Shown here one piece after another: positions 1-64,000 of a DNA stretch of 64,000 nt. Made by a program: the position numbers and the translations under genes. Below the pieces are notes generated by a model that was not told where the DNA came from, did not search any database, and saw only the letters and a program-made list of their open reading frames with translations. Position 1 is the stretch's first letter. The number at the start of each line of letters is the position of its first letter. This stretch comes from a virus. The DNA lies in IMG/VR virus record IMGVR_UViG_3300034108_000145, positions 1 through 64,000 of that record, one strand, 5' to 3'.

Positions 1-3000
1 TAAATAGCTTTAACAATAGCCACTTGATCTTTAAGAGAAGCAGGATCTGCTGTATTCTTTACAGCATGAAAAGCACTCCAAGCAGATACAATAAGCTCTT
101 GATGTGTCGGGGCTAATTTAGGAACAGTTAGTAAACTAACAATTGACTTACCTGTAGGGGTAGTTATTAAAGCTACAGGTCTACCTTCACGATTGTTATA
201 TATAGAAGGATCTGTAATTACATTCTCAGCTACTACGTCATTACCTAAATGAACCATACCGTTACGTATGATACCAAGCTTTGTAGATGGATGTAACACT
301 TTTGATAATTTATTAAAACTACCGTCTTCGTTAAGTCTAAGTTTACCGTTAGACTTACCATTTACAATAGCTGTTACTCCAAAGTTACTATTAAAATTAT
401 GACCTTCAAAGATTTCCTTCCTCAAATTTTTAACTATTTCTACCTGAGCTGCTAAGTTATTGATTGACTGACCATCAGGAGTTGTGATAAACTCTACAAC
501 GTTTTTAGTTGTACCATCAGGCCATCTTTCTTCCAACCATTTTACAGTGGGATAGTACCCTAATAATACAGGTTGATCATTAATCTCTGCTTCTATACGG
601 ATAGGGAAGTCATCCATAGCAGACTCTTTTATTTTACTACCTTCAAAGAAGTCACTAGCTTTTCTAGTCTTACTATCTTCACGGTTAGGGTCTTTAAAGT
701 CTTCAATTTCAAGATCTACAGTTAAAGATAGGTTAGTACCTACACCAATTGTAGATGTACCTAAAACCATTGGGTAGTTAGGGTTAGCACCAACACGCTT
801 TCTGTCAACGCGTTTGTTTGCAGTACCGTAGTCTGTTATGTAAAGTTCACTTGTATTATTAACTTTAGAACCACCATCTATAACTTTGTCACTACCTCCA
901 TAAAGTACACCTTCTGAATCTTTATTTAAAAGATTTTGTACATTCTTGTTCTGTGTAATAGTATCTGCTTTAGAATCAACAACGTCTTTTATCTCACCAT
1001 TCTCTAATGTATCAGATTCTACAGGAGCAGTCTCACCTTTACGCTTAATGTTTCTACCTTTAAAAGCATCAAGTTTAGATCTCACCTCATCATAAGATAA
1101 GATGTTATTTCCAAGCTGTATAATTTTATCTGTAATAGATGTAACCTCTTCACCGTTAATCTCATCCCCAAGGTTTACAACATAAGGTCCAAGCTTTACA
1201 GATGATAATGCTGTAGTACCTAGTTCACCTTCTGGTAGTTCATCTTCTGTTTCAATGTCTAATGCTTCATTCATCACATCTTGAGGAACTTCATCAGCTT
1301 GATCTTCTGTAACTAATTCAGGCTCAATCTCTTCTTCTACTTGAGGCTTTTCTACTAAAGGTTCTGTAGTACCATATTTTTGATTATAGTATTTAATCAA
1401 ATTATTAGCACCTGCACTATTTAACCAAGTGTTAAAATCTACAGACACTGTACCTTTAGCCTGCATATCAGCATGTCTATCTCTAAGAAATGAGTCTAAA
1501 GAAGGTTTACCAAGCTCAATGTTTTGAGCTGGACCAGCATCCATTCCGTCTATGTCAACATTATCTACTAGATTCTCATCTGGTATAAGAGCATTGTTTT
1601 CTTCAATAGTTTTATTAACAGGCTCTACAACTTGTTCATTGATAAAATCTAAAAAGTTCTTTTTACCAGTTTTAAAGTCAGCATATAGACCCCACTCTCT
1701 ACCTAAAGCAGCTATGGTATTCTCAAGCTGCCCTTTAATCCTCATTCTTTTATTCATTGGATTTACAAAAGCAGCTTCGTTACGAGCTTTCTTTTCATAA
1801 CTGTAATATCCAGCGTCATCTTTTTTAAGTTCTTGAGCACTTGTTTCATTATACTTAAGAAGATCTTTTTGAGTAGATTTTAACTCATCTAAAATGTCTT
1901 CGTGTAAAGCAAGCTGTGCAGGTTTTACTACACCACTTTCTTTTAAGTTTTTAATATACTCTTCTTGAGAATCTATTCTAAACTGAATATCATTAAGTTG
2001 ATCTACTAGACCATCACTCAAAGATGAATTAGTTGAGTCAACAAACTGACTTTTAACATTTTCATAATTACGAAGCTCTTCACTAGCCAGACCTCTTAGG
2101 ACTGCCTGAGTACTTGCAAGCTCAGTAAGTTTTGCTTTACGAGCTTGATCTTCTTTAGTGTTATCAAATATGATATCAGAGTTTATAGCTTTATTCTGAG
2201 CTATAATAGCTGCAGCAATACCTTTATATCTATTGATGTCAGCTTCAAAATTTTCACCTTGTACAAAACCCAGCTTAGCTAAATCTTCTGGTTTAGCATT
2301 TCTTAAGCTATCAAGTTTACCCATAAGGGTATCTTCATTGCCTGCATTAATATGAGCAAGTGTAAACTGTCTAAAAGCATCGTCTCTTAAATAGTTTCTT
2401 AAGAAAGGATTACCATCTTCTACTTCATCAGCAAGATTTAATTTAGCTCCATATGCTTTTACAGAACTTAATATACCTGCTAGCTTATCCTCATCTACTA
2501 AAGGTTTGCTATCTTCATCAAGAATGATTCTTTTCTCTGTTATAGGATTACCATTCTCATCTTGAGTTTCAACTAACTCTTCTTTATAAATATTACCAAA
2601 CTTAAGCCAGTTTGCTTGCGTTTGATTATACATATCTACAGCTTGATCTGTAGTTATCTTATCACGTTTAGCTTGAGCAATACTTCCCCCAGGACCAAAT
2701 GTTGACATACCCCCACCTAAGAGACCACCAAGACCAATGTTCATTGCAGTTTCTTGATCATCACCTTTAAAAGCATCTATAGTTTGCCTACCTAATTGTT
2801 TTCCAAGTTCACCATAATTACGATAATCTAGTACATCAAGTGACATACCGTTAGCTCCATAGAATTCATTAAGTCTTTGTATAGCAAGCTGAGCATTTTC
2901 TTCTACTAAACCTTCACGTAATATACCAGCACCTAAGCCTTTAGCCATAGCACCATAGTTGCTTTCTAAAAACTTACCCCATTTACCAGTAGCTGTCTTA

Positions 3001-4139
3001 GCAGCTAAGTCTTCACCTAAAGCTGCACCGCCTCTTAAACCAGTTGCCATTCCACTCACCTTACCAAACTGTTTGGTAACATAAGGAAGCTCAAATAAGT
3101 TAGTAACACCTAAAAGAGCAGCATTCAGAAAGAATCCGTTATATGCAGAATTTCCAGCTATACGTTTCTTTTCATCTTCTGTATAAGGGTCTCCTGTTAA
3201 AGGATTGATTACAGGTTGGCCAAACTGATTTGTAGTTAAACTTTTATAAACATTATCTTTAATACCACTAGCTTCAAACATAGCTTCAGAAGCTGTAGCT
3301 ATACCCCATGCTGTAAACTTATCTAAACCGCTAGCTATTTTTTGAGCGTTCTGAAAATAATTCACTCCGGCACCAACAGCTTCTACGTTTGCAATAGTAC
3401 TTGGGTTAGCTAAAGGTTTACCAAAAACTTTACTTGTTGCTCCTACTATTCCCTTACCTGCTCCTATTTTATTAAGAGCAATACCAGGAATCCAAGCTGC
3501 TGCCATAAAAGCAGCACCATCTACCACATCATCTGCCCAAAAATCCATATCGGTAAACATTCTACCAAAGAATCCTTTATTTCTATCTGCAGCAGAGTTA
3601 TATGTAGGAAGCCAGTCTGTTTTAACAGTTTCTTCTAAGTCTTTAAAGTAATTACTAAAAGCATTATCTGCAGCATTGGCAATAACGTTTTGATCTCCAT
3701 CTTTATATATAGCAGATATACCCTCGTAAGGAATAGATCCTAAGAAGCCTAAAGATTGACCTAACTTAGTAGTAACTAAAGTTGGAATTCTTAAAGCACC
3801 TTTACCTAGTGTTTTCCAAAATCCATCTGTATCACTATAGAAGTCATCATTATCTATCCCTGGAATATATCCATAAGGTAGATCTTTATATTTACGACTA
3901 AGTTCTTCAGGAATAAAATCAGTTCTAGTAGCAGCTGTTCCATGGAACGGATTAATTCTTTTACTTGTACCTTTAATCCTTTGTTCTGCTTGATACCAAG
4001 CATCACTTGCCCCACTATCTATAGGATCTAGTGTAGGAAGAGACTCAACACCAGGAGCTTCCCCTAATATAGGAGCCCCTGATAAAGGTTTCTGATTAAA
4101 TCTATAATCGTTAGGACCGTATTGGAGTTTACCAGCCAT
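1..4139 (-). CDS. Giant internal virion (cargo/ejection) protein, C-terminus cut off by window edge
   Basis: An open frame starts with ATG at 4139 (N-terminus MAGKLQYGPNDYRF) and reads without a stop to base 1, giving about 1379 residues; the rest lies outside the window. The N-terminal third holds several glycine/alanine-rich hydrophobic stretches, for example AAFMAAAWIPGIAL near residues 209-222, FFLNAALLGVTNLFEL near 335-350 and a Gly-rich segment near 465-484. A charged, helical middle and an acidic linker near 890-930 follow. No enzymatic motif was recognised. The gene begins 8 bases after the 815-residue gene and shares its promoter. Its place at the end of the muzzle/cargo block of a crAss-like phage suggests a protein stored in the capsid and ejected with DNA, where the hydrophobic segments could help cross the envelope. 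That role is inferred from position and composition. Confidence 0.75.
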   Translation of the reverse strand, partial: MAGKLQYGPNDYRFNQKPLSGAPILGEAPGVESLPTLDPIDSGASDAWYQAEQRIKGTSKRINPFHGTAATRTDFIPEELSRKYKDLPYGYIPGIDNDDFYSDTDGFWKTLGKGALRIPTLVTTKLGQSLGFLGSIPYEGISAIYKDGDQNVIANAADNAFSNYFKDLEETVKTDWLPTYNSAADRNKGFFGRMFTDMDFWADDVVDGAAFMAAAWIPGIALNKIGAGKGIVGATSKVFGKPLANPSTIANVEAVGAGVNYFQNAQKIASGLDKFTAWGIATASEAMFEASGIKDNVYKSLTTNQFGQPVINPLTGDPYTEDEKKRIAGNSAYNGFFLNAALLGVTNLFELPYVTKQFGKVSGMATGLRGGAALGEDLAAKTATGKWGKFLESNYGAMAKGLGAGILREGLVEENAQLAIQRLNEFYGANGMSLDVLDYRNYGELGKQLGRQTIDAFKGDDQETAMNIGLGGLLGGGMSTFGPGGSIAQAKRDKITTDQAVDMYNQTQANWLKFGNIYKEELVETQDENGNPITEKRIILDEDSKPLVDEDKLAGILSSVKAYGAKLNLADEVEDGNPFLRNYLRDDAFRQFTLAHINAGNEDTLMGKLDSLRNAKPEDLAKLGFVQGENFEADINRYKGIAAAIIAQNKAINSDIIFDNTKEDQARKAKLTELASTQAVLRGLASEELRNYENVKSQFVDSTNSSLSDGLVDQLNDIQFRIDSQEEYIKNLKESGVVKPAQLALHEDILDELKSTQKDLLKYNETSAQELKKDDAGYYSYEKKARNEAAFVNPMNKRMRIKGQLENTIAALGREWGLYADFKTGKKNFLDFINEQVVEPVNKTIEENNALIPDENLVDNVDIDGMDAGPAQNIELGKPSLDSFLRDRHADMQAKGTVSVDFNTWLNSAGANNLIKYYNQKYGTTEPLVEKPQVEEEIEPELVTEDQADEVPQDVMNEALDIETEDELPEGELGTTALSSVKLGPYVVNLGDEINGEEVTSITDKIIQLGNNILSYDEVRSKLDAFKGRNIKRKGETAPVESDTLENGEIKDVVDSKADTITQNKNVQNLLNKDSEGVLYGGSDKVIDGGSKVNNTSELYITDYGTANKRVDRKRVGANPNYPMVLGTSTIGVGTNLSLTVDLEIEDFKDPNREDSKTRKASDFFEGSKIKESAMDDFPIRIEAEINDQPVLLGYYPTVKWLEERWPDGTTKNVVEFITTPDGQSINNLAAQVEIVKNLRKEIFEGHNFNSNFGVTAIVNGKSNGKLRLNEDGSFNKLSKVLHPSTKLGIIRNGMVHLGNDVVAENVITDPSIYNNREGRPVALITTPTGKSIVSLLTVPKLAPTHQELIVSAWSAFHAVKNTADPASLKDQVAIVKAI

Positions 4140-4147
4140 ATTGTATA

Positions 4148-6595
4148 TTATCTCTTTTTATGAATCTGTAATTCATTTGGGTGTATAGAATATGACTTAG
4201 CATCTTCAATTAAATCAGACAAACTTCTATATTCTTTACCGCCAATCATACCACCGCCTGTACCATCATATAGATGATACTTTGGTGCACCATCAGATCC
4301 AACTATTTTTTCATACCTAAATTGTGGTAAAGTTCTACCTTGATAAGTACCTTCACCTAAAGGATACCAAAAACCTGATTTATAACCATCACCAGCATAC
4401 TTATCAACACTATACATCATATCTTCCGTTTCCGTAAAGTTTCTAAACATAGGATTTCTAGACCTGTCAGAGTTATCTATATAAAACCCAAATGCATCTT
4501 TACCTACATTTTTTCCTTGAGCTTTCATTAACTTAAGAAAATCATCTTCTGTAGGTTCTACTAGCTTACCATCAATAGTCATTTTAGCTTTAGGACTTTT
4601 ATTAATAGTAAAGTAAGTACGATTCTTTTCTAGAGATTCTCTAATGTCTTGTACTTTAATAGTACCTTCAGTTGTACTTGTAGCTAATAAACTATTAATA
4701 CCACCTATTCTAAGTTTAGCACGTTTGCTTTCATCACCAAATGCAATCCAGTTAATTTCTTCTTGACCAGTCTTTTTAAAATACTCAGTCATAGCATTAC
4801 TATAAGTCTTAGAAGCATCTGCAACACCCTCATATTGATTAGCTAAAGCTTGAATACTTTGAACTTTTTGAATAGCTTGTTTTACAAAAAGATCGTTACT
4901 TTTTGGATTTAACGTATAAGTTCTACCTTGTACATTTAACTGCGTAACTCCACCTGTGTATTTAATATTAACACTTCCATCCATTAAGCCATCAAAAATA
5001 TCTTGTGCTTGAAAGTTTACAAATCTACCATTTTCTACTACAGCTACAGGTCCAAGCTTACCAACTTGTGTTTTAGCATTTTCTAATACTTTCTTTTGAT
5101 TAGCTGTAAGAGTAGAACCAGCTTTATCTCTAGCAGCATTATATATAAGTTGTAATGACTCTTGAGCCATATTGGCTGTATTAATCTCTCTTTTATAATC
5201 TTGTACTGCTTTTAAATTTCCATGTTCTTTTAAAAACTTAGCAACTAAACTAGGATCTTTAATTAAATTTGCTTCAGTTAATAAGTCATCACTATTTTTA
5301 GTACCGTCACCTTTCCAATATGAAAGAATAAACTTGTTAAAATCTGCAGATAACTGTTGTTTTTTAGTTTCTGCTTCTTTATATTTAGCATTAACATCAT
5401 TAATAGATAAGTCAATGTTACCACCTTTTGCTCTACCGCTTTCAAGAACAGGTTCAAATTCTCCTGCTGCTTTTAATCTTTCTAACTCTAAATCAAACTT
5501 TTCTCTTCTTGCTGCTCTAGCATTAGCTTGTTGTTCTTTCCATATACCAAGAGCTACACCATTTTCTGTAATATCTAACTTATATACTTTACGAGCTTGA
5601 GCTTTAGAAAAATCATTTATCTTTTCATTATATAAAATTTCGTAAGCTAGATCATTAATTTTACCAGATAAAAAGCTAGCATCACCAGACTTAATACGAT
5701 CTAAATGATTTGAATATACATTTTTAGAATCTTCAAGTTGTGTTTTATAAGCTTTTAGTTCTTCTTTTTTAGTAGGGTCTCTTTCTACTTTAAGATAGTT
5801 ATTAACTTTTTCTAACTCTCCATCAATCTGTTTAACATTACTAGAAGCTGTACTTGCATAGTTGGCTACTACTGCTTGTGGATTTGATCCATATCTTACA
5901 GCAGCACTAATGCGTAATTGTTGCTTAGCTTTATCAGAAAGTGTTCCTTCTAGGTATCTTCTAACAGCCTCAGGTCTAACAGAAGCATCCTGCTCTTTGT
6001 AAAAGTAGAATCCTTTTATAGTAGTCATACTAATATCATCAGGCTTAAAGTCCTTCATGATATCACGCATTTCTTTATCTACGTCATAGTATGGTGAAAA
6101 ATAAGCTTTGTCTTGGTAGTACTTACCATAGTTCATAGGATCGTCTTTAGCAAAAGCTTGACGTTGCATCCTTACAAAGTTAATATTATCATCATGATAC
6201 TCCTTACCTCCGTCTTTTAAACGAAAACCTTCAGCAATACTTTCTTGCTGATTGTAATGTTTAGTAAGCATCATGTCTCCAAGAACATGAGTGTTCTTCC
6301 AAAAAGGTGCAAACACGCTACCAGCAGCTTCTACATTTTGCTGCTGAGATAAATCCATAGAAGATAAGTTCTTAAGATTGTTCATAGCTTCTTTTAAAAA
6401 GACATCACGCTGCTGAACATTTTTAGGATTGGTTAACTCTCTAGTGAGATCACCATATTTACCGGCCACTTCTGAAAACCCACGCTCATACATCTGCTGG
6501 CGTCTGCTCAGCATTTTGTCCATATATCCAAAGTCCGGTCTATATAAGGCCGGCTCTGGAAAAGCGTCAGTTACGTTTGGTATAAAGGTTGCCAT
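4148..6595 (-). CDS. Large internal virion (cargo-like) protein, 815 aa
   Basis: The protein is soluble-looking, charged and mostly helical, beginning MATFIPNVTDAFPEPALYRP. It has no signal peptide or clear membrane span. The N-terminal region (PDFGYMDKMLSRRQQMYERG, residues 20-39) resembles, from memory, internal proteins found next to the muzzle gene in crAss-like phages. Residues 390-560 look like long coiled-coil-forming helices. The ATG at 6595 lies one base past the conserved promoter motif (6597-6615), so the message would be nearly leaderless. It is the first gene of the last transcription unit in the window and is followed 8 bases later by the giant partial gene. A capsid-stored cargo protein is the best guess; no catalytic motif is visible. 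Confidence 0.8.
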   Translation of the reverse strand: MATFIPNVTDAFPEPALYRPDFGYMDKMLSRRQQMYERGFSEVAGKYGDLTRELTNPKNVQQRDVFLKEAMNNLKNLSSMDLSQQQNVEAAGSVFAPFWKNTHVLGDMMLTKHYNQQESIAEGFRLKDGGKEYHDDNINFVRMQRQAFAKDDPMNYGKYYQDKAYFSPYYDVDKEMRDIMKDFKPDDISMTTIKGFYFYKEQDASVRPEAVRRYLEGTLSDKAKQQLRISAAVRYGSNPQAVVANYASTASSNVKQIDGELEKVNNYLKVERDPTKKEELKAYKTQLEDSKNVYSNHLDRIKSGDASFLSGKINDLAYEILYNEKINDFSKAQARKVYKLDITENGVALGIWKEQQANARAARREKFDLELERLKAAGEFEPVLESGRAKGGNIDLSINDVNAKYKEAETKKQQLSADFNKFILSYWKGDGTKNSDDLLTEANLIKDPSLVAKFLKEHGNLKAVQDYKREINTANMAQESLQLIYNAARDKAGSTLTANQKKVLENAKTQVGKLGPVAVVENGRFVNFQAQDIFDGLMDGSVNIKYTGGVTQLNVQGRTYTLNPKSNDLFVKQAIQKVQSIQALANQYEGVADASKTYSNAMTEYFKKTGQEEINWIAFGDESKRAKLRIGGINSLLATSTTEGTIKVQDIRESLEKNRTYFTINKSPKAKMTIDGKLVEPTEDDFLKLMKAQGKNVGKDAFGFYIDNSDRSRNPMFRNFTETEDMMYSVDKYAGDGYKSGFWYPLGEGTYQGRTLPQFRYEKIVGSDGAPKYHLYDGTGGGMIGGKEYRSLSDLIEDAKSYSIHPNELQIHKKR

Positions 6596-6596
6596 A

Positions 6597-6615
6597 GTCT
6601 ACATTAATAATATAC
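6597..6615 (-). promoter_or_regulatory. Putative phage late promoter (motif copy A)
   Basis: The minus strand reads GTATATTATTAATGTAGAC, preceded by TTTG. The same motif recurs at five other transcription-unit starts (25.7, 27.1, 32.5, 53.1 and 59.85 kb). It abuts the terminator at 6616-6646 and ends one base before the ATG of the 815-residue gene. Promoter function is inferred from recurrence and position. Confidence 0.6.
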
Positions 6616-6646
6616 AAAAAAATCTTTAAAGTTTAGAACTAAACTT
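6616..6646 (-). terminator. Rho-independent terminator after the 1099-aa gene
   Basis: On the minus strand an 8-bp inverted repeat (AAGTTTAG / CTAAACTT, positions 6629-6636 and 6639-6646) is followed a few bases on by a run of seven T (6616-6622). It lies just downstream of the stop codon at 6654 and directly upstream of the next promoter motif. It should end the long ring-muzzle-cargo transcript. Confidence 0.65.
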
Positions 6647-6653
6647 CAAAAGT

Positions 6654-9600
6654 TTACTCAGTTTGATCTTGTTGTGCTTGTGCAATAGCTTGCATCATCA
6701 TAGCTGGATTGTATGCATTACCTTGTTGTAAAACACTATACATAGGTAATAAAGATTGAGCAGCTGCGTATGGGTTTGCTTGAGCAGAAGATCCGCCTCC
6801 TTGTGTCATGTCATGCCATTGTTTAAATGTCAGATCACTAGCACCTTTATCTTGCATATATTGTGCTACTAAAGCTGGCATATCTTTACTTCTAGCTGCA
6901 GATGCATATCCTGGAAGTCTAGATGTACCATATCCTTTTTTGAAATATGATCTACCAGTTTTAGGATCAATATTGTAAACAGGATTAACAGCGTTTAACA
7001 TACCTAAGTTCATTCTGTTATTCCATGCGTTATTACCAGCTTTAACTAAATTGTTAATATATGCTCTGTTAGCATTATCAAACTGTTGGTTAGCAACAAC
7101 ATAATCTTTCCAATAGTCTTGAGCGTTCATAGCGTTAAGAAGATTGTATTGATCTTTACGTTGTCTTTCTTGACTACCAAACATATTAGCTGTAGCTACG
7201 TTACGAGCATCTACTTGTCCAATATCTTGACCAACACCTTCAGCAGATTGACCAGCTAAGAATGATGCGTTAGAAGCAAATCCTTGAGGTGCTGTATAAT
7301 TAGCAAGTTGTTCTGATGGTGCAGCATACTGATTAGCAAAACGTTGTGCAGCTTTAGCTCTCCAATCTTCAAACACTACATTACCTGGTTCATAAGGTAC
7401 GTTCTTTCTCCAAGGAAGATACTTCTTAGGAGGAATTTGAGCAGCACCCCAGAATGAATTTATATCAGGAGTCATGTAACCAAATGTACCAGTCTCTTTT
7501 GTACATGTAGCAGCAGCTTCAGATTCAGAAGTAAATGTACCTAACTCATCATATACAAGATTAGGTTTACCTTCTTCAGTAAGACCAAGACATCTCCATC
7601 CTTTTTTCTCTTTTGGTTTTTCAGAACAAACAGCATCAGCTTCTGCTTTTGATAAATAAGCTCCAGCTGAAGTTCTAGCTTGTTCATCCATATAACTAGA
7701 TGCTACAACTTGACGACCATTAGGACCTTCTTGACATAAATAACCAATTATTGGAACACCAGCTTCTCTAGGTTTTGCTTTAAAAGCATCATAGTGTTCA
7801 GCTCCAATAAACATATCGTCTTTCATTTCTGGACGATAAGTTGTTAAACCAAATCTTTCTGTAAACTTAGGATAGAACTTCTTTTCAAAAAACGTTTTAT
7901 TAGTATAAAGCTTTTTAGGGTTTGCTAATTGTGCATCAGTTAATCCTGTAGTATCTATACCTAATTCTTTAAAAGCAGCTTTACGAATCTCTAAAGGACT
8001 CATCTTAGCAATTTCTTCTGGACTTAAAACATCTTCAACAATTCTACGCTCGTATAAGTCAGGAGTGTACCCACCAAAGAATCCAGCTACACCTTGTTTA
8101 GTTGAAGGTGTAGAGAAAGTAAATCCAGGAGTAGATCCTTGAATAACTCTATAACCTGGGTCAGTTCCTTCAGGGGCTCTTTTAAATCCAAATTTAGTAG
8201 CCAAACGAGAAAGCTCACCAGCATCAGCAGGTGAAATGTTATTAATATAACTTTGTCCAGGTTTGTTTCTACTATTATATTTCTTTATAAGTTCCATGTA
8301 TTTAGAATACTCAGGATCTGTTATAGGAGCTCTTTGACCTGTAGCAGTATTATATATAGTTTCAGGTTCACCTGGAGTCTTAGAATAATAATAAGTACCG
8401 TCAGGATTCATTACAAGATTAGGTAGAGGTTTTGCAGCAGCTTCTTTTCTACGTTTTGCTTCTTGCTCAGCATTAACCTGGCTAACTATTTGTTGTGTGT
8501 ATGGACTTAAGAATCCAAATGTATTAGAACCACCGCCTTGATATTTAGGTATTCTACCACCATACGCCATCTCTTCTTGACCCATGTCTTCTTGTTCCTC
8601 ACCGCCTTGCATCTCTTCAGGGTTACCTTGCATAACAGGAGCAGCTACATCAGGAATACCTTGAGGGAATCCTTTCATAGATTCTTGTACTACAGAAAGC
8701 ATAGCTAGTTTCTTTTGATAGTTTTTAATCATCAATTGAGCAGTAGCTTTAGACATGTCATCTGCATACGGATCTTCTAATACAGCTTTGTATTTATTAA
8801 TATCATAACGCTTAGCAATCTCAGCTGGAGTGTACCCACCAGACTTAGCATTAAGACCAAAAGATTTTAAAACCTCAGAATCTTTAATCTTCATCTTTTT
8901 TGTATCAGAGAAAATAAAACTTCCTTCTGGTACATTAAGAGGAGTACCACCTTCAGAGTGACGCTTACCGCCAATCTTCATATGCTCTAATCCTCCATCA
9001 CCATCTAAGTCACCATATACTGTTTCACCTTTTTCGGCTTCTATATTAGCTTCCTCACGTGGAACTGCTGACATAGTATTTGAAATACTGTCTGATCTTA
9101 AATCAGCCATAGTATCATATACATTACGTTGACCAAGATCAAGACCGTAGTTAGATTGACCACCGTAAGCCATATTTTGTTTAGGCCCACCAGTAATCCT
9201 TATTTTAATTCTTTGCATATCTGTATTATTTGACATAGTACCACCATCTTCTGCAAACATGGTAGGTCCGTATGTTGCATTAGTATATTCACCTTTACTA
9301 TCAAACCCTAGCTCATTAGGTCTAAATATTCCTTCTTGATCCCAATCTCCACGATACTTAGTAGGATCAAAGTAGAGATTTTCAACTGCGTTCATCTCAC
9401 GAAGATTAGCTAACGTTTCTTTATCTCTCTTTTGACTATCTAAATAATTAAGAATAGGATCAGCCACATTAGCAACTTGTTGAACAGTACTTCCTATTTT
9501 ACCAAGACCAGTTGCAAGTTTATTATTAACTAACTTGTTTACACCTTTCATTCCTAAGTTAATAGTACCACTTATAGCTCTTTGCCAAAGCGGTCCTTTA

Positions 9601-9953
9601 CTAGGGTTAGGATTTACAATAGGAGGGTTTCCTGTAGTAGGAGTACCCTGATTAAATGTTTGGTACTGTATTGTAGGATTCCCAACTCCACCATTATTAG
9701 TCTGTGTACCATTATTGTTAACAGTAGTAACGTTAGGTACAGGAAATGATGGGTTATTACCAGTAGTCAAATTTGGAACATTAGTCCAAGAGAAAAGACT
9801 ATTGTTATAAGCAGTTCCAGGAAACACTTTACTTGTATCATAACCTGTGGCAAACGGATTGCTTCCCATAGGTGTTGGTGCATTCTTAGGTGTAATCTGA
9901 CTATTTTGATATTGAGCTTTAGGTAGTCCCTTACCGGTGATACGTATTTTCAT
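6654..9953 (-). CDS. Giant internal virion protein with conserved Bacteroidota-phage block, 1099 aa
   Basis: The protein begins MKIRITGKGLPKAQ and repeats the KIRITG motif near residue 249. Residues about 300-430 form a well-defined block (EANIEAEKGE, KIGGKRHSEGGTPLNVPEGS, YTPAEIAKRYD, VQESMKGFPQGIP) that I recall as recurrent in large virion proteins of crAss-like phages; its function is unknown. Residues about 735-816 contain two short Cys-bounded repeats, each running from a cysteine to an ala-rich segment and a second cysteine. The C-terminal 250 residues are rich in Asn, Gln and Ala. Motifs of the form MAYGG, KYQGGG and EDGG are scattered throughout. The gene sits 4 bases after the 1038-residue gene and ends at a terminator. 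An internal or ejected protein is likely by position; no enzyme motif is evident. Confidence 0.8.
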   Translation of the reverse strand: MKIRITGKGLPKAQYQNSQITPKNAPTPMGSNPFATGYDTSKVFPGTAYNNSLFSWTNVPNLTTGNNPSFPVPNVTTVNNNGTQTNNGGVGNPTIQYQTFNQGTPTTGNPPIVNPNPSKGPLWQRAISGTINLGMKGVNKLVNNKLATGLGKIGSTVQQVANVADPILNYLDSQKRDKETLANLREMNAVENLYFDPTKYRGDWDQEGIFRPNELGFDSKGEYTNATYGPTMFAEDGGTMSNNTDMQRIKIRITGGPKQNMAYGGQSNYGLDLGQRNVYDTMADLRSDSISNTMSAVPREEANIEAEKGETVYGDLDGDGGLEHMKIGGKRHSEGGTPLNVPEGSFIFSDTKKMKIKDSEVLKSFGLNAKSGGYTPAEIAKRYDINKYKAVLEDPYADDMSKATAQLMIKNYQKKLAMLSVVQESMKGFPQGIPDVAAPVMQGNPEEMQGGEEQEDMGQEEMAYGGRIPKYQGGGSNTFGFLSPYTQQIVSQVNAEQEAKRRKEAAAKPLPNLVMNPDGTYYYSKTPGEPETIYNTATGQRAPITDPEYSKYMELIKKYNSRNKPGQSYINNISPADAGELSRLATKFGFKRAPEGTDPGYRVIQGSTPGFTFSTPSTKQGVAGFFGGYTPDLYERRIVEDVLSPEEIAKMSPLEIRKAAFKELGIDTTGLTDAQLANPKKLYTNKTFFEKKFYPKFTERFGLTTYRPEMKDDMFIGAEHYDAFKAKPREAGVPIIGYLCQEGPNGRQVVASSYMDEQARTSAGAYLSKAEADAVCSEKPKEKKGWRCLGLTEEGKPNLVYDELGTFTSESEAAATCTKETGTFGYMTPDINSFWGAAQIPPKKYLPWRKNVPYEPGNVVFEDWRAKAAQRFANQYAAPSEQLANYTAPQGFASNASFLAGQSAEGVGQDIGQVDARNVATANMFGSQERQRKDQYNLLNAMNAQDYWKDYVVANQQFDNANRAYINNLVKAGNNAWNNRMNLGMLNAVNPVYNIDPKTGRSYFKKGYGTSRLPGYASAARSKDMPALVAQYMQDKGASDLTFKQWHDMTQGGGSSAQANPYAAAQSLLPMYSVLQQGNAYNPAMMMQAIAQAQQDQTE

Positions 9954-9957
9954 ATGA

Positions 9958-12900
9958 TTACATTATTTCAAACTGATAACCTTGTTGACGAAGCATTTCT
10001 AATTCTTCTGGAGTAACATCTAAAACTTGACCACCTTGTTGCTTAGCAAAGTTTTTAGCAAAGTTAGCCTTTTTTCTCATAGCAGGACTATACTTTCCTT
10101 CTGGTGCATTAAGTATTGCAGATGCAGCTTCTTGTACTCCCATACCCATGCGAGTAGCTTGAGCTTTGAATGTTCCTCTCTTAGCTGGATCTATTTGGAT
10201 TCCTCCATAAGCCATGTTAGAAAGTATTTGATTTTGTACAAAATCTGGTAGAGCTCTAAATCCTGGATTGTTTGTTCCACCGTTTCTATACCAAGCATTT
10301 CCACTAAATGTAGAACCACCTCTTCTCATTTCTTGTTCTTCCATTTCCATCTCTTCACCTTGAGATTCAGGATTATACATCATATAGTCAGAAATAGCAT
10401 TAGCTGAATGATCCATAACTGCTAGCTTAGAAGCAATCCACGGATCTAAGTTTTGTTCTGGTGAAACAAACTGACGTAGCTTATTCATTTTATCAGCTAC
10501 AGAAGATATTTGTCCTAATGCCATACCGCCATTAGGTTCACCACCTTCTGCCATCATAGTCATTGGGTTATAGTACCCACCGTTTTTATATTTTTTACCT
10601 TTATACTTAATACCTTTTCTAGCTTTCCATGAATTTGTATTTGCGTCATACCCAGTACCCTGAGCAGTATCAATCATATTCTGATTAACTAAATTACTTA
10701 ATTCAGGATCAGTAGAAGACATAGGTACAATTGATCCGTCTGGCATCATAATGTTAACCTGTTCGTTAACTGGTTCTGGAACTCTCATCATACCAAGACC
10801 TGAACCTGTTACATCACCAACACCTTTCCAAAATCTTTGACCTTGTTGTAAAGGTTGTATAAAACTAGCAGTTTTGCCAACCCATGATGGAGCATTTTGT
10901 AAACCTCTAGCAGTGAGTACACCCATACCTCTTGTCAAAGGATTAATACTTTGATCAATAAATCTTTGAGGTGCGGCTCCACCAACCCAATCTAAAGTTT
11001 TACCTGTACCTGTCCAAACTTTTTTAGCAACATTAGCAACTTTGCTAGCTTTGGTAGCTTTGCCAGCTGTAGCAGCAGCTTTTACTGCTTTACCGGCTTT
11101 ACCAAGTTTACCAAATACTGGTATAGCACCTGCCATTTCTAAACCGGTCTCCCACCAAGCAGCATTAGGATCGTTATAACTTCTACGAACATCATCCCAT
11201 GAGCTAATACCTGTAGGATCAACCCACTCTAAGATGTTTTCTCCTAGTGAATCTGGCTCACCACCTTCTTGAAACTTAGGCATACGTTTCATAAACTTCA
11301 ATGTATTTCTAAGCCAAGGAGTTTCTGTTGCAGCAGCACTAGCTTCTCTTAAAGCTCCCATAAAAGCATTCTCACTTTTTGCAGCAGCTCCTGGTAATGT
11401 AGGAAACTTAGGTACAGGTTTACCCCAACGAATAGCTGCAGCTTTTTGTGCATTAAAACTACGCAAAGCTTTAGCTTCTCCTTTAGCTTTTTCAAGTGCA
11501 TTCATATAAGCTTCTTCTCCCTCTACTGCAGCTAATGCAGCACTTGTTCTATCAGATATATTCTGTACTAATTTACTCTGACGAGCAGCCGCACTCTTCT
11601 TTGCATTAAAACTACGTAGAGCTTTACTTTCTGCTGCAGCTTCATCAATTGCATTTGCAGCTTCAGCTCTATTTAGAATACTAGATTCTGCATTAGCTTC
11701 TTGTAACATCTTCCAAGCTGATAAATCATTAGCAGCTGTACCAGATTTTAAAGTGTGAACAACCCCAGGAATTTCAGCAGCATCTAAAGTCTTAAGAATA
11801 TTTCTTTGTCTTAATGGTAATCCTTTAAACCAATCAGCAACATCCTTAATACCTTTAGTAGCATTAGTTGCAGTTTGAGCTGTCAAGTTTTCAACAGCTT
11901 GTGTTATTTTAGCTTTAGCTGCATCACTTAACTTAAATGCACCAGAATTAATATATTTTAACATAGCTTGAGATTCAAGATAAGTTAATCCACCTGCAGC
12001 TGCAGTAGCACCAACAATACCAAGAACTTTAGCTACATAACCATTTTCAGTTTCATTAGATTGCTTCTTAGGAAGAATAGGAGTTTTTCTACTAGTTGTT
12101 GTATCTTTAGGGGTAGATGTACTATCTGCAGGAACTTGTACAGGGTTACCTTGTTGATCAATAACTGTTACAGTTTTAGAACTTTTACCCGCTGTAGATG
12201 GTGTATAGGATTGAAGAAGATCAGGAGATTGTTGCAACATACTTATCATCTGAAGATTCTGAGCAGCTGTTCCACGATAGTTCTTAATACCTAATTGACT
12301 AGCTAATGCTTTTCTACTAGTATAATCTGCAGCTTTATTTTGTGCAGATAAAAAGTCATATACACTTGATCCTTGATACGGATTGAGAGCAACCTGTGCA
12401 GCTTGAGCAGGTACTGCTGCAGGAGGAACCCCTACAACAGGTTGTGCTATAGGAATACTATCAGCCATCATAGCTGGAGAATTCATATAGTTATTATACT
12501 GACCCATTTGTTCCCATTCTTGCATAGCAGCAGCAAAGCTGTTATAATCAGGAAAATCTTCTTGACGTGGTACTTCCATACCACCTTGAGCATAATACAT
12601 ATATTGATCATTCATATATCCACCCCCTTGACCATACTCAGCAGGGTCTGTTTTAAAAGTAGGTTCTTGAATAGTTACAGCTCCTGTAGCACTATCCATA
12701 GTATACTTAGGAGTAAATCTGCTTAAGTCTTCAAGCTGCTTTTTATTAAGAAAAGACCTAAGATTATTATCAAAGAAAGATTTAAGTTTATTTTGGTTGT
12801 CCATAATAAAGTTTTGCCTTAAAGCACTTTCTAAACCATTAGCCATGTTAGATTTATTTTGCTGCATGTTAGCTTGGTACTGATTCATCATATTGACGTT

Positions 12901-13074
12901 CTGTGAAGCTTCAGCAGCTTTAGCAGCATATGGATCATAGGTATCACCTTTTTGCATACCAAACTGAGCTTGGTTTAGTTGACCACCGTTTTGTTTATTT
13001 CTTTTAGAAGATCTAAATCTTACTATTCTGTTTTTCCCTGTAGCAAAGTTAGGGATAAAGTCGTAGGTAAACAT
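9958..13074 (-). CDS. Giant internal virion protein rich in double-glycine motifs, 1038 aa
   Basis: The N-terminal 300 residues are Gln/Asn/Met/Tyr-rich and low in predicted order, with a hydrophobic segment near 348-368 (VLGIVGATAAAGGLTYLE). Residues about 480-580 hold at least two imperfect repeats around KALRSFNAKKSAAAR and KALRSFNAQKAAAIR, which look like basic amphipathic helices. A Lys/Ala-rich stretch (KAGKAVKAAATAGKATKASK) lies near residues 660-680. More than ten GG motifs (YAQGG, FQEGG, MAEGG, MRRGG, MAYGG, KQQGG) are spread along the chain. The start is 3 bases from the preceding gene, so translation is probably coupled. It lies in the cargo block downstream of the muzzle. Function is unknown; membrane-active and DNA-contacting segments are plausible. 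Confidence 0.78.
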   Translation of the reverse strand: MFTYDFIPNFATGKNRIVRFRSSKRNKQNGGQLNQAQFGMQKGDTYDPYAAKAAEASQNVNMMNQYQANMQQNKSNMANGLESALRQNFIMDNQNKLKSFFDNNLRSFLNKKQLEDLSRFTPKYTMDSATGAVTIQEPTFKTDPAEYGQGGGYMNDQYMYYAQGGMEVPRQEDFPDYNSFAAAMQEWEQMGQYNNYMNSPAMMADSIPIAQPVVGVPPAAVPAQAAQVALNPYQGSSVYDFLSAQNKAADYTSRKALASQLGIKNYRGTAAQNLQMISMLQQSPDLLQSYTPSTAGKSSKTVTVIDQQGNPVQVPADSTSTPKDTTTSRKTPILPKKQSNETENGYVAKVLGIVGATAAAGGLTYLESQAMLKYINSGAFKLSDAAKAKITQAVENLTAQTATNATKGIKDVADWFKGLPLRQRNILKTLDAAEIPGVVHTLKSGTAANDLSAWKMLQEANAESSILNRAEAANAIDEAAAESKALRSFNAKKSAAARQSKLVQNISDRTSAALAAVEGEEAYMNALEKAKGEAKALRSFNAQKAAAIRWGKPVPKFPTLPGAAAKSENAFMGALREASAAATETPWLRNTLKFMKRMPKFQEGGEPDSLGENILEWVDPTGISSWDDVRRSYNDPNAAWWETGLEMAGAIPVFGKLGKAGKAVKAAATAGKATKASKVANVAKKVWTGTGKTLDWVGGAAPQRFIDQSINPLTRGMGVLTARGLQNAPSWVGKTASFIQPLQQGQRFWKGVGDVTGSGLGMMRVPEPVNEQVNIMMPDGSIVPMSSTDPELSNLVNQNMIDTAQGTGYDANTNSWKARKGIKYKGKKYKNGGYYNPMTMMAEGGEPNGGMALGQISSVADKMNKLRQFVSPEQNLDPWIASKLAVMDHSANAISDYMMYNPESQGEEMEMEEQEMRRGGSTFSGNAWYRNGGTNNPGFRALPDFVQNQILSNMAYGGIQIDPAKRGTFKAQATRMGMGVQEAASAILNAPEGKYSPAMRKKANFAKNFAKQQGGQVLDVTPEELEMLRQQGYQFEIM

Positions 13075-13076
13075 AC

Positions 13077-16000
13077 TTATTTATTTTTAGATTTTATTTT
13101 ACGTTCTTGTTCTAGCATCTGTTTAGTAGGCTTTTTGCCTGACCCTTTGTTAGCTCTAATGTTATCCCATAATCCACGTTTAGAATATGAGCCATCTGCT
13201 CTACGAATCATCTCCCCACCTTGAGCCATCTTAATCATATCCCATAAACTAAGTTCTCCACCATCTTCTTTCTTAGGTTTAAAATTTGGGTTGTTTGGAT
13301 TAAAAGGTAAAAAGTCATTAGTATTCCATATACGTCCATACCAAGTATCATCATAGTTACTGTTAGGAACTCCTGGAGCTGGATTGTTTATGTTTCTATA
13401 ATACCAATCTCTTCCTTTGTTCATTAACACTCTTCTTTGATTTTCAGAAAGCTTTCCTATTGTAGAATTATACTCTTGATCAAAAGAATAAGCAGGGTTT
13501 TTTCTACCTGACCAGTTTCCTTGTGCATCTAACTTTGAAGGATCATATTGTCTATAGTATTCCTGTAAAGCATAAGCTCTAGGATCTTTTGTTATTTTTT
13601 TACTAGCTTTATCCCAACCAGCGTTGAATATAAAATCCATAGCTTCACCAGCTTCCATAGCACTAGCGTTAGGAAATAATTTCTTTACCTGTGGGTAAAT
13701 ATCATTCATTAACATGTTCATATAGCTAGGATCACTATAGTATGGTAGAGGAGTACCACCAGGGCCACCTCTTAACTGTTCATATTTTAATATCTTACCA
13801 GCTTGATGTCTTACGCTGTCTGCACTACTCATACCACCTCTTTGCATTTTTATAGTACCACCATCTTCCCAAGTCTTTTTAGCAAATGCTCTAAAGTATG
13901 GATTACCATCTAAATTCTTTTTATGACGAGCATAGAATGCTGCTTTACGTTCTGGATCTTTAGGATGTTGACCTAGTTTAGAATCACCAAAATATTTAAC
14001 AGTTCCATCAGGTCCTGTCACTTTATGTGTTTTACCTTTACGATCATTACTTCTAGTTACAATGTATCCACCGTTTTTCATTTTAGCAATACCACCACAC
14101 TTATGACAAGTTAATGGATCAGATCCACCATCTACAGCTTCCCAAGACCAACCACAATTAGAACAACTAACAGTCTTACTAAGAAGTCCTTCCCCAAATT
14201 CCCCACCTTCTTTATAGCCTAGAGTCTTCATATATGCTTTTAACGCAGCATCTTGTTTTAAAAGACCCATATCTTGATTTACCATAGAAGAATACCTAGG
14301 ATCACCAGGGTTGTAATTCTGAATACCTTTCTTCTTAATTCTTTGAGCAGCAAGAGAAAAACTATCTAAGTTACCAAGATCAGGTGTAGATTCTAGTTTT
14401 TTATAATACCCATCTATAATATTAGGATTACTTTTTAAATAATTTTCTATAGCTTGTCCATCTTCTACTTCATAATTCCAACCACTGTTATCTTTAAGTA
14501 CTTTAATACCTGGTACTTTTTTATCAGCTAAGTATCTATTTACTTCATAGGGTTGATAATCTTCTGCTACATTCCAACCTGAAATTAAGTCTTGCTTATT
14601 ACCAGCTTCTCTGTGGTTAACATACTCCTTGTCAGAACCAAAAGTAGATTCTCTACCTACAAGAGATAACATAACCCATGGATCTACATTATTAGCTTTA
14701 GCTGCGTTAACTATATCATTAATCATTGCTGGTGCTACCTTAGCTCCTCTAAAACGACCAGAAGATAAGTTTATAGAATTAGATGAATTGTCGTATTTTT
14801 TTGTATCATTAGCTCTTAGCTTATCATAAAACTTTTCATTTTTATCATAGAAAGCACTATTCATTTGATTATATGACGTATAAAAAAGATCTTTAGCTGA
14901 TTTACGCATAGCATCCGTTATTCCTGAACTCTTTGGTTTAGAAAAAAAGTTAGCAACTTTAGAAGCTAGTGACATTATCATTGGAGAAGGGCCAAGTAAT
15001 GTTCCTCCACCAAACTGCATCATAGGATACTCGTCTACATAAGATGCACCGCCAAAGTTATACTCTTGTCCTGGATACATCATCTGCTTTTGACCATTAG
15101 ATCCTACACCATATACAGGATAAGGAACACCTTGCATAGTTATATTAGAACTAGGTATACGAGTTACTTGACCAGGGTGAGCCCACTGACCGCGAGGATC
15201 TACAATAGGACCACCGTCTTGTTTATATACATTAAACAACCAGTTTCTCATACCATTCCATCCACCCATCTTAGGAGCCATCTCAGACTGCATGCGTTGT
15301 AAATCATAAAATCTAGGATCTACACCAAACTGTTGTTGAGCAAGTTTAGACCCCATAGGAGTACTCATTCTCTGTTTTAACTTACTAGCAATAATATACT
15401 TTTGCTCAGGACTATATCCAGATGTATCATCTGCTACAAACACATTAGGGTTCTGTTGAAAGAATTGTTTATATCCTGCAACAGCTGCTTTCTTATCAGC
15501 TTTATCTAAACGATTCTGCATCCAATCATAATCAAAAGTTATCTGACCTGCGTCTTGTGCAGCATATTGTTTAGCAAGTTCTTTATCCATAGCAGCTACT
15601 TGCTTAGCCCATGAGTTCATATCTTTAGTAGCAGCTTTATTAGCAGCATTTGCTTGTCTACCTCTAGCTACATCAGCCGCACATTTACCTGTTACAGGAT
15701 CTTTTTCTTGATCAGGACAATCATAAAATCCACCTACATCATATCTTTTAACACTGCCTCCACATTCATAACATGGTTGACCACCCATCATATATTGAGG
15801 AGCATCATATTCACCACCAAACTCTCTTCTAGTAGCTTGTCTTGAATATTGTCCTTGGTGACCTCTACTTTTATTTATCCAAGTTTCAGGGGATATCTTT
15901 TGTACTGACATGGGTTCTAATACTTTTTGACCAGGTTTACCAATATGTATATAATGAGCATAAGGGTTAACTTCTGGAATGGCGTTTGCTAAATCAGGGT

Positions 16001-18575
16001 ATCTTTCAAGCCATGGAATAACTGACGCTTCTTTCCAAGCTTTTGAGTTTATCTTATTAATATCTCCTAGCTTCTTATCATAATAAGCGTCCATAAAAAC
16101 ATCTTTTATAAAAGAAGGACTTGTTAACCTTTTTATAATTCTTTGATACCTTGGGGTATTATTTAAATCAAATCTGCCTTCAAATCTATTTAGTCTATCC
16201 TTAGTAGTAAATGCATCATCTTCATAACGTGCACGAGCTATTTCTTGTTCTTCATCAGCAATTTGTCTTAACTGGTTTCTTCTATCATTAATCTGCTGCA
16301 TTTCAGGAACAATACTTTCCCAAGTATGTCTTTCATCAGATAAAATTTCTGGAAACTCTTTTACTAATCTTTCATAACCTAACTTTTCTCTGTAGTTATT
16401 TATTACGTCTTGATCAAGTTTTTCATATTCAGTTTTCCAACTTATAGGTTTAGAAGAAAATGTTCTTAATTTATAATTATCTCCAGTTTGTATATCAGGA
16501 ACATTATTATTAATCCACGCTCTTCTATTACTAGAACTAAAATCTGTAGGTTTTTTTGCTTTAACTATATATCCTTTTCCATAGGTATATCCTTCAGCAG
16601 TACCTAAAGAGTTAGACGTATATAAAGCATCTAATCCTTTTTTAGCAAGTTGATCCATGTCAACACCAAATCTACCAGCTCCTGTCTCACCTGGGATATG
16701 TGTAGCCATATACTTTGCTACTTCCTCAGAATCATTAGGATCTATATTAGCACTTCTTAATTCTGCAATAAGATTATCAAATTTAGATAACGGATCTTCT
16801 TGTGGGTTTTTATTAAACTGTTTAAATGAATTACTTTTATTTATCAATCTTTGTTTAAGAGCTTCTAAGTCTACGTTAACACCTCTATAAAATGAGTTAT
16901 CTCTATTTACTAACCCACGAATAGTTCTATCTGTTAAAAGATCTGATTGAGATATTCTTTCTAAGTTCTCAGGTATCTGATATCCTAATGGTCCATATAC
17001 TTTCTTAGCATACATTAAGTCATCTAAATTAGTTTTTCTAGATGATGAGTTAAGTAAGTTGTTAACTTTTTTATATCCTTGTAACCAATCTTGTTTATAA
17101 AGATTTACATTATTAATTCCAATTTCTGAACCAGGATAAGTCAAAGCTTGAGCTCCTACTTGTTTTCCTGCTGGTCCATAACCAAATGATGAGTTATCAG
17201 CGTAGTTAGGAACTTCAACCATGTTTGGACCTTCAAAACCTCTACTAAACTGCTTTCCATATTTTGGATAAGTTCTACCATCATAAGGAACTCCTTGTGA
17301 ATAAAACGTTTGAGAATGTGTACGTCCAAGATCACTTCCTTGAACGCTTGGTCTCACTTTACCTGAGGTAATTAAATCTTGTACACCAGCATCATCTCCT
17401 ATCATTCTATAGGCAGATGTTTCTTCTGGTGTAAAAGCAAAAGGATTAATCTTATAAGTATTTCTTAAAGGAGTACGTTCAGTTAAAAACTTACCTGCAG
17501 TTTCTAAACCTTCTCCTAATCTAGTAGCTTTAGCTATATTTTTACCACCGCTAAGTAGTTCTGATCCTGTTATATAGTTTAACGGATTCATTAAACTTGT
17601 AAACACCTTGTCTTCATCTGAAGCACCAAGATACCTACTATTAAAATTACGAGATTGACTACCAGCTGGATTCATTAAGTTGTCTCCTGCTTTTAAAGCT
17701 GGTCTAAAACCATAACGATACGCAAGATCATCAACTGTTTCAAATGGTTGAGTTATACCAATTTCTTTAGCCTCATCAGGTAACATACCAGGTATAGGCA
17801 TATTACCTCTGTCTATACCTTCTTGTATAGTAGGCATAAAACCTCTAGTATTTGAAGGTGACATAGCTTGATTAAGAGCAGCAATATGATTAAGACCTTT
17901 CCAACCCCATTGACCTAATTTATATAAGTTGTTTGGATCAAAAGGTTCTGTAACATTAGCTTGTCTAGCAAGAGATACAGCGTTTTTACCAGCAAGATTA
18001 TTAAATCTATTGATGTAGTTAACTCTACTCTCATTTTCTTTTTGAGGTATAGCATCAACTAAATTCTGGTAAGTTCTTGTATTTAATAAGTTACCATAGT
18101 TTTGATCATAAATCTTTCTATCAGCTTCTTTATTATTGAAGCCCATACGTTCTGCCCATTTTGGAACAGTAGATTGTTGACCTTTTACATAATCCTCATA
18201 TGAACCTAATTGTTGTTGAGCTTTCTTTCTAGCAGATGCTACATTTGGATTTAGTTTAGAACTAACAGTAACTTCTGGTAGATCAACTACCCCACTTACA
18301 AATTCTGCATTGTTATATGCAGAGTTAGGTAAGTTACCCGGAAGAGGGTTCCATTGTCCACTAGCTTTATCATAAGATACCCACTGACCTATCCCTTTGT
18401 TATATGCTTTTTCATATTCATCAGAATAAGTATTCATTCTTTTACCATCAACCAAAACAGTTTCCCCACGTTTTTTAGACGTAGTTTGCTTACCCTTCTG
18501 TGCTTTAGGCAAACCAGGAAGGATCTTGTGATCTATGTCACCAGCATTCATCATATGAATTAGTAACTTATTCAT
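13077..18575 (-). CDS. Giant multidomain ejected protein with candidate peptidoglycan hydrolase domains, 1832 aa
   Basis: Several modules can be seen. Residues 395-500 (GKVRPSVQGSDLGR to KQDWLQGYK) form a conserved-looking block. Near 562 (FYRGV) and 650-675 (LYTSNSLGTAEGYTYGKGY) the spacing resembles ADP-ribosyltransferase-like folds, a tentative reading. CYECGG (about 935) and two later Cys form a possible metal site. Residues about 1153-1175 carry PYPVYGVG and MYPGQ. VDPWVMLSLVGRESTFG (about 1298-1314) matches the catalytic-Glu region of SLT-type lytic transglycosylases. A zinc ribbon CSNCGW...CHKCGG lies at about 1468-1493, followed by a DUF5754-like segment (KVTGPDGTVKYFG). Residues about 1582-1758 look like a phage muramidase (KYEQLRGG, IFNAGWD). 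The C-terminus is basic (SKRGLWDNIRANKGSG). The ATG overlaps the muzzle stop as TAATG. It probably enters the cell with DNA and locally opens the wall. Confidence 0.75.
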   Translation of the reverse strand: MNKLLIHMMNAGDIDHKILPGLPKAQKGKQTTSKKRGETVLVDGKRMNTYSDEYEKAYNKGIGQWVSYDKASGQWNPLPGNLPNSAYNNAEFVSGVVDLPEVTVSSKLNPNVASARKKAQQQLGSYEDYVKGQQSTVPKWAERMGFNNKEADRKIYDQNYGNLLNTRTYQNLVDAIPQKENESRVNYINRFNNLAGKNAVSLARQANVTEPFDPNNLYKLGQWGWKGLNHIAALNQAMSPSNTRGFMPTIQEGIDRGNMPIPGMLPDEAKEIGITQPFETVDDLAYRYGFRPALKAGDNLMNPAGSQSRNFNSRYLGASDEDKVFTSLMNPLNYITGSELLSGGKNIAKATRLGEGLETAGKFLTERTPLRNTYKINPFAFTPEETSAYRMIGDDAGVQDLITSGKVRPSVQGSDLGRTHSQTFYSQGVPYDGRTYPKYGKQFSRGFEGPNMVEVPNYADNSSFGYGPAGKQVGAQALTYPGSEIGINNVNLYKQDWLQGYKKVNNLLNSSSRKTNLDDLMYAKKVYGPLGYQIPENLERISQSDLLTDRTIRGLVNRDNSFYRGVNVDLEALKQRLINKSNSFKQFNKNPQEDPLSKFDNLIAELRSANIDPNDSEEVAKYMATHIPGETGAGRFGVDMDQLAKKGLDALYTSNSLGTAEGYTYGKGYIVKAKKPTDFSSSNRRAWINNNVPDIQTGDNYKLRTFSSKPISWKTEYEKLDQDVINNYREKLGYERLVKEFPEILSDERHTWESIVPEMQQINDRRNQLRQIADEEQEIARARYEDDAFTTKDRLNRFEGRFDLNNTPRYQRIIKRLTSPSFIKDVFMDAYYDKKLGDINKINSKAWKEASVIPWLERYPDLANAIPEVNPYAHYIHIGKPGQKVLEPMSVQKISPETWINKSRGHQGQYSRQATRREFGGEYDAPQYMMGGQPCYECGGSVKRYDVGGFYDCPDQEKDPVTGKCAADVARGRQANAANKAATKDMNSWAKQVAAMDKELAKQYAAQDAGQITFDYDWMQNRLDKADKKAAVAGYKQFFQQNPNVFVADDTSGYSPEQKYIIASKLKQRMSTPMGSKLAQQQFGVDPRFYDLQRMQSEMAPKMGGWNGMRNWLFNVYKQDGGPIVDPRGQWAHPGQVTRIPSSNITMQGVPYPVYGVGSNGQKQMMYPGQEYNFGGASYVDEYPMMQFGGGTLLGPSPMIMSLASKVANFFSKPKSSGITDAMRKSAKDLFYTSYNQMNSAFYDKNEKFYDKLRANDTKKYDNSSNSINLSSGRFRGAKVAPAMINDIVNAAKANNVDPWVMLSLVGRESTFGSDKEYVNHREAGNKQDLISGWNVAEDYQPYEVNRYLADKKVPGIKVLKDNSGWNYEVEDGQAIENYLKSNPNIIDGYYKKLESTPDLGNLDSFSLAAQRIKKKGIQNYNPGDPRYSSMVNQDMGLLKQDAALKAYMKTLGYKEGGEFGEGLLSKTVSCSNCGWSWEAVDGGSDPLTCHKCGGIAKMKNGGYIVTRSNDRKGKTHKVTGPDGTVKYFGDSKLGQHPKDPERKAAFYARHKKNLDGNPYFRAFAKKTWEDGGTIKMQRGGMSSADSVRHQAGKILKYEQLRGGPGGTPLPYYSDPSYMNMLMNDIYPQVKKLFPNASAMEAGEAMDFIFNAGWDKASKKITKDPRAYALQEYYRQYDPSKLDAQGNWSGRKNPAYSFDQEYNSTIGKLSENQRRVLMNKGRDWYYRNINNPAPGVPNSNYDDTWYGRIWNTNDFLPFNPNNPNFKPKKEDGGELSLWDMIKMAQGGEMIRRADGSYSKRGLWDNIRANKGSGKKPTKQMLEQERKIKSKNK

Positions 18576-21500
18576 TACCTAGGTGATTGTAAAAGTTTTA
18601 AGTTAGATATTTTAAATAGTAGTTTAACATCATTACTCTTTAATTTACGTAAAAATACTTTATTAGATTGATGTCTAAACTTTTTATGCTGTAACGCTGG
18701 CTTCTGATAATCAACATATTGAGCATTAATGTCAAACTGATAACCGTTAGGTTTTGTAACAAACATTGGAACGTTGTTAGCTGTAAACTCACCACGGTTC
18801 TTAGTTATATCCCAGAACTGATTAAATCTATATTTGTTCTCTTCTTTAGAGAAGTTAATCTTTATTGATTGAGGTCCCACCTGAGGGTAGGTAAGCATAT
18901 CTAAAGGGTTAGTTTTACTCTTTACAACAAGCTCTAATAAACCAGACACTTGTTCAGAATTGTAAACAATAGCCTGATCAAAGTTCTCATCTAGAACATG
19001 ATACTTATCTGAACAGTTGTTGTGAGACTTATATGCTTCTAACACATACTCTATGTTTCTCATTGAGTTAACAGTCTGACCTGTAGAAGATACAAACTCT
19101 ATTTCAAATGGATAATCTATACCATAGAAGTTAACATACTTGTCACAACGAATATTGTGTTTCCATATGCTATCTTTATTAACACTCATGAAGTGAGCCT
19201 TACCAGGAATCAAGAAAGTTGGAATCCAATCATGGAATGACAACCAAACCTGAGACTTAGGATCATATGAAATAGTCCATGATGCCGGCTGGAAAGCTTC
19301 TGATTCTAATTCGTAGTACACTTTAGCTCCGTTTATTAAACGGTAAAATCTTTCACCATCTAAAGCAAGATCTGTAAACAAAGGTTTATAGTCTTTCTTA
19401 GTGATATATAAAATCTCATTGGTGTTATCATAGATCATCTGCACACCTACACCTTTTACAGGATTATCTCCTAAAGGATAAGCAGGGAATGCTTTGAGAA
19501 GTTCACTAGGTAAGTATCTAGAGAACCACCACTTCATACCATCTTTTGAAATCTCTTTAATACCACCACCATATACAAATACTTTTCCTTGATCTTGAGA
19601 TACCCAGAACACACCATAAGTTGTATTCATAGAAGCATACTTGCTTTGGTTTGAACCATACTCAAATGACTTTTCTGAATTAACTACAGCTTGAAGTTGT
19701 TGCGGTCCACTAAATAATGCACCATCACCAATAGTAATTTTAGCTCCTGTAGCATCAAGCTTTAGTTCCTCTACACCCATAAACTGTAAAGGACTCTGAC
19801 GCTTCATCATAAACAAAGCACCAGTTTTATTAATAGACTTGATTGATGTTACAGGAGATGAAAACTCTTTATAGTTGTTAGCTAGATACAATCTCCAGTT
19901 ATCTTTTTTAGACTCAGTAAACTGTGGTAAAGAGTATACAACACGATTAGGATTATATAAATAACATTTTTCAGCTACTGTAGGATCATAATCTCTAGGT
20001 AAAATGTTACCCCATGAGATGTGACTATTAAATAACTTAGATATACTTAATGAGTAGTCATACTTATAGATCTCACCACTCTTAATCATATCACTTCTAA
20101 ACATCATATCTATATCAGCATAACCATATGGATCATAGAACCTACGTTCAATCTGATCATCATGATCACGGTAACCAACGTTAATCTCACTCTCTACAAA
20201 GAAGTCACGTACACCTGAGTTAAACAAATAGAAGTGTCTGTTCTTAACATAAAATGCTCCACCTTGTGCTCCTGAACCATTAAGATGACGGTGATCTCTA
20301 GATATATCTGTTAAAAGTTCAGCATCTATTCTTTTAGAGTTTAACCAATATCTAGGGTAAGTCATTGCAAAATGATTACGATAGTCAAACTCTATTTCAT
20401 CTGGTTCACCCATCAACCATGTGTTAAAATAGAACATGGTGTTTCTTTCAGTAAACCTGTTAATATAAGTATCACCGCCAAAGTATACTTGACTAGAATA
20501 CTTTTTAGTTTTATCTGCTTGTGTAAATTCTACACAGCTAGATATTGGCATTTGTTTTATAGAATCTAACTGACCGTATTGTGACACCATAGGAATCTTA
20601 ATAGCTCCATAGTACGCAACAGTATTAGCAACAAAAGTATCGTTTATGTTAATATTTAAGTCATGGTACAACTGTCTAGTATTATCAGTTATACCAGATT
20701 GAGTTCCAGTCTTTAAAAGATCCGTAGACGTTTGTAAAATTACAAACTGATTTCTATAGAAGTTATTAACTCTATAGTTTGTACTAAATCCATGAACTCC
20801 TGTTCTTATATACGAAGAATCAACAATTTCTTTTCTAATATTACCTCTAACATTTGTAGTGTAGTTATTATAAAAAGCATGTGATAAACATTGAAGAGCA
20901 TACTGTTTCTTTGGCACTAAATATAAGAACATACTAATAAGCTTCTCTTTTTTAAGATCAGCTAACTTCTTTTCTAGTCCAATTACAGCTGCAGCTGTAG
21001 CTCCCCAAAGAAGCAATCTTGCAGCAAATAAAATACCACCTACAACACCATCAGCTGGTTCTGGAGGTTTAGGAATCTTATAGTTTAAAGATATTGGAAA
21101 GTTTTCTGTAGCAGAAATTGTTATACCACCATCACCAGAAAATACTTTTTGTAAATTATTAATAGCATCTATTGTTGCCATTATATCAGTAACGGCACTT
21201 AGAAAGTTATTAGCTAACTTAAATCTTGGATGTTTATATGGCTCAGTAAATTTAGATTGAGCTGTACCATGTATTTCCTGATACACTTTAAGCTCTTGAA
21301 CATTCATAAAAGGATTACTAAAAGTAGTCTCTGGTGAATGAAAAGAGAAAGTGTTATTTTTATATGCCGTTAAAGGAGCTGTTTTATTATCTGTTGAGTA
21401 TCCTTTGTAAGCAACATCTTTACTTGATGTTAAAAACAAGTCCGCACGTAAATCATTATAAGGATAGTTTTGATATAATCCTTTTACAGTGGTAGTGCCA

Positions 21501-23149
21501 GGAAGATCATACTCTCTCATGTTATTAAGCATACCTTTTGCTATAACACTTTTGTTTCCTTCTCTAGATCCTCTAAGTATCTCATAACCTACAATAGACA
21601 CAATAGGATTACCTGCATTATCTAAAGGGTGAGTAATATTATCAAACTTAACACCTAAGATGTTTATACCTGTTCCGTTAGCAGCAAAGTGGTTAATCAC
21701 ATTACCACCAACAATTGTATTATCAGGCATCTTGTGATGTCTAATCTTTTTACCACATAGGTTACCCCATATGTTAAAGGCTCTATCAGGATATTTTTCT
21801 TCACTTTCCCAATACCCCATTTGACCTGTAGCAATCACTTTACCACCATCTGCTAAAACTGAACTTACAGTATTATCAATAGTAGCTGTATTTTCTACTT
21901 GCCAACGTTCACGACTTACAGAAGATGGTCCTACAGTTTCATAAGCATCACCGCCAACAACAGGAGCCCTATCTGCAGCAGTAGGTACTCTTCCTGGAAT
22001 ATGGTATGATTCAGACTTATCTCCTGTATTATATATCCATCTAATAAAGAAAGCATATTGCTCATCTCTCATATACCCTGTGTTATTACCACCTTTGTAG
22101 TAGTAATCCGCAGGATATTGTACAGCTACCCAATTAGTTTTAATAGCATTAGCTTGAGGCTGATAGTTAAACTTAAACTTACTGGTTGTACCAATTCTGA
22201 TAAGATAGTCACTTACAGTGTACATAGCATCTGTTTTATCAACAGATTCTTTTCTTACTACGATTTGACTTACAGGAATAGTTTCATATTCTGTACTCCA
22301 CTTATCTAAATAGATAGTACCTTGGGCTGTAGAGTATACACCAATTTTTTTAGCTGTACTCTGATTGTTAATGTTAGATAAGATTGCAAGTTCAAACTCA
22401 TCATAGTTCTTATCAATACTTGTAATAGTTATTTCTAAAGACATGCTTGTATTCTCATGTGAGAATAAAGACTGCACTTCAGATATACCTAAGTAGTCTG
22501 TAACTTTAACTCCTGCTACGGTATAAGCTATTACAGCTTGGTATGATCCATTAGGAAGCATACCACCGATTTTACCTTTAGCAAGGTTTATACATGGTGT
22601 GGTAACTAATGCTGCTAATCTAATAGCTTCACAGTCTAATTGTATAGGAGTTAAAGGAACTTCAGTAATACAACCGTCATTAACAACTTGTTGAGTTTTT
22701 AACGGAGGATTATCTATATCCATAAATCTAGATGGGTTACGAGCGTCATCCCAATAGATTAATCTTTCACAGTCATAACGTTTACGGTATGCACCTGTAA
22801 TTAAGTTTGAACGATTAAAGTTTAAACACGGATCGTTTATTACTTTAGTATAAGAACAAGCTGACTCATCAAAAATACCAATCTCAGAGTTAACATCATC
22901 TGTAGTAAAAATAGCCCATTGGTCATCTGAAAGATGAATAGAACCAATAAGAGTATAAGGAAGTTGTATACAAAACAAGTTAGCTGGTTCATTACCAACT
23001 ACACCTACTTGTCCATCATGTGAGTTATTAACTGCATTACGAGCATGAGTCCACAACCCCTCTCCAATGAAGGTGTCATTAAAATCTTTTACCATCCCTT
23101 TAGTAAAGGTATTAGTAGTAGATCCGGGTGTTTGTGATTGATCAGCCAT
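18575..23149 (-). CDS. Tail muzzle / stabilisation protein, P22 gp10-like, 1524 aa
   Basis: The N-terminus (FTKGMVKDFNDTFIGEGLW, then NAVNNSHDGQVGVVGNEPAN) is the signature I recognise from crAss-like stabilisation proteins, called the muzzle in the crAss001 structure. These are distant relatives of the P22 tail accessory factor gp10. The length of 1524 residues fits the family, usually around 1400 or more. The body is beta-rich and Tyr/Asn-rich, with a hydrophobic helical stretch near 700-730 (VVGGILFAARLLLWGATAAA). In the virion it should cap the ring stack of the short tail and gate DNA exit. The start overlaps the 3' end of the small zincin gene by 8 bases, and its stop overlaps the next ATG as TAATG. 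It sits where expected, between the ring proteins and the cargo proteins. Confidence 0.88.
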   Translation of the reverse strand: MADQSQTPGSTTNTFTKGMVKDFNDTFIGEGLWTHARNAVNNSHDGQVGVVGNEPANLFCIQLPYTLIGSIHLSDDQWAIFTTDDVNSEIGIFDESACSYTKVINDPCLNFNRSNLITGAYRKRYDCERLIYWDDARNPSRFMDIDNPPLKTQQVVNDGCITEVPLTPIQLDCEAIRLAALVTTPCINLAKGKIGGMLPNGSYQAVIAYTVAGVKVTDYLGISEVQSLFSHENTSMSLEITITSIDKNYDEFELAILSNINNQSTAKKIGVYSTAQGTIYLDKWSTEYETIPVSQIVVRKESVDKTDAMYTVSDYLIRIGTTSKFKFNYQPQANAIKTNWVAVQYPADYYYKGGNNTGYMRDEQYAFFIRWIYNTGDKSESYHIPGRVPTAADRAPVVGGDAYETVGPSSVSRERWQVENTATIDNTVSSVLADGGKVIATGQMGYWESEEKYPDRAFNIWGNLCGKKIRHHKMPDNTIVGGNVINHFAANGTGINILGVKFDNITHPLDNAGNPIVSIVGYEILRGSREGNKSVIAKGMLNNMREYDLPGTTTVKGLYQNYPYNDLRADLFLTSSKDVAYKGYSTDNKTAPLTAYKNNTFSFHSPETTFSNPFMNVQELKVYQEIHGTAQSKFTEPYKHPRFKLANNFLSAVTDIMATIDAINNLQKVFSGDGGITISATENFPISLNYKIPKPPEPADGVVGGILFAARLLLWGATAAAVIGLEKKLADLKKEKLISMFLYLVPKKQYALQCLSHAFYNNYTTNVRGNIRKEIVDSSYIRTGVHGFSTNYRVNNFYRNQFVILQTSTDLLKTGTQSGITDNTRQLYHDLNININDTFVANTVAYYGAIKIPMVSQYGQLDSIKQMPISSCVEFTQADKTKKYSSQVYFGGDTYINRFTERNTMFYFNTWLMGEPDEIEFDYRNHFAMTYPRYWLNSKRIDAELLTDISRDHRHLNGSGAQGGAFYVKNRHFYLFNSGVRDFFVESEINVGYRDHDDQIERRFYDPYGYADIDMMFRSDMIKSGEIYKYDYSLSISKLFNSHISWGNILPRDYDPTVAEKCYLYNPNRVVYSLPQFTESKKDNWRLYLANNYKEFSSPVTSIKSINKTGALFMMKRQSPLQFMGVEELKLDATGAKITIGDGALFSGPQQLQAVVNSEKSFEYGSNQSKYASMNTTYGVFWVSQDQGKVFVYGGGIKEISKDGMKWWFSRYLPSELLKAFPAYPLGDNPVKGVGVQMIYDNTNEILYITKKDYKPLFTDLALDGERFYRLINGAKVYYELESEAFQPASWTISYDPKSQVWLSFHDWIPTFLIPGKAHFMSVNKDSIWKHNIRCDKYVNFYGIDYPFEIEFVSSTGQTVNSMRNIEYVLEAYKSHNNCSDKYHVLDENFDQAIVYNSEQVSGLLELVVKSKTNPLDMLTYPQVGPQSIKINFSKEENKYRFNQFWDITKNRGEFTANNVPMFVTKPNGYQFDINAQYVDYQKPALQHKKFRHQSNKVFLRKLKSNDVKLLFKISNLKLLQSPR

Positions 23150-23501
23150 GTTTTATTTCCAGCTTCTTCTTTTCTAAAAATTTATACGTCACAGCGGTTA
23201 GGTGTCCTGCCAACCAAGCTTGAGCTTCTTCATCTACTATTCCTCTATCTTCTGTCACTCTAACTACTGCATGAAAGATTTCATGAGCTATAGTGTTGTG
23301 GGTTAGATATTTGTTACCTAATAGTAAATAGTAAACATCCATATCCGGCATAATTAAAGCACCTTCTGCTTCACCGCCAAAGTCTTCCTTTATCTTACAT
23401 CTTTTATATATCCTCTCTGCTTCAACAGAAACACTATCAACTATACTTATAATGATCTTGCAACTATAAGTAGGTAATTTTATGGTTGTGTTTAGCTTCA
23501 T
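23142..23501 (-). CDS. Small HExxH zinc metalloprotease-like protein, 119 aa
   Basis: The sequence has a clear zincin motif HEIFH at residues 73-77 within TIAHEIFHAVV, followed by DEEAQAWLAG at residues 90-99. A Glu there (91 or 92) could be the third zinc ligand, as in small gluzincins related to ImmA/IrrE. At 119 residues it is near the minimum for such a fold and has no extra domain, signal peptide or membrane span. It lies between a ring protein gene and the muzzle gene and overlaps the muzzle start by 8 bases. That context suggests action on virion proteins during assembly, or on a host target after ejection. The metalloprotease fold is fairly secure from the motif; activity and substrate are inferred. 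Confidence 0.75.
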   Translation of the reverse strand: MKLNTTIKLPTYSCKIIISIVDSVSVEAERIYKRCKIKEDFGGEAEGALIMPDMDVYYLLLGNKYLTHNTIAHEIFHAVVRVTEDRGIVDEEAQAWLAGHLTAVTYKFLEKKKLEIKHG

Positions 23502-23504
23502 ACA

Positions 23505-24398
23505 TTAGAATCCTTCAGTTGATTTAAACATATCGTAATACTTACTATACATAGCCTTACGATTTGATTCCCATAAAGTCTTCATTTCTGCAAAATCTGG
23601 TGTGTTAACAATACTTAAAGCATTATTTCTAGCTCCTCTAAGACGTTGCTCTATAAGCTGCATCTTTTGAGTTACGTCCTCACCATTTAAATATAAGTTT
23701 TCTAAGAGTCTTTGTTTGATAGCATACTCATAGTACTCATTAATCATAGGATGATCAAGAACTAATAAGTTTCCATCTTCATCTTCTAACGCACCTTGGT
23801 ATGATATAAAGATCTTACCAGTGTCAAAGTTTGTGTAAACAAAACCGTTCTTTATATAAGCACCATTACCTGAGTTATCTAAAGCATCATGTCTTCCTGT
23901 AGAAGTAGATATCTTAAGCTTTTGAAAAGTAGTGTATGTTCTTGTTTCATACTTACGCTTCTCTACAACTTGTACATAAACCTTCTCACCGGTTTTACAT
24001 TCTACAGTGTATGTTCTCTCACAAATACAGGTTTTGTCAACCTCACCACATTTCTTACAAACGTTTTTACCATCTGCAGTTTTACAATGGGTTGGGTCAA
24101 GGATAACGTTTTCAGTGTGGCGGCCATGCATAACAGGATCACTATAAGTATTTTCACCACATAAGTAAGCATAGTTAAGAACATAGAAGTCATCAGGAAG
24201 TCTAGTCTTTTTCTTTTCTACGTCTAGGATCTTTTCTTTTGTACCATGAATTCTTAAACCAAGATCGTAGTTTACACGCTGAGCCACTTTGATAAGCTGA
24301 GCAGGTTCAATCAGACCTTCATTATTATACATAACAAAGTCTGTAGCAACTTCATTAAGCAGCTCGTCAAAGGTTCTATATTTAGGTTCTGTTTTCAT
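23505..24398 (-). CDS. Tail/connector ring protein with zinc-binding insertion, 297 aa
   Basis: The protein begins MKTEPKYRTFDELLNEVATD and has a helical N-terminal half, a beta-rich middle (RTYTTFQKLKIS, then NGFVYTNFDTGKIFISYQG) and a helical C-terminus (YYEYAIKQRLLENLYLNGED). This plan fits the crAss-like ring proteins that stack below the portal, which resemble P22 gp4 and T7 gp11. An insertion at residues 105-126 carries Cys105, Cys114, Cys117, Cys124 and Cys126 (CKKCGEVDKTCIC), likely a small structural zinc site. The ATG overlaps the stop of the upstream ring gene as TAATG, and the zincin and muzzle genes follow directly. The ring assignment rests on order and overall pattern rather than an alignment. 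Confidence 0.72.
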   Translation of the reverse strand: MKTEPKYRTFDELLNEVATDFVMYNNEGLIEPAQLIKVAQRVNYDLGLRIHGTKEKILDVEKKKTRLPDDFYVLNYAYLCGENTYSDPVMHGRHTENVILDPTHCKTADGKNVCKKCGEVDKTCICERTYTVECKTGEKVYVQVVEKRKYETRTYTTFQKLKISTSTGRHDALDNSGNGAYIKNGFVYTNFDTGKIFISYQGALEDEDGNLLVLDHPMINEYYEYAIKQRLLENLYLNGEDVTQKMQLIEQRLRGARNNALSIVNTPDFAEMKTLWESNRKAMYSKYYDMFKSTEGF

Positions 24399-25072
24399 TA
24401 ACGAGCAATGTTTTGTTTATCAGGAGATGCATCAGAAGGTATCTGGTACATAGCAATAATATCTTTTAATACCGCAGCTTCTAACTCACCAAATAAGTAA
24501 TCAGGTACATTAAACAATAGATCAGTCTTTTGTAAACAGCTATCAGCTTCACAAGTGTACATGCTAATATCTTCTTCAAATATTCCTTCTATACGTACAG
24601 CATCCCAATCAACGTTAGGAAAGTATAAGTAGTCATCTAAATACCAGAAGTACTTAGTCTTGTTATATTTAAAGTTTTTAGATTTAGATAGGTTAAGATA
24701 TGTACTAGGATGAGTAGGTTGCATTTCCTCTGATCCATCTAAAGAAGCCACAGTACGAATAAGTGGACCATAATATCCTTGTAAAAAGATTGGCATTTTT
24801 TCTTTAGTACGTTTAATCTTACAATCAGATTTTAAGCCTGTGCAGCATGCTTCTACCTTGTCAACTTCTATAAGTTCAACAAAGTCCATGGTTTGCATAA
24901 CGCCAGAAAAACTCATAAGTCTATTCTTAGAGTCTTCACGTTTCATTAACCATTTTGAGTGTTTGAGGATTATACTATAGATCAAACGGTCAGTAAGCAT
25001 TGAGTCTTGTCTCACTGCCTTCACCTGACTTCTGATTCTTGAAGTAATATCTCCTACCGTGCTTTTAGCCAT
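24398..25072 (-). CDS. Tail tubular / ring protein, P22 gp4- or T7 gp11-like, 224 aa
   Basis: A helical N-terminus (SRIRSQVKAVRQDSMLTDRL, then LKHSKWLMKRED) precedes a beta-rich core with an aromatic stretch KTKYFWYLDDYLYFPN and the pattern VRIEGIFEED. The C-terminus LFGELEAAVLKDIIAMYQIP ends in a polar tail with Asp and Pro. This matches the conserved tail tubular (ring) protein encoded just before the stabilisation protein in crAss-like phages. It probably forms a dodecameric ring in the tail between portal and muzzle. Cys88 and Cys89 region residues (EACCTGLKSDCK) add cysteines also seen in neighbouring ring proteins. The stop overlaps the next start, so the ring proteins are translationally coupled. 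Confidence 0.78.
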   Translation of the reverse strand: MAKSTVGDITSRIRSQVKAVRQDSMLTDRLIYSIILKHSKWLMKREDSKNRLMSFSGVMQTMDFVELIEVDKVEACCTGLKSDCKIKRTKEKMPIFLQGYYGPLIRTVASLDGSEEMQPTHPSTYLNLSKSKNFKYNKTKYFWYLDDYLYFPNVDWDAVRIEGIFEEDISMYTCEADSCLQKTDLLFNVPDYLFGELEAAVLKDIIAMYQIPSDASPDKQNIAR

Positions 25073-25073
25073 T

Positions 25074-25658
25074 TTATTCTAAATTAAACTCGTCATACTC
25101 TTCTAGAAGTTTGACGGTCTCATGTTTTTTAAAATCTTTATATTTCTGAATTCTAAAAATCTTACTCACCCTAACTAGATCATCTACCACTACATACTTC
25201 TTCCACAGTTCAGGATAAGTCTTACCCACCGTTCTTTTAAAATCTCTTACACCAACAAAGCTCCACATATCATTATGCTTGAACCTATACTTGGTTTCAA
25301 AGTTCGTGTAGAATATTTTAGCCATGTACTGATCTGAATCCCAGTTCTGATGTTGGATAACTACCCCGTGTTGTTTACTCTTACTAAAGTCTACGTTGCT
25401 CTTTTTACGACCACATGACCCTATAAAAATATACCCCAGCTGTTCAGGTAGCTCTACACCATCTCTTTCATCTATAACGGTTTGCCAAATCTTACCGTTA
25501 AACAAGGATATAACCTCCTTAAATTTTTCTAAACTTATCCCAGCATATCTTGGATGCTCTTCTATAAACTTGTTGTAAGAGTCTATATTTGTTAAGTTTA
25601 GCTTTTTAGGTCTGTACCTAGGAGCTGTTAAATCCGGTTTTTTAAATACTGTCGACAC
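25074..25658 (-). CDS. Conserved crAss-like phage protein of unknown function, 194 aa
   Basis: The start codon is GTG at 25658; no ATG is available between it and the in-frame TAG just upstream. The protein is basic with many aromatic residues (GYIFIGSCGRKKSNVDFSKS, then DMWSFVGVRDFKRTVGK) and ends in an acidic tail. I recall similar proteins next to ring genes in crAss-like phages but know of no function. No nuclease or kinase motif was recognised. It is the first gene of the ring-muzzle-cargo transcription unit, lying about 5 bases past a copy of the promoter motif, and ends 2 bases before the 224-residue ring gene. A tail-assembly or connector role is possible by position only. Confidence 0.65.
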   Translation of the reverse strand: MSTVFKKPDLTAPRYRPKKLNLTNIDSYNKFIEEHPRYAGISLEKFKEVISLFNGKIWQTVIDERDGVELPEQLGYIFIGSCGRKKSNVDFSKSKQHGVVIQHQNWDSDQYMAKIFYTNFETKYRFKHNDMWSFVGVRDFKRTVGKTYPELWKKYVVVDDLVRVSKIFRIQKYKDFKKHETVKLLEEYDEFNLE

Positions 25659-25662
25659 AATG

Positions 25663-25681
25663 TTCTACATTAATAATTTAC
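25663..25681 (-). promoter_or_regulatory. Putative phage late promoter (motif copy B)
   Basis: The minus strand reads GTAAATTATTAATGTAGAA, differing from copy A by two bases. It sits about 5 bases before the GTG start of the 194-residue gene and downstream of a hairpin ending the metallophosphoesterase gene. It would drive the ring proteins, zincin, muzzle and giant internal proteins. Confidence 0.58.
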
Positions 25682-25703
25682 GAAAAATCTACGAGGTTTC
25701 CTA

Positions 25704-25724
25704 CTTAAACTTTTATAGTTTAAG
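25704..25724 (-). terminator. Weak hairpin at the end of the metallophosphoesterase gene
   Basis: An 8-bp inverted repeat (CTTAAACT / AGTTTAAG, loop of five) overlaps the stop codon of the phosphoesterase gene. A short T-run (25683-25687) follows only after about 16 bases on the minus strand, so this is a poor intrinsic terminator. Some read-through into the ring-protein unit is likely. Confidence 0.35.
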
Positions 25725-27036
25725 CATTATAAGTAAATTCAGATATTTTACCTTTAGTTAGGTCATGGATTTCCATAACTGCTTGACGCTTAGATCCTGT
25801 AAACTTATTGTGGTAATGCCAATAGTCTGACTTAGATAAAGAAGGAAGATGCTTAATTGTAAAGCCGTGAACCTCATTATCTGTAACAAACTCAGTAACC
25901 TTCTTAGTATGGAAGTGTCCAGTGTAACATGTACGGAAAGTAGTCTGTCCCCATTGACTTGGGAACTCGGTAGCATATACAAGAGCTGTCATCTTCTTAG
26001 TAACATCCCCATGCTCAAACGCAAAGAAGTTCTGACCCCAGGTCACAACCTTTCTTTCTTCATAGTTAGCGTTGAATCTAATAGAAACCTCTTGAGAGAA
26101 ACATTTAGACAATGCGTGTACTAAATGGTAAGAGGATAAACGATCATGGTTACCAGGCAGGTACACCACTTCTAGTTCTTTACAGAACTGCTTGATAAAG
26201 TTAACTGACCAGAACATAGCATCAAATGCTTCATTATAAGCATCCTGAGCTCTAAGGTCAGAGTCTACAGGTGTACCCTTAGTAGTTAGTCCACCAAAGG
26301 TATCCATGTTTAAAAGGTCCCCTCCTATTACATATATGATCTTTTCTACACTATGAGAGTGATAAGATCTTAATACAAGACTCTTAATACTATCTTTAAA
26401 ATCATCTACTACAGATAGGTTCCCTTCTTTACCAAAGTGGAGATCCTGTATAGACAAGATCCCCACAGTTGGATTATCAAATTTGTCATTAATAAAAACC
26501 TCTGCAATGGGTTTATATGACGGTTTAAAATTCTCTAAAGTTTCTTGTAATAAGTCCTTGATTTCCAAGGTCTTCTGTGTAACCATGGCTGATACTAACC
26601 AATAGTCTTTATGTTGTTTATTCCAATAGGAACTAAGCTTCCACTTATCTGTATCTATCTTTAATATTCTAATTATCTCTTCTGGACTCTTAGGCTCAGC
26701 AAAAGCTATACCCTTGATTTCAGCTGTACCATCATCCAAGTTTTCCTTAAACTCTACAACCTTTTCCTTATTCTGGTTAATGGCATCTACTAATTGATCT
26801 TCTAAATCAGAGATGTACTGATTCTTGATGGTCTCATCGTCTATCAGTTCTAACATCCTTTTTCCAACAATATCTATAAGACTACTGTCAAGTTCATTTT
26901 GTAACAAGTCTTTAGTGTGGGAAATTTGTCTTTTGATTTCTTGGTACTTTTGTAAAGAAATACCTAACTTTGAGGCACAGAAGTCATCTGTTTTCTTCCA
27001 CTTAAGGGAGCCATACACCTGATTGATAAGGTTCAT
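25720..27036 (-). CDS. Calcineurin-like metallophosphoesterase, 438 aa
   Basis: All family motifs are present in order: DLH at residues 198-200, GGD at 238-240, GNHD at 295-298, EHGD at 341-344 and GHFH at 373-376. These ligands bind two divalent metals in enzymes that cut phosphodiester bonds, including the SbcD/Mre11 nucleases. The first 170 residues are an unrecognised, mainly helical region; its start (DDFCASKLGISLQKYQEI) could be a small helix-turn-helix. The substrate cannot be told from sequence; DNA is one option. The gene has its own promoter-like motif and flanking hairpins, so it forms a one-gene unit between the fibre operon and the ring-muzzle operon. It is the only clear cytoplasmic-type enzyme in this structural region. 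Confidence 0.88.
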   Translation of the reverse strand: MNLINQVYGSLKWKKTDDFCASKLGISLQKYQEIKRQISHTKDLLQNELDSSLIDIVGKRMLELIDDETIKNQYISDLEDQLVDAINQNKEKVVEFKENLDDGTAEIKGIAFAEPKSPEEIIRILKIDTDKWKLSSYWNKQHKDYWLVSAMVTQKTLEIKDLLQETLENFKPSYKPIAEVFINDKFDNPTVGILSIQDLHFGKEGNLSVVDDFKDSIKSLVLRSYHSHSVEKIIYVIGGDLLNMDTFGGLTTKGTPVDSDLRAQDAYNEAFDAMFWSVNFIKQFCKELEVVYLPGNHDRLSSYHLVHALSKCFSQEVSIRFNANYEERKVVTWGQNFFAFEHGDVTKKMTALVYATEFPSQWGQTTFRTCYTGHFHTKKVTEFVTDNEVHGFTIKHLPSLSKSDYWHYHNKFTGSKRQAVMEIHDLTKGKISEFTYNA

Positions 27037-27042
27037 ATATTG

Positions 27043-27089
27043 TATTTTGGTATATGGTGTATAAAGCTATACTAAATATTTTGGTATAT
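27043..27089 (-). repeat. Two 13-bp direct repeats in the phosphoesterase leader
   Basis: The plus strand shows TATTTTGGTATAT at 27043-27055 and again at 27077-27089, with starts 34 bases apart. The upstream copy overlaps the promoter motif and the other lies close to the ATG at 27036. They could be operator sites or an RNA-binding target; nothing more can be said from sequence. Confidence 0.5.
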
Positions 27090-27102
27090 CAATAATTTAT
27101 AC
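27084..27102 (-). promoter_or_regulatory. Putative phage promoter (motif copy C, divergent)
   Basis: The minus strand reads GTATAAATTATTGATATAC, sharing the core AATTATTRATRTA with copy B. It lies 18-20 bases past the terminator T-run and about 48 bases before the phosphoesterase ATG. This is the most divergent of the six copies. Confidence 0.42.
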
Positions 27103-27121
27103 ACATTTTTTAAACAGTACT

Positions 27122-27157
27122 AAAAAGAAACCCCCGATGTAGAAACACCAGGGGTTT
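27122..27157 (-). terminator. Strong terminator ending the adhesion/fibre operon
   Basis: On the minus strand a 13-bp stem (AAACCCCTGGTGT / ACATCGGGGGTTT, two G-U pairs) with a four-base loop TTCT is followed by CTTTTTA. The wobble pairs favour the minus strand. A second hairpin with GTCAG/CTGAC ends lies just upstream at 27164-27190, so the operon seems to end at tandem hairpins. Confidence 0.8.
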
Positions 27158-27201
27158 TGTAATGTCAGGGAAACCAACAAAACCACTGACTTTTTTATAT
27201 T

Positions 27202-27720
27202 TTAAATAGAACCAACTGAACTACAAACTGTTCCTCCTCCAGGTATGTACTGTCCACCACCAACACAAGGGTCAATAGTAGCTGTAGTTGAACCAGTAGG
27301 AATAGTTCCGTAAATAGTTGTTCTAAGATTTGTACCAGGACTGCACGAACTTCCAGATTGTACGTATTCTACGTCAATTGAAAAAGTAGTATCTACACTT
27401 ACAGGAGCTGACACAGTAATTTGACCTCCTAAGAAATCATCAATAGTTCCACCAATACAAGGTTGAAAACCTGCACTTGCTGATACTACAGTAACTGTAG
27501 CTGCTGTAAAACTTCTTGCTGAGCCAAAAGTACCACCTCCACAAATTGCTTCCACAGTTCCTGAATATGATGTACCTGTTAATCCAGTAGCTGTAAAACT
27601 ATTAGTATTTACAGTAGCTGTAGTTACATCTACAGGATTAGACGTAGGCCAATACTTTACCCTATACCCCAATGAAGGAGCTGGTGATGCTGCAGGGAAA
27701 GTTACACTTAGTGTTGCCAT
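27202..27720 (-). CDS. Fibronectin-III-like virion adhesion protein, 172 aa
   Basis: The N-terminal 80 residues have the pattern of a fibronectin-III-like domain: LSVTFPAASPAPSLGYRVKY, then FTATGLTGTSYSGTVEAICG. The opening is nearly the same as that of the 371-residue protein encoded upstream, pointing to duplication. The C-terminal half (about 90-172) is Gly/Thr/Cys-rich and differs from its neighbours, and may be the variable, ligand-contacting part. There is no signal peptide or anchor. It is the last gene before a strong terminator, with TAATG overlap to the gene before it. A fibre tip or capsid-surface decoration that binds the host is likely. Confidence 0.68.
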   Translation of the reverse strand: MATLSVTFPAASPAPSLGYRVKYWPTSNPVDVTTATVNTNSFTATGLTGTSYSGTVEAICGGGTFGSARSFTAATVTVVSASAGFQPCIGGTIDDFLGGQITVSAPVSVDTTFSIDVEYVQSGSSCSPGTNLRTTIYGTIPTGSTTATIDPCVGGGQYIPGGGTVCSSVGSI

Positions 27721-27923
27721 TACGAATTAGTATTTATCCAGTTATCTGCTTCAATAAGATTGTTAAAGAATGGGCTAAGTGCATTATGATCTTTCATAAC
27801 CACGTTTCTCATCCCATCATATTGTTTAAATATTGTATAGTGTGAACCGTTAAGTTCATAAGAAGCATGAATTACATAATCCACACCTAAATCATTTTGT
27901 ACTATAGCTGTTAGTTCTTTCAT
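27720..27923 (-). CDS. Small uncharacterised protein, 67 aa
   Basis: A 67-residue soluble protein (MKELTAIVQNDLGVDYVIHA) with alternating beta-strand and helix character, and no recognised domain. Its start overlaps the stop of the 371-residue gene, and its stop overlaps the next start, both as TAATG-type junctions. This argues that it is truly translated. It may be an assembly partner of the flanking adhesion proteins. Confidence 0.6.
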   Translation of the reverse strand: MKELTAIVQNDLGVDYVIHASYELNGSHYTIFKQYDGMRNVVMKDHNALSPFFNNLIEADNWINTNS

Positions 27924-29038
27924 TATACTACAGGTGTTGTTGTATCATTAATATCTATATTACCTACGTTTGTAGATCTGTTATATGTAATAACAGCTAA
28001 ACGCTGACCTCTTGTTAAACCAACACTAACATTTGGACTTTCAAGATCTGACGATCCAGTTGCTATACCGCTAGTATTTTTAGCTGTAATCACTTTACTT
28101 GCAGAAGCTCCTGTTAATGTTGCAGTAGCAGTAGGATTAGTATAACTAAATGCTGGAGAACCAGTGTTTCCTTGTTTGACCATACAACCTCCTTTATAAA
28201 AGGTAAAGCTTAAGTTAACCGGATTAACACCTTGTATATTATACCAAAAAGCACGACAGTCTATTACTACTTCATTTTGTCCAGCACCAAGTTGTGTAAA
28301 GTCAATAAGAACGCTTTCAAAACCTGTACCTGTATTATCATTACCCCACATAGCCAATGGTTTAATAACCATATCACAAACATTACCACTGTCTATATAT
28401 CCCGCAGATTGTGGAGTTCTTTGATACTGACTCCAACCAATGTATTTACCTTGACCGTTTTGATCCGCATAACTTGTCCCATCAATAGATACAATTCTTG
28501 TACGGGTATCTAAATCTACACCATCAGTAAACTGATAAGTAACTACCATATAGTCAGCATCAAACGTAAAGTTTGTCTCACCAATAACTATGTTCTCTGT
28601 AGTAACACAACCTGTCACAGTATCTGTAACTGTAGCAATATATGTTTGACCACCAGTTAATCCTGTAGCTGTCAATGTTGTCTGTACAGGAGATGTATTC
28701 CAACTATAAGTATATGAACCAGAACCACCTACAATATTACTAATAGTAGCTGTTCCGTTTGTACCCAACTGGTTAGTAGGAGATGTAGAAGAAATATTAA
28801 ATGTTACATTACAAACAGCATCTGTAAAGTTTACTCTAGTAGAGTTACCAAAACTACATACAGATTCAATTGTACCTGTATAGTCATAACCTGTTAAACC
28901 AGTAATGACAGCAGGACTACTTGTAACAGTTGTTGTTAACACTGTTCCAGGCGTAGCTGTATCCCAATATCTAACAAGATAACCACCTGATGGAGCTGGG
29001 CTAGCTGCTGTAAAATTTATAGTTAATTGATTAGCCAT
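27923..29038 (-). CDS. Adhesion protein with fibronectin-III-like and SprB-like repeats, 371 aa
   Basis: Residues 1-70 are fibronectin-III-like (LTINFTAASPAPSGGYLVRY). Residues about 72-152 closely follow the SprB repeat of Bacteroidota gliding adhesins: NGTATISNIVGGSGSYTYSW, then TATGLTGGQTYIATVTD and a Cys in GCVTTEN. The remaining 220 residues are a distinct beta-rich domain (WGNDNTGTGFESVLIDFTQL) of unknown type, plausibly the receptor-binding part. There is no anchor or signal peptide, consistent with a virion part rather than a cell-surface protein. It lies in a run of related adhesion genes between the fibre genes and a strong terminator. Confidence 0.72.
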   Translation of the reverse strand: MANQLTINFTAASPAPSGGYLVRYWDTATPGTVLTTTVTSSPAVITGLTGYDYTGTIESVCSFGNSTRVNFTDAVCNVTFNISSTSPTNQLGTNGTATISNIVGGSGSYTYSWNTSPVQTTLTATGLTGGQTYIATVTDTVTGCVTTENIVIGETNFTFDADYMVVTYQFTDGVDLDTRTRIVSIDGTSYADQNGQGKYIGWSQYQRTPQSAGYIDSGNVCDMVIKPLAMWGNDNTGTGFESVLIDFTQLGAGQNEVVIDCRAFWYNIQGVNPVNLSFTFYKGGCMVKQGNTGSPAFSYTNPTATATLTGASASKVITAKNTSGIATGSSDLESPNVSVGLTRGQRLAVITYNRSTNVGNIDINDTTTPVV

Positions 29039-29042
29039 TTAC

Positions 29043-29489
29043 TTATCCTAGGTTTGGTCTACATTGATCAGTACGTATATAAGTGCCCCCACTAACACTA
29101 CCATCTACAGCACAAACTGTTTGAGTAAGTTGTGAATTTGAAGAATTATATACACTAACAGAACTTGTTGTTCCACATGGAGTGTACGTATATTCAGCAT
29201 TATCTAAAAATTCAAAAGTATAACAAGTAGCTGATCCAGATCCTTGTACACCAAATGTTTCTACCACTTCTAATCCACTACCGCAATCAACCAATAGTTT
29301 AACTTCTAAAGGATAACAAGACGGTACACCAGATATAACAATAGGATTAGCTCTCTTATTTGGTTCAGTGTGCCAAACTTCATCTCCAACAATTCTCCAC
29401 TGAACAGTATATCCGCCACTTGGCATTATACTAGCCGTAATGTATTGGATAGTTAAAGTTTTTAATGTATTACAAGGAGGTGTTGACAT
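29043..29489 (-). CDS. Fibronectin-III-like Cys-containing virion protein, 148 aa
   Basis: The first 90 residues fit a fibronectin-III-like beta sandwich (LTIQYITASIMPSGGYTVQW, then PIVISGVPSCYPLEVKLLVD). The remainder (about 95-148) holds Cys residues and ends DQCRPNLG; a C-terminal Cys-rich tail is shared in style with neighbouring proteins. The ATG is preceded by an A/T-only leader without a Shine-Dalgarno sequence. It is probably a minor fibre or decoration component; ligand unknown. Confidence 0.65.
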   Translation of the reverse strand: MSTPPCNTLKTLTIQYITASIMPSGGYTVQWRIVGDEVWHTEPNKRANPIVISGVPSCYPLEVKLLVDCGSGLEVVETFGVQGSGSATCYTFEFLDNAEYTYTPCGTTSSVSVYNSSNSQLTQTVCAVDGSVSGGTYIRTDQCRPNLG

Positions 29490-29500
29490 ATTATTATTTA

Positions 29501-30157
29501 TTATACAATTGTTCCTGTACCGCTCACTTTAACAGGTGATCCAACAAACGCTCTAAATGTTTGAGGAGTTCCTTGAACAACTGAAGTGGTATAAATAGTA
29601 TGTGTACTTCCTGTAGCTTTAATAACAGTAGCACCTCCTGATAAAGCAACTGTTGGAGCTTGAGACGCTACAAAAGTTGTTGTATTAGTAATACTAGCAA
29701 CTGTAGTATTTGCAGCAAATGCACCAGTACCAGCAGTAACTTCAAGAGTCATACCTGCAACCAATCCTGTAGTAGAACCTACAGTTATAGTTGTAGTAGA
29801 ACTTGTAGCACCTACAGCAGATGTATAAACTGGTCCAAGACCAAGATATCTAACTACCATTGGTGTAGTAGTTGTAGAAGTAGCAGTATAGTTAGCTAAT
29901 GTAATAGGTGTAACTAATACACTATTTATAACTTTATGTAATTTAGTTAATATAGTAGTAAGCCTATCACCATCTAAAATGCCTAAAGCTGGAAGATTAG
30001 CTCCAATGAACTTAGCACAATCTGTACCAATGATTTCTTCACATGGTTCTCCGTTAACACACGGTGTTAAATTAATGGCATTAGTAGGAGGGCAATCTGC
30101 ACAACCATCGTTACAGTTACCTAAAGGTAGAGGAGTATCGTTACAACCGCATGACAT
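29501..30157 (-). CDS. Cys-rich virion surface protein, 218 aa
   Basis: The N-terminus is strikingly Cys-rich (MSCGCNDTPLPLGNCNDGC, then CADCPP and further Cys to about residue 47). A helical segment (LDGDRLTTILTKLHKVINSV) follows at about 59-78, and then a Thr/Ser/Val-rich beta region. The layout (Cys-rich start, short helix, beta-rich end) resembles the first part of the 411-residue protein two genes upstream. The cysteines may bind metal or form disulfides in the mature particle. It is probably an attachment or fibre component. Confidence 0.62.
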   Translation of the reverse strand: MSCGCNDTPLPLGNCNDGCADCPPTNAINLTPCVNGEPCEEIIGTDCAKFIGANLPALGILDGDRLTTILTKLHKVINSVLVTPITLANYTATSTTTTPMVVRYLGLGPVYTSAVGATSSTTTITVGSTTGLVAGMTLEVTAGTGAFAANTTVASITNTTTFVASQAPTVALSGGATVIKATGSTHTIYTTSVVQGTPQTFRAFVGSPVKVSGTGTIV

Positions 30158-30182
30158 AGTCTTATATTATTAAAAGTTTATA

Positions 30183-30737
30183 TTAAGTTTCAGGTGCTAA
30201 CTCAGCAGTTACTCCAGTTGGTGGATTACACGTTGGAGGAGCTAATGTTACACCAGTAGCAAATGCACAATCAGTTTTAGTAATAGACCCCGCAGTAGGA
30301 ACCACTCTAATCTTATAAGTAGTACTTGCAGTAAGAGAACTAAAAGTACCAGTAAGAGTTGTTGTACCAGTAGGTGTTTGAGAAGCTAATTCTGATGTAC
30401 CACCAGAGTTAAATAACTTAACAACATAACTACCTACTGAGCCACCAATTTCTGGAAAGCTGTAAGATAGACTAGTAGATGCTGCCGTTACAGTAACAGT
30501 AGGACAGATCATATTGATCTTCTGTACTGTAGGACTCTGTGTACTTGTTCCACCATTACAAGCAGTTAAGATTTTAAAATCATAAATAAGATTATCACTT
30601 AAGCCTGTAACAGTTTCTGTTGTAGCAGTACCTGACACAGTACTAAATGTAGTCCATGTAGAAGCTGATGCAAGTTTATATTGCACAGTTTGTGATGTAG
30701 ATCCAGCACCAGGTGTCCAGTTAAGTGTTACGTTCAT
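30183..30737 (-). CDS. Double fibronectin-III-like virion protein, 184 aa
   Basis: Two fibronectin-III-like domains can be seen, at residues 1-75 (VTLNWTPGAGSTSQTVQYKL, then TVTGLSDNLIYDFKILTACN) and 78-165 (VVKLFNSGGTSELASQTPTG, then TGTFSSLTASTTYKIRVVPT). Such domains are common carbohydrate-contacting or spacer modules in phage fibres. The gene starts one base after the 411-residue gene ends, so the two are probably co-translated partners. Confidence 0.68.
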   Translation of the reverse strand: MNVTLNWTPGAGSTSQTVQYKLASASTWTTFSTVSGTATTETVTGLSDNLIYDFKILTACNGGTSTQSPTVQKINMICPTVTVTAASTSLSYSFPEIGGSVGSYVVKLFNSGGTSELASQTPTGTTTLTGTFSSLTASTTYKIRVVPTAGSITKTDCAFATGVTLAPPTCNPPTGVTAELAPET

Positions 30738-30738
30738 C

Positions 30739-31974
30739 TTATGATAATGTTGCTGTTACTGATGTAATTACAGGGCAAGGTACAGATACTGTAAAGTTAG
30801 CTGTCTTAGAACATGTATTACCGTTCTTAGTAAGACATCCTTCTACAGTGATTGTATAAGCTTGAGATGGATTAAGTGATGCTCCTGATACAGTGTAAGT
30901 AATACCGTCTGTATCTGAAACAGCTGTTACTAAGTTTACGTTGTCTGTGTAAGTATTTCCAGAAGCGTCTTTAATAGTAATCTTAGATCCTAAAGCAGTA
31001 CAGTTTGTAAATCCTGAAGGAATTACAGTACCACCACCATTAAAGAACACTGTAACTTGAGTACGAGCTTCGTTTGCAGCAGCTGTAAAACCAAGTAAGA
31101 AAGCAGAGCAATCCACTTGACCACAACATTGCTTAACGTCATAAATAGCTTGACGCATATCACATAATACAACCCAAAGGTTTTGAAGAGATTGACCAAC
31201 ATTACTTGTTGTAGCATTCCATCCAGTAAGAGAACTTACAGTACCAGTTGAACTTAATGCTGCAGCTGCTCCAAGGTTTTGACACTGTTGAGCGATAGCT
31301 GCTGTAAGAACTTGGTTACTTCCTAAGGTAGTTCTTAAAGTACAATATTGAGCTTCAAGTTCATCTAACAAAGTGTGCATTGCTACAGGAGTTCCTGGAG
31401 TTAGCAAACAGTTAGGAGTTACAGTAGGAGGAACGTATGATGGTCTATTTTCAAGAGTAGTAATTCTAGTGTTGTATGTAGCCAAAGTAGTAGTATGACT
31501 AGCTACTGTTGCAGATAAAGTACAAAATTGATTACCAAGTCTTAAGCTAAATTGATTATGAACTAATTGTGTAACAGGTTGTCCTGTAGCAGGGTCATTA
31601 TACTGAAGACAAGTAGGTAACGCAATATTAGGTTCTGTATAAGTAGAACCACCACCAGTTGGTAAGTTATCAACTTTTGTGTTTAAACAACAAACTTTAT
31701 CAATAATAAAATCCAATACTGCTGACAGGGTCTTTGTAGTTGGAGCAGGGTTTACGGACGAACAAAAAGATACAAGACAACTTAAATCCAGAGCTGATAA
31801 GTCTAAAGCCGTCTTAATTGTACAAAGGTCCGTTGCTACCTTGTAGACTACACTAGATACGGTGTCACCATTGCAGAGGTTAATACATGACAAGTCTGGA
31901 CCTTGCCATATGACACAGTTAGAAGATACTGGGGAACAACCCTGATCAGCAGTATTAGATTTCGTAGGTAACAT
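30739..31974 (-). CDS. Conserved Cys-rich crAss-like virion protein with C-terminal Ig-like domain, 411 aa
   Basis: The N-terminus (CSPVSSNCVIWQGPDLSCIN, then LCNGDTVSSVVYKVATDLCT) is a pattern I recall from crAss-like and Cellulophaga phage virion proteins. Cysteines continue through the first 100 residues. The middle (about 110-280) is helical with SLRLGNQFCTLSATVASHTT and could form a trimeric coiled stalk. The last 115 residues look like an Ig or fibronectin-III fold (ITIKDASGNTYTDNVNLVTA). It is probably a tail or collar fibre component that carries the small adhesion proteins encoded after it. Confidence 0.68.
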   Translation of the reverse strand: MLPTKSNTADQGCSPVSSNCVIWQGPDLSCINLCNGDTVSSVVYKVATDLCTIKTALDLSALDLSCLVSFCSSVNPAPTTKTLSAVLDFIIDKVCCLNTKVDNLPTGGGSTYTEPNIALPTCLQYNDPATGQPVTQLVHNQFSLRLGNQFCTLSATVASHTTTLATYNTRITTLENRPSYVPPTVTPNCLLTPGTPVAMHTLLDELEAQYCTLRTTLGSNQVLTAAIAQQCQNLGAAAALSSTGTVSSLTGWNATTSNVGQSLQNLWVVLCDMRQAIYDVKQCCGQVDCSAFLLGFTAAANEARTQVTVFFNGGGTVIPSGFTNCTALGSKITIKDASGNTYTDNVNLVTAVSDTDGITYTVSGASLNPSQAYTITVEGCLTKNGNTCSKTANFTVSVPCPVITSVTATLS

Positions 31975-31998
31975 AATATATTATATATCAATGAGTTA

Positions 31999-32508
31999 TT
32001 AACAATCAACCACGTTGGCTGCACCAAACAGACCTTCTAGTTTCATTTTTAAATGACTATAGCCAAACTCAAATACATCTACGCCTTCTGCAGAAGTTAA
32101 GTCAGGAACAGTCTTAGTGATTGTTTCCTCTACATCTTGCTCTTGCATTTCTGTACGAGTTCTTGTAACAGTAGTAGTTGTAGGATTACCTTCAGCATCT
32201 GAAACGCCAGCCACTGTTTCTTCAAACTCTACTTGTACAGGAACCATACGTTGTACTGTGCGAGTTTCCTCTACTTGTTTAGTTAAAGCTACATATAAGC
32301 TTTCACCAATTTGTTGGTTACGAGCTACACCGCTACCCATACCAGGATATGTTCCTCCTGCAGGAGCTGCATCAGCTTGAGATTGAAAAAGTTCAATTCT
32401 GAAGTTAGCAGATCCATACTTAGAGATCTGATAATCAGCGATACGTACATATGCTTCAGAAGTAATACCTTTATCGGTTCCAATCTGAGCTGTAATCTTT
32501 AGTGCCAT
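31999..32508 (-). CDS. Conserved crAss-like structural protein, 169 aa
   Basis: The protein starts MALKITAQIGTDKGITSEAY and continues VRIADYQISKYGSANFRIEL, a pattern I associate with a small conserved structural protein of crAss-like phages. A Val/Thr/Glu-rich beta segment (RTVQRMVPVQVEFEETVAG) and a short C-terminal helix with a terminal Cys follow. No enzyme motif is visible. It is the first gene of the adhesion operon, about 27 bases past a promoter motif copy. A baseplate-like or collar adaptor role is possible. Confidence 0.65.
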   Translation of the reverse strand: MALKITAQIGTDKGITSEAYVRIADYQISKYGSANFRIELFQSQADAAPAGGTYPGMGSGVARNQQIGESLYVALTKQVEETRTVQRMVPVQVEFEETVAGVSDAEGNPTTTTVTRTRTEMQEQDVEETITKTVPDLTSAEGVDVFEFGYSHLKMKLEGLFGAANVVDC

Positions 32509-32534
32509 ATAAGTTTGTGTTTAAGTTTTAAGTA

Positions 32535-32552
32535 GTCTACAATATAATATAC
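32535..32552 (-). promoter_or_regulatory. Putative phage late promoter (motif copy D)
   Basis: The minus strand reads GTATATTATATTGTAGAC, which is copy A with one base deleted in the centre and one changed. It lies 20 bases after the terminator T-run at 32573-32579 and about 27 bases before the ATG at 32508. It should drive the 169-residue gene and the adhesion genes to the terminator at 27.1 kb. Confidence 0.58.
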
Positions 32553-32572
32553 ATTATTTTGGTGTAAATAAC

Positions 32573-32600
32573 AAAAAAACCACCCCAATTAATGGAGTGG
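32573..32600 (-). terminator. Rho-independent terminator after the 170-aa gene
   Basis: The minus strand has an 8-bp stem CCACTCCA / TGGGGTGG with a loop of about five bases, followed by seven T. One pair is T-G on the minus strand but a C/A mismatch on the plus strand, which supports minus-strand use. Confidence 0.8.
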
Positions 32601-32629
32601 TTTAGTATATATAGAGGAAAGCAGGGGGC

Positions 32630-33142
32630 TTAGTTCATCGGCACTACCTTAGTTTCTTCAACTTTAATAAGTTTAAAGAACGTTCCGTAGTTCTCAGAAG
32701 TCTCAACCTTTTCAAAGTCTTCAAGCGTAAAAGCTTTGTACTCAAGTTCTTTTTCAGTCTGAAGCAAGTTGTTAAACTCAAGCTCAAAAGACTGGAACTC
32801 AGGGTTGATAACCTTTTTGGTAAACCAGTTACCGTCTTTGTCTAGATCTTTTTTAGGTTGACCCTCTTCATCTAGTTCATCAATAACCATAGGGATAGAA
32901 ATACCACCCTTGTCATCTTCCTTACCATACTTCTTGATAAGATCGTTCTTTAGTTCTTCTACAGCAGCTTTTTCAGCAGCCACTTTCTTACCTAGTTCTG
33001 TTAGCCAGTACTTAGTAACTAAAGATAGTTTTTCCTGGATAAGACCAGAAGCAATTTTTTCACCAGTTTGCTGGTTGGTTAAACCGTTAAGTTCTGCATC
33101 TAGATTGTAGAACTCAAACAACTTAAGAGAAATTTTTTCCAT
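32630..33142 (-). CDS. Uncharacterised charged helical protein, 170 aa
   Basis: The protein (MEKISLKLFEFYNLDAELNG) is highly charged, with a helical first half (KYWLTELGKKVAAEKAAVEE) and an acidic insertion DELDEEGQPKKDLDKDGNWF. No signal peptide, membrane span or catalytic motif was seen. It sits alone between the 52-residue membrane peptide and a strong terminator, with a possible promoter of its own. The composition would suit an assembly chaperone or a regulator rather than a surface protein, but this is a guess. The start ATG follows an A/T-rich leader without a Shine-Dalgarno. Confidence 0.65.
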   Translation of the reverse strand: MEKISLKLFEFYNLDAELNGLTNQQTGEKIASGLIQEKLSLVTKYWLTELGKKVAAEKAAVEELKNDLIKKYGKEDDKGGISIPMVIDELDEEGQPKKDLDKDGNWFTKKVINPEFQSFELEFNNLLQTEKELEYKAFTLEDFEKVETSENYGTFFKLIKVEETKVVPMN

Positions 33143-33161
33143 GTGTTTTTAAAATTTAGAT

Positions 33162-33187
33162 TAATCTGTTACGAATATACAAAGATA
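33162..33187 (-). promoter_or_regulatory. Possible Bacteroidota-type promoter for the 170-aa gene
   Basis: The minus strand reads TATCTTTG (33187-33180), a perfect TAnnTTTG -7 box of Bacteroidota sigma factors, overlapping a half-match (GTATATTCGT) to the phage motif. A TTTTTTGG stretch lies upstream at 33201-33208, but closer than the usual -33 spacing, so the promoter is uncertain. Confidence 0.4.
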
Positions 33188-33245
33188 TGCAAGTAACATA
33201 CCAAAAAAGTTATTCACAGATGTTAATGCCTAAATGACAGAAAGT

Positions 33246-33404
33246 TTAAAAGTATTTAGGAGGTATAGTGGTTGTGTCTTCCGTAATAGGTGCTACATAA
33301 CGTATAGCATTATTATTTACACTACTAAATACTAAATATGTTAAAGCAGCTAGTACCACTACCTTTAAAATATTTTTAGCTAAGTTTAAGTTAATTGCAA
33401 TCAT
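33246..33404 (-). CDS. Small single-span membrane protein, 52 aa
   Basis: An ATG at 33404 opens a 52-codon frame encoding MIAINLNLAKNILKVVVLAA and continuing LTYLVFSSVNNNAIRYVAP, ending TIPPKYF. Residues about 10-30 form one likely membrane span (NILKVVVLAALTYLVFSSV) preceded by one Lys. The remaining 20 residues are polar. It lies 27 bases after the LamG-like gene and so is probably co-transcribed with the fibre genes. Small one-span proteins near phage tail genes can be holin-, antiholin- or spanin-like, but no specific family was recognised. The gene is supported by position, the clean membrane segment and the lack of a competing frame. Confidence 0.55.
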   Translation of the reverse strand: MIAINLNLAKNILKVVVLAALTYLVFSSVNNNAIRYVAPITEDTTTIPPKYF

Positions 33405-33431
33405 GATAGTTTATTTTTTATTAAAGTTATA

Positions 33432-34277
33432 TTAGTTTGCTACGTCTTCACTATATATAGCGGATGCCTCTGCACCTGAAATTGCCCTAGAATACAGCCT
33501 TACTATGACTATATATCCTGTATAGAATTCAGCTATATTAGTTGCACCAGTTGCATTATACTGAGCACCGATAAGAAATAATCCAGGGGCTGCATAGTTC
33601 ATGGTTACAGATATAGCAGAAGAAGCTGCTAATGATCCATTTATGTATAATCTTGCTGTTGTACCATCATATGTTAATGTGGCATGTACATAAGTATTTA
33701 AAGAAAACTGATGAGCCACATCTACATAAGTAGTACCACCGCCTGAAATTCTACCGTACAGTGTTGTGCCATTTATCCATAGCTGATATCCCTGATAGGT
33801 TGTTGACCCGTTAAAGTTAGTACCAGCTAAAATCATAGGATAAGAAGACTCTGTAGCATAAAACCACACATTGAGTGTTACTCTGTTTTGGCTACTGATT
33901 CTGCTAAACTGATAGTTAGGAAAACTTACATATCTACCATACTGATAAGTACCATATGGGTTTGAACCCTGAAACTCAAATCCAGAACCTGTCCATATTG
34001 GATTAGATGCATACTTATTAGTAAGTGTTCCATTGTTTCCTTTACCGCTGATGTCATACCAAGTTGTACCACTTCCTGGGTAGGAACCTGATTCACTTGA
34101 TTTTAAAAACAAAAGAAAGTCAGGATCTGAAGCACTATATCCATAAAACTCACTCATAGCATCTGGCGTAGAGAAGCCAGCTAATGATGATAGTGTTCTA
34201 AGACTACCTGAACTACTGCCAAGTTCTGTTCTTATCTGTGAGATACTTATACTATTTCCTACTCCTGGTAAAGCCAT
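33432..34277 (-). CDS. LamG/concanavalin-A-like lectin domain protein, 281 aa
   Basis: The N-terminus (SISISQIRTELGSSSGSLRT, then LAGFSTPDAMSEFYGY) is a short particle-attachment segment seen in phage adhesins. From about residue 53 a LamG-type jelly roll follows: LFLKSSESGSYPGSGTTWYD and ISGKGNNGTL near the start, FEFQGSNPYGTY, and ATLTYDGTTARLYINGSLAA toward the end, a classic LamG motif order. Such domains bind glycans, so host capsule or surface polysaccharide recognition is likely. The gene starts 2 bases after the 1890-residue fibre gene ends. Confidence 0.8.
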   Translation of the reverse strand: MALPGVGNSISISQIRTELGSSSGSLRTLSSLAGFSTPDAMSEFYGYSASDPDFLLFLKSSESGSYPGSGTTWYDISGKGNNGTLTNKYASNPIWTGSGFEFQGSNPYGTYQYGRYVSFPNYQFSRISSQNRVTLNVWFYATESSYPMILAGTNFNGSTTYQGYQLWINGTTLYGRISGGGTTYVDVAHQFSLNTYVHATLTYDGTTARLYINGSLAASSAISVTMNYAAPGLFLIGAQYNATGATNIAEFYTGYIVIVRLYSRAISGAEASAIYSEDVAN

Positions 34278-34279
34278 TG

Positions 34280-37200
34280 TTATTTATTTTTTAGTTCTTT
34301 AATCTCGTTCTTTAACTCTTCTATCTGAGTCTGTTGTTCTTTCATACCCTCAACTAACAAAGCTACAAGTTTTTCATACTTAATAGTTTTATATGTTTCT
34401 GACATTTCTGCAACAAAGTTATTAGCCTCATCAGGATCATTACTAGGAGTATTTAGCTGTGTCTGATATTCAGTAATTAATAAAGGTTCAACAGCTTCTA
34501 CCTCCTGAGCTATAAGACCAATATCTCTAGTTCCGGCTCTATCTTTAACTTTATTTACTTCTTCGTCATTCCAGGTATAAGTTACACCTCTAAGTCTTTG
34601 AATTTTATCTAATGCACTATCAATAACAGTAACATCTTTCTTTAAACGTATATCAGAATAGTAAGCAATAACATCTCCTGTAGCATATACAGTACCTGTT
34701 ACAACAATACCATCACTAGCTGTTCTAAATTTCTCAGAACCATTGTTATATAAATATTGAGCAGCATTAACATAAGTAAGAATAGACCAGTTGTTTAACC
34801 AAAATCCACAAGGTCCTGCTGCACCATTAGTATGCATCATTAGCTGCATATCTCCATCAAATCTAAAACCGGAATAACCTCCTTGATTACCTCCTATATA
34901 CCAAGATCCATAACTAGAACCGTTGTTTGTAAGGTATTTTGATGTAGAAACGGAACTATAGTACGTTGGAGCATAAATGTTACCAGCATCAATTCTTCCA
35001 GGAATAACAACACCTCCATCTTGGTAAATAGTTAATCTATTTTGCCATCCACTTGTGTAGGTTTGAAATCTGTGACATACTATACCTTGAGAGCTTGTCC
35101 AATTACCAGAACGATAGGTAATACCAGTTGTAGTATCATCATAAGAGTTATAAATGTAGTTATACATACCACTATCTCCTGAAGAATATCTCCAGCCTAT
35201 AGTGTTATTATTAAACATTCTAATATCACGGGTATCAATAGCTCTATTATACGCTGGATTATTAGTCCAGTTTGCTGGAGCAGTTCTTGTTGATGTAGAT
35301 ACTGAAGCCCCATTTAAAATGCCAGCTGCATTACCTGCCTGAGTAAAGTATTTAACTCTAGCTCTAAAACCATTGCCAGAAGATACAACATGATATATAG
35401 GTAATCTAAAATTACTTCCACTCCATTCTAAATCTCCAATAAATATATTATCAGGAATAGAACCGTTAGCCTCTTGTACTTTACTATCTCCTGAGTACCA
35501 TTGTCCTCCATTAGGATTTGTTCCAAATGGAAGTATTTTTCTTAAAAGACCTGTTGCATTTTGGTTTGAATAGGTAGAGGTTACTTCAACTTCTAAATAT
35601 CCTGAGTTTTGAATATTACCAAAATCAATGTAAGCTACTATGTTAGCTACTCCGTGTGAGAAATAGCCTAAGTCAAATACTTTTTCTGCATAGCAATCTG
35701 AACCTACTGATAGAGTATTAGTATAAAGATTACTATATGAATTATATCCTGCATAGTTACCAGCATCTATTACATCATAGAAAGTTCCTCCACTTCTACG
35801 TTGTTTCCATACACCCTCTGCCCAACCATTACCTTGTGCATTAAGATATATATCTCCAGAAGTAATTATTCTATATCCACTATTATATGCTTGACCTACA
35901 CCAATATTATCATATTGAGCATATGCTAATCTTGAGTTACTATTAGGATCTAAGTAGTATGCAGGGTTATCTGAATCATAAAAAATTGGAGAACGCATAG
36001 AGCCAGCACTAAACATAACTCCTGTATTATGATCTACATATGCGGCAATCTTAGAACCATTATAATAACCACTCCATCCAGATGGCATCGCTATACCAAC
36101 ATTTTGACCCATGAATATGGTTTCTGCACCCACTGATGAATAACTACCACCAATATTTTGTCCAGACTGTGAACCTCTATTAAAATAAAAAATACCCCAA
36201 GCTTTAGAACTTTCTTTAAAGATCCAGTTATTGTTTTCAGAAGCATTAGATTCCATCATAACAGCTCCATCACTATTATTAATTAAAGCTCCTGTTGTAT
36301 AAATATTACCCCATCTATAACTACTAGTTCCTAAATCTCTAGCTCCATCTGAATATGGTGTTACAGGACCTCCATCAAAAGCATGTCTTCCTGCAGATAC
36401 ATAGTAATATGTACCATTAGAATTATTAAAGTTTTCAAAATATCCCCAACCATTATTATTATATGGACCTATTCCAATGTAATTTGTGCTAGATCCTGAT
36501 AATGTTATATATCCAGTAGCTATTGTAGATGCTATCTTGGTATTTGAACTTCCTAAATAAAGATCACCATATAACCATGTATTACCACCATCTGTTACTC
36601 TTACTCTATTTGTAGCAAGAGTTCTTATATAAAAATCATTATGCACACCTACTATTCTTGGAGCATTTGCCCATGTAGGTGTAGTATTATCAGCAATAAC
36701 TAAAGCAGCTCCTGTAGTGGTTGTTTGTATTGCAACAACATCTAAAGAAGTAGAACTATTAACATATAGTCTACCATTTGGTATAGATCCACTACCTATA
36801 GCCATTGAACTACTTGTAGTGTTACCTCTTCCAGTTACTGATGACAATGTATCAGTTTCACTATATGATGTTATATATCCGGGACCGTTACTTAACTGAT
36901 TTAAATTTGTAAGGTTTCCTTGATGCCATACAGCACTACTGCCTACAGAAATAGCTGATGCAGAAAGACCAGAAGATGTAAACGTAACTGAATTAGTTCC
37001 ATTAATATAAAAACGCATTAAGTTACTATCATCCCAAGCTCTAATATAAGTAGAGTTCCCATAATCATATGCTCCAAAAAATATAGATGCTCCATCTGAT
37101 AATCTAACATCACCTGAACCACCAATAACTAATGCTTCACCAGAACCATTAGATACACCATTATTTAAAACTAATTGCCCACCTTGATGTAAAATCATTC

Positions 37201-39952
37201 TAGATGCCCAAGCACTTCCATTATAAGACCACCATGTTAAACCATTACTAGCATTTAACTGAGTTAACATTTGTCTATCCTCAGCTACATTAGTCCATCT
37301 AAACCAAGGACCTACTGCTACACTATCAGAACCAGCTTTAGTAACACCTACTTCAACAAAAGTTGTTCTTGTTGAAGTACTAGCTCCACGAGCTGTTACA
37401 TTAGCAAGAGTAGAAGTTTCTGTATATCCTGTAATATATCCTGGACCGTTAATAAGCTGGTTCAAGTTAGTTAAGTTACCAGCGTGCCATATATTATTTC
37501 CTCCCCAAGTTAAAGCACCTGTACCAATTCTTCCTAATGTTACTGTATTATCAGATCCAAAAGATATATAAGCTCTATCACTATTTTGTATTCCTACTAT
37601 ACCTACTGTATTAGATACGTTAGTGTCACCAATCCAAGCATCATCACCAAGTTTTACGTTGTTACTACCACCATTATTTGTAGTGATGATTTGATTAAAT
37701 GTAGGACTAGCTGATGTAGCTACAGACTGACCAATTGATACGGTTACTGCTCCAGTATTAGAGTTTACTGATACACCTGTACCTGCATTTACAGAACTTA
37801 CAGCTCCACCTGGAACTGCTATTGTAAGAATGTTACCAGAAGAGTCAAATGCTAATACACCAGCTGCTGTTCCAGTAAAGGTAGATGATGTGGTATATTG
37901 AGGTAATATTAACTGTTTAGTAGATAAATTTAAAGACATGGCTACACCACTTGTAGCAGTGTTTGTTCCATATAAAAATCTTAATACATCATGCCATACA
38001 TCAATGTGTGCAGCATAAGTATAAGATGTAGCTTTATTTAATACTAACTGACCACCTTCATCTGCACTATGAGCTCCTAAAGCTAAACTTCCTTCAGTCC
38101 AAGCAGTAGCTCCATTTATAAGTAAGCTAGAAATACTAGCACCTCCACTAAATGTAACAGCTGTAGAAGTTGATGCTCCTCTAGAAGTAACGCTAGAAAG
38201 TGTGTCGGTTTCTGTATAACTTGTAATAAAAGCAGGAGCTCCTGTTATCTTACTCCAAGCCAAAGATGTAACCCAAGAAGGATTGCTATAAGATCCAGAA
38301 AGACTTACGTATGTTAAAGCTGCACTTGACTGACTTAAATATGTAGAAGAAGCATTAGTAATAGATAAGTATAGGCTAGCCGCAGATGATTGTGACAAGT
38401 AAGTACTTGCCGCATCTGTTTTATTGAGGTATATTGTATTAGCACTTGACTGGCTTAAGTATGTACTGGCAGCATCTGTTTTATTTAAGTAAATACTGTT
38501 AGCACTAGATTGACTTAGATAAGTACTTGATGCATTTGAAATAGTCAAATATGTACTAGCAGCACTAGATGCTGTAAGGTATCCTGCAGAAGCATGGTTT
38601 CCCCATGAATAAGCTGTGTTCCAATTAGATGAATTATCTGTTATGCTTGTTCCCCAAGCAGACCCTGTAGATACGGCAATCCCAGCTGATGGATATATCA
38701 TAGAAGTAATACTCCAAGATCTATCTGCTGATAAGTCATAACTAGTACCATTAATAGTTAATGTACGAGTAGTAGGTACACCACCTAATCCACTTAGTGT
38801 GTATACAGGAAGTGTTTGCCAGGTCTTATCACCTCTCCAATACTGAGCAGTAGTTCCTGCTGTAATAGCTGGTTCTTTAGTACCAATTAACGTAGTAATT
38901 GTTGTACTAAAGTTAGCATCATCTCCTAACGCAGCTGCTAACTCATTAAGAGTGTCAAGCGTACCTGGTGCACTATCTACCAAGTTAGAAATACTTGTAT
39001 CTACATATGTTTTTAAAGCATAGTTAGCTTTTTCAGACGTCCATACTGGATCAGTCTCTGTATATGATTGCAAGTATCTTGCGTCAGCTGCAGTTTTAGT
39101 ATAATAATTAACCTTCTCTGAAGTCCACACAGGATCTGTTTCTGTGTACGACTGCAAATATCTAGCATCCGCTTGTAACTTTGTGTAGTAGTTTATTTTT
39201 TCTGAAGTCCAGATAGGATCAGTTTCTGTAAAAGAAGTGAGATAACCGGCTAATGCATGATTACCCCAAGAGTAAGCACTGTTCCAGTTAGTAATGTTTG
39301 TAGTGGTGATAGCTTTAATATGACTAGCCACTGTAGGATCTGTTTCAGTAAAAGATGTTAAGTATCCTTCTACAGAATGATCTCCCCAACCAAAGGCTGT
39401 GTTCCAATTGGCTGAGTTATTAACTATACTAGTTCCCCATGATATTCCGTTAGATAATGGTATACCAGCAGATGGGTAAACCATTGAGTCTATACTAAAT
39501 ATTCTATTAGCAGATAGATCAGCTGTCTGCCCATTAATAGTAATAGTCCTTGTTACAGGTACATAGTTTCCTACAATACCAGATCCATACTGTGGTATAT
39601 TGATTATACCAGTAGTGCTATCATAAGTAGCCGGACCAGATGTATTAAATGTAGTAACACTTAAAGCTTTTCTAGCTCTACTATCTGTAAAGTATAAAGC
39701 CTGGCCTTCTGTAACTAAGTCTGTGTTATAATCCCCCTGGCGGGCTACTACAGCACCGGTTCTACCATATACAGAACTTACAAGATTACCACCACTCTGT
39801 GTGATAAGCTGTGCTATAGAAGCAGATGATATCCTACCTCCAGGCCCGGGTACAAGAACTTTATTCTGTGTACCAGTAGTAGCAGGTATAGAAGCTACAG
39901 ATACACCTGCAGGAAAATAAGCATTACCATAACTATCTACTTGATAAGACAT
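34280..39952 (-). CDS. Giant tail fibre with S74 self-cleaving chaperone domain, 1890 aa
   Basis: The N-terminus (MSYQVDSYGNAYFPAGVSVA, then LVSSVYGRTGAVVARQGDYN) is typical of trimeric phage fibres. Repeats of the SYTETDPVWTSEK type (39.0-39.3 kb) and YLSQSSA/YLNKTDAAST type (38.3-38.6 kb) follow, then a module with ELAAALGDD that also appears in the other two fibres. The C-terminal 130 residues are a peptidase S74 intramolecular chaperone: SDIRLK near residue 1760 carries the Ser/Lys pair, and GLIAQEVEAVEP and a coiled-coil tail (QQTQIEELKNEIKELK) follow. The chaperone should trimerise the fibre and then cut itself off. The 5' end overlaps the preceding fibre gene by 20 bases. Confidence 0.88.
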   Translation of the reverse strand: MSYQVDSYGNAYFPAGVSVASIPATTGTQNKVLVPGPGGRISSASIAQLITQSGGNLVSSVYGRTGAVVARQGDYNTDLVTEGQALYFTDSRARKALSVTTFNTSGPATYDSTTGIINIPQYGSGIVGNYVPVTRTITINGQTADLSANRIFSIDSMVYPSAGIPLSNGISWGTSIVNNSANWNTAFGWGDHSVEGYLTSFTETDPTVASHIKAITTTNITNWNSAYSWGNHALAGYLTSFTETDPIWTSEKINYYTKLQADARYLQSYTETDPVWTSEKVNYYTKTAADARYLQSYTETDPVWTSEKANYALKTYVDTSISNLVDSAPGTLDTLNELAAALGDDANFSTTITTLIGTKEPAITAGTTAQYWRGDKTWQTLPVYTLSGLGGVPTTRTLTINGTSYDLSADRSWSITSMIYPSAGIAVSTGSAWGTSITDNSSNWNTAYSWGNHASAGYLTASSAASTYLTISNASSTYLSQSSANSIYLNKTDAASTYLSQSSANTIYLNKTDAASTYLSQSSAASLYLSITNASSTYLSQSSAALTYVSLSGSYSNPSWVTSLAWSKITGAPAFITSYTETDTLSSVTSRGASTSTAVTFSGGASISSLLINGATAWTEGSLALGAHSADEGGQLVLNKATSYTYAAHIDVWHDVLRFLYGTNTATSGVAMSLNLSTKQLILPQYTTSSTFTGTAAGVLAFDSSGNILTIAVPGGAVSSVNAGTGVSVNSNTGAVTVSIGQSVATSASPTFNQIITTNNGGSNNVKLGDDAWIGDTNVSNTVGIVGIQNSDRAYISFGSDNTVTLGRIGTGALTWGGNNIWHAGNLTNLNQLINGPGYITGYTETSTLANVTARGASTSTRTTFVEVGVTKAGSDSVAVGPWFRWTNVAEDRQMLTQLNASNGLTWWSYNGSAWASRMILHQGGQLVLNNGVSNGSGEALVIGGSGDVRLSDGASIFFGAYDYGNSTYIRAWDDSNLMRFYINGTNSVTFTSSGLSASAISVGSSAVWHQGNLTNLNQLSNGPGYITSYSETDTLSSVTGRGNTTSSSMAIGSGSIPNGRLYVNSSTSLDVVAIQTTTTGAALVIADNTTPTWANAPRIVGVHNDFYIRTLATNRVRVTDGGNTWLYGDLYLGSSNTKIASTIATGYITLSGSSTNYIGIGPYNNNGWGYFENFNNSNGTYYYVSAGRHAFDGGPVTPYSDGARDLGTSSYRWGNIYTTGALINNSDGAVMMESNASENNNWIFKESSKAWGIFYFNRGSQSGQNIGGSYSSVGAETIFMGQNVGIAMPSGWSGYYNGSKIAAYVDHNTGVMFSAGSMRSPIFYDSDNPAYYLDPNSNSRLAYAQYDNIGVGQAYNSGYRIITSGDIYLNAQGNGWAEGVWKQRRSGGTFYDVIDAGNYAGYNSYSNLYTNTLSVGSDCYAEKVFDLGYFSHGVANIVAYIDFGNIQNSGYLEVEVTSTYSNQNATGLLRKILPFGTNPNGGQWYSGDSKVQEANGSIPDNIFIGDLEWSGSNFRLPIYHVVSSGNGFRARVKYFTQAGNAAGILNGASVSTSTRTAPANWTNNPAYNRAIDTRDIRMFNNNTIGWRYSSGDSGMYNYIYNSYDDTTTGITYRSGNWTSSQGIVCHRFQTYTSGWQNRLTIYQDGGVVIPGRIDAGNIYAPTYYSSVSTSKYLTNNGSSYGSWYIGGNQGGYSGFRFDGDMQLMMHTNGAAGPCGFWLNNWSILTYVNAAQYLYNNGSEKFRTASDGIVVTGTVYATGDVIAYYSDIRLKKDVTVIDSALDKIQRLRGVTYTWNDEEVNKVKDRAGTRDIGLIAQEVEAVEPLLITEYQTQLNTPSNDPDEANNFVAEMSETYKTIKYEKLVALLVEGMKEQQTQIEELKNEIKELKNK
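38320..38590 (-). repeat. Tandem YLSQSSA / YLNKTDAAST coding repeats in the 1890-aa fibre
   Basis: About eight copies of a short unit of roughly 10-12 residues (AASTYLSQSSANTIYLNKTD pattern) lie in a row. The DNA copies are imperfect, so this is an old protein repeat. It likely builds a regular trimeric shaft. Confidence 0.7.
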
Positions 39953-42900
39953 TATCTAATTTGTTTTGTAGTTCTTCAATCTGTTTTTGTTGCTCTTTAA
40001 TAGCTTCAATAAGTACACCTACTATATTACCATATGAAACACCATATTCATCTACATCAGCAGCATATGTTACAACTTCTGGTAATACTTGATTAATTTC
40101 TTGAGCTATAACACCTGTTTGACGACCACGTTCTGGAGCATCTATTCTTGTATAAAATACTCCTCTTAATTTATTAACTTTTTCAAGAGCATTATCTATA
40201 GTAATAATATCTGTTTTCTTTCTAACATCTGAATATGCTACAACATCTCCTTCTGCATATAATGATCCTCCAATATAAGCTCTATATGAACTAGATGTAG
40301 TTGAAGTAGCTATAGCTGTACAGTTGTTTCCTAAGTGATGATACCAATACCATCTACCATTATTTTCTCTGTAAGCACCACCATTACCAGCACTATCAAA
40401 CATTAACATATTTACAGCACTATAATCGTCATATATACCACTATATCCAGATCTTGAACCAGCTATTCTCCACGTAGTATATGTAGAAGCATTATTTGGC
40501 ATCCAGTGAGCTCCGTTCCAAGAAGGTGCGTATAAACCATGCCATCCATTTAACTGAATCCAACTACTTGCTTGATAATATGAATTACCATTAAAACCCA
40601 AGAAATTAGAACGTCCAAAACCATCTAATTGAGCTGAGTTATTAACTGATTGAGAACCAATATTACCTGAGTGTATCATTTCTACCCAAGATCTAGGTAC
40701 ATCCCAAGCACTTCTCCAAAACCATCTGTTAACTGCCTCTTGTGCACAAGCCATTTGCCAACCATGGAATTTAGCACTGTCAGAATTATTATAATGGAAT
40801 GCTTGCATTCCAACGTAGTGACCAGAGGCACCAGGGCCGTTAGCAGGTGATGACCAGGTATCAAAAAATCCAGAACCCCAGTTAGAAGCAATTACATTTA
40901 AATCATATTGACCCCAACCCATTGCACCAGTTTGGTAAAGAGTTCCCTGTGCAGCTCTAGTAGCCCAAGGAGAGTTAACTTGTCTAGAATTTAAACTATG
41001 TCTATTAAGGGTAGATTCAGTAAATCTATAAAGATTAGATGTATCATTAGGGTCTAGGTAATAACCTGTATCTTGTTGATCATAGAAGATATTAGCTCTC
41101 ATAGAACCTATAACAATCATATCTCCACTAGGATTTATTCCACCAACAGTAGCACCAGCCTCTTCTGAATAAAAATGAAAAGATTGAGTACCTATTAGTT
41201 GTCCACTAGTTCTTTTACCTACATACCAACTGCTACCAGATCCACCAATATAACGAACCATTGCTTCATATCCGTTACCAGGATTAATGGTAAGATATTT
41301 GTGAGCAGATCCTGTTATGTTTATAGGAGTGTTATTTGCTCCTGGTATACCAACTGTATTAAAATTAACATCATCTGTGCTTCTAACATATTGGTTCATG
41401 TTAGCTGCATATGGATCTGTAGAATCATTTAATAGATACTTCCATCCTGACCACGCTCCAGTTTCGTATATTCCAGATCTAAACCCTAATCTTGTACCAC
41501 CATATGCTGGTCCGTAAGGAGTATATAACTGTAAAGTTCCACCTTGACTTCCTGTGTATGTTCTATTTGTAAGAACAGATCCATAACTTGGAAATCCTTC
41601 ACTAGCAGATACAAAAGATGTTTGAATACCTGCGTTATATCCTGAAGGTAAAGTTGAAGCAGACCATACATAGTTACTTAAAGTATTTAATAAGTTAGTG
41701 CTACTAGCATAACTTACAGACTGAGAACCTATATTACCAGAGTGAATAAAACTTCTTATTGTTCCGTTATCATAAAAAGTACCATTACCATATATATAAT
41801 ATGTACCCCCTACAACAGAGCCAATATATGTACCATAACTATTATTATACCCTAAAGCATCAGTCATTGATGCATGAGATATTATTGTTCCATTAGATAC
41901 TGCTGTAGTTATTTTACCAGCTATATTTAAAGATGTACCTGCATTAGGATCTAAGTAATATGTAGTATCGTTAGAGTCATAGAATATAGGAGCACGCATA
42001 GAACCCGTGTTCATCTCTAAGTACGCACTACCACTACTATTCTCAGATATCAACTGCATTGGAAAAGTAGACATATCGCCACTATGGTATAATCTACCCC
42101 ATTTAATTCTAGAACCTGGAGAGTCATGTTGGAATACCATCTGACCTACAATATTACTAGCTGATGAACCATGAGTAGCTGTAATTGCATGACCTTCACC
42201 ACCAGACCAACTGCCTTTTAAGTCAATGTCTCTATATGTTGTTGCACCTCCTACACCTTGAGAAATATTTAGTTGAGCAAATGTTTGGTTTGCATTAGTT
42301 CCCATTCTAACAACATTAAATAATGATGTCCCAGCAAAATCACCATAGTATGTAGTATCATTAGAATCGTAGAATATTGGTGCCCTAAAATCACCACTTG
42401 TTTGGTAAGTTCCTGTACCACCTGTTTTACTACTTAATCCATCAAAAGATAACCCTGTTATCCACCCACCATAGTTTCCTAATTGGTTTCTCACGTGTTG
42501 AAGAGAAGCCTTTCTTGACCAACCATCTCCATTTGAAGTAATAAAACTATTTACTGTTGAGTTTTCAGTTTCAGAAGTACTAAAGTTTATATGGTTAGCG
42601 TATATATATCCGTTAGCATCACGCTGAACCAATCGACTTCCTACAACGGCCGTATCCGCTCCAACATTAATTGTACCACTACTAGCTCCAGAACCTATTC
42701 TTAAACCTCCTCTAGCTTCAATAGGGCTCTCTACATATAAACCAGCTTGTTGTCCTAATCTAGGAAGGTACATACCATAGTCAGCAAAGTTTGCCACATT
42801 ATCAACAGACTCAGAACGTATAGTTAATCTTGCTCCTGATTTATAAATACCATTTGTTGTATCCGTAAAATAAAGTACACCACTTAATGTTCCGCCAGAA

Positions 42901-44870
42901 AGTGGTAAAGCATATGAAGCATAGTTACCAACATGTAATGCTAATGAACCATTAATATTTACATTACCACCAGATGATGTTAAGTTTAAATTTCTAGCTA
43001 CTATTTGTAAATCTCTATATCTTTCACCACCTCCGTGTCCGCCATAACTATCTATATAAGAACTATCCCCAGCATACTGAAAATATAATCTACCACCTGC
43101 CGCATTACCACCACCTAAACGAATAGCTTGACTTATAGAAGTGGTTCCATTTCCAACTCCTAAATCACCATTAACATTTATAGCACCCGTTGTACTAGAT
43201 CCACGTGAAGTAACAGAAGCTAATGTATCAGTTTCGGTGTATCCTGTTATCCAACCACCATAGTTTCCTAAATCATTTGTAAAAGATGATAATGCTGTAG
43301 GTCTTCCTGTAACACCAGTCCATGCAACGTTAGTAGCTGTTGCTGCATTACCTGAAATATTAACTTGTGGATTTCCAGCAGAATACACTCTATTTCCAGC
43401 ATCATATAAAGAACCTGCATATAATGCTTTACTTCCATTTACACCAGTTCCTATTCTTACTCCCACACCACCATAGTAAACAAGTTCTAGCCAATCATTT
43501 GTATTAATACTTTCCAATGTATCAACATATACAGTACTACCTGAAGAATAAGCATAGCCATTATTAAAATTAGTAGCTGTAGTTGCAGTAGCTGCATTTC
43601 CAGATATAGATCCAGAAGATGTAATATAACCAGAAGGGTTTGTACTATTATACGGTGTATAGCCTAAAGCATTAGTTACTTGAGTAGATGTGATACCTGT
43701 TAAATAGCCACCACTTGCGTGGTTACCCCATCCATATGCAGTATCCCAGTTAGACTTATTATAACCTGTAATAGCATTAGCTCCGTTAAAAAAGTTTTGG
43801 ATCTGTGCATCTGTATAAGCGTTTGTTATACCGTAGCCAGATATAGTTGTAGGTGTACTAGTAATCTTACCCCATCCTAAACTGGTAATCCAAGCAGGGT
43901 TAGCATAAGAACCAGATAGTGATACATAAGTTGATGCAGCACTAGACGTAGTTAAATATGTACTGTTATCATATGATACAGTGGTACCACTTACCTTTAC
44001 AAAGCCCGTACCATTAAGCTGAGCTTGTTTAGTACCAATAGATGTAGCTACAGTTGTGGCAAAATTAGGATCATCACCAAGAGCTGCCGCAAGTTCGTTG
44101 AGTGTATCAAGAGTTCCTGGAGCTGCGTCTACTAAATTAGAAATAGCTGTACCTACATACGTTTCTGTAGCATACCCAGTTAAAGCAGATGATGTGATAT
44201 ATCCAGCTCCGTTAGTAAGCTGGTTGTTGTTAGTAATAGTATTAACTACATTTAGGTTTCCTCCTACAATAGATAAACTGATCCCAGCACCTGCTGAAGC
44301 AGTTAGTACACCTGTATTAATAACGTTTAGGTTCTGATCAACTACTGAAAGACTGATGCCAGATCCGGCAGACGCTGTTAGTATACCAGTATTTATTACA
44401 TTAAGATTCTGATTAACAACGCTAAGGCTAATACCTAATCCAGCTGAGGCTGTTAATATACCTGTGTTTACAACATTTAAGTTTTGGTTTACAACACTTA
44501 AACTAATACCGGCTCCTGAACTAGCAGTAAGTATACCAGTATTAACAATGTTAAGGTTTTGATTAACTACACTTACAGATATACCTAAACCAGCACTAGC
44601 TGTCATTACACCTGTATCAATAGACCAAGCACGGTTAGAAGAAAGATCGTAAGAAGTTCCGTTGATAGTAATAGTTCTACTAGTAGGTGCATAAGCAGTT
44701 ACAGCACCACCTACAATAGATCTTACCCATGCAGTCGTTGGTACCTTTCCACTATTATCTTCACCAGTAGGAGCTATGCCTAAAGCAAGACTAGCCGGTA
44801 ATACCACATGACCGTCTGCATCATACTGAAATACATTAAGTATATGGGAGGTCTTCCTTTGTTTGTTCAT
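39933..44870 (-). CDS. Giant tail fibre with S74 self-cleaving chaperone domain, 1645 aa
   Basis: The N-terminus (TSHILNVFQYDADGHVVLPA) is followed by five tandem repeats of about 25 residues (TASAGLGISLSVVNQNLNV type; 44.24-44.62 kb). The shared APGTLDTLNELAAALGDDPN module and many glycine-rich beta segments come next. Three copies of an IFYDSNDTTYYLDPN-like module lie in the C-terminal half. The S74 chaperone occupies the last 105 residues, with SDVRKK near 1545 supplying the Ser/Lys pair, then GVIAQEINQVLPEVV and a coiled-coil end (EQQKQIEELQNKLD). It probably makes a trimeric fibre that recognises a different receptor from its two neighbours. The gene begins 9 bases after the 1680-residue gene ends. 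Confidence 0.88.
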   Translation of the reverse strand: MNKQRKTSHILNVFQYDADGHVVLPASLALGIAPTGEDNSGKVPTTAWVRSIVGGAVTAYAPTSRTITINGTSYDLSSNRAWSIDTGVMTASAGLGISVSVVNQNLNIVNTGILTASSGAGISLSVVNQNLNVVNTGILTASAGLGISLSVVNQNLNVINTGILTASAGSGISLSVVDQNLNVINTGVLTASAGAGISLSIVGGNLNVVNTITNNNQLTNGAGYITSSALTGYATETYVGTAISNLVDAAPGTLDTLNELAAALGDDPNFATTVATSIGTKQAQLNGTGFVKVSGTTVSYDNSTYLTTSSAASTYVSLSGSYANPAWITSLGWGKITSTPTTISGYGITNAYTDAQIQNFFNGANAITGYNKSNWDTAYGWGNHASGGYLTGITSTQVTNALGYTPYNSTNPSGYITSSGSISGNAATATTATNFNNGYAYSSGSTVYVDTLESINTNDWLELVYYGGVGVRIGTGVNGSKALYAGSLYDAGNRVYSAGNPQVNISGNAATATNVAWTGVTGRPTALSSFTNDLGNYGGWITGYTETDTLASVTSRGSSTTGAINVNGDLGVGNGTTSISQAIRLGGGNAAGGRLYFQYAGDSSYIDSYGGHGGGERYRDLQIVARNLNLTSSGGNVNINGSLALHVGNYASYALPLSGGTLSGVLYFTDTTNGIYKSGARLTIRSESVDNVANFADYGMYLPRLGQQAGLYVESPIEARGGLRIGSGASSGTINVGADTAVVGSRLVQRDANGYIYANHINFSTSETENSTVNSFITSNGDGWSRKASLQHVRNQLGNYGGWITGLSFDGLSSKTGGTGTYQTSGDFRAPIFYDSNDTTYYGDFAGTSLFNVVRMGTNANQTFAQLNISQGVGGATTYRDIDLKGSWSGGEGHAITATHGSSASNIVGQMVFQHDSPGSRIKWGRLYHSGDMSTFPMQLISENSSGSAYLEMNTGSMRAPIFYDSNDTTYYLDPNAGTSLNIAGKITTAVSNGTIISHASMTDALGYNNSYGTYIGSVVGGTYYIYGNGTFYDNGTIRSFIHSGNIGSQSVSYASSTNLLNTLSNYVWSASTLPSGYNAGIQTSFVSASEGFPSYGSVLTNRTYTGSQGGTLQLYTPYGPAYGGTRLGFRSGIYETGAWSGWKYLLNDSTDPYAANMNQYVRSTDDVNFNTVGIPGANNTPINITGSAHKYLTINPGNGYEAMVRYIGGSGSSWYVGKRTSGQLIGTQSFHFYSEEAGATVGGINPSGDMIVIGSMRANIFYDQQDTGYYLDPNDTSNLYRFTESTLNRHSLNSRQVNSPWATRAAQGTLYQTGAMGWGQYDLNVIASNWGSGFFDTWSSPANGPGASGHYVGMQAFHYNNSDSAKFHGWQMACAQEAVNRWFWRSAWDVPRSWVEMIHSGNIGSQSVNNSAQLDGFGRSNFLGFNGNSYYQASSWIQLNGWHGLYAPSWNGAHWMPNNASTYTTWRIAGSRSGYSGIYDDYSAVNMLMFDSAGNGGAYRENNGRWYWYHHLGNNCTAIATSTTSSSYRAYIGGSLYAEGDVVAYSDVRKKTDIITIDNALEKVNKLRGVFYTRIDAPERGRQTGVIAQEINQVLPEVVTYAADVDEYGVSYGNIVGVLIEAIKEQQKQIEELQNKLDNVLSSR
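44240..44615 (-). repeat. Five tandem 75-bp coding repeats in the 1645-aa fibre
   Basis: Five consecutive units of 25 codons encode TASAGxGISLSVVNQNLNV-like sequence. Protein similarity is higher than DNA similarity, so the repeats are maintained by selection and are not a recent expansion. They may set shaft length. Confidence 0.75.
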
Positions 44871-44879
44871 AACCTACTA

Positions 44880-47800
44880 TTATCTATTTATAAGTTGTTT
44901 TACTAAATCTTTAAGTTCTTCTATCTCACTCTTCTGAGATTCTATTTGTAACTGTTGTTCTTTGATAGCTTCGATAAAAAGACCAGCCATATTCCCATAG
45001 GACACGTTTAACATATCATCTTCCATACGAGTTACTAACTCTGGAGCTACAGTTTGTACCTCTTGAGCAATTACTCCAATCTTTTTACGCTTATCAGCAG
45101 TATCAGTACGGTTATAATAAACACCTCGTAAAGACAATGTTTTTTGTAAAGCGTTATCTACTGTTACAATGTTTTCTTTAACTCTTATATCAGAGTAAGC
45201 TGTTACATCTCCACGTACAGTAACATTATGGCTAGAATCTATTAGCATGCTTACTGTACCAGTATAGTTGGCATTTGCATAGAAATAATGATTAGTAGCT
45301 ATATAACTAAGTCCAGCCCAATCATTAAGGCTACCGGTGTGAGAACCGATAATAGCTCCTGTATTACCATTCCATTGCCCTATAACAACTCTATTATTAC
45401 TTGCATCTCCAAATGCAGCAGTTATCCACCCTGTTGCTGGTGTAGTCGTGCCAGAGTTATATTGTGTAAAATGATTTCTAGCATTTCCTGAATTACTTCC
45501 TAGTGCTCCCGAATTTGTTATTTGGCTAAAACTAACACTGTCAGATGTCCTGACATACTGATTCATGTTAGCTGCATACGGAGCATTGTCTGTTCTCAAT
45601 GATTGAGATGGATTAAAGTCAACTTGCTTTGCGGTTGTTGGCAGCCCAGAATTTGAAATAGACGTTACCCTATTCATCTGACGACCATCATAAGCAGTAT
45701 ATGCTTTTACTGTGTATCCATGCCAATAACCTTGACTAGGGAACCAGAAGCATAAGTTGCCATTATAGTTAATAGCTCTTAATCCTGATATATTACTACC
45801 GTTTGAATAGCTACCGATATTTATAATAGTATCTGCATAAATATAACCCTGTACTTGAATATCAATAGGCATACCGTTTCCATAAGCATTCCCTTTAATC
45901 TCGAGTACAAAAGGTTCACCATAAGTTACCTGATAATTAATGCTTGTTTGAATCAACGTGCCGTCAGGGAAATTACGACCACTCATGATGTAATCCATTG
46001 TTGAGTAGTTCGATTGATTTACTGCCTGAGAACCAATATTACCAGCATGTATAACAGCACTACCTGTGCTATTCCCGTTACCATTAACATATATATCGCC
46101 TCTTACAAATAAGTTATTAGACCCGTTAAGAGTCATTGAATAGTAACTATAACTACTATTATACCATCTAAACATTTCATTTGCATTACCTACAAAGTCA
46201 ATCCAATAGCTGTTAGCTTTGATATAGTGTGATGCAGTATCTCCTGTAAGGAATATAGTTGTACTATTACCACCAGCAGAAATGTCCATGTATAGGCTAC
46301 CATTTAATCTAAGGTTATTTAAAACACTCCCACTATTAGGGTCTAAATAATATGCTGTATTTTCTGAATCATAGAATATCGGAGCTCGAAATGACGAATT
46401 AGCAAATACGTTACCATCTGAATTTACGTTAAACAACACCACAGACCAAGCGTAGTCTACTACTTCAAATCTCCTATCAGTTGCTGAACCTCCTCCCAAT
46501 TGAACAGTCATTGTACCATTGTTTCTATCAGCTGCTCTTCCAATCCATGCTGCTCCAGAATTACTTGTTGAATTAGGGAATGTACCTAAAGTAATTCTTT
46601 CATTCATATTAAGTCTATATAAATTAGACGTGCTATTAGGGTCTACATAGTATGATGTATCATTAGAGTCGTAGAATATAGGAGCTCTAAAAGAAGAAGC
46701 AGCTTCAATATATGTAGGACCCCAACCAAGGTCTCTACCCATTAATATTCTATTAGTACTAGATCCTTGAAAAAAGAAAGCAGAGGCTACTCTATCCCCA
46801 CTATCATGTATAGCAAATTCCCATTGATCTGCACAGTTAGCAAGTATACCAGCAGTTACACTACTTGACCAAGACCCATTTGCAAAATTAAAGTTATAAC
46901 TTGTATGACCTAATATTAATTGACCAGTATAAGAAGGTTGATAGTAACTTCCTAAAACAAGATTATTCATTCTAGAAGTACTAGCAAAGTCTCCGTAATA
47001 TCCTGTATCATTAGAGTCGTAAAAAATAGGAGCCCTAAAGCTAGTAGGAGCAGCAACATAACCACCTTCTCCATAATAAATCTGCAACGCTCCGTATCCC
47101 CCACCACCAGCATTATTATGTGTTGTAAAATTATAAGCTAAACCATTAGCTCCTTGAACAGCTGACCAAGCACGAGACATGAATGTCATAGTACTATAGT
47201 CTGTATTAGTTACATTATTAAAATTAATTTGTGTACCATCAGCAGCATTTAAGTCAGTTGCTATACTAGCAACTGCAGCAGTTCCTGAAATATTAATACC
47301 CCACGTACCAGATGCACCTGAACCTGTTAAAGATGGTGAGTAAGAAGTATAGTTACCAGCATGAAGAATTTGATGTCCATTATTAGTAGTAGTACCATCA
47401 GCTGCTATTTTAAATCTTTCTCCTCCATTTGTATAGATACTAAAATATCCTCCAGTTATACTATTCCATAAATACAACTGATTAATAGAACTATCATAAA
47501 ATAATTGACCTCCAGTTGTACTTCCATCACTTTTAATTAAACTAATACCAGTTCTAATATTTAAAGAAACATTTGATGTAGCCCCTCTAGCAGCTACTGA
47601 TGCTAATGTATCAGTTTCAGTATAACCTGTTATCCAACCTCCATAATTACCAAGATCATTTGTAAACTGTGATAAAGCTGTAGGTCTGCTAGTAACATTA
47701 GTCCATGCTACAGAACCTGCACTACCTGTAACAGATATACCCCAACTACCACTTGCTCCTGTGCCTGTTTTGGTTGGTGCGTAATCATTATAATTAAGAG

Positions 47801-49922
47801 CAGAAAGCATTATAGTCCAAGGAGACCAGTTATCACAACAATCTCTTAAAGTTCTAAAGTACATTGTTGCACTTGGTGAATGCCAAGAAGCTGCCATTTC
47901 CATTCCTTTACCACCAAGAACATATTGAGCAGATATATCATAAGTAGTTGGAGCATTAGATCCTCCATAATAAGCACTGTATATAGCAAGTCCATTACTT
48001 ACTTTAGTAGTTCTATCTGTATTATAATTAGTTGCCCCAGTGAGTACAGCCCAATTAGATGATGTTACATATCCGCTAGGATTGGTAGCATCATAAGGAG
48101 TATATCCTAGAGCAGTAGTAACCATTGAGCTATTGATGCCCGTAATAAATGCTGGAGCACCTGTAATTTTAGACCATGCTAAAGCTGTAATCCAAGAAGG
48201 ATTAGAGTATGTACTAGTAGTATATACTAAGCTATCTGTAATACCGTATCCTGATATAGTAGTTGGTGTGCCAGTTATCTTAGACCATGCTACATCTGTT
48301 ATCTGAGCATTTGCTACAGAAGATAAAGTAGCCAAAGAACCTAGTCCTAAGTTTGTTCTACCATATCCTTGTTGTGTACTTGTTAATCCTTGTGTACCAA
48401 TATCTATTCTTAATCTATTACTAAGAGCAGTAGATACTGTTGTAGCAAAGTTAGGATCGTCTCCTAATGCTGCAGCTAACTCATCTAATGTATCTAGTAG
48501 ACCAGGAGCTCCTGATACTAGATTATTAATTTGAGTGGATACATATGACTGAGTTGCGTAAGAGTTAGCAGTTAAGTAAGTTCCTACACGTGTGTCTGTA
48601 TAATAAAGATTTGTACCTTCAGTAAGATTAGTTGTAGACTTAGCCGCAAAAGCTGTATCAAAACGTGCCTGAGTATAATATAAGTTTGTACCTTCTGTAA
48701 TGTTAGTTGTTGTAGCAGCAATCTTAGTCCATAGACCAGTTGATGCTACATACTTAATCATGTCGCCATCAGATGCATTCTTTACAGATAAATCATGCAA
48801 TTCATCTAGCTCAAAACCGTTCTGTACTTTTACAAAAATCTCACCGTTATTTTGTTGTACTCTTGTTACAACACCAATAAATACTAAGTGAGCTGGAGCA
48901 GTTGGTTTATTAAGTAAACCAAAGATTAAATTACCATCTGTACCTAACCATACAGGATCACCTGCGTTAGCCGTACTAGTATTTAATCCTGCTAGTAATC
49001 CTTCTGTTACAACAAAGCCTTGACCATTTATAGCTAAGTCTTGAGCAACAAGTCCTAATGTTTTACTAGAAGTTTGTTCAGAAGCATTAGATGCTTTAGA
49101 TACAATCATATTAGTACCATCCGCTGATGATACGTAAACTGCTTGACCTTTTGTTACAGCTACACCTGCTTTTACAATATGTTGTACTTGTGATGTATAG
49201 TTAGGAATCCAAGTTACATCATAGTTTGTTCCTGAAACTTTAGCTAAGATATCACCTGCCACTCCACCAGCAGGAACTAATCCCTGATAGTTAGGAATAT
49301 TAAATACTCCAGTGCTGCTGTTATATGTAGCAGCTCCTGATACACCAGTTGTGGTTAAAGTGATAGCTGCTCTTGCACGAGCATTTGTATAGTAAAGATT
49401 TACTACACCTTCTGGTAGCTGATCTGTTGTAGTTGCTGATCCTTCAAAAATAGCACTAGATACAATAATATCTACAATGTCTCCAGTAGCAGCCGGATCA
49501 TTGATTGTAAATGTTGTACCATTAGTAGCTGTAGTCTGATTAGGAGATAAGTAAACACCGTTTACAAATATATCCATAAGTCCAGGTGTATAACCACCTG
49601 TTACAGTAAATACTGTTTGTCCTTCTGTTACAACAAAAGTTTGAGTAGACTTAATAGATGCAGCACTTGCCCCAGTTACTGACAATACTCCTGTACCAGA
49701 GTTAATAGATAAACCACTACCTACTTTTATACCACCTAGTACACTAGCTGATGCTATAGGTAAACTATAGGGTTGAACGAAAGTTCTAACCCACGCTGTG
49801 GTAGCTAATTTTGTAGAATTATCATTAGCATCGGGGGTCTGACCAGTAGCAGTATTGTTAAGTGTAACTACACCATCTACTGTCAGACCAGCTTTAGCTA
49901 GTATGTCAGATAGAAATTTCAT
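44880..49922 (-). CDS. Giant tail fibre with S74 self-cleaving chaperone domain, 1680 aa
   Basis: The N-terminus (MKFLSDILAKAGLTVDGVVT, then DNSTKLATTAWVRTFV) is a standard phage fibre start. A segment near 230-370 (VKAGVAVTKGQAVYVSSADG) resembles a beta-structured domain often placed in fibre stalks. The shared GLLDTLDELAAALGDDPNF module and three copies of the IFYDSNDTGYY-like module follow. The S74 chaperone is at the end: SDIRVK near residue 1575, GVIAQEVQTVAPELV and a coiled coil. The gene starts 12 bases after the 403-residue protein gene. Together with the other two large fibres it forms a 15.6-kb block. Confidence 0.88.
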   Translation of the reverse strand: MKFLSDILAKAGLTVDGVVTLNNTATGQTPDANDNSTKLATTAWVRTFVQPYSLPIASASVLGGIKVGSGLSINSGTGVLSVTGASAASIKSTQTFVVTEGQTVFTVTGGYTPGLMDIFVNGVYLSPNQTTATNGTTFTINDPAATGDIVDIIVSSAIFEGSATTTDQLPEGVVNLYYTNARARAAITLTTTGVSGAATYNSSTGVFNIPNYQGLVPAGGVAGDILAKVSGTNYDVTWIPNYTSQVQHIVKAGVAVTKGQAVYVSSADGTNMIVSKASNASEQTSSKTLGLVAQDLAINGQGFVVTEGLLAGLNTSTANAGDPVWLGTDGNLIFGLLNKPTAPAHLVFIGVVTRVQQNNGEIFVKVQNGFELDELHDLSVKNASDGDMIKYVASTGLWTKIAATTTNITEGTNLYYTQARFDTAFAAKSTTNLTEGTNLYYTDTRVGTYLTANSYATQSYVSTQINNLVSGAPGLLDTLDELAAALGDDPNFATTVSTALSNRLRIDIGTQGLTSTQQGYGRTNLGLGSLATLSSVANAQITDVAWSKITGTPTTISGYGITDSLVYTTSTYSNPSWITALAWSKITGAPAFITGINSSMVTTALGYTPYDATNPSGYVTSSNWAVLTGATNYNTDRTTKVSNGLAIYSAYYGGSNAPTTYDISAQYVLGGKGMEMAASWHSPSATMYFRTLRDCCDNWSPWTIMLSALNYNDYAPTKTGTGASGSWGISVTGSAGSVAWTNVTSRPTALSQFTNDLGNYGGWITGYTETDTLASVAARGATSNVSLNIRTGISLIKSDGSTTGGQLFYDSSINQLYLWNSITGGYFSIYTNGGERFKIAADGTTTNNGHQILHAGNYTSYSPSLTGSGASGTWGINISGTAAVASIATDLNAADGTQINFNNVTNTDYSTMTFMSRAWSAVQGANGLAYNFTTHNNAGGGGYGALQIYYGEGGYVAAPTSFRAPIFYDSNDTGYYGDFASTSRMNNLVLGSYYQPSYTGQLILGHTSYNFNFANGSWSSSVTAGILANCADQWEFAIHDSGDRVASAFFFQGSSTNRILMGRDLGWGPTYIEAASSFRAPIFYDSNDTSYYVDPNSTSNLYRLNMNERITLGTFPNSTSNSGAAWIGRAADRNNGTMTVQLGGGSATDRRFEVVDYAWSVVLFNVNSDGNVFANSSFRAPIFYDSENTAYYLDPNSGSVLNNLRLNGSLYMDISAGGNSTTIFLTGDTASHYIKANSYWIDFVGNANEMFRWYNSSYSYYSMTLNGSNNLFVRGDIYVNGNGNSTGSAVIHAGNIGSQAVNQSNYSTMDYIMSGRNFPDGTLIQTSINYQVTYGEPFVLEIKGNAYGNGMPIDIQVQGYIYADTIINIGSYSNGSNISGLRAINYNGNLCFWFPSQGYWHGYTVKAYTAYDGRQMNRVTSISNSGLPTTAKQVDFNPSQSLRTDNAPYAANMNQYVRTSDSVSFSQITNSGALGSNSGNARNHFTQYNSGTTTPATGWITAAFGDASNNRVVIGQWNGNTGAIIGSHTGSLNDWAGLSYIATNHYFYANANYTGTVSMLIDSSHNVTVRGDVTAYSDIRVKENIVTVDNALQKTLSLRGVYYNRTDTADKRKKIGVIAQEVQTVAPELVTRMEDDMLNVSYGNMAGLFIEAIKEQQLQIESQKSEIEELKDLVKQLINR

Positions 49923-49934
49923 TCAGATATGTTA

Positions 49935-51146
49935 TTATTTCTTGATGATTACACGATATGCATTAGCTGAAGGAGCTACGGCAAAACTTACAGTTACTGT
50001 GTTAGCATCTGTAATAACCACATCAGTGATTACTTCTTCTAAGGTTGTATTATCTTTAATCATCACGATTACATCAATAGTGTTTAGTCCATGTGTAACG
50101 GCATAAGAAGTGCCAGCTCCACCAATGTTTGCGGCATAACCACCAGTTCTGTTATCTAAATAGGTCTTTAATTTAAGAGGAGTAACAATACGTGTATCGT
50201 CTGTACCTGTTGTTAACTCAGCATCAGTTGCAATCTCTGCAATACCTGTACGAGTTTCTGTAGCTGTACGAGCAGATAAACTAGCAGGAGTTACTGCTTT
50301 ATTAGAATCTGTACCTGTTTGAGTTTCTGCGTTTGTAGCAAGAAATACTAAACCTAGTACAGTTGTTGTAGCTTGATCACGGTTAACTTCTAATTGAATC
50401 CAGTCAGCTGCTGAAGAAGTAGATGCATTATTAACTTTAGCAACAACTACGTCACCAACATTAAATGCTACACCACCTGTTGTTCCTGCTACAGATACAT
50501 ACCAGTAATCACCAGCTTTAGTGCCAGCAACTGGACTAGATCCTACAGGGAAAGAACCACTAGATGCATCCCATGCTCCTTCTAAATTACCTAGACTACC
50601 TACGTTAGCATCAATGTATGTTTTGATTGCTGTAGATGTAGCTAATGTAGAAGAACTAGAGTTAGCCATATCTGTGATAATGGTAACTTCTGCAGGATTA
50701 GCTGTAGCTCCAGATACGTTACCAATTACTGTTAGATTAGCAATCTGTTGTAACTTATCAAAAGTTACTGCATTAGCGTTAATCTTTACAGTGGTAACTG
50801 CAGAGTTAGCAAGTTTACCTGTAACGATACCTAAGTCTTTTACTCTTAGACTATCTGCATTAATTTCAATTGTAGCATTATCTACATTTACATCTAACGT
50901 GATTACATCACCATTAGCTGATGTAGAGGCTGTTAAACCGCTACCACCAAGAACATCTTGGATGTCTCCAGACATGTCAACCCATTGGGTTCCGTCCCAG
51001 AAGAACATTCTTAATACTGAAGGAGTAGTGTCAAAATAGATTTGACCAACTACTGGATTAGCCGGTGGACCAACTTTGTTGTGAACCGCTACGTTTAAAA
51101 TCTGGTTTTGTGTGAGGTCCAGATTGGTTAAAAACTTTTTAGACAT
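49935..51146 (-). CDS. Fibre-associated protein with C-terminal receptor-type module, 403 aa
   Basis: The N-terminus (KFLTNLDLTQNQILNVAVHN, then GQIYFDTTPSVLRMFFWDGT) is a familiar phage fibre or baseplate-binding motif. A middle region (about 130-330) includes the repeat-like ATSTAIKTYIDANVGSLG and AVTPASLSARTATETRTGIA segments. The last 70 residues (GTSYAVTHGLNTIDVIVMIK, then VTVSFAVAPSANAYRVIIKK) form a compact domain found also at the ends of the 175- and 205-residue proteins. It may connect the large fibres to the tail or act as a short fibre. Confidence 0.72.
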   Translation of the reverse strand: MSKKFLTNLDLTQNQILNVAVHNKVGPPANPVVGQIYFDTTPSVLRMFFWDGTQWVDMSGDIQDVLGGSGLTASTSANGDVITLDVNVDNATIEINADSLRVKDLGIVTGKLANSAVTTVKINANAVTFDKLQQIANLTVIGNVSGATANPAEVTIITDMANSSSSTLATSTAIKTYIDANVGSLGNLEGAWDASSGSFPVGSSPVAGTKAGDYWYVSVAGTTGGVAFNVGDVVVAKVNNASTSSAADWIQLEVNRDQATTTVLGLVFLATNAETQTGTDSNKAVTPASLSARTATETRTGIAEIATDAELTTGTDDTRIVTPLKLKTYLDNRTGGYAANIGGAGTSYAVTHGLNTIDVIVMIKDNTTLEEVITDVVITDANTVTVSFAVAPSANAYRVIIKK

Positions 51147-51164
51147 GGTATATATATTTTACAA

Positions 51165-51692
51165 TTAGTTCAAAAATGCTTTCCCACTAAATGGTGCAGA
51201 AAACTTTACTGTTAATGAATTAGAATTAATATACTCTACTTCTCCAATTACTTCTTCGTTACTAGAATCTACTACAGAAACAGATGGATATTTATTTAAG
51301 TTGTGTGTAATGCTCCACGTGGAACTTGACACGGTTTGGTTATGAATATGAGAAAACTTATAAGTATCTTGTATAGAAAGGTTATCTCTATATGTAAGAG
51401 TTATAGTTCTATTTTGTGTATCAGAAGTAACATCAATTGCTACTACTGTTTTATTAAAAGCCTCCTCAATCTCAGTAATCTGTTCTTGAGAAATAGCCAT
51501 CTGATCCCACTGATTACCATCCCAAGCGTATAGTAAATGTAATGTTGTATCATATACAATAATACCAGCATCACTAGAGTTATATCCAGAAGCTAAAGCA
51601 GTTCTTTCTACAGTAGTTACAGGTTGTAACTTAGTATTAAGAATCTGATTTTTGTTAAAATCATAATCTACGTATATCTTCTGTACTGCCAT
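51165..51692 (-). CDS. Small fibre protein sharing the C-terminal module, 175 aa
   Basis: The N-terminus (IYVDYDFNKNQILNTKLQPV, then GIIVYDTTLHLLYAWDGNQW) matches the N-terminal fibre motif of the 403-residue protein. The C-terminus (WSITHNLNKYPSVSVVDSSN to LTVKFSAPFSGKAFLN) matches the common module of the adjacent genes. It looks like a shortened version of the 403-residue protein that lacks the middle. The start overlaps the stop of the 205-residue gene as TAATG, so the two are coupled. Confidence 0.7.
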   Translation of the reverse strand: MAVQKIYVDYDFNKNQILNTKLQPVTTVERTALASGYNSSDAGIIVYDTTLHLLYAWDGNQWDQMAISQEQITEIEEAFNKTVVAIDVTSDTQNRTITLTYRDNLSIQDTYKFSHIHNQTVSSSTWSITHNLNKYPSVSVVDSSNEEVIGEVEYINSNSLTVKFSAPFSGKAFLN

Positions 51693-52309
51693 TATGATAA
51701 GTATGCTTTACCTGCTACGGCTTGGTTAAATGTAATTTTAACAGTGTTGTTATCTACATACTCAATAACACCTTGTATGTCAACACCTAATAAATCTTCA
51801 GTAGTAACATTTGGTTTTAATCCCATACGGTGTACAATGTTCCATACAGTGGCAGGTGTTTGCTGCGTAAACTCAAATGAACTATTCTGATTAAAGTTAA
51901 TAGCCGGGTTCAAGTTAATTCTTGTTATACAACCTCCAGTGTTCACTTCAATAATATTGTTTGTACCATCTCCATAGTTATAACCTACACCAAATTGTGA
52001 AGGACCAGAAGGAATATTACTTCTAAGATAACCAGCTCCCCATAAATCTACACTTTGATCATATTGAACAGATGTGTCATTTCTATAACTTAGAGGCATC
52101 CATGTTGTATAATTAACATTAGCTTTACATAAAGCATCTTCATCAGCTGTAGACTGCCAATCAACAATCTGTTTTCTTATCCAAGCAAGATCTTCATCTA
52201 CACCAGATTTACAACTAGCAATACCATAACGCATCTGTCTGTAAATCTTGTTATAAGATTCAGCAAATTCTTTAAGGTATTTCTCTTTTTTAGGAAGCAG
52301 GGTTCTCAT
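51692..52309 (-). CDS. Virion protein sharing the C-terminal fibre module, 205 aa
   Basis: The N-terminal half (MRTLLPKKEKYLKEFAESYN, then CKSGVDEDLAWIRKQIVDWQ) is helical and unlike its neighbours. It could anchor the protein to the tail. The C-terminal 60 residues (VWNIVHRMGLKPNVTTEDLL to TFNQAVAGKAYLS) match the end of the 175- and 403-residue proteins. The start lies inside the end of the tiny zinc-ribbon gene (20-base overlap), indicating coupled translation. Confidence 0.68.
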   Translation of the reverse strand: MRTLLPKKEKYLKEFAESYNKIYRQMRYGIASCKSGVDEDLAWIRKQIVDWQSTADEDALCKANVNYTTWMPLSYRNDTSVQYDQSVDLWGAGYLRSNIPSGPSQFGVGYNYGDGTNNIIEVNTGGCITRINLNPAINFNQNSSFEFTQQTPATVWNIVHRMGLKPNVTTEDLLGVDIQGVIEYVDNNTVKITFNQAVAGKAYLS

Positions 52310-52460
52310 TTGAATCAGATTTAGAAGCTCTTAAAGCTTCATCTTTAATTTGTTGTTCATAGATAGCAAGACAGTTACTACAAACTTTTTTACCATCTGA
52401 GGCAATTCTGTCTTGGCAACCACAAGTTATGGTGTTGCCACAATTTGTACAAGTTCTCAT
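52290..52460 (-). CDS. Tiny zinc-ribbon protein, 56 aa
   Basis: An ATG at 52460 opens a 56-codon frame: MRTCTNCGNTITCGCQDRIA and on to KKVCSNCLAIYEQQIKDEAL. Cys4, Cys7, Cys13, Cys15, Cys27 and Cys30 give two CxxC pairs plus a CxC, a typical zinc ribbon. The tail is polar (RASKSDSNENPAS). Its frame overlaps the start of the 205-residue gene by 20 bases and starts 24 bases after the 182-residue gene ends, so it fits neatly into the operon. It probably supports protein-protein contacts in assembly rather than DNA binding. The Cys pattern makes this gene quite certain despite its size. Confidence 0.72.
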   Translation of the reverse strand: MRTCTNCGNTITCGCQDRIASDGKKVCSNCLAIYEQQIKDEALRASKSDSNENPAS

Positions 52461-52483
52461 ATATGTTGGTTTTTATGTATATA

Positions 52484-53032
52484 TTAACAAGCACACTCAG
52501 TAGCGTACTTATTAAGCTTTTTCTGAGCATACATCAAAAGGTTCATACCTGCCTCAGGCTCATGTCCATACTCCACTTTAGCTTTAGCAGCATCTATAAA
52601 ACTTTTAATTAATCTAAGTTCTTCTAACTTTTCTTTTATATCAGCAGCTGGTTCACAGGCTGACATCTCTAAATCAGAAAGCAAGTTAAAATATTTATTA
52701 GTTGTTTGTGTTGTCCGTAAATGATTATATTCAACAAATACGTTTGTATTTGGGGATACTGAATAGTTAATTACATAAATACCATCTGGAATAGGTTGAG
52801 AAGCCTCTGCACAAGAGGTTCTTTGAAGTCCTAAACTACATGCGTTTAGAACAATATTAAAGTGTGGGAGCACGTCAATAGCTACCGGTAAATTAAAACC
52901 AGGAGCAGTAATACGTAGTGTACTGCAATCAATTGTAAGATTTTCTGCATATGCACTAGTATCAAATAGACGTAATACCTTGATATTATTGGTATCAGGC
53001 AGCTCTAAACTTAGCTGATGTTTGCTTGCCAT
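52484..53032 (-). CDS. Conserved tail/collar-type virion protein, 182 aa
   Basis: The first 120 residues are beta-rich (QLSLELPDTNNIKVLRLFDT, then GIYVINYSVSPNTNVFVEYN), and the last 60 are helical (IKEKLEELRLIKSFIDAAKA) ending in a Cys pair (ATECAC). I recall this build from crAss-like phages near fibre genes, but no precise role. A beta domain with a helical tail would suit an adaptor between the tail and fibres. It is the first gene of the fibre operon, downstream of a strong terminator, a palindrome and a promoter motif copy, with a leader of about 43 bases. Confidence 0.66.
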   Translation of the reverse strand: MASKHQLSLELPDTNNIKVLRLFDTSAYAENLTIDCSTLRITAPGFNLPVAIDVLPHFNIVLNACSLGLQRTSCAEASQPIPDGIYVINYSVSPNTNVFVEYNHLRTTQTTNKYFNLLSDLEMSACEPAADIKEKLEELRLIKSFIDAAKAKVEYGHEPEAGMNLLMYAQKKLNKYATECAC

Positions 53033-53074
53033 TATGATAAACTTTAAATATTTATATAGATTGGAGAATACAAG

Positions 53075-53092
53075 TTCTCAATAATAATATAC
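53075..53092 (-). promoter_or_regulatory. Putative phage late promoter (motif copy E)
   Basis: The minus strand reads GTATATTATTATTGAGAA, matching the consensus at the first eleven bases and diverging at the end. It sits 20 bases after the T-run of the terminator of the 448-residue gene and about 43 bases before the ATG at 53032. It should drive the 20-kb fibre operon. Confidence 0.55.
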
Positions 53093-53095
53093 TAA

Positions 53096-53118
53096 TTTTT
53101 TGGGACATGTCCAAAAAA
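53096..53118. repeat. Palindrome GGACATGTCC flanked by T6/A6 next to a promoter
   Basis: The 10-bp perfect palindrome GGACATGTCC (53103-53112) is flanked by T6 on the left and A6 on the right. It lies between the terminator and the promoter motif, within a few bases of the latter. It may be an operator for a dimeric regulator or part of a second bidirectional hairpin. A related sequence (GGGACATGTGTCC) forms the loop-side of the adjacent terminator. Confidence 0.5.
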
Positions 53119-53149
53119 CAAAAAGGGAGGGACATGTGTCCTCTCCCTT
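53113..53149 (-). terminator. Strong terminator after the 448-aa structural gene
   Basis: The minus strand has a 12-bp GC-rich stem with one bulged A (AAGGGAGAGGACA / TGTCCCTCCCTT) followed by TTTTGTTTTTT. It lies about 24 bases past the stop at 53174. It isolates the head genes from the fibre operon. Confidence 0.82.
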
Positions 53150-53173
53150 AATGTTTAGATATTCTTAATATCC

Positions 53174-54520
53174 TTATACAGTCTCTAGAGATACTGCATT
53201 ACCAGCCGCACTTGCACTAGCTGTAATGAAGTTAGTGATTGTAGTTGTTGCAGTACCAGCAGGTACGTGAACTACGATCAAATACTGATCATTATCAAAA
53301 GTACTAGTAGGGTTGTTAAAACGTGGAACGTTGTGTAAGATCAATACTTGATCATACAAACCGTTACGGTTAACAGTTGCCAAAGCTGGATCAGCTTCGA
53401 TCTCACGCATACGTAAATGCTCTACACGAGAACTATCAGGATATGCGTTTTGTAAGTAACGACCATCTAAGATCAACTCACGAAGTACAGTTTCACCTGA
53501 ACCTGAAGCTTGCTTAGGAGCTTGTGTTTCTGATACAGAAATACACTCTACTTTACAAGGCTCACCAGACTCGTCTACTACAGAAGCGTAGATAAACAAA
53601 GGCTCTAAATCATACTTGTCAGTAGGAGTGAAAGTACAGTTACCAAACTTAGTGTCTACATAAGCAGCAACGATGTCTAAATGAGAGTTTACAGATCCTA
53701 AGCTAGAAGTAGCAGGAGTGTAACCAGCAGTAGTTTGTGCACTAAAGATAGCTGCGTTACCATTAGTTGAGCTTACTGCATTTTGAGTAAGGGTAATTGT
53801 TGTATTACCAGAGCTAGCTGAATCAGCAGCACCAACTAATAAAACTAAGCTGTTAGGAGCTAAAGAAGCATGAACTACTTTTTCACCTACTTGGAACAAC
53901 GCTGCATCAGCATTTGCTACAGCAATAGTTGCTAAACCTACAGTAGGGTCAATAGCTACAGAAGCTGTAGTTTCTAACCATACTTTAGCTTGTACGAAAT
54001 CTTTTAACAAAGGAGCTTCGTTGATCTGATCAGCCCATTTCAAAAGAGCCACAGTGTGGTCAATTGCAGCTTTGTTTGCATCACAGCATCCTGTGTAAGC
54101 ATCCAATGTTTTGTACAATTGGTGGTTCAAGAAACGGAGAGCAGGAGAACCTTTAACGTCAAGACGTAGACGGATAGTGCTGTCACAAGCAAGACCTGCA
54201 CAAGCATTAGCTTCTACTTTAACGATTTGATTCTTAGCAGCATCAGAAGTTACTTTAATAACACGGCTGATGTACTTAGGGTTAATTACTTTAGACTTAA
54301 CAGACTCTTTGTAACCACCGTGAACAGGGCCAATTTTGTCAGTAGCAAAGTAACTACCTTGAGCCATAATAAATGGAGCGGCTTGAGCAGAAACTACTTG
54401 GAAAGTCTTGGCATCAAAGAAACCAATTTGACCAGCAGTTAAAGCATCAGTACCACCAGAGCTAGCAAGCGTAGTGCTAGCAGGCAAGAATGACTTGCGG
54501 AATGCATTAGGAAAATACAT
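53174..54520 (-). CDS. Abundant-looking structural protein of unknown family, 448 aa
   Basis: The protein begins MYFPNAFRKSFLPASTTLAS. Residues 1-120 include an N-terminal attachment-like piece and a beta domain (RVIKVTSDAAKNQIVKVEAN, then STIRLRLDVKGSPALRFLNH). A Val/Thr/Ala-rich domain (about 185-265) follows, and then a C-terminal region (ELILDGRYLQNAYPDSSRVE, then EIEADPALATVNRNG). Strong expression is suggested by a leader nearly identical to that of the capsid gene and by the strong terminator. It resembles tail tube or sheath-like proteins only loosely, and these would be odd in a short-tailed phage. A ring, tail-hub or capsid-decoration protein is equally possible. Confidence 0.6.
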   Translation of the reverse strand: MYFPNAFRKSFLPASTTLASSGGTDALTAGQIGFFDAKTFQVVSAQAAPFIMAQGSYFATDKIGPVHGGYKESVKSKVINPKYISRVIKVTSDAAKNQIVKVEANACAGLACDSTIRLRLDVKGSPALRFLNHQLYKTLDAYTGCCDANKAAIDHTVALLKWADQINEAPLLKDFVQAKVWLETTASVAIDPTVGLATIAVANADAALFQVGEKVVHASLAPNSLVLLVGAADSASSGNTTITLTQNAVSSTNGNAAIFSAQTTAGYTPATSSLGSVNSHLDIVAAYVDTKFGNCTFTPTDKYDLEPLFIYASVVDESGEPCKVECISVSETQAPKQASGSGETVLRELILDGRYLQNAYPDSSRVEHLRMREIEADPALATVNRNGLYDQVLILHNVPRFNNPTSTFDNDQYLIVVHVPAGTATTTITNFITASASAAGNAVSLETV

Positions 54521-54546
54521 AGGGCTTTAATTTAAAGGGTTATAAA
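54521..54546 (-). promoter_or_regulatory. Shared leader element of the 448-aa gene
   Basis: The minus strand before the ATG reads AACCCTTTAAATTAAAGCCC. The capsid gene has almost the same sequence (AACCCTTAAATTTTAAAGCC) in the same place. It has no Shine-Dalgarno and may be a translation enhancer for the most abundant virion proteins. A promoter is less likely because it touches the start codon. Confidence 0.5.
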
Positions 54547-54561
54547 TAAATAAATAAAAAT

Positions 54562-54975
54562 TTAACTTAAGAACATTAACTTATACTTGGTTGCAGAAAT
54601 CAAACTCTTCACCTCATCTAGTTGGTTTGTTACTTCTGAAAAGGTCATAATCTTTTGTAACTGCACCACTTCGTTATATAAGTCTTTCATGTGAGATATT
54701 GCTTCCTGTACAGACCCGCATTTATATGCAGGCACTACTGGAAAATCTAGAAGCTTCTCACGAGCTCCTTGATACTGTTCAGCTACAGCATCTACTAAAT
54801 CAGGCATTGCCTCATAAAACTCATTAAGAGCTTTGTGTGCTGAGTAAGAACCAGGTCCAGTTATTTTAAGATGCAACTGGTGCATACTTGTTGTAAGAGC
54901 TTGAGCGTGAGCCAACATTGCTGCTGTCTCTGTACAAGGTCCCATCGGTCCAGGTCTTTGTAATTTCTGTATCAT
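54562..54975 (-). CDS. Dps/ferritin-like small protein (DUF5856-type), 137 aa
   Basis: The sequence MHQLHLKITGPGSYSAHKAL and then FYEAMPDLVDAVAEQYQG has the pattern of a Dps-like four-helix bundle. His35, His47, Asp62 and Glu66 are spaced 12, 15 and 4 residues apart, exactly as in the Dps ferroxidase ligands His31, His43, Asp58 and Glu62. The N-terminal 20 residues (RPGPMGPCTETA) are unlike Dps, and at 137 residues it is shorter than cellular Dps. The fold also fits phage DUF5856. It is embedded between a ring protein gene (TAATG overlap at 54975) and an abundant structural gene, so it may be a virion part. Iron or DNA binding is inferred from the ligands. Confidence 0.72.
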   Translation of the reverse strand: MIQKLQRPGPMGPCTETAAMLAHAQALTTSMHQLHLKITGPGSYSAHKALNEFYEAMPDLVDAVAEQYQGAREKLLDFPVVPAYKCGSVQEAISHMKDLYNEVVQLQKIMTFSEVTNQLDEVKSLISATKYKLMFLS

Positions 54976-55676
54976 TAACTATTTCTTTGAGCGTTTTGTA
55001 CTTCTCTTTGATACTGATTCATAGACTCTATATCACCGGCTAAAATAGCTGCAGCTTCATCTGCTAAAATCTCACATATGTCTTCTTTAAGTTCACATGT
55101 TTGATCTGCTCTAAATGTAGCTCCTGTAGATATATTTGTACAACCTATAAACTGAACATCTCTTGGAAGTCTATAATATGTAAGCTTAATATCTTGAATA
55201 TCAAACTGATTGTTTGTATACAGCTTTAGTTTATCTGCAGCTATTGTACAAAAGGTTTCTGACCAGTCAAAGCTTGGAGACTTAAAGTTGTCAGCCAAAA
55301 GGATGTCAACGTTAGCTTCTTCAGCTTGATATATAGAAAGAGCTCTTTTAGGACAACAATCAGTTTTTGCGTTAGCACTAACTCTTACAAAGTGTAAAAA
55401 GTTTGCAGGAATGTTAGCTGACTCAATATACTTATCTTTTACTGTCCCCGCTAAAGGAACTTCTGTTAAAAGAACTTGTACATCATCAACAATTGTAACA
55501 CTCTGTTCTGCAGCCTCTTTTGACGGATTAAGAGCATGGAGACGTCTACGTACCCATTCTAACTGAGCTTTATTAAAAGCTTCTTGGATCATCCAACATT
55601 CAATGTTGTCATAATCAAAGCTAGCTAGTTTATTAAGCCTTTGTTTTATCTTAATTTGTAAGAGATTGTTATTCAT
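54975..55676 (-). CDS. Head-tail connector / ring protein, P22 gp4-like, 233 aa
   Basis: A helical N-terminus (IKIKQRLNKLASFDYDNIEC, then IQEAFNKAQLEWVRRRLHAL) precedes a beta-rich middle. A later stretch (SFDWSETFCTIAADKLKLYT, then IQDIKLTYYRLPRDVQFIG) is typical of connector proteins of the P22 gp4 family. The C-terminal helix (CEILADEAAAILAGDIESMN) closes the pattern. In crAss-like virions this type of protein is the first ring below the portal. It lies between a head protein gene and the Dps-like gene. Several Cys (CCPKR) resemble those in the ring proteins encoded 30 kb away. Confidence 0.74.
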   Translation of the reverse strand: MNNNLLQIKIKQRLNKLASFDYDNIECWMIQEAFNKAQLEWVRRRLHALNPSKEAAEQSVTIVDDVQVLLTEVPLAGTVKDKYIESANIPANFLHFVRVSANAKTDCCPKRALSIYQAEEANVDILLADNFKSPSFDWSETFCTIAADKLKLYTNNQFDIQDIKLTYYRLPRDVQFIGCTNISTGATFRADQTCELKEDICEILADEAAAILAGDIESMNQYQREVQNAQRNS

Positions 55677-55684
55677 ATACTATT

Positions 55685-56701
55685 TTACTGCATCCAGTAC
55701 TTTTCAACTTTTTTAGTTAAGTCTATTAAAATCTCCTCGTTCAAAGGATTTTTTAAATATTCTACTACATCTGAAGGAGTTCTACCTAACATAGTAGTTG
55801 TTTGCATATGATAGATAAAGCCGTCTGATTTTGGAGCAATGAACTTAAAGTAGTTACTATCTTTTACAATAGATCTAATCTTTAATGTTTCCATATCTAG
55901 ATTAGCTGCATCTAAAAATCTCTGAGCGGTTTTACGCTTATCTTTTTCTACCAAGTCTCCGTTAATGTATTTATCCATGTTGTCATAGATAACGTCATTA
56001 GGTGTAGACTTTTTATATTGAGCACTATTTGCATCTAAAACTTTAGCTACATATAAGAGCTTGTTTTGGTTTTTATCAAATAGTTTCTGAAGTTCTGCAA
56101 GAGCTTTGTTACGAAGCTTCTTAACTTCAGTTTGTATAGAAGCAGTTTCTTCTAGCTTATCTAAATAAAACTTAGGAGGTACTGGCATTCTACGAGCGTC
56201 ATCAAGACTCTTTGCAACAATACTAAAACCACCTGCATCTATAGCGTATAATCTGATTAAATCATATGGATCTTTATCAGGTTCTAAGTACAAAGGTTCA
56301 TTACCGCATCTAATCTTAATCTTATCCCAGAAGTCGTTATTATCTGGTTTAAGAAGTTTAACCTTATTCCAAAACTGATCATCTGTTGGATCAATCACAT
56401 TGGAAGCTAATTCTTTTTCTAGTTGAGCTACTACAGCACGGATTTGTTTAATCTTAGCTTCTTGCTCTTCTAAAGGAAGATCTTTAATGTCTGGAGAAAA
56501 CTCATTTAGACCAGTTAAGTATCTTTTGATACCGTTGATTTCTAAACAAGCAATTGGTTCCTCGTGGAACGCTCCATCAAAAAGACTTAATCCGTATTTC
56601 TGTAATCCCATGTTATCCACTAAAGGATCAAAGAATGGACGGATTGCAATGCTTGAACGTTTGTTCTGTGGATACTTCTCCACAATAGTTACACTACTCA
56701 T
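55685..56701 (-). CDS. Head-associated protein of unknown function, 338 aa
   Basis: The protein begins MSSVTIVEKYPQNKRSSIAI. The N-terminal third is mixed alpha/beta, followed by long charged helices (EAKIKQIRAVVAQLEKELAS). Two short near-repeats, DDQFWNKVKLLKPDNN and NDFWDKIKIRC, lie near residues 106-132. A second helical region (EVKKLRNKALAELQKLFDKN) and a compact C-terminal domain (SDGFIYHMQTTTMLGRTPSD) complete it. It directly follows the capsid gene and its structured RNA element and precedes the ring protein gene, so a head or head-completion role is likely. I do not recognise the family. Confidence 0.66.
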   Translation of the reverse strand: MSSVTIVEKYPQNKRSSIAIRPFFDPLVDNMGLQKYGLSLFDGAFHEEPIACLEINGIKRYLTGLNEFSPDIKDLPLEEQEAKIKQIRAVVAQLEKELASNVIDPTDDQFWNKVKLLKPDNNDFWDKIKIRCGNEPLYLEPDKDPYDLIRLYAIDAGGFSIVAKSLDDARRMPVPPKFYLDKLEETASIQTEVKKLRNKALAELQKLFDKNQNKLLYVAKVLDANSAQYKKSTPNDVIYDNMDKYINGDLVEKDKRKTAQRFLDAANLDMETLKIRSIVKDSNYFKFIAPKSDGFIYHMQTTTMLGRTPSDVVEYLKNPLNEEILIDLTKKVEKYWMQ

Positions 56702-56731
56702 GTTTTGGTTTGTTTGGTTTTTATTATAACT

Positions 56732-56747
56732 GGTTACAAATGTAACC
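56732..56747. repeat. 7-bp inverted repeat GGTTACA-AA-TGTAACC before the 338-aa gene
   Basis: A perfect inverted repeat with a 2-base loop lies about 31 bases upstream of the ATG at 56701. On the plus strand TTTTATATTT follows, so it could serve as a plus-strand terminator; on the minus strand it may be an operator. Its role is open. Confidence 0.5.
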
Positions 56748-56760
56748 TTTTATATTTAGA

Positions 56761-56898
56761 ACCTATTAGGAGTTGCGAGCTCCCCATGTGATCATTCATG
56801 GTACGCATACAATAGGTGGCCTGAGGATACTATCCGCAGGGTGGTGTGAGTGTATCATTTGGCAGGGGATTTTAACCCCCTGCCTCAGATACTATTTT
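56761..56898. ncRNA. Structured, GC-rich RNA element after the capsid gene (orientation unclear)
   Basis: This 138-base stretch is about half GC in otherwise AT-rich DNA. Several helices nest cleanly. ACCTATT (56761-56767) pairs with AATAGGT (56811-56817) and encloses a GGAG/CTCC hairpin with a 7-base loop and a CCATG/CATGG hairpin with an 8-base loop. CTGAGG (56821-56826) pairs with CCTCAG (56883-56888) and encloses GATAC/GTATC (56826-56830 / 56852-56856) and an 8-bp GGCAGGGG/CCCCTGCC hairpin (56861-56884). On the plus strand it ends in T6 (56893-56898 region). On the minus strand it is the 3' untranslated region of the capsid message, and one hairpin looks like a tRNA T-arm. No family was recognised. 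Confidence 0.55.
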
Positions 56899-58518
56899 TT
56901 AGAATGATCCACCAGTTACAGGGTTTCTCATAACAATCTTCAATACTTTCGTAGGATCTTTAACCCAGATAGCAGGCATTGTTTGAGTCATGAACACACG
57001 GTAGCCGTTGAAGTTTCCAGAAGACTGGAAGCCTTGAGTACGACCCATGTAATCCATAGTACCGTTTTGATAGAACCACTTCAATTGATTATCCCAAGAT
57101 AACTTCAACAAGAAGATGTTGTCGTTAGTGTTCTCAGTGATATCAAAGATGATGAAATTATAAGAACTTAATGGGAAACCATCAATGATTGGGTTCTCAA
57201 TGTCATTAGTGTGGATGTTATCAAACGCTGGGTTCAATACAAACTTAACGTTAGCCAAGAACGGAATAACGTATTGAGTGTAAGCAAAACCAAAGTTTAG
57301 ATCCATACCTTTGCCAGTGATAGCACCAACTTCAGAAGCATTGATTACTAAGCCAGAGTTAATAGCCTCACGCTTAATAGCTTCATTAACAAGTTTCATA
57401 CCACCAAGACCTGTTTGTACAACTAAGCTACGCTTAGGATCTGGTCCTTGGAACTCAACTTTACCATTGAAGAAGTTGAAGATCTCAGACTTGAATAGAT
57501 CCAAGTTGAAACTACCTTTGTTGTAAATACGCTTGTAAGAGTTATCTAACTGCTTCCAAAGACCAACTGATAGACGAATATCATCTGGACCATCTTGCTT
57601 AACTTTACCACCTTGACCCCACATAAGGTAAGTTTCGATGTCGTTAGCAATCTTACTCAAATGAGCTGCTTCCATAGTAGTTAAGAATGTACGAGTTAAC
57701 TGACCAGATTGGTAAGCTTTCTTTACATAATCTTTACCCATTTTAGAAGCCATGTCTTCTAAGTTAGAAATAGAAGGATCTACGCTCTTGTCAAAGTTTC
57801 TCCAAAGCTCAACTACAGGAACTGTACCATCAGCTTTTAAACCACCTTTCATCATTAAGTCAGCACGAGAGCTAACAGAATAGTGAACGTGAGCTTCAGC
57901 ACCACCTACATAGTTGTAGAATTCACGGAAACCTGCACTGATGTTACCGATATCAGAGAAACGCTCACCGTATTCACCACGAGCAGAACCTTTACGGAAC
58001 ACCTTAGTACCAACTTTTAAGTACTTGTTATCCAAGAACTTAGCGTTGTCATTGTTTACAAGCTGAACTGTGTAAATGAAACCGTCACCAGCTGGGATGA
58101 TATCGTCAGCAGTGATGTACATTTCAACACCGTTGTATTTGTCATAAGTGATGATATCACCATGTCCAAAAGAACGCTTGTTTACTTTAATTTTGAAACT
58201 CTGTCCGTCAATGCCTTTTGTAGCATTAGCGGATTCTACATCTTCTGTAATGTAAGGTAGATCCTGAGTTACTGGGATCTGCCATTTGTACTCACCACGT
58301 GCGTTATCTACAGAGATAACGTTCTTTCCTCCAAAGCTAGACATCTGGTACAAAGGCATTTCTACCTTTTGAGCCATTGCCCATAAATCTACAGGACCTA
58401 AATCAGTAGGTTCTGCACTCTTAAGAAGGTTTGAAAGGTGGTAGGAGTCTACGTGTGAGCTAGTTGCATAGCTGGTATCTCGTAGAAATATACCATTGTT
58501 CAAAACTGGAGTTGCCAT
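56899..58518 (-). CDS. Major capsid protein, HK97-fold, crAss-like, 539 aa
   Basis: The protein (MATPVLNNGIFLRDTSYATS, then SSFGGKNVISVDNARGEYKW) resembles crAss-like major capsid proteins, which are usually about 490-500 residues. It has the expected mix: an N-terminal arm, a long spine-like helical stretch (LTRFTLTTMEAAHLSKIAND-like region near 280-300) and a beta-rich C-terminal half (PIIDGFPLSSYNFIIFDITE). Position also fits: it follows the scaffold-like gene, which follows the portal. It should build the icosahedral shell as pentamers and hexamers. The leader element matches that of the 448-residue gene, and a structured RNA follows the stop codon. Confidence 0.85.
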   Translation of the reverse strand: MATPVLNNGIFLRDTSYATSSHVDSYHLSNLLKSAEPTDLGPVDLWAMAQKVEMPLYQMSSFGGKNVISVDNARGEYKWQIPVTQDLPYITEDVESANATKGIDGQSFKIKVNKRSFGHGDIITYDKYNGVEMYITADDIIPAGDGFIYTVQLVNNDNAKFLDNKYLKVGTKVFRKGSARGEYGERFSDIGNISAGFREFYNYVGGAEAHVHYSVSSRADLMMKGGLKADGTVPVVELWRNFDKSVDPSISNLEDMASKMGKDYVKKAYQSGQLTRTFLTTMEAAHLSKIANDIETYLMWGQGGKVKQDGPDDIRLSVGLWKQLDNSYKRIYNKGSFNLDLFKSEIFNFFNGKVEFQGPDPKRSLVVQTGLGGMKLVNEAIKREAINSGLVINASEVGAITGKGMDLNFGFAYTQYVIPFLANVKFVLNPAFDNIHTNDIENPIIDGFPLSSYNFIIFDITENTNDNIFLLKLSWDNQLKWFYQNGTMDYMGRTQGFQSSGNFNGYRVFMTQTMPAIWVKDPTKVLKIVMRNPVTGGSF

Positions 58519-58546
58519 AAGGCTTTAAAATTTAAGGGTTAATAAA
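58519..58546 (-). promoter_or_regulatory. Shared leader element of the capsid gene
   Basis: The minus strand before the ATG reads AACCCTTAAATTTTAAAGCC, nearly identical to the leader of the 448-residue gene. The gap to the preceding gene is only 32 bases, so this is probably a translation signal specific to high-copy virion proteins. Confidence 0.5.
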
Positions 58547-58550
58547 TTAT

Positions 58551-59822
58551 TTAACGTTTAAAAATATTTTGAGGTCTAGATATTTTTCTAGATCTAGTCT
58601 CTTCTTCTTCTTGGAATGTACTAACGTTCTTACGAGACTGTTCAGTCTTAAGTTGTCGTACTGTTTGTTCTACTGCTTGGTTCTTTCCTTGCTTAGTAAG
58701 GCTTGAGCGATACTCATCAGGGTTAGAAAGTAACCAAAGAGCTTCAGCAATCAATGGGTAGTTAGGTTCTACAAACTGATACTTCTCTAAAAGATGACCC
58801 AACAAGTTTGTTGGACGTCCACTGATAGATGGGTATTGAGGCTGAACCAACCCACTATATAACTGAGCTTGAGTCTTTTTATCTAGCTTAAGACCATTAA
58901 TCTCAGCTGGACGAAGAGCTTCAAATACATTTTGCATGTAAGCTTGGGCAGCTTGTTCTTGCTGTTCCTTTCTAGCTTCTTGTTCTGCAATTGTAGCTTG
59001 AACAAACTCTTCTTGCATTTGGTCTAACTTTGGTTTAAACTGTTTAGCTTTCTTTTCTAAAGCTCCAATTTCTCTCCAAGTAGAAACTTCTTCTTCAATT
59101 TCATCTGCTGTACCAAAACCAGTGGCTTGTAAATAAGATCTTACAATACCTTCTTGGTCATTTTCATCAGTAGGGTCCATTTCACGAACTTGTTCTACCT
59201 GAGCCAAAGCTTGGAAAAGACCTTTAAGATCTTGTCCGCCATCTGCTACATACTTAGCTGCATATTGCAACTCGTCTGGTAAAGACTCAAAGAACTCTTG
59301 AGGAGTCTTAGCTGCTACTTCTTGTTTTAAGTTATCCAAGTTAGCTTGCCACAACTCTTCAACATCTTTCTCTCCTAATGTACCTAAGTAATCATCAAGA
59401 GATTGTTTTGTTTCATCATAGTCATCAAAGGCAAACATTTCCTTTGACTCAATGCGTTTTTTAAGAAACTCTACTAATCCAGACTTTTCTGTTTTAGGAC
59501 GTCCTCCTTTTGCTTTAGAATCAGATGTGTCATCATCATCTAAATCTTTAAGAAGATCATCAGTTTCTTCTTTTGTTACAGGTTTTGTTCCACGTGGAAC
59601 ATCACCATCTTTATCATCTGTTTCATCATCAGACGAATTATCATCGTCATCTAAGAAACTAAAATCTTGAGCTTTTTGACTAAAAATGTTAGGTTTAACA
59701 TCCTTCTTGTCTTCTGTGCTAGGAGTAACAATGCTATCTGCACCGGGAGCTCCTAACCAACTGTCAATGTCAAGATCAACTTGCTGTACACTAGTTTGTA
59801 CATTGGTTTGATTATCAGTCAT
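58551..59822 (-). CDS. Acidic scaffold-like head assembly protein, 423 aa
   Basis: The N-terminal 100 residues are very acidic and disordered-looking (FLDDDDNSSDDETDDKDGDV). Helical segments follow, with a glutamine/glutamate-rich coiled coil near 255-300 (EEFVQATIAEQEARKEQQEQ) and a basic C-terminus (SRKISRPQNIFKR). Acidic start, coiled-coil middle and basic end, encoded between portal and capsid protein, are hallmarks of phage scaffolding proteins, which bind the capsid through a basic C-terminus. No protease motif was seen. It is the first gene of its unit, 22 bases past a promoter motif copy. Confidence 0.72.
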   Translation of the reverse strand: MTDNQTNVQTSVQQVDLDIDSWLGAPGADSIVTPSTEDKKDVKPNIFSQKAQDFSFLDDDDNSSDDETDDKDGDVPRGTKPVTKEETDDLLKDLDDDDTSDSKAKGGRPKTEKSGLVEFLKKRIESKEMFAFDDYDETKQSLDDYLGTLGEKDVEELWQANLDNLKQEVAAKTPQEFFESLPDELQYAAKYVADGGQDLKGLFQALAQVEQVREMDPTDENDQEGIVRSYLQATGFGTADEIEEEVSTWREIGALEKKAKQFKPKLDQMQEEFVQATIAEQEARKEQQEQAAQAYMQNVFEALRPAEINGLKLDKKTQAQLYSGLVQPQYPSISGRPTNLLGHLLEKYQFVEPNYPLIAEALWLLSNPDEYRSSLTKQGKNQAVEQTVRQLKTEQSRKNVSTFQEEEETRSRKISRPQNIFKR

Positions 59823-59844
59823 AAATGTTTGGTTTTTTGTGTAT

Positions 59845-59863
59845 CTCTACATAAATAATATAC
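59845..59863 (-). promoter_or_regulatory. Putative phage late promoter (motif copy F)
   Basis: The minus strand reads GTATATTATTTATGTAGAG, two bases from copy A. It lies 29 bases downstream of the terminator after the portal gene and about 22 bases before the ATG at 59822. It would boost scaffold and capsid expression. Confidence 0.6.
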
Positions 59864-59892
59864 AACTTTAAATTTTAAAAATTTACTTTACC

Positions 59893-59915
59893 TAAAAAAA
59901 ATATACCTAAGGTAT
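59893..59915 (-). terminator. Terminator after the portal gene
   Basis: The minus strand has a short stem ATACC / GGTAT with a 3-base loop, followed directly by ATTTTTTTT. The stem is weak but the T-run is strong. It separates the TerL-portal transcript from the scaffold-capsid unit. Confidence 0.6.
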
Positions 59916-59932
59916 GGATAATAGAGCTATAA

Positions 59933-62686
59933 TTATTTAGCTTTCTTCCCAGAATCGTACTTATTCTTATTTTCTTTAGCAATCTGAAGTTGTTTATCAG
60001 CTATTTGTTTCTGTGTTTGTAACTTTTCACGATCTATGCTAAGCTTCTGATCTGTCTGTAGTTTTTTATTCATCTCAGACTCACGCTTAAGATTCATCTG
60101 ATCTTGATAGCGTTGCTCACCACGAATCTTTTCTAAAGCATCTTGATAATCAGACTGTTCGTTCTGGTTAATATCTACACCTGCACCATATCCAGCTGCT
60201 CTAATCTCAGCTACAGTAAGCTGAGTTTGTCTATCCAGATCAGCTTGTTCGGTTCTAAACTGTAGATCCATTTGTTTCTGACGTTCTTGAGACTCAAGCA
60301 TTTCTTGTTGCATCTGCTGCTGTTGTTGCATTTCAGCTTCTTTCTGAGCTTGTACTTTTTCTTCAGCATTCTTAAGAACACCTGTAAGTTCAGCAATAGA
60401 CTCAGACTTGATAACATTACCAAGATCGTAGATAGATGCACCAGTAGTATTGTTATTGATAGCCAATTGTTTAAGTTGCTCCATTACAGAACGAGCATTA
60501 GTCTTTGTTGTACAGAAGATATTTAAATCTCTCATAAGAAGCTCTGTACCGTTCATTTCAAAATGAACTTTTTCATCCTTAGATGTAATATATTGAAGAC
60601 GTACACTAGGCTTTTTAGAATGATAATACTGAGCAAGATCTGTTCTAAGCTGATGTACGCGAGGCATTAAGTTATCTGAGTGCTGAATAAAATACTGCTC
60701 TGTCTGTGCATAAGAAGCGTTCATAGCTTGTTCTACACCAGTGGCAGTTTGTTGTTGAGCAATAGCCTGACCCATACGTTGTGGGTTAAGACCAATAGTT
60801 TCAAAAGCTTGGTTCTTAAAGTGACCTGCTAATTGAATACGAGATAACAAACGGTTAGTTTGTTCTAGGTTTAACACCTGATAATGTTGGAAGTTAAGAG
60901 CATTCTCAGTGTTAGTTATGCTTGTATCAAGCGGTAACATCTGGAAGTTCTTCATAGCCACATAGGCTTTAGCCAGATTATTTTTACCCCAGTCTTCTCC
61001 CATAGAGTGACGTGGCAAAGAGTTCTGGTCTAGCATGATCACCGTGCCGAGCTCATCTACTAAAATGTCTGCGATCTGGTTATTCACAATATTATAGCCT
61101 ATTTGGTAGGGCTTCATTAGATCAACCAATGAAGTACTCCTAGTATTTCTATCTCCAAATACACAACCTTCCACTGGAAGTTTACACCCATAAAGTGTAG
61201 CATCCCCTTTGAATTGGAAAGGAAGACGTCCTGGTTTACCACCATTAAGTCCTAAGTAGATTGGGTTAATGCCACCTGGGTTATTATGTCCCCAGAATGC
61301 CGGACGGTTAGGTCCAATCTTAATACCACCCCAAGTCTCGTTAATCCAAATCCAATCTATATGTTCACCAAAGATTAAGTTATCTTTAGTCTTTTGTTTA
61401 TACAATGCAGTGTTATACTGAGGCTTATCAGACACTTTAAATGATTCAGTTACAATGTCTTGTAAGATTTCTCCTTCTTCTGTAATCTTAGTTAAGTGCC
61501 CCACTTTACGTTGAGACTTCCAATAAATCTGAGATACACGTAGTAAGTGACTCTTACCAAAGTCAATAGTATCTTCTGAATCTGATAAGATCCATTCTAC
61601 AATGTCACCTGTACCAAACTTTGTATCGTATACAGATGTAAATTGTCTGTATGCAAGAGATGGCATCTGAGTATTCCACTCATGACTTCTTGTAGGATCA
61701 TAGTATGTACCGTCATTTTGGTATCCTTGTACAGCATAGCCGGCAGATCTTACAGGATAGATAGCTTCTAAAGCTTCCATTTGTTCCTGGTTCATCATCC
61801 AACCAAACTTATCAATAACGTCTGATACAGACATCATATCCATTTTACCTACCCAGTTACCCTGAGAGATATAACGTACATCTGGAGATTTATGGTAGAA
61901 TGTAAGAAGTGGATTCCACAACTCTAACTCATAGTCATCTTCCATCATGTTAAAATGCCAGAACTCACGATCTGTAATTAACATATCGCGAAATGCACGT
62001 TCTTCTAACTCTTGAAGTTTAAACCTTTCTTCATCTACTGACATCTGGTGGGTAGCCCACTCTTCAATCATAGATCTGTAATCTTTACGGAAAAAGCTTT
62101 CAATCTCAGGAAGTTTCTTTAAGTTATCTGGAGAAGTCTGCTCTTGAACTTGTTTCTGAACTTCTTCATCTTCAAGATCTAAGCCCTGATTCATAATCTC
62201 CATCATCATCTTTTGCTGAGCATCCTGTAAAAGGACATCCTCAAGCATTTTACGCTTCTCTTCTAAAAGCTCATTGTAAGAAATATCATCTACAGCCTTA
62301 AACATAATACGTGAGCTTCTTTTAGAAAACTCATTACATAATACGTTTACAACGTTAGGGATAATAGGATAGAACTTAAGCTCTAATGCAGATTGATCTT
62401 CTTTAGTTAACTGATCAATAAGATCAGCCATTTCGTTATCTTCTTCAACGATATAATCTGTTTTGTCAATAATACCCTTAGCAAGCTTGTAGTTCTTCAT
62501 AAGCCTACGAGCATTGCGTCTAAGCTGCTTCATACCTTGCCACTCAAGCCAGTCTAGATTCCAGGCTCTCCACTCATCATCTTTCTCTTTCTCGGGTAAA
62601 AATTGAATAGGCTGGGTAAGAGTACCCATCTTGTTATACTCCGCCTTTTTCCCGGCCTTCAGATCCATTGCTGAATATATCTGCAT
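59933..62686 (-). CDS. Portal protein, crAss-like, 917 aa
   Basis: The protein starts MQIYSAMDLKAGKKAEYNKM. The N-terminal half is alpha-helical with a conserved-looking WRAWNLDWLEWQGMKQLRRN. A wing/stem-like middle (FWHFNMMEDDYELELWNPLL, then DIVEWILSDSED) follows, and a long helical C-terminal part from about residue 590. The last 150 residues are a Gln/Lys/Glu-rich coiled coil (EAEMQQQQQMQQEMLESQER), likely the barrel extending into the capsid. A length near 900 is at the large end for crAss-like portals. The portal forms the dodecameric DNA gate and binds the terminase. It lies two short steps after TerL, in the usual order. Confidence 0.85.
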   Translation of the reverse strand: MQIYSAMDLKAGKKAEYNKMGTLTQPIQFLPEKEKDDEWRAWNLDWLEWQGMKQLRRNARRLMKNYKLAKGIIDKTDYIVEEDNEMADLIDQLTKEDQSALELKFYPIIPNVVNVLCNEFSKRSSRIMFKAVDDISYNELLEEKRKMLEDVLLQDAQQKMMMEIMNQGLDLEDEEVQKQVQEQTSPDNLKKLPEIESFFRKDYRSMIEEWATHQMSVDEERFKLQELEERAFRDMLITDREFWHFNMMEDDYELELWNPLLTFYHKSPDVRYISQGNWVGKMDMMSVSDVIDKFGWMMNQEQMEALEAIYPVRSAGYAVQGYQNDGTYYDPTRSHEWNTQMPSLAYRQFTSVYDTKFGTGDIVEWILSDSEDTIDFGKSHLLRVSQIYWKSQRKVGHLTKITEEGEILQDIVTESFKVSDKPQYNTALYKQKTKDNLIFGEHIDWIWINETWGGIKIGPNRPAFWGHNNPGGINPIYLGLNGGKPGRLPFQFKGDATLYGCKLPVEGCVFGDRNTRSTSLVDLMKPYQIGYNIVNNQIADILVDELGTVIMLDQNSLPRHSMGEDWGKNNLAKAYVAMKNFQMLPLDTSITNTENALNFQHYQVLNLEQTNRLLSRIQLAGHFKNQAFETIGLNPQRMGQAIAQQQTATGVEQAMNASYAQTEQYFIQHSDNLMPRVHQLRTDLAQYYHSKKPSVRLQYITSKDEKVHFEMNGTELLMRDLNIFCTTKTNARSVMEQLKQLAINNNTTGASIYDLGNVIKSESIAELTGVLKNAEEKVQAQKEAEMQQQQQMQQEMLESQERQKQMDLQFRTEQADLDRQTQLTVAEIRAAGYGAGVDINQNEQSDYQDALEKIRGEQRYQDQMNLKRESEMNKKLQTDQKLSIDREKLQTQKQIADKQLQIAKENKNKYDSGKKAK

Positions 62687-62691
62687 GATAT

Positions 62692-62970
62692 TTAGTTATT
62701 TAGGTTTGCTGAATCATCAGCAATTGTATTAGTAATAGTTCCACCAGTAGTTGATATAAATGATGGCATATATGGTGCAGTGGAAGTACTCCATATACCC
62801 GATGACGGATAAACAGGAAAACTACTACTTCCATTGGTAGTTCCAAAAGTTAATGTGGGTTTTTCTTCTTCCTTTAAAAGCAGCAAAGCTTCCTCTAGGG
62901 TGAGGGAGCTTTCTTTAATCAACCTAGAAAGAACTGTTACTTTTTGGGCATGTAAGTCTAGAGTTTCCAT
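62692..62970 (-). CDS. Small protein between TerL and portal, 92 aa
   Basis: The first half is helical and charged (METLDLHAQKVTVLSRLIKE, then LEEALLLLKEEEKPTLTF). The second half is a Ser/Thr/Pro/Gly-rich flexible tail (GSSSFPVYPSSGIWSTSTAP). It starts 3 bases past the TerL stop and ends 5 bases before the portal start. No family was recognised. A packaging accessory or portal partner is plausible by position. Confidence 0.65.
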   Translation of the reverse strand: METLDLHAQKVTVLSRLIKESSLTLEEALLLLKEEEKPTLTFGTTNGSSSFPVYPSSGIWSTSTAPYMPSFISTTGGTITNTIADDSANLNN

Positions 62971-62973
62971 ATT

Positions 62974-64000
62974 TTATCTCATATTTTTAAAAGGACTACG
63001 TGGCGGTCTCATATTTGTACCGTCACTACCCCTAGAATTACCCAGATGTCTAAAGGGGCTCCAATTTAATTTACTAAATTTCTGGGAGTTATCCAAGTTT
63101 TCTTTTGTAACTTCTACACGTTTAGAGAAGCCACGGTTAGATTGTTGCACCTTTGCAAAGGCTATAAGAGCACAAAAGGCTACCAATCTATCCACGTTTA
63201 GTCCATCTCTGTAAGCTTGCATCTCTCGTAAAAGCATAATGTCAGGGATTCTTTCAATACCGTATATGGTTTTTACAATATCCCCGTTTTCTTTTGTCTC
63301 ATGATCTAGCTCTTCTTTTGTATACTCAATACCGTAAGATAGGATGTTACCCTTAAAAAGCGTACCTACGTTCTTCCAGCCATATTCTTGGAATACGTTA
63401 CGGTTGGCACCAATGTCTTTTAAGAATAAGATCATGTCTTTAGGTACTAAGTAACGTTGCTTACGTTTAGAAATCATGTATTGTATAAACAAAGCTACGT
63501 TATTCTCCACTATTGTCCAGGCGTTGTACCACTCTATAAGTATTTCTAAACGCTCATGGGTTTTAGTAAGATCGTCAAAACGACCACACCAAGATGCCAC
63601 TATACCATCCCGTTCAATACTACTTTCTACCACTCCTCCACCAGAGTCTTTTATTACTTCTACAGGATTCTTGTATATGTATATAGAACATAGGGATTCC
63701 GATGTAGTAGTTTTACCTTCACCTACTGGATCCACAGAAGCATAGTATGTGCCAAACTGAGGATCTTTACAAGGTCTTTCGTAAATACAGATGACACCTT
63801 CTTTATCTTCTGTCTTTTTAGATATAGGAAACTCCATAATAGGAATCTTCCTAGACGGTTTGTCTATGATTTTACCTTCTGCGTTTCTAGAAAGTTCTAA
63901 GTATTCTACAGGATATTCTTTATCTTGAATACGCTGCATTTGTTTAGCCACAAGATGCGGAGGGAACACACTCACCTTACGTGTAGCAAAAGCCTCTTCT
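62974..64000 (-). CDS. terL: Terminase large subunit, C-terminal (nuclease) part, cut by window edge
   Basis: The frame stays open to the right edge (visible start EEAFATRKVSVFPPHLVAKQ), so the apparent GTG at 63975 is internal and the ATPase domain lies outside the window. The visible 341 residues hold the RNase H-like nuclease domain. The first acidic residue is in YYASVDPVGEGKTTTSES, a second in WTIVENN, and a third in VDRLVAFCALIAFA; the last two are typical of terminase nucleases. The enzyme cuts the DNA concatemer and pumps genomes into the prohead through the portal. The C-terminal tail is Pro/Arg-rich (RPPRSPFKNMR). Confidence 0.88.
   Translation of the reverse strand, partial: EEAFATRKVSVFPPHLVAKQMQRIQDKEYPVEYLELSRNAEGKIIDKPSRKIPIMEFPISKKTEDKEGVICIYERPCKDPQFGTYYASVDPVGEGKTTTSESLCSIYIYKNPVEVIKDSGGGVVESSIERDGIVASWCGRFDDLTKTHERLEILIEWYNAWTIVENNVALFIQYMISKRKQRYLVPKDMILFLKDIGANRNVFQEYGWKNVGTLFKGNILSYGIEYTKEELDHETKENGDIVKTIYGIERIPDIMLLREMQAYRDGLNVDRLVAFCALIAFAKVQQSNRGFSKRVEVTKENLDNSQKFSKLNWSPFRHLGNSRGSDGTNMRPPRSPFKNMR

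Follow-up and report, generated by a model that had tools for sequence, protein, structure and literature searches.

A small gene in the head operon of a crass-like phage from a lake encodes a mini-ferritin of the DUF5856 family that is very probably a ferroxidase-type iron protein. It lies after the ring/adaptor gene and before the following gene for a head protein, at a place that we call the ferritin slot: relatives of the phage carry there either this Dps-like protein or a ferritin without detectable sequence similarity to it. The window analysed here is a stretch of 64,000 nucleotides from a virus contig of 129,765 bases (IMG/VR record IMGVR_UViG_3300034108_000145). Our best reading, to which we give slightly better than even chances, is that a ferroxidase mini-ferritin is made together with the virion and probably loaded into it or onto it.

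Genomic context

The reading frame described in the initial annotation at 54562-54975 is real, but it belongs to the minus strand, where an ATG is followed by 137 codons and a stop; read on the plus strand, the interval has stop codons throughout. The gene has a median dN/dS of 0.12 (56 usable of 78 pairs). Its start overlaps the stop of the upstream ring/adaptor gene by one base (TTAATG), and the two genes are probably translationally coupled. The proposed placement within the head operon held as well, with the portal, the major capsid protein (MCP) and the ring/adaptor gene upstream in a single minus-strand late operon, ordered terminase, portal, 423-aa gene, MCP, 338-aa gene, ring/adaptor, ferritin-like gene and 448-aa gene. 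The features are:

62974..63975, minus strand, terminase large subunit, C-terminal part (phrog_6681, E 3.8e-23)
59933..62686, minus strand, portal (phrog_6547, E 2.1e-89)
56899..58518, minus strand, major capsid protein of crassvirus type (Crass_capsid PF23898, E 2.9e-30)
55685..56701, minus strand, 338-aa head-operon protein, no assigned function
54975..55676, minus strand, ring/adaptor (connector) protein, 233 aa (phrog_29507 virion structural protein, E 1.1e-9)
54562..54975, minus strand, Dps-like mini-ferritin gene (DUF5856 / phrog_858), 137 aa plus stop; matches to PF19174, phrog_858 and H. pylori NAP
53174..54520, minus strand, 448-aa head-operon protein, no assigned function, downstream border of the slot

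On its genes only, the window is of crassvirus type, with a crassvirus MCP and the order TerL-portal-MCP-ring. The ring/adaptor protein is 27% identical to the ring protein of csAssE-Sib, and the closest annotated relative of the MCP (28.7% identity) is that of Leptolyngbya phage Lbo-JY46 (locus L148), a phage of a cyanobacterium with a crass-like gene order. Elsewhere in the source record, outside the slot, there is an HU/IHF-like match (G000:C1:69207-69368, minus strand; PF00216, E 1.3e-5), which gives the phage a candidate for a DNA-bending protein as well. Many relatives, but not the window, carry runs of small Lys/Gly-rich genes between the 338-aa and ring genes (L126:3815-6625; L309:7698-11217; L316:9732-13581; L328:9742-13420). 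One gene type repeated in these runs starts MAKSPAWQRKEGKSPSGGLNAKGRAS; the products of the runs are possibly DNA-condensing virion proteins.

Family membership and fold

The comparison with DUF5856 proposed earlier gave a clear result, the protein being a member of PF19174 (E 1e-17, 65.4 bits against a curated cut-off of 34.6). It also matches phrog_858 over residues 23-136 (E 8.7e-22), and all 13 family members from annotated phages match both profiles. The best sequence match in the PDB is the Dps protein NAP of Helicobacter pylori (E 2.7e-6), and the family profile matches many Dps chains of the PDB, mostly across helices A and B.

The AlphaFold2 model (pLDDT 93, pTM 0.85) was built from an alignment of 39 sequences, namely 38 of 42 representatives plus the window protein, which replaced L001 as first row (L209, L222 and L244 were left out). 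As the initial annotation had supposed, it is a ferritin-like four-helix bundle, with helices at 14-37, 43-72, 89-109 and 113-135 and an N-terminus of low confidence. The expected resemblance to solved Dps structures was also borne out. The top PDB rows of Foldseek are Dps (E 1.6e-3 and probability 1.00 for the best, no row reaching 1e-3), and VIA-align places Dps2 of Mycobacterium smegmatis (MsDps2) at Z 16.1 (rmsd 2.1, 126 residues), the rows listed, down to Z 14.2 at row 50, being ferritin-like proteins. Since helical models that lack a clear match are quoted as reaching a best Z of about 14, only the agreement among rows and the top Z values count, and the result speaks for the families in Foldseek's list, which is what VIA-align re-examines. 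The model supports a place in the ferritin superfamily, with a four-helix fold whose nearest relatives of solved structure are Dps proteins. Among the BFVD matches, three (A0A6J7WIS1, A0A6J7XDU5 and A0A6J7WPK9) are ferritin-like domains inside long 'prohead protease' proteins of uncultured phages, a possible tie to head maturation.

The designation Dps-like is justified for the fold and the ligands, but the protein is not a Dps proper. Dps proteins form dodecameric shells, carry a short extra helix (BC) in the loop that joins helices B and C, and have a Trp adjoining the first ligand His. The window protein shares the sequence match, the four helices and the 12/15/4 ligand spacing with HP-NAP and M. 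smegmatis Dps2, but it is shorter (137 aa) and its modelled B-C loop (73-88) is devoid of a helix, none of four or more residues being found between 72 and 89. The residue after the first ligand His is L36, and this position is Leu in 129 of the 132 aligned rows and Trp in the other 3. PF00210, which we take to be the Pfam family holding Dps, is absent among the Pfam matches of the window protein up to E 1, and the whole source record gave no match to it (positive controls 14/14).

The same family includes rI.-1 of the T4 group (PF19174/phrog_858), which has the H/H/D/E quartet and the C-terminal YxL..L motif of the window protein. The T4-group genes differ in adjoining rI, in lacking the KLxRP tail and, mostly, in a His-His loop shorter by three residues. 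The designation of transcriptional regulator is only a database name and has no support for the window protein. In the form 'starvation-inducible transcriptional regulator' (phrog_858) it has spread over many RefSeq phage records, and the proteins that carry it look like ferroxidase proteins.

The probable ferroxidase site

The four residues H35, H47, D62 and E66 are found where they had been placed, with the 12/15/4 spacing. Their codons, and that of an additional His, are:

54880..54882, minus strand, H32, nearly invariant extra His (131/132 rows)
54871..54873, minus strand, H35, ferroxidase ligand, end of helix A (132/132 rows)
54835..54837, minus strand, H47, ferroxidase ligand, start of helix B (132/132 rows)
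54790..54792, minus strand, D62, ferroxidase ligand, middle of helix B (132/132 rows)
54778..54780, minus strand, E66, ferroxidase ligand, middle of helix B (132/132 rows)

The arrangement goes beyond coincidence, as the quartet is invariant in all 132 rows of the alignment, which comprises 131 distinct sequences and the window row, a duplicate of L001 (228 of the 232 loci had a usable ORF). It is equally invariant in the 28 rows of a more divergent set, in which 15 environmental sequences are combined with those of 13 annotated phages, including T2, Krischvirus, Ackermannviridae, the jumbo phage Munch, P19250A and ctGfd272. Free variation of the ligands among homologues, named in the initial annotation as the observation that would count against such a site, was seen in neither set. 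Most of the annotated phages have three residues fewer between the two His and still keep the quartet; this persistence despite an indel argues for a metal site over shared ancestry alone. Other His, Asp and Glu residues mostly vary freely, with the exceptions of H32 and D120 (129/132), and the further invariant residues are Y54, Q69, G70, N117, Y131, F135 and L136.

H47 is 15 residues away from D62 and 19 from E66 along one modelled helix (43-72), too far for all of them to meet in a site within one chain. The monomer model thus leads us to predict an inter-chain ferroxidase site of the Dps type, in which the site lies at a two-fold dimer interface.

The ferritin slot and its exchange

Among loci found through the Dps-like gene, the ring gene precedes it and the 448-aa gene follows it wherever both neighbours are present, with extra genes sometimes inserted between the slot neighbours. 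Two further samples of 80 loci each, anchored on the MCP and on the ring gene, were not selected on the Dps-like gene; they overlap in contigs, and many of the loci L068-L123 are the same contigs as L001-L056. The slot was informative in 45 of the MCP-anchored loci, with 42 Dps-like genes, 2 ferritins and 1 other gene (30 loci had no ring match in the available DNA, including L301, which extends 7 kb past the MCP, and 5 ended within 450 bp). In the ring-anchored sample, 76 loci were informative and contained 64 Dps-like genes, 8 ferritins and 4 empty slots (L405, L410, L444 and L455). Neither the family alignment nor PF00210 found a match in the incomplete records of these four loci (14-48 kb), and for this reason the slot gene looks dispensable.

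More distant relatives also differ at this place. The annotations of Lbo-JY46, phi17:2 and csAssE-Sib list no small gene there, and eight Lbo-JY46-like loci gave no credible family match at the slot; a match in L333 (E 6e-4, upstream of the terminase) was rejected as spurious, being a 104-aa ORF without the His ligands. The locus at first scored as 'other', L304, has a gene of the LCIB type, carbonic-anhydrase-like, in or near the slot (L304:12077-12892; PF18599, E 1.3e-25), and its contig ends there. It was discarded as a case of slot loss, since L131 has both a gene with a similar N-terminal sequence and, after it, the Dps-like gene. Similar LCIB-like N-termini were recognised by eye at L131:7057-7998, L125:6072-7046 and L272:13000-13971.

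The alternative occupant is a genuine ferritin. The slot protein of L295 matches PF00210 (E 1e-19, 71.3 bits against a cut-off of 24.5) and bacterial non-heme ferritin in the PDB (E 4.8e-18). It shares with the window protein the slot, the tail types and the ferritin superfamily, but belongs to another branch (PF00210), is longer (about 200 aa) and has no sequence similarity to it. The positions QE, EE..H, HE and EQ.EE are invariant in 15 slot ferritins, and we take these carboxylate and His positions to be the ferritin ferroxidase site. A scan with the L295 ferritin recovered 32 loci, many of them with a crass-type ring gene directly upstream.

Both genes occur in tandem on one contig (L126, the same as L348; L126:7331-8384), each with its own RP-type tail, possibly a swap intermediate. 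On a tree of the ring protein (92 rows, of which 75 Dps-like, 16 ferritin and 1 both, dereplicated from 215 loci) the slot state needs 12-13 changes, and at least 11 are required by the branches with good support. Because recombination of the ring gene itself is possible, these changes are to be read as exchanges relative to the adjacent gene. The repeated replacement by an unrelated ferritin that has its own complete ferroxidase site suggests that iron oxidation and storage are what is kept. A different kind of divergence is seen at L145:8001-8426, where the portal and MCP are 86% and 97% identical to those of the window and the Dps-like protein is only 48% identical, perhaps by allele exchange.

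These results bear on two readings offered in the initial annotation. One was a repurposed structural bundle, in which a component of the neck or head would have kept the fold and lost the chemistry. The head-operon position and the one-base overlap with the ring gene would suit such a component, but the ligands are invariant across deep divergence, at least 11 exchanges with an unrelated ferritin are hardly compatible with specific structural contacts, and the slot is empty in 4 of 76 cases. Ligand invariance and the repeated swaps speak against this reading, which we consider highly improbable. The other was a DNA-binding role in the manner of Dps, in which the protein would condense or shield the phage DNA and ferroxidase activity would be secondary. 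The fold and family resemblance to Dps, as well as the runs of small Lys-rich proteins in the MCP-ring interval of some relatives, go in this direction, and some Dps proteins bind DNA by way of basic tails. The window protein is acidic (K+R 12 against D+E 14, pI 6.2), however, which is not what is expected of a strong DNA binder, the only basic residues of its tail are K4 and R7, and ferritins, which to our knowledge do not condense DNA, replace it in the slot. A DNA-binding function of this kind thus seems quite improbable.

A search for the source of the gene among bacteria found none: only 2 relatives were present among 124 pattern matches in the scan of genome contigs, and both are on MAG contigs with the same phage-type ring genes. 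Plasmids gave no match with an approximate fragment as query.

The N-terminal tail

The first residues of the protein precede the helical bundle:

54937..54975, minus strand, N-terminal tail, residues 1-13 (MIQKLQRPGPMGP); low model confidence, proposed docking tag

The tail types M.KI.RP[ST]I[FL]S and ME...LKR are common to the Dps-like and the ferritin proteins of the slot. A tail motif was found within the first 22 residues of 83 of the 93 slot proteins versus 9 of 404 neighbouring head proteins (p338 4/82, p448 0/83, p182 4/67, MCP 0/49, p423 0/75, p205 1/48), counts for which the motif was fixed after inspection of the sequences and start codons were chosen by rule. Of the family members located elsewhere, 10 of the 65 Dps-like proteins have it, and 1 of the 6 ferritins. 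Some of the 10 slot proteins without the motif (L264, L295, L108 and L324) have a near miss, KTIxR. With a stricter form of the motif, the ferritin-like gene was the only one recovered among the window ORFs of at least 60 residues.

From the sequence pattern, we propose that the tail is a docking or packaging tag. A plainer alternative is a recombination junction that keeps the 5' end of the gene, for which the tail needs no function.

Evidence from the virions of other phages

Homologues of the window protein have been detected in virions of two Ackermannviridae. For phage LIMEstone1, the published study lists ORF078 among the virion proteins detected by mass spectrometry as an unknown structural protein of 13.15 kDa (3 unique peptides, 28.21% coverage), and gives all 12 unknown structural proteins of this phage structural counterparts in ViI (PMC3296691). 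The GenBank record describes ORF078 as a confirmed structural protein, and its sequence aligns with the DUF5856 family. For Sajous1, the study reports 10 spectra of gp217 from CsCl-purified virions, compared with 924 for the MCP, and a Phyre2 assignment of gp217 as ferritin; its authors note that low counts may be contamination (PMC10892097). Sajous1 gp217 (117 aa) is 91% identical to ORF078 and 36% identical to the window protein (109 columns). These genes have a tail-completion gene or further structural genes of unassigned role nearby. They adjoin other virion proteins as in the window, but not a crass-type ring gene, and the proteins found in virions are devoid of the tail. Virion proteomics for phages of the clade of the window was not found in our searches, and the phiD3 proteomics names only 10 proteins.

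The association with the virion that the initial annotation had raised is thus strengthened by the homologues detected by mass spectrometry and by the slot swap, while the location in the window phage itself is extrapolated from them. We consider it somewhat probable that the window protein is in or on the virion.

The main rival is a purely intracellular role, that is, a cytoplasmic late gene (moron) that is in the head operon only for strong late expression and whose product, unpackaged, detoxifies iron and peroxide in the dying host. Several homologues lie outside head operons, the T4-like ones adjoining rI and that of P19250A a holin. In the gut crassvirus cr106_1 a DpsA-like protein (hhalign probability 88, E 3e-6; the same quartet by eye) is encoded among tRNA genes, in a non-structural region and outside the structural block, unlike the window gene in its head operon. 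The Dps proteins encoded by phages of the 'Gratiaviridae' are treated in one study as host-tolerance enzymes, and gut phage Dps enzymes are there proposed to aid anaerobic hosts (PMC8008677). Non-structural genes can also be found in related head operons, such as the cupin and endolysin genes of phi17:2. This role is nevertheless at odds with the detection of homologues in the virions of two Ackermannviridae and with the presence of two unrelated ferritins in the slot with common tails that are mostly absent in relatives elsewhere, and we regard it as unlikely, if seriously to be reckoned with.

Iron delivery has been considered too, with the cage of the virion carrying ferric iron for uptake at the host surface (the 'Ferrojan horse') or to supply the cell. 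A 'ferrojan horse' role is suggested for Kuttervirus gp214-217 in the Sajous1 study, which also judges infection of tonB, feoB and double mutants by five Vi01-like phages similar to that of the wild type (PMC10892097). The position of the gene after the ring/adaptor gene in a head-neck operon would fit a virion cargo of this sort, but the results with the mutants go against it and a location inside the capsid would hide the iron from receptors. Delivery of iron is, in our opinion, very unlikely.

Proposed function

A virion-borne cage is the leading reading because of the position of the gene, its late coupling, the tails and the mass spectrometry of the homologues. The protein would be made late, together with the head and neck proteins. 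Its subunits would pair, and a Dps-type site would arise where H35 and H47 from one chain meet D62 and E66 from the other. The assembled cage would oxidise and store Fe(II), probably at the expense of peroxide. The conserved short tail would most likely attach the cage to the particle, either in the capsid interior or at the neck, and the cage may protect the DNA against cleavage by iron and peroxide while it is packaged, stored or brought into the cell. The oligomer, the oxidation of iron, the docking, the presence in the virion of the window phage and the protective purpose are all inferred; given the rest, a protective purpose has about even chances against iron delivery or a role in the host cell.

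Extended to the group, the proposal is that freshwater crass-like phages have a dedicated ferritin slot that provides an iron-oxidising virion cage, with an exchangeable body and a tail that addresses it to the particle. We put this forward tentatively, as possible but somewhat short of probable.

Significance

The literature already contains Dps proteins of phages and a ferritin-like protein located in virions. In a literature search that covered few subscription papers and no preprints, we found no mention of DUF5856, no paper on Crassvirales with a ferritin or on crAss-like phages with Dps and IHF, and neither the crass-like slot nor its ferritin exchange and common tails.

When phages carry Dps-like genes, these are usually classed as regulators or as genes that protect the host, and here more than 100 loci place such a gene beside the connector gene. 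The slot also represents a natural swap, in which Dps-like and FtnA-like ferritins with no detectable common sequence are found at the same address with similar tails. If the tail is a packaging tag, it could serve for cargo loading. DUF5856, present in T4-like, Ackermannviridae, jumbo and crass-like phages, gains a testable mechanism and, if the proposal is true, the phage would in effect carry a sink of its own for iron and peroxide in the particle. The debate about functional iron in phage particles (the 'Ferrojan horse') becomes directly testable here by virion proteomics and metal analysis.

Follow-up and report, generated by a model that had tools for sequence, protein, structure and literature searches.

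A covarying, pseudoknotted RNA element behind the major capsid gene of phages related to the crAss-like group

The gap that follows the major capsid gene of this virus raises a question: Why is a short stretch of AT-rich phage DNA folded into an elaborate structure at this place, in which strand does the structure form, and what could it do for the capsid gene to which it is attached? We analysed a window of 64 kb, the first part of a virus record of 129,765 bases, in which a preliminary description had singled out 138 bases (56761-56898) as unusually GC-rich and ordered, leaving the strand open. This impression holds up well, for the GC fraction of the stretch is 0.478 versus 0.360 for the whole window, a richness matched by 0.07% of all 138-nt segments, and none of 1,389 sampled segments of the same length has a minus-strand fold as stable. 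The minimum free energy is -50 kcal/mol on the plus strand and -49.2 kcal/mol on the minus strand, with z values of -3.0 and -3.7, respectively, and no equally good fold among 200 shuffles; the entire gap (56702-56898) reaches z = -4.84, the strongest value among the nine gaps of at least 50 nt that were tested. The 338-aa gene beyond the gap occupies the position of the hypothetical protein lying between the capsid and ring proteins in csAssE-Sib, which has the same gene order: portal, structural protein, capsid, unknown protein, and ring protein.

Comparison with 80 related phage loci, collected via the capsid protein and extended to more distant ones via a second query, resolves the gap on the capsid strand into modules A, B, and C, followed by a hairpin, E (table 1). 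In these relatives the gap may be shorter than 80 nt or reach about 1,900 nt, and some of them have a further structured module (D) or small genes inserted between the modules. The domain originally drawn as a 7-bp helix enclosing two hairpins corresponds to module C and is upheld by covariation, even if its pseudoknot had been overlooked; the other domain, drawn as one enclosed unit, is in fact made of two separate hairpins, A and B.

Table 1. Features of the capsid gap and its flanking genes (window coordinates, except for module D, which is given in the coordinates of related loci)
Feature	Position	Strand	Basis or remark
Module C, 57-nt three-way junction with pseudoknot	56761..56817	-	pair counts (alignments A1, A4); model R1
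C helix P1	56811-56817/56761-56767	-	7 bp
C helix P2	56797-56800/56785-56788	-	
C helix P3	56780-56784/56768-56772	-	5 bp
C pseudoknot	56804-56806 with 56775-56777	-	P3 loop pairs back into junction
UGAUCA palindrome, P2 loop of C	56789..56794	-	
Module B, hairpin CCUG-C-GGAU-AGU-AUCC-U-CAGG	56820..56840	-	alignment A6
Module A, 10-bp hairpin GGCAGGGGGU-UAAA-AUCCCCUGCC	56852..56892	-	folds; similar hairpin in relatives
Hairpin E GGUUACAUUUGUAACC	56732..56747	-	fold; precedes A/C-rich leader of 338-aa gene
Module D examples	L008:4673-4742, L011:4880-4949, L013:4678-4747 and others		
Major capsid protein gene, 539 aa	56899..58518	-	PF23898 Crass_capsid E 2.9e-30; PHROG 11589 major head protein
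338-aa gene after capsid gap	55685..56701	-	without family match

The strongest evidence for a conserved RNA comes from module C, for which the structure (((((((...[[[[...((((.........))))(((((..]]]].)))))))))))) was used. In a structure-free MAFFT alignment of 27 sequences (A1), 94% of the base-pair cells are paired and 14 of the 20 pairs show double changes. The extended alignment A4, with 50 distinct sequences aligned to a model built from those 27, raises these values to 95% and 16 of 20, its counts for the nested helices being biased towards the nested structure because the alignment was fitted to a nested model, from which the pseudoknot was absent. Doubly changed cells in A4 number 150 versus 33 in shuffles, and covariation is 0.488 versus 0.206 after shuffling (0 of 500 shuffles as high); sliding the partner strand yields 0.121 at best. 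These compensatory changes, which the preliminary description had named as the test of its proposal, thus exceed both kinds of control and identify C as a conserved structured RNA, a covarying junction with a pseudoknot. Helix P3 pairs in 100% of the A4 cells, while the pseudoknot comprises three pairs, the outermost of which (columns 15-55) is A-U in 33 sequences, G-C in 11, and C-G in five; a fourth pair (columns 11-58) was left out of the knot because it is C.A in 22 of the 50 sequences. Several unpaired positions do not vary: GUA in columns 8-10, C18, U54, and A58 are each found in 50 of 50 sequences and A17 in 49. The P2 loop carries GATC in 46 of the 50; its replacements UGGCCA and GUUAAC and a loop with a GUAC core are palindromic as well, the loop of L073 is not, and in seven truncated relatives (L021, L036, L046, L051, L053, L055, and L209) the P2 hairpin is missing or replaced. 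The covariance model R1 recognizes the C of the window with 75.1 bits (E 1e-17).

The same alignment settles the strand. Read on the capsid strand, the nested helices of the 50 C sequences contain 38 G-U against three A-C combinations; the opposite strand would give 38 A-C and three G-U, and hence the RNA is the minus-strand, capsid-sense one. All this agrees with the orientation of the C homologues, which are capsid-sense and downstream of the capsid gene, so that the element is tied to this gene on its own strand, as one of the two options considered at the outset had it, and a plus-strand RNA is rejected. The plus-strand T-run formerly taken as the end of such a transcript does exist (56895-56900), but it shares bases with the capsid stop codon and is not a general feature: L013, L028, and L059 are among the relatives without the corresponding A-run after the stop codon, on which ground a plus-strand terminator was also discarded.

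Module B behaves like C, with double changes in seven of its eight pairs among 27 sequences (A6) and covariation of 0.521 versus 0.190 in shuffles (0 of 500), compensatory changes above the controls that again denote a conserved structured RNA. Module A is a GC-rich hairpin immediately after the capsid stop codon, with a 5-bp helix of its own, GUAUC/GAUAC, closing it, and has a hairpin counterpart at the same place in nearly all relatives; its sequence variants can be seen by eye in alignment A7 and in the hairpin list. In distant relatives a U-run comes after A, which gives it the look of an intrinsic terminator, whereas the clade of the window has none: two T are found within 8 nt after A on the minus strand, which falls short of an intrinsic terminator, and the terminator scan lists none on that strand at A. 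The sequence AUAGUAUC is present both at the start of A (56888-56895, minus) and in B (56826-56833, minus), and consequently the 3' arm of A, GAUAC, could pair with either; L013 is one of the relatives in which this duplication does not occur. Hairpins comparable to E precede the 338-aa gene in relatives. Between A and C, some relatives have module D, of about 70 nt (AACAGUACUCAG...CACCAG-CUGG-CUAAAACACC...CUGAGUC), which is absent from the window, shows more modest covariation (11 sequences), and has no match in Rfam.

How tightly is C bound to the capsid gene? A pattern search blind to this gene retrieved 87 stretches, and R1 scores 68 of the resulting loci at 62 bits or more. A stricter pattern gave 48 matches that were placed relative to the capsid gene: 47 lie on the same strand at a distance of 69-431 nt past the capsid protein match; the remaining one, L145, belongs to a locus that ends 65 nt upstream, and its contig is that of L015, in which C does follow the capsid gene. 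The linkage has the capsid gene as the constant upstream partner. R1 finds exactly one copy of C in the 129,765-base record. Twelve further records, 111-131 kb long, each hold a single strong copy, and in one of them two faint additional hits score 17-19 bits. A tree built from 90 capsid sequences shows how C is distributed, its variants included (classes 'mini', 'alt', and 'alt3', assigned by model score or by eye): 52 of the 55 members of one clade have it, as do all five of a second and one of a third, but it is missing from a 23-member clade and from six other members. Roughly one in three of the capsid relatives sampled, most of them from one sister clade, has no C and just a terminator-like hairpin, which implies that C is dispensable for capsid expression in general. 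Three pattern matches in genome contigs, considered as possible host copies, were dismissed for having no R1 score. Blastn finds no match in annotated phages, and folding of the capsid gaps of five distant annotated phages revealed no C by eye.

The Rfam search proposed in the preliminary description returned no family of Rfam 15 at the gathering threshold for the window and 18 relatives, and matches at E up to 10 were sub-threshold chance ones only; the papers searched likewise gave no description of the element. What follows the capsid gene here is a genuine, hitherto undescribed family of structured RNAs that shows good covariation and is linked to this gene. In crAss001, a TROVE protein is encoded (PMC8375218), but our record has no PF05731 match and a partnership of the TROVE/Y-RNA kind was rejected.

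The surroundings of the element bear on what it may do. From C to the next start codon there are 6-77 nt in 39 of 41 loci irrespective of the gene that comes next, a closeness partly expected in a compact genome. The following gene varies, being the 338-aa gene, a 75-aa gene, fibre-like genes, or others, whereas on the upstream side most loci have either the capsid gene or a short basic gene located after it. A promoter-like motif, GTATATTATTaATGTAGA, is present in other gaps of the window, at 6618, 25684, 53095, and 59866 (minus), with weaker copies at 27105 and 32555, and is rare elsewhere in the record. The gaps at 27037-27201, 32509-32629, and 53033-53173 each have a strong terminator hairpin with a T-run on the minus strand, followed by this motif, and are likely operon borders. 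The capsid gap has no copy of the motif (the best score is 1.6 bits), an absence that is suggestive only, given that the gaps of this same window served to define the motif. On the capsid strand, the hairpins of the capsid gap all lack a trailing U-run. With neither signal in the gap, the element of the window appears to lie within an operon.

What, then, is the function of this RNA? The explanation we favor, to which we give about an even chance, is that A-B-C acts in cis between two cistrons of the capsid operon, defining or shielding the end of the capsid mRNA. Transcription would start from a putative promoter around 59866, upstream of a 423-aa gene, pass through the capsid gene, and end at the terminator-like hairpin of the 53033-53173 gap. 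A-B-C would then form downstream of the capsid gene, or of the small gene after it in relatives, and the pseudoknotted C with hairpins A and B would block exonucleases or frame a cleavage site; consequently, the capsid mRNA would outlast the downstream message and be translated far more. The structure, strand, capsid linkage, single strong copy per genome, and conservation on which this scheme builds are read from sequence comparison, while we infer the extent of the operon, the blocking or processing by nucleases, and the higher capsid yield. Among the functions proposed earlier, stabilization of capsid mRNA fits the context best, a small regulatory RNA or one for packaging or assembly being a less likely alternative. 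Counting against a mere roadblock, the GUA, AC, and UGAUCA loop of C are conserved more strongly than such a role requires.

Known systems offer partial parallels. In phage T7, the terminator Tphi and RNase III sites are found around gene 10, and the Tphi hairpin makes capsid output differ from that of subsequent genes. Like Tphi, our element puts a hairpin directly behind the capsid gene, and A in distant relatives is of a similar kind; in contrast, the fold of C is a pseudoknotted three-way junction, and in the window no U-run follows. The sib region of phage lambda is a 3' RNA structure, an RNase III hairpin that controls the upstream gene through RNases. It resembles the role predicted for C, namely a 3' structure in a phage message acting on an upstream gene, but differs in being a hairpin instead of a pseudoknotted junction. 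A bacterial counterpart is the L17 downstream element (RF01708; PMC2864571), a structured RNA in a 3' UTR that has been proposed as a protein operator. It shares with C the location behind one conserved, highly expressed gene, a function that is unproven, and the use of G-U pairs to argue for the strand; however, it accompanies a ribosomal protein gene of bacteria and is in Rfam, where C has no match.

This last comparison leads to the alternative that a phage protein, capsid or other structural, or else a host protein binds the junction of C and feeds back on the translation or stability of the operon, as proposed for the L17 element. The invariant unpaired positions and the single copy next to the most used structural gene would suit such an operator, but the gene following C differs between relatives, and we regard the idea as rather unlikely. 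Less likely still is that C is released from the message, dimerises via the palindromic P2 loop, and serves in assembly or packaging as a trans-acting or structural RNA. The strict linkage to the capsid gene would accord with it, as would the palindromes retained in nearly all full-length copies and in three of the four loops in which the GAUC core is replaced, and GOLLD and ROOL RNAs are reported to form homo-oligomers (PMC12286853). However, the L073 loop and the seven truncated relatives escape the rule, the capsid gap of the window has no promoter-like motif, a sister clade exists without C, and a perfect inverted repeat may equally result from extension of the stem. The specific version in which an RNA in the tail of the capsid message dimerises through this loop and joins capsid assembly or packaging appears quite improbable; if true, it would represent an assembly RNA of tailed phages unrelated to the phi29 pRNA.

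A resemblance to tRNA deserves consideration, since the preliminary description had noticed a likeness to a T-arm. The outline of the P3 arm, with its loop CUCGCAA, does justify the comparison: P1 and P3 stack 7 and 5 bp without a linker, in acceptor/T-arm geometry, the loop has 7 nt and contacts the junction, and the P2 loop is often a 7-nt CUGAUCA. Yet the likeness fails when tested, as ARAGORN finds no tRNA and the Rfam tRNA model does not appear at E up to 10 in three loci, results by which tRNA identity was rejected; moreover, C has neither a D stem, nor CCA after P1, nor a canonical T-loop, the equivalent of T-loop A58 being a pyrimidine that pairs with the junction, at variance with tRNA-like structures. 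That RNase P or RNase Z cuts C as a tRNA mimic, separating the capsid mRNA from the remainder, is accordingly very unlikely. We consider it even less probable that C is a riboswitch or a self-cleaving ribozyme, as its compact pseudoknotted junction with invariant core positions might suggest, given that no such Rfam class matches, the downstream genes vary, and the invariant core is small. Equally slim are the chances of an ordinary terminator or a fortuitous structure, a reading nourished by the terminator form of A in distant relatives: for C and B it is already contradicted by covariation far above the shuffled and slid controls, no U-run follows the hairpins of the window's gap, and the element is far more ordered than a terminator. 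A alone could be a former terminator.

The RNA family is of interest beyond this window. It has its own pseudoknotted fold, which has persisted over large divergence next to the capsid gene in a large group of uncultured phages allied to the crAss-like ones, and its alignment and covariance model are suitable to be offered to Rfam. It also provides a concrete, testable handle on how phages with long shared messages obtain a high output of capsid versus neighbouring structural proteins. Around C, the capsid gaps of L019, L030, L040, L047, and others harbour small cassette genes, which encode a Lys/Gly-rich peptide of 50-76 aa, a protein of about 75 aa with RLGKLVKVKN, and fibre-like proteins starting with PxSPD. 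In the position otherwise taken by C, the loci L014, L016, L018, L178, L179, L181, and L182 have divergent junction-like elements (e.g., CCUGUUGGGAACGUACCCUUGGGAGCUUACCACUCCAACAGG) that R1 does not recognize as C and that are possibly sister classes with another loop contact.
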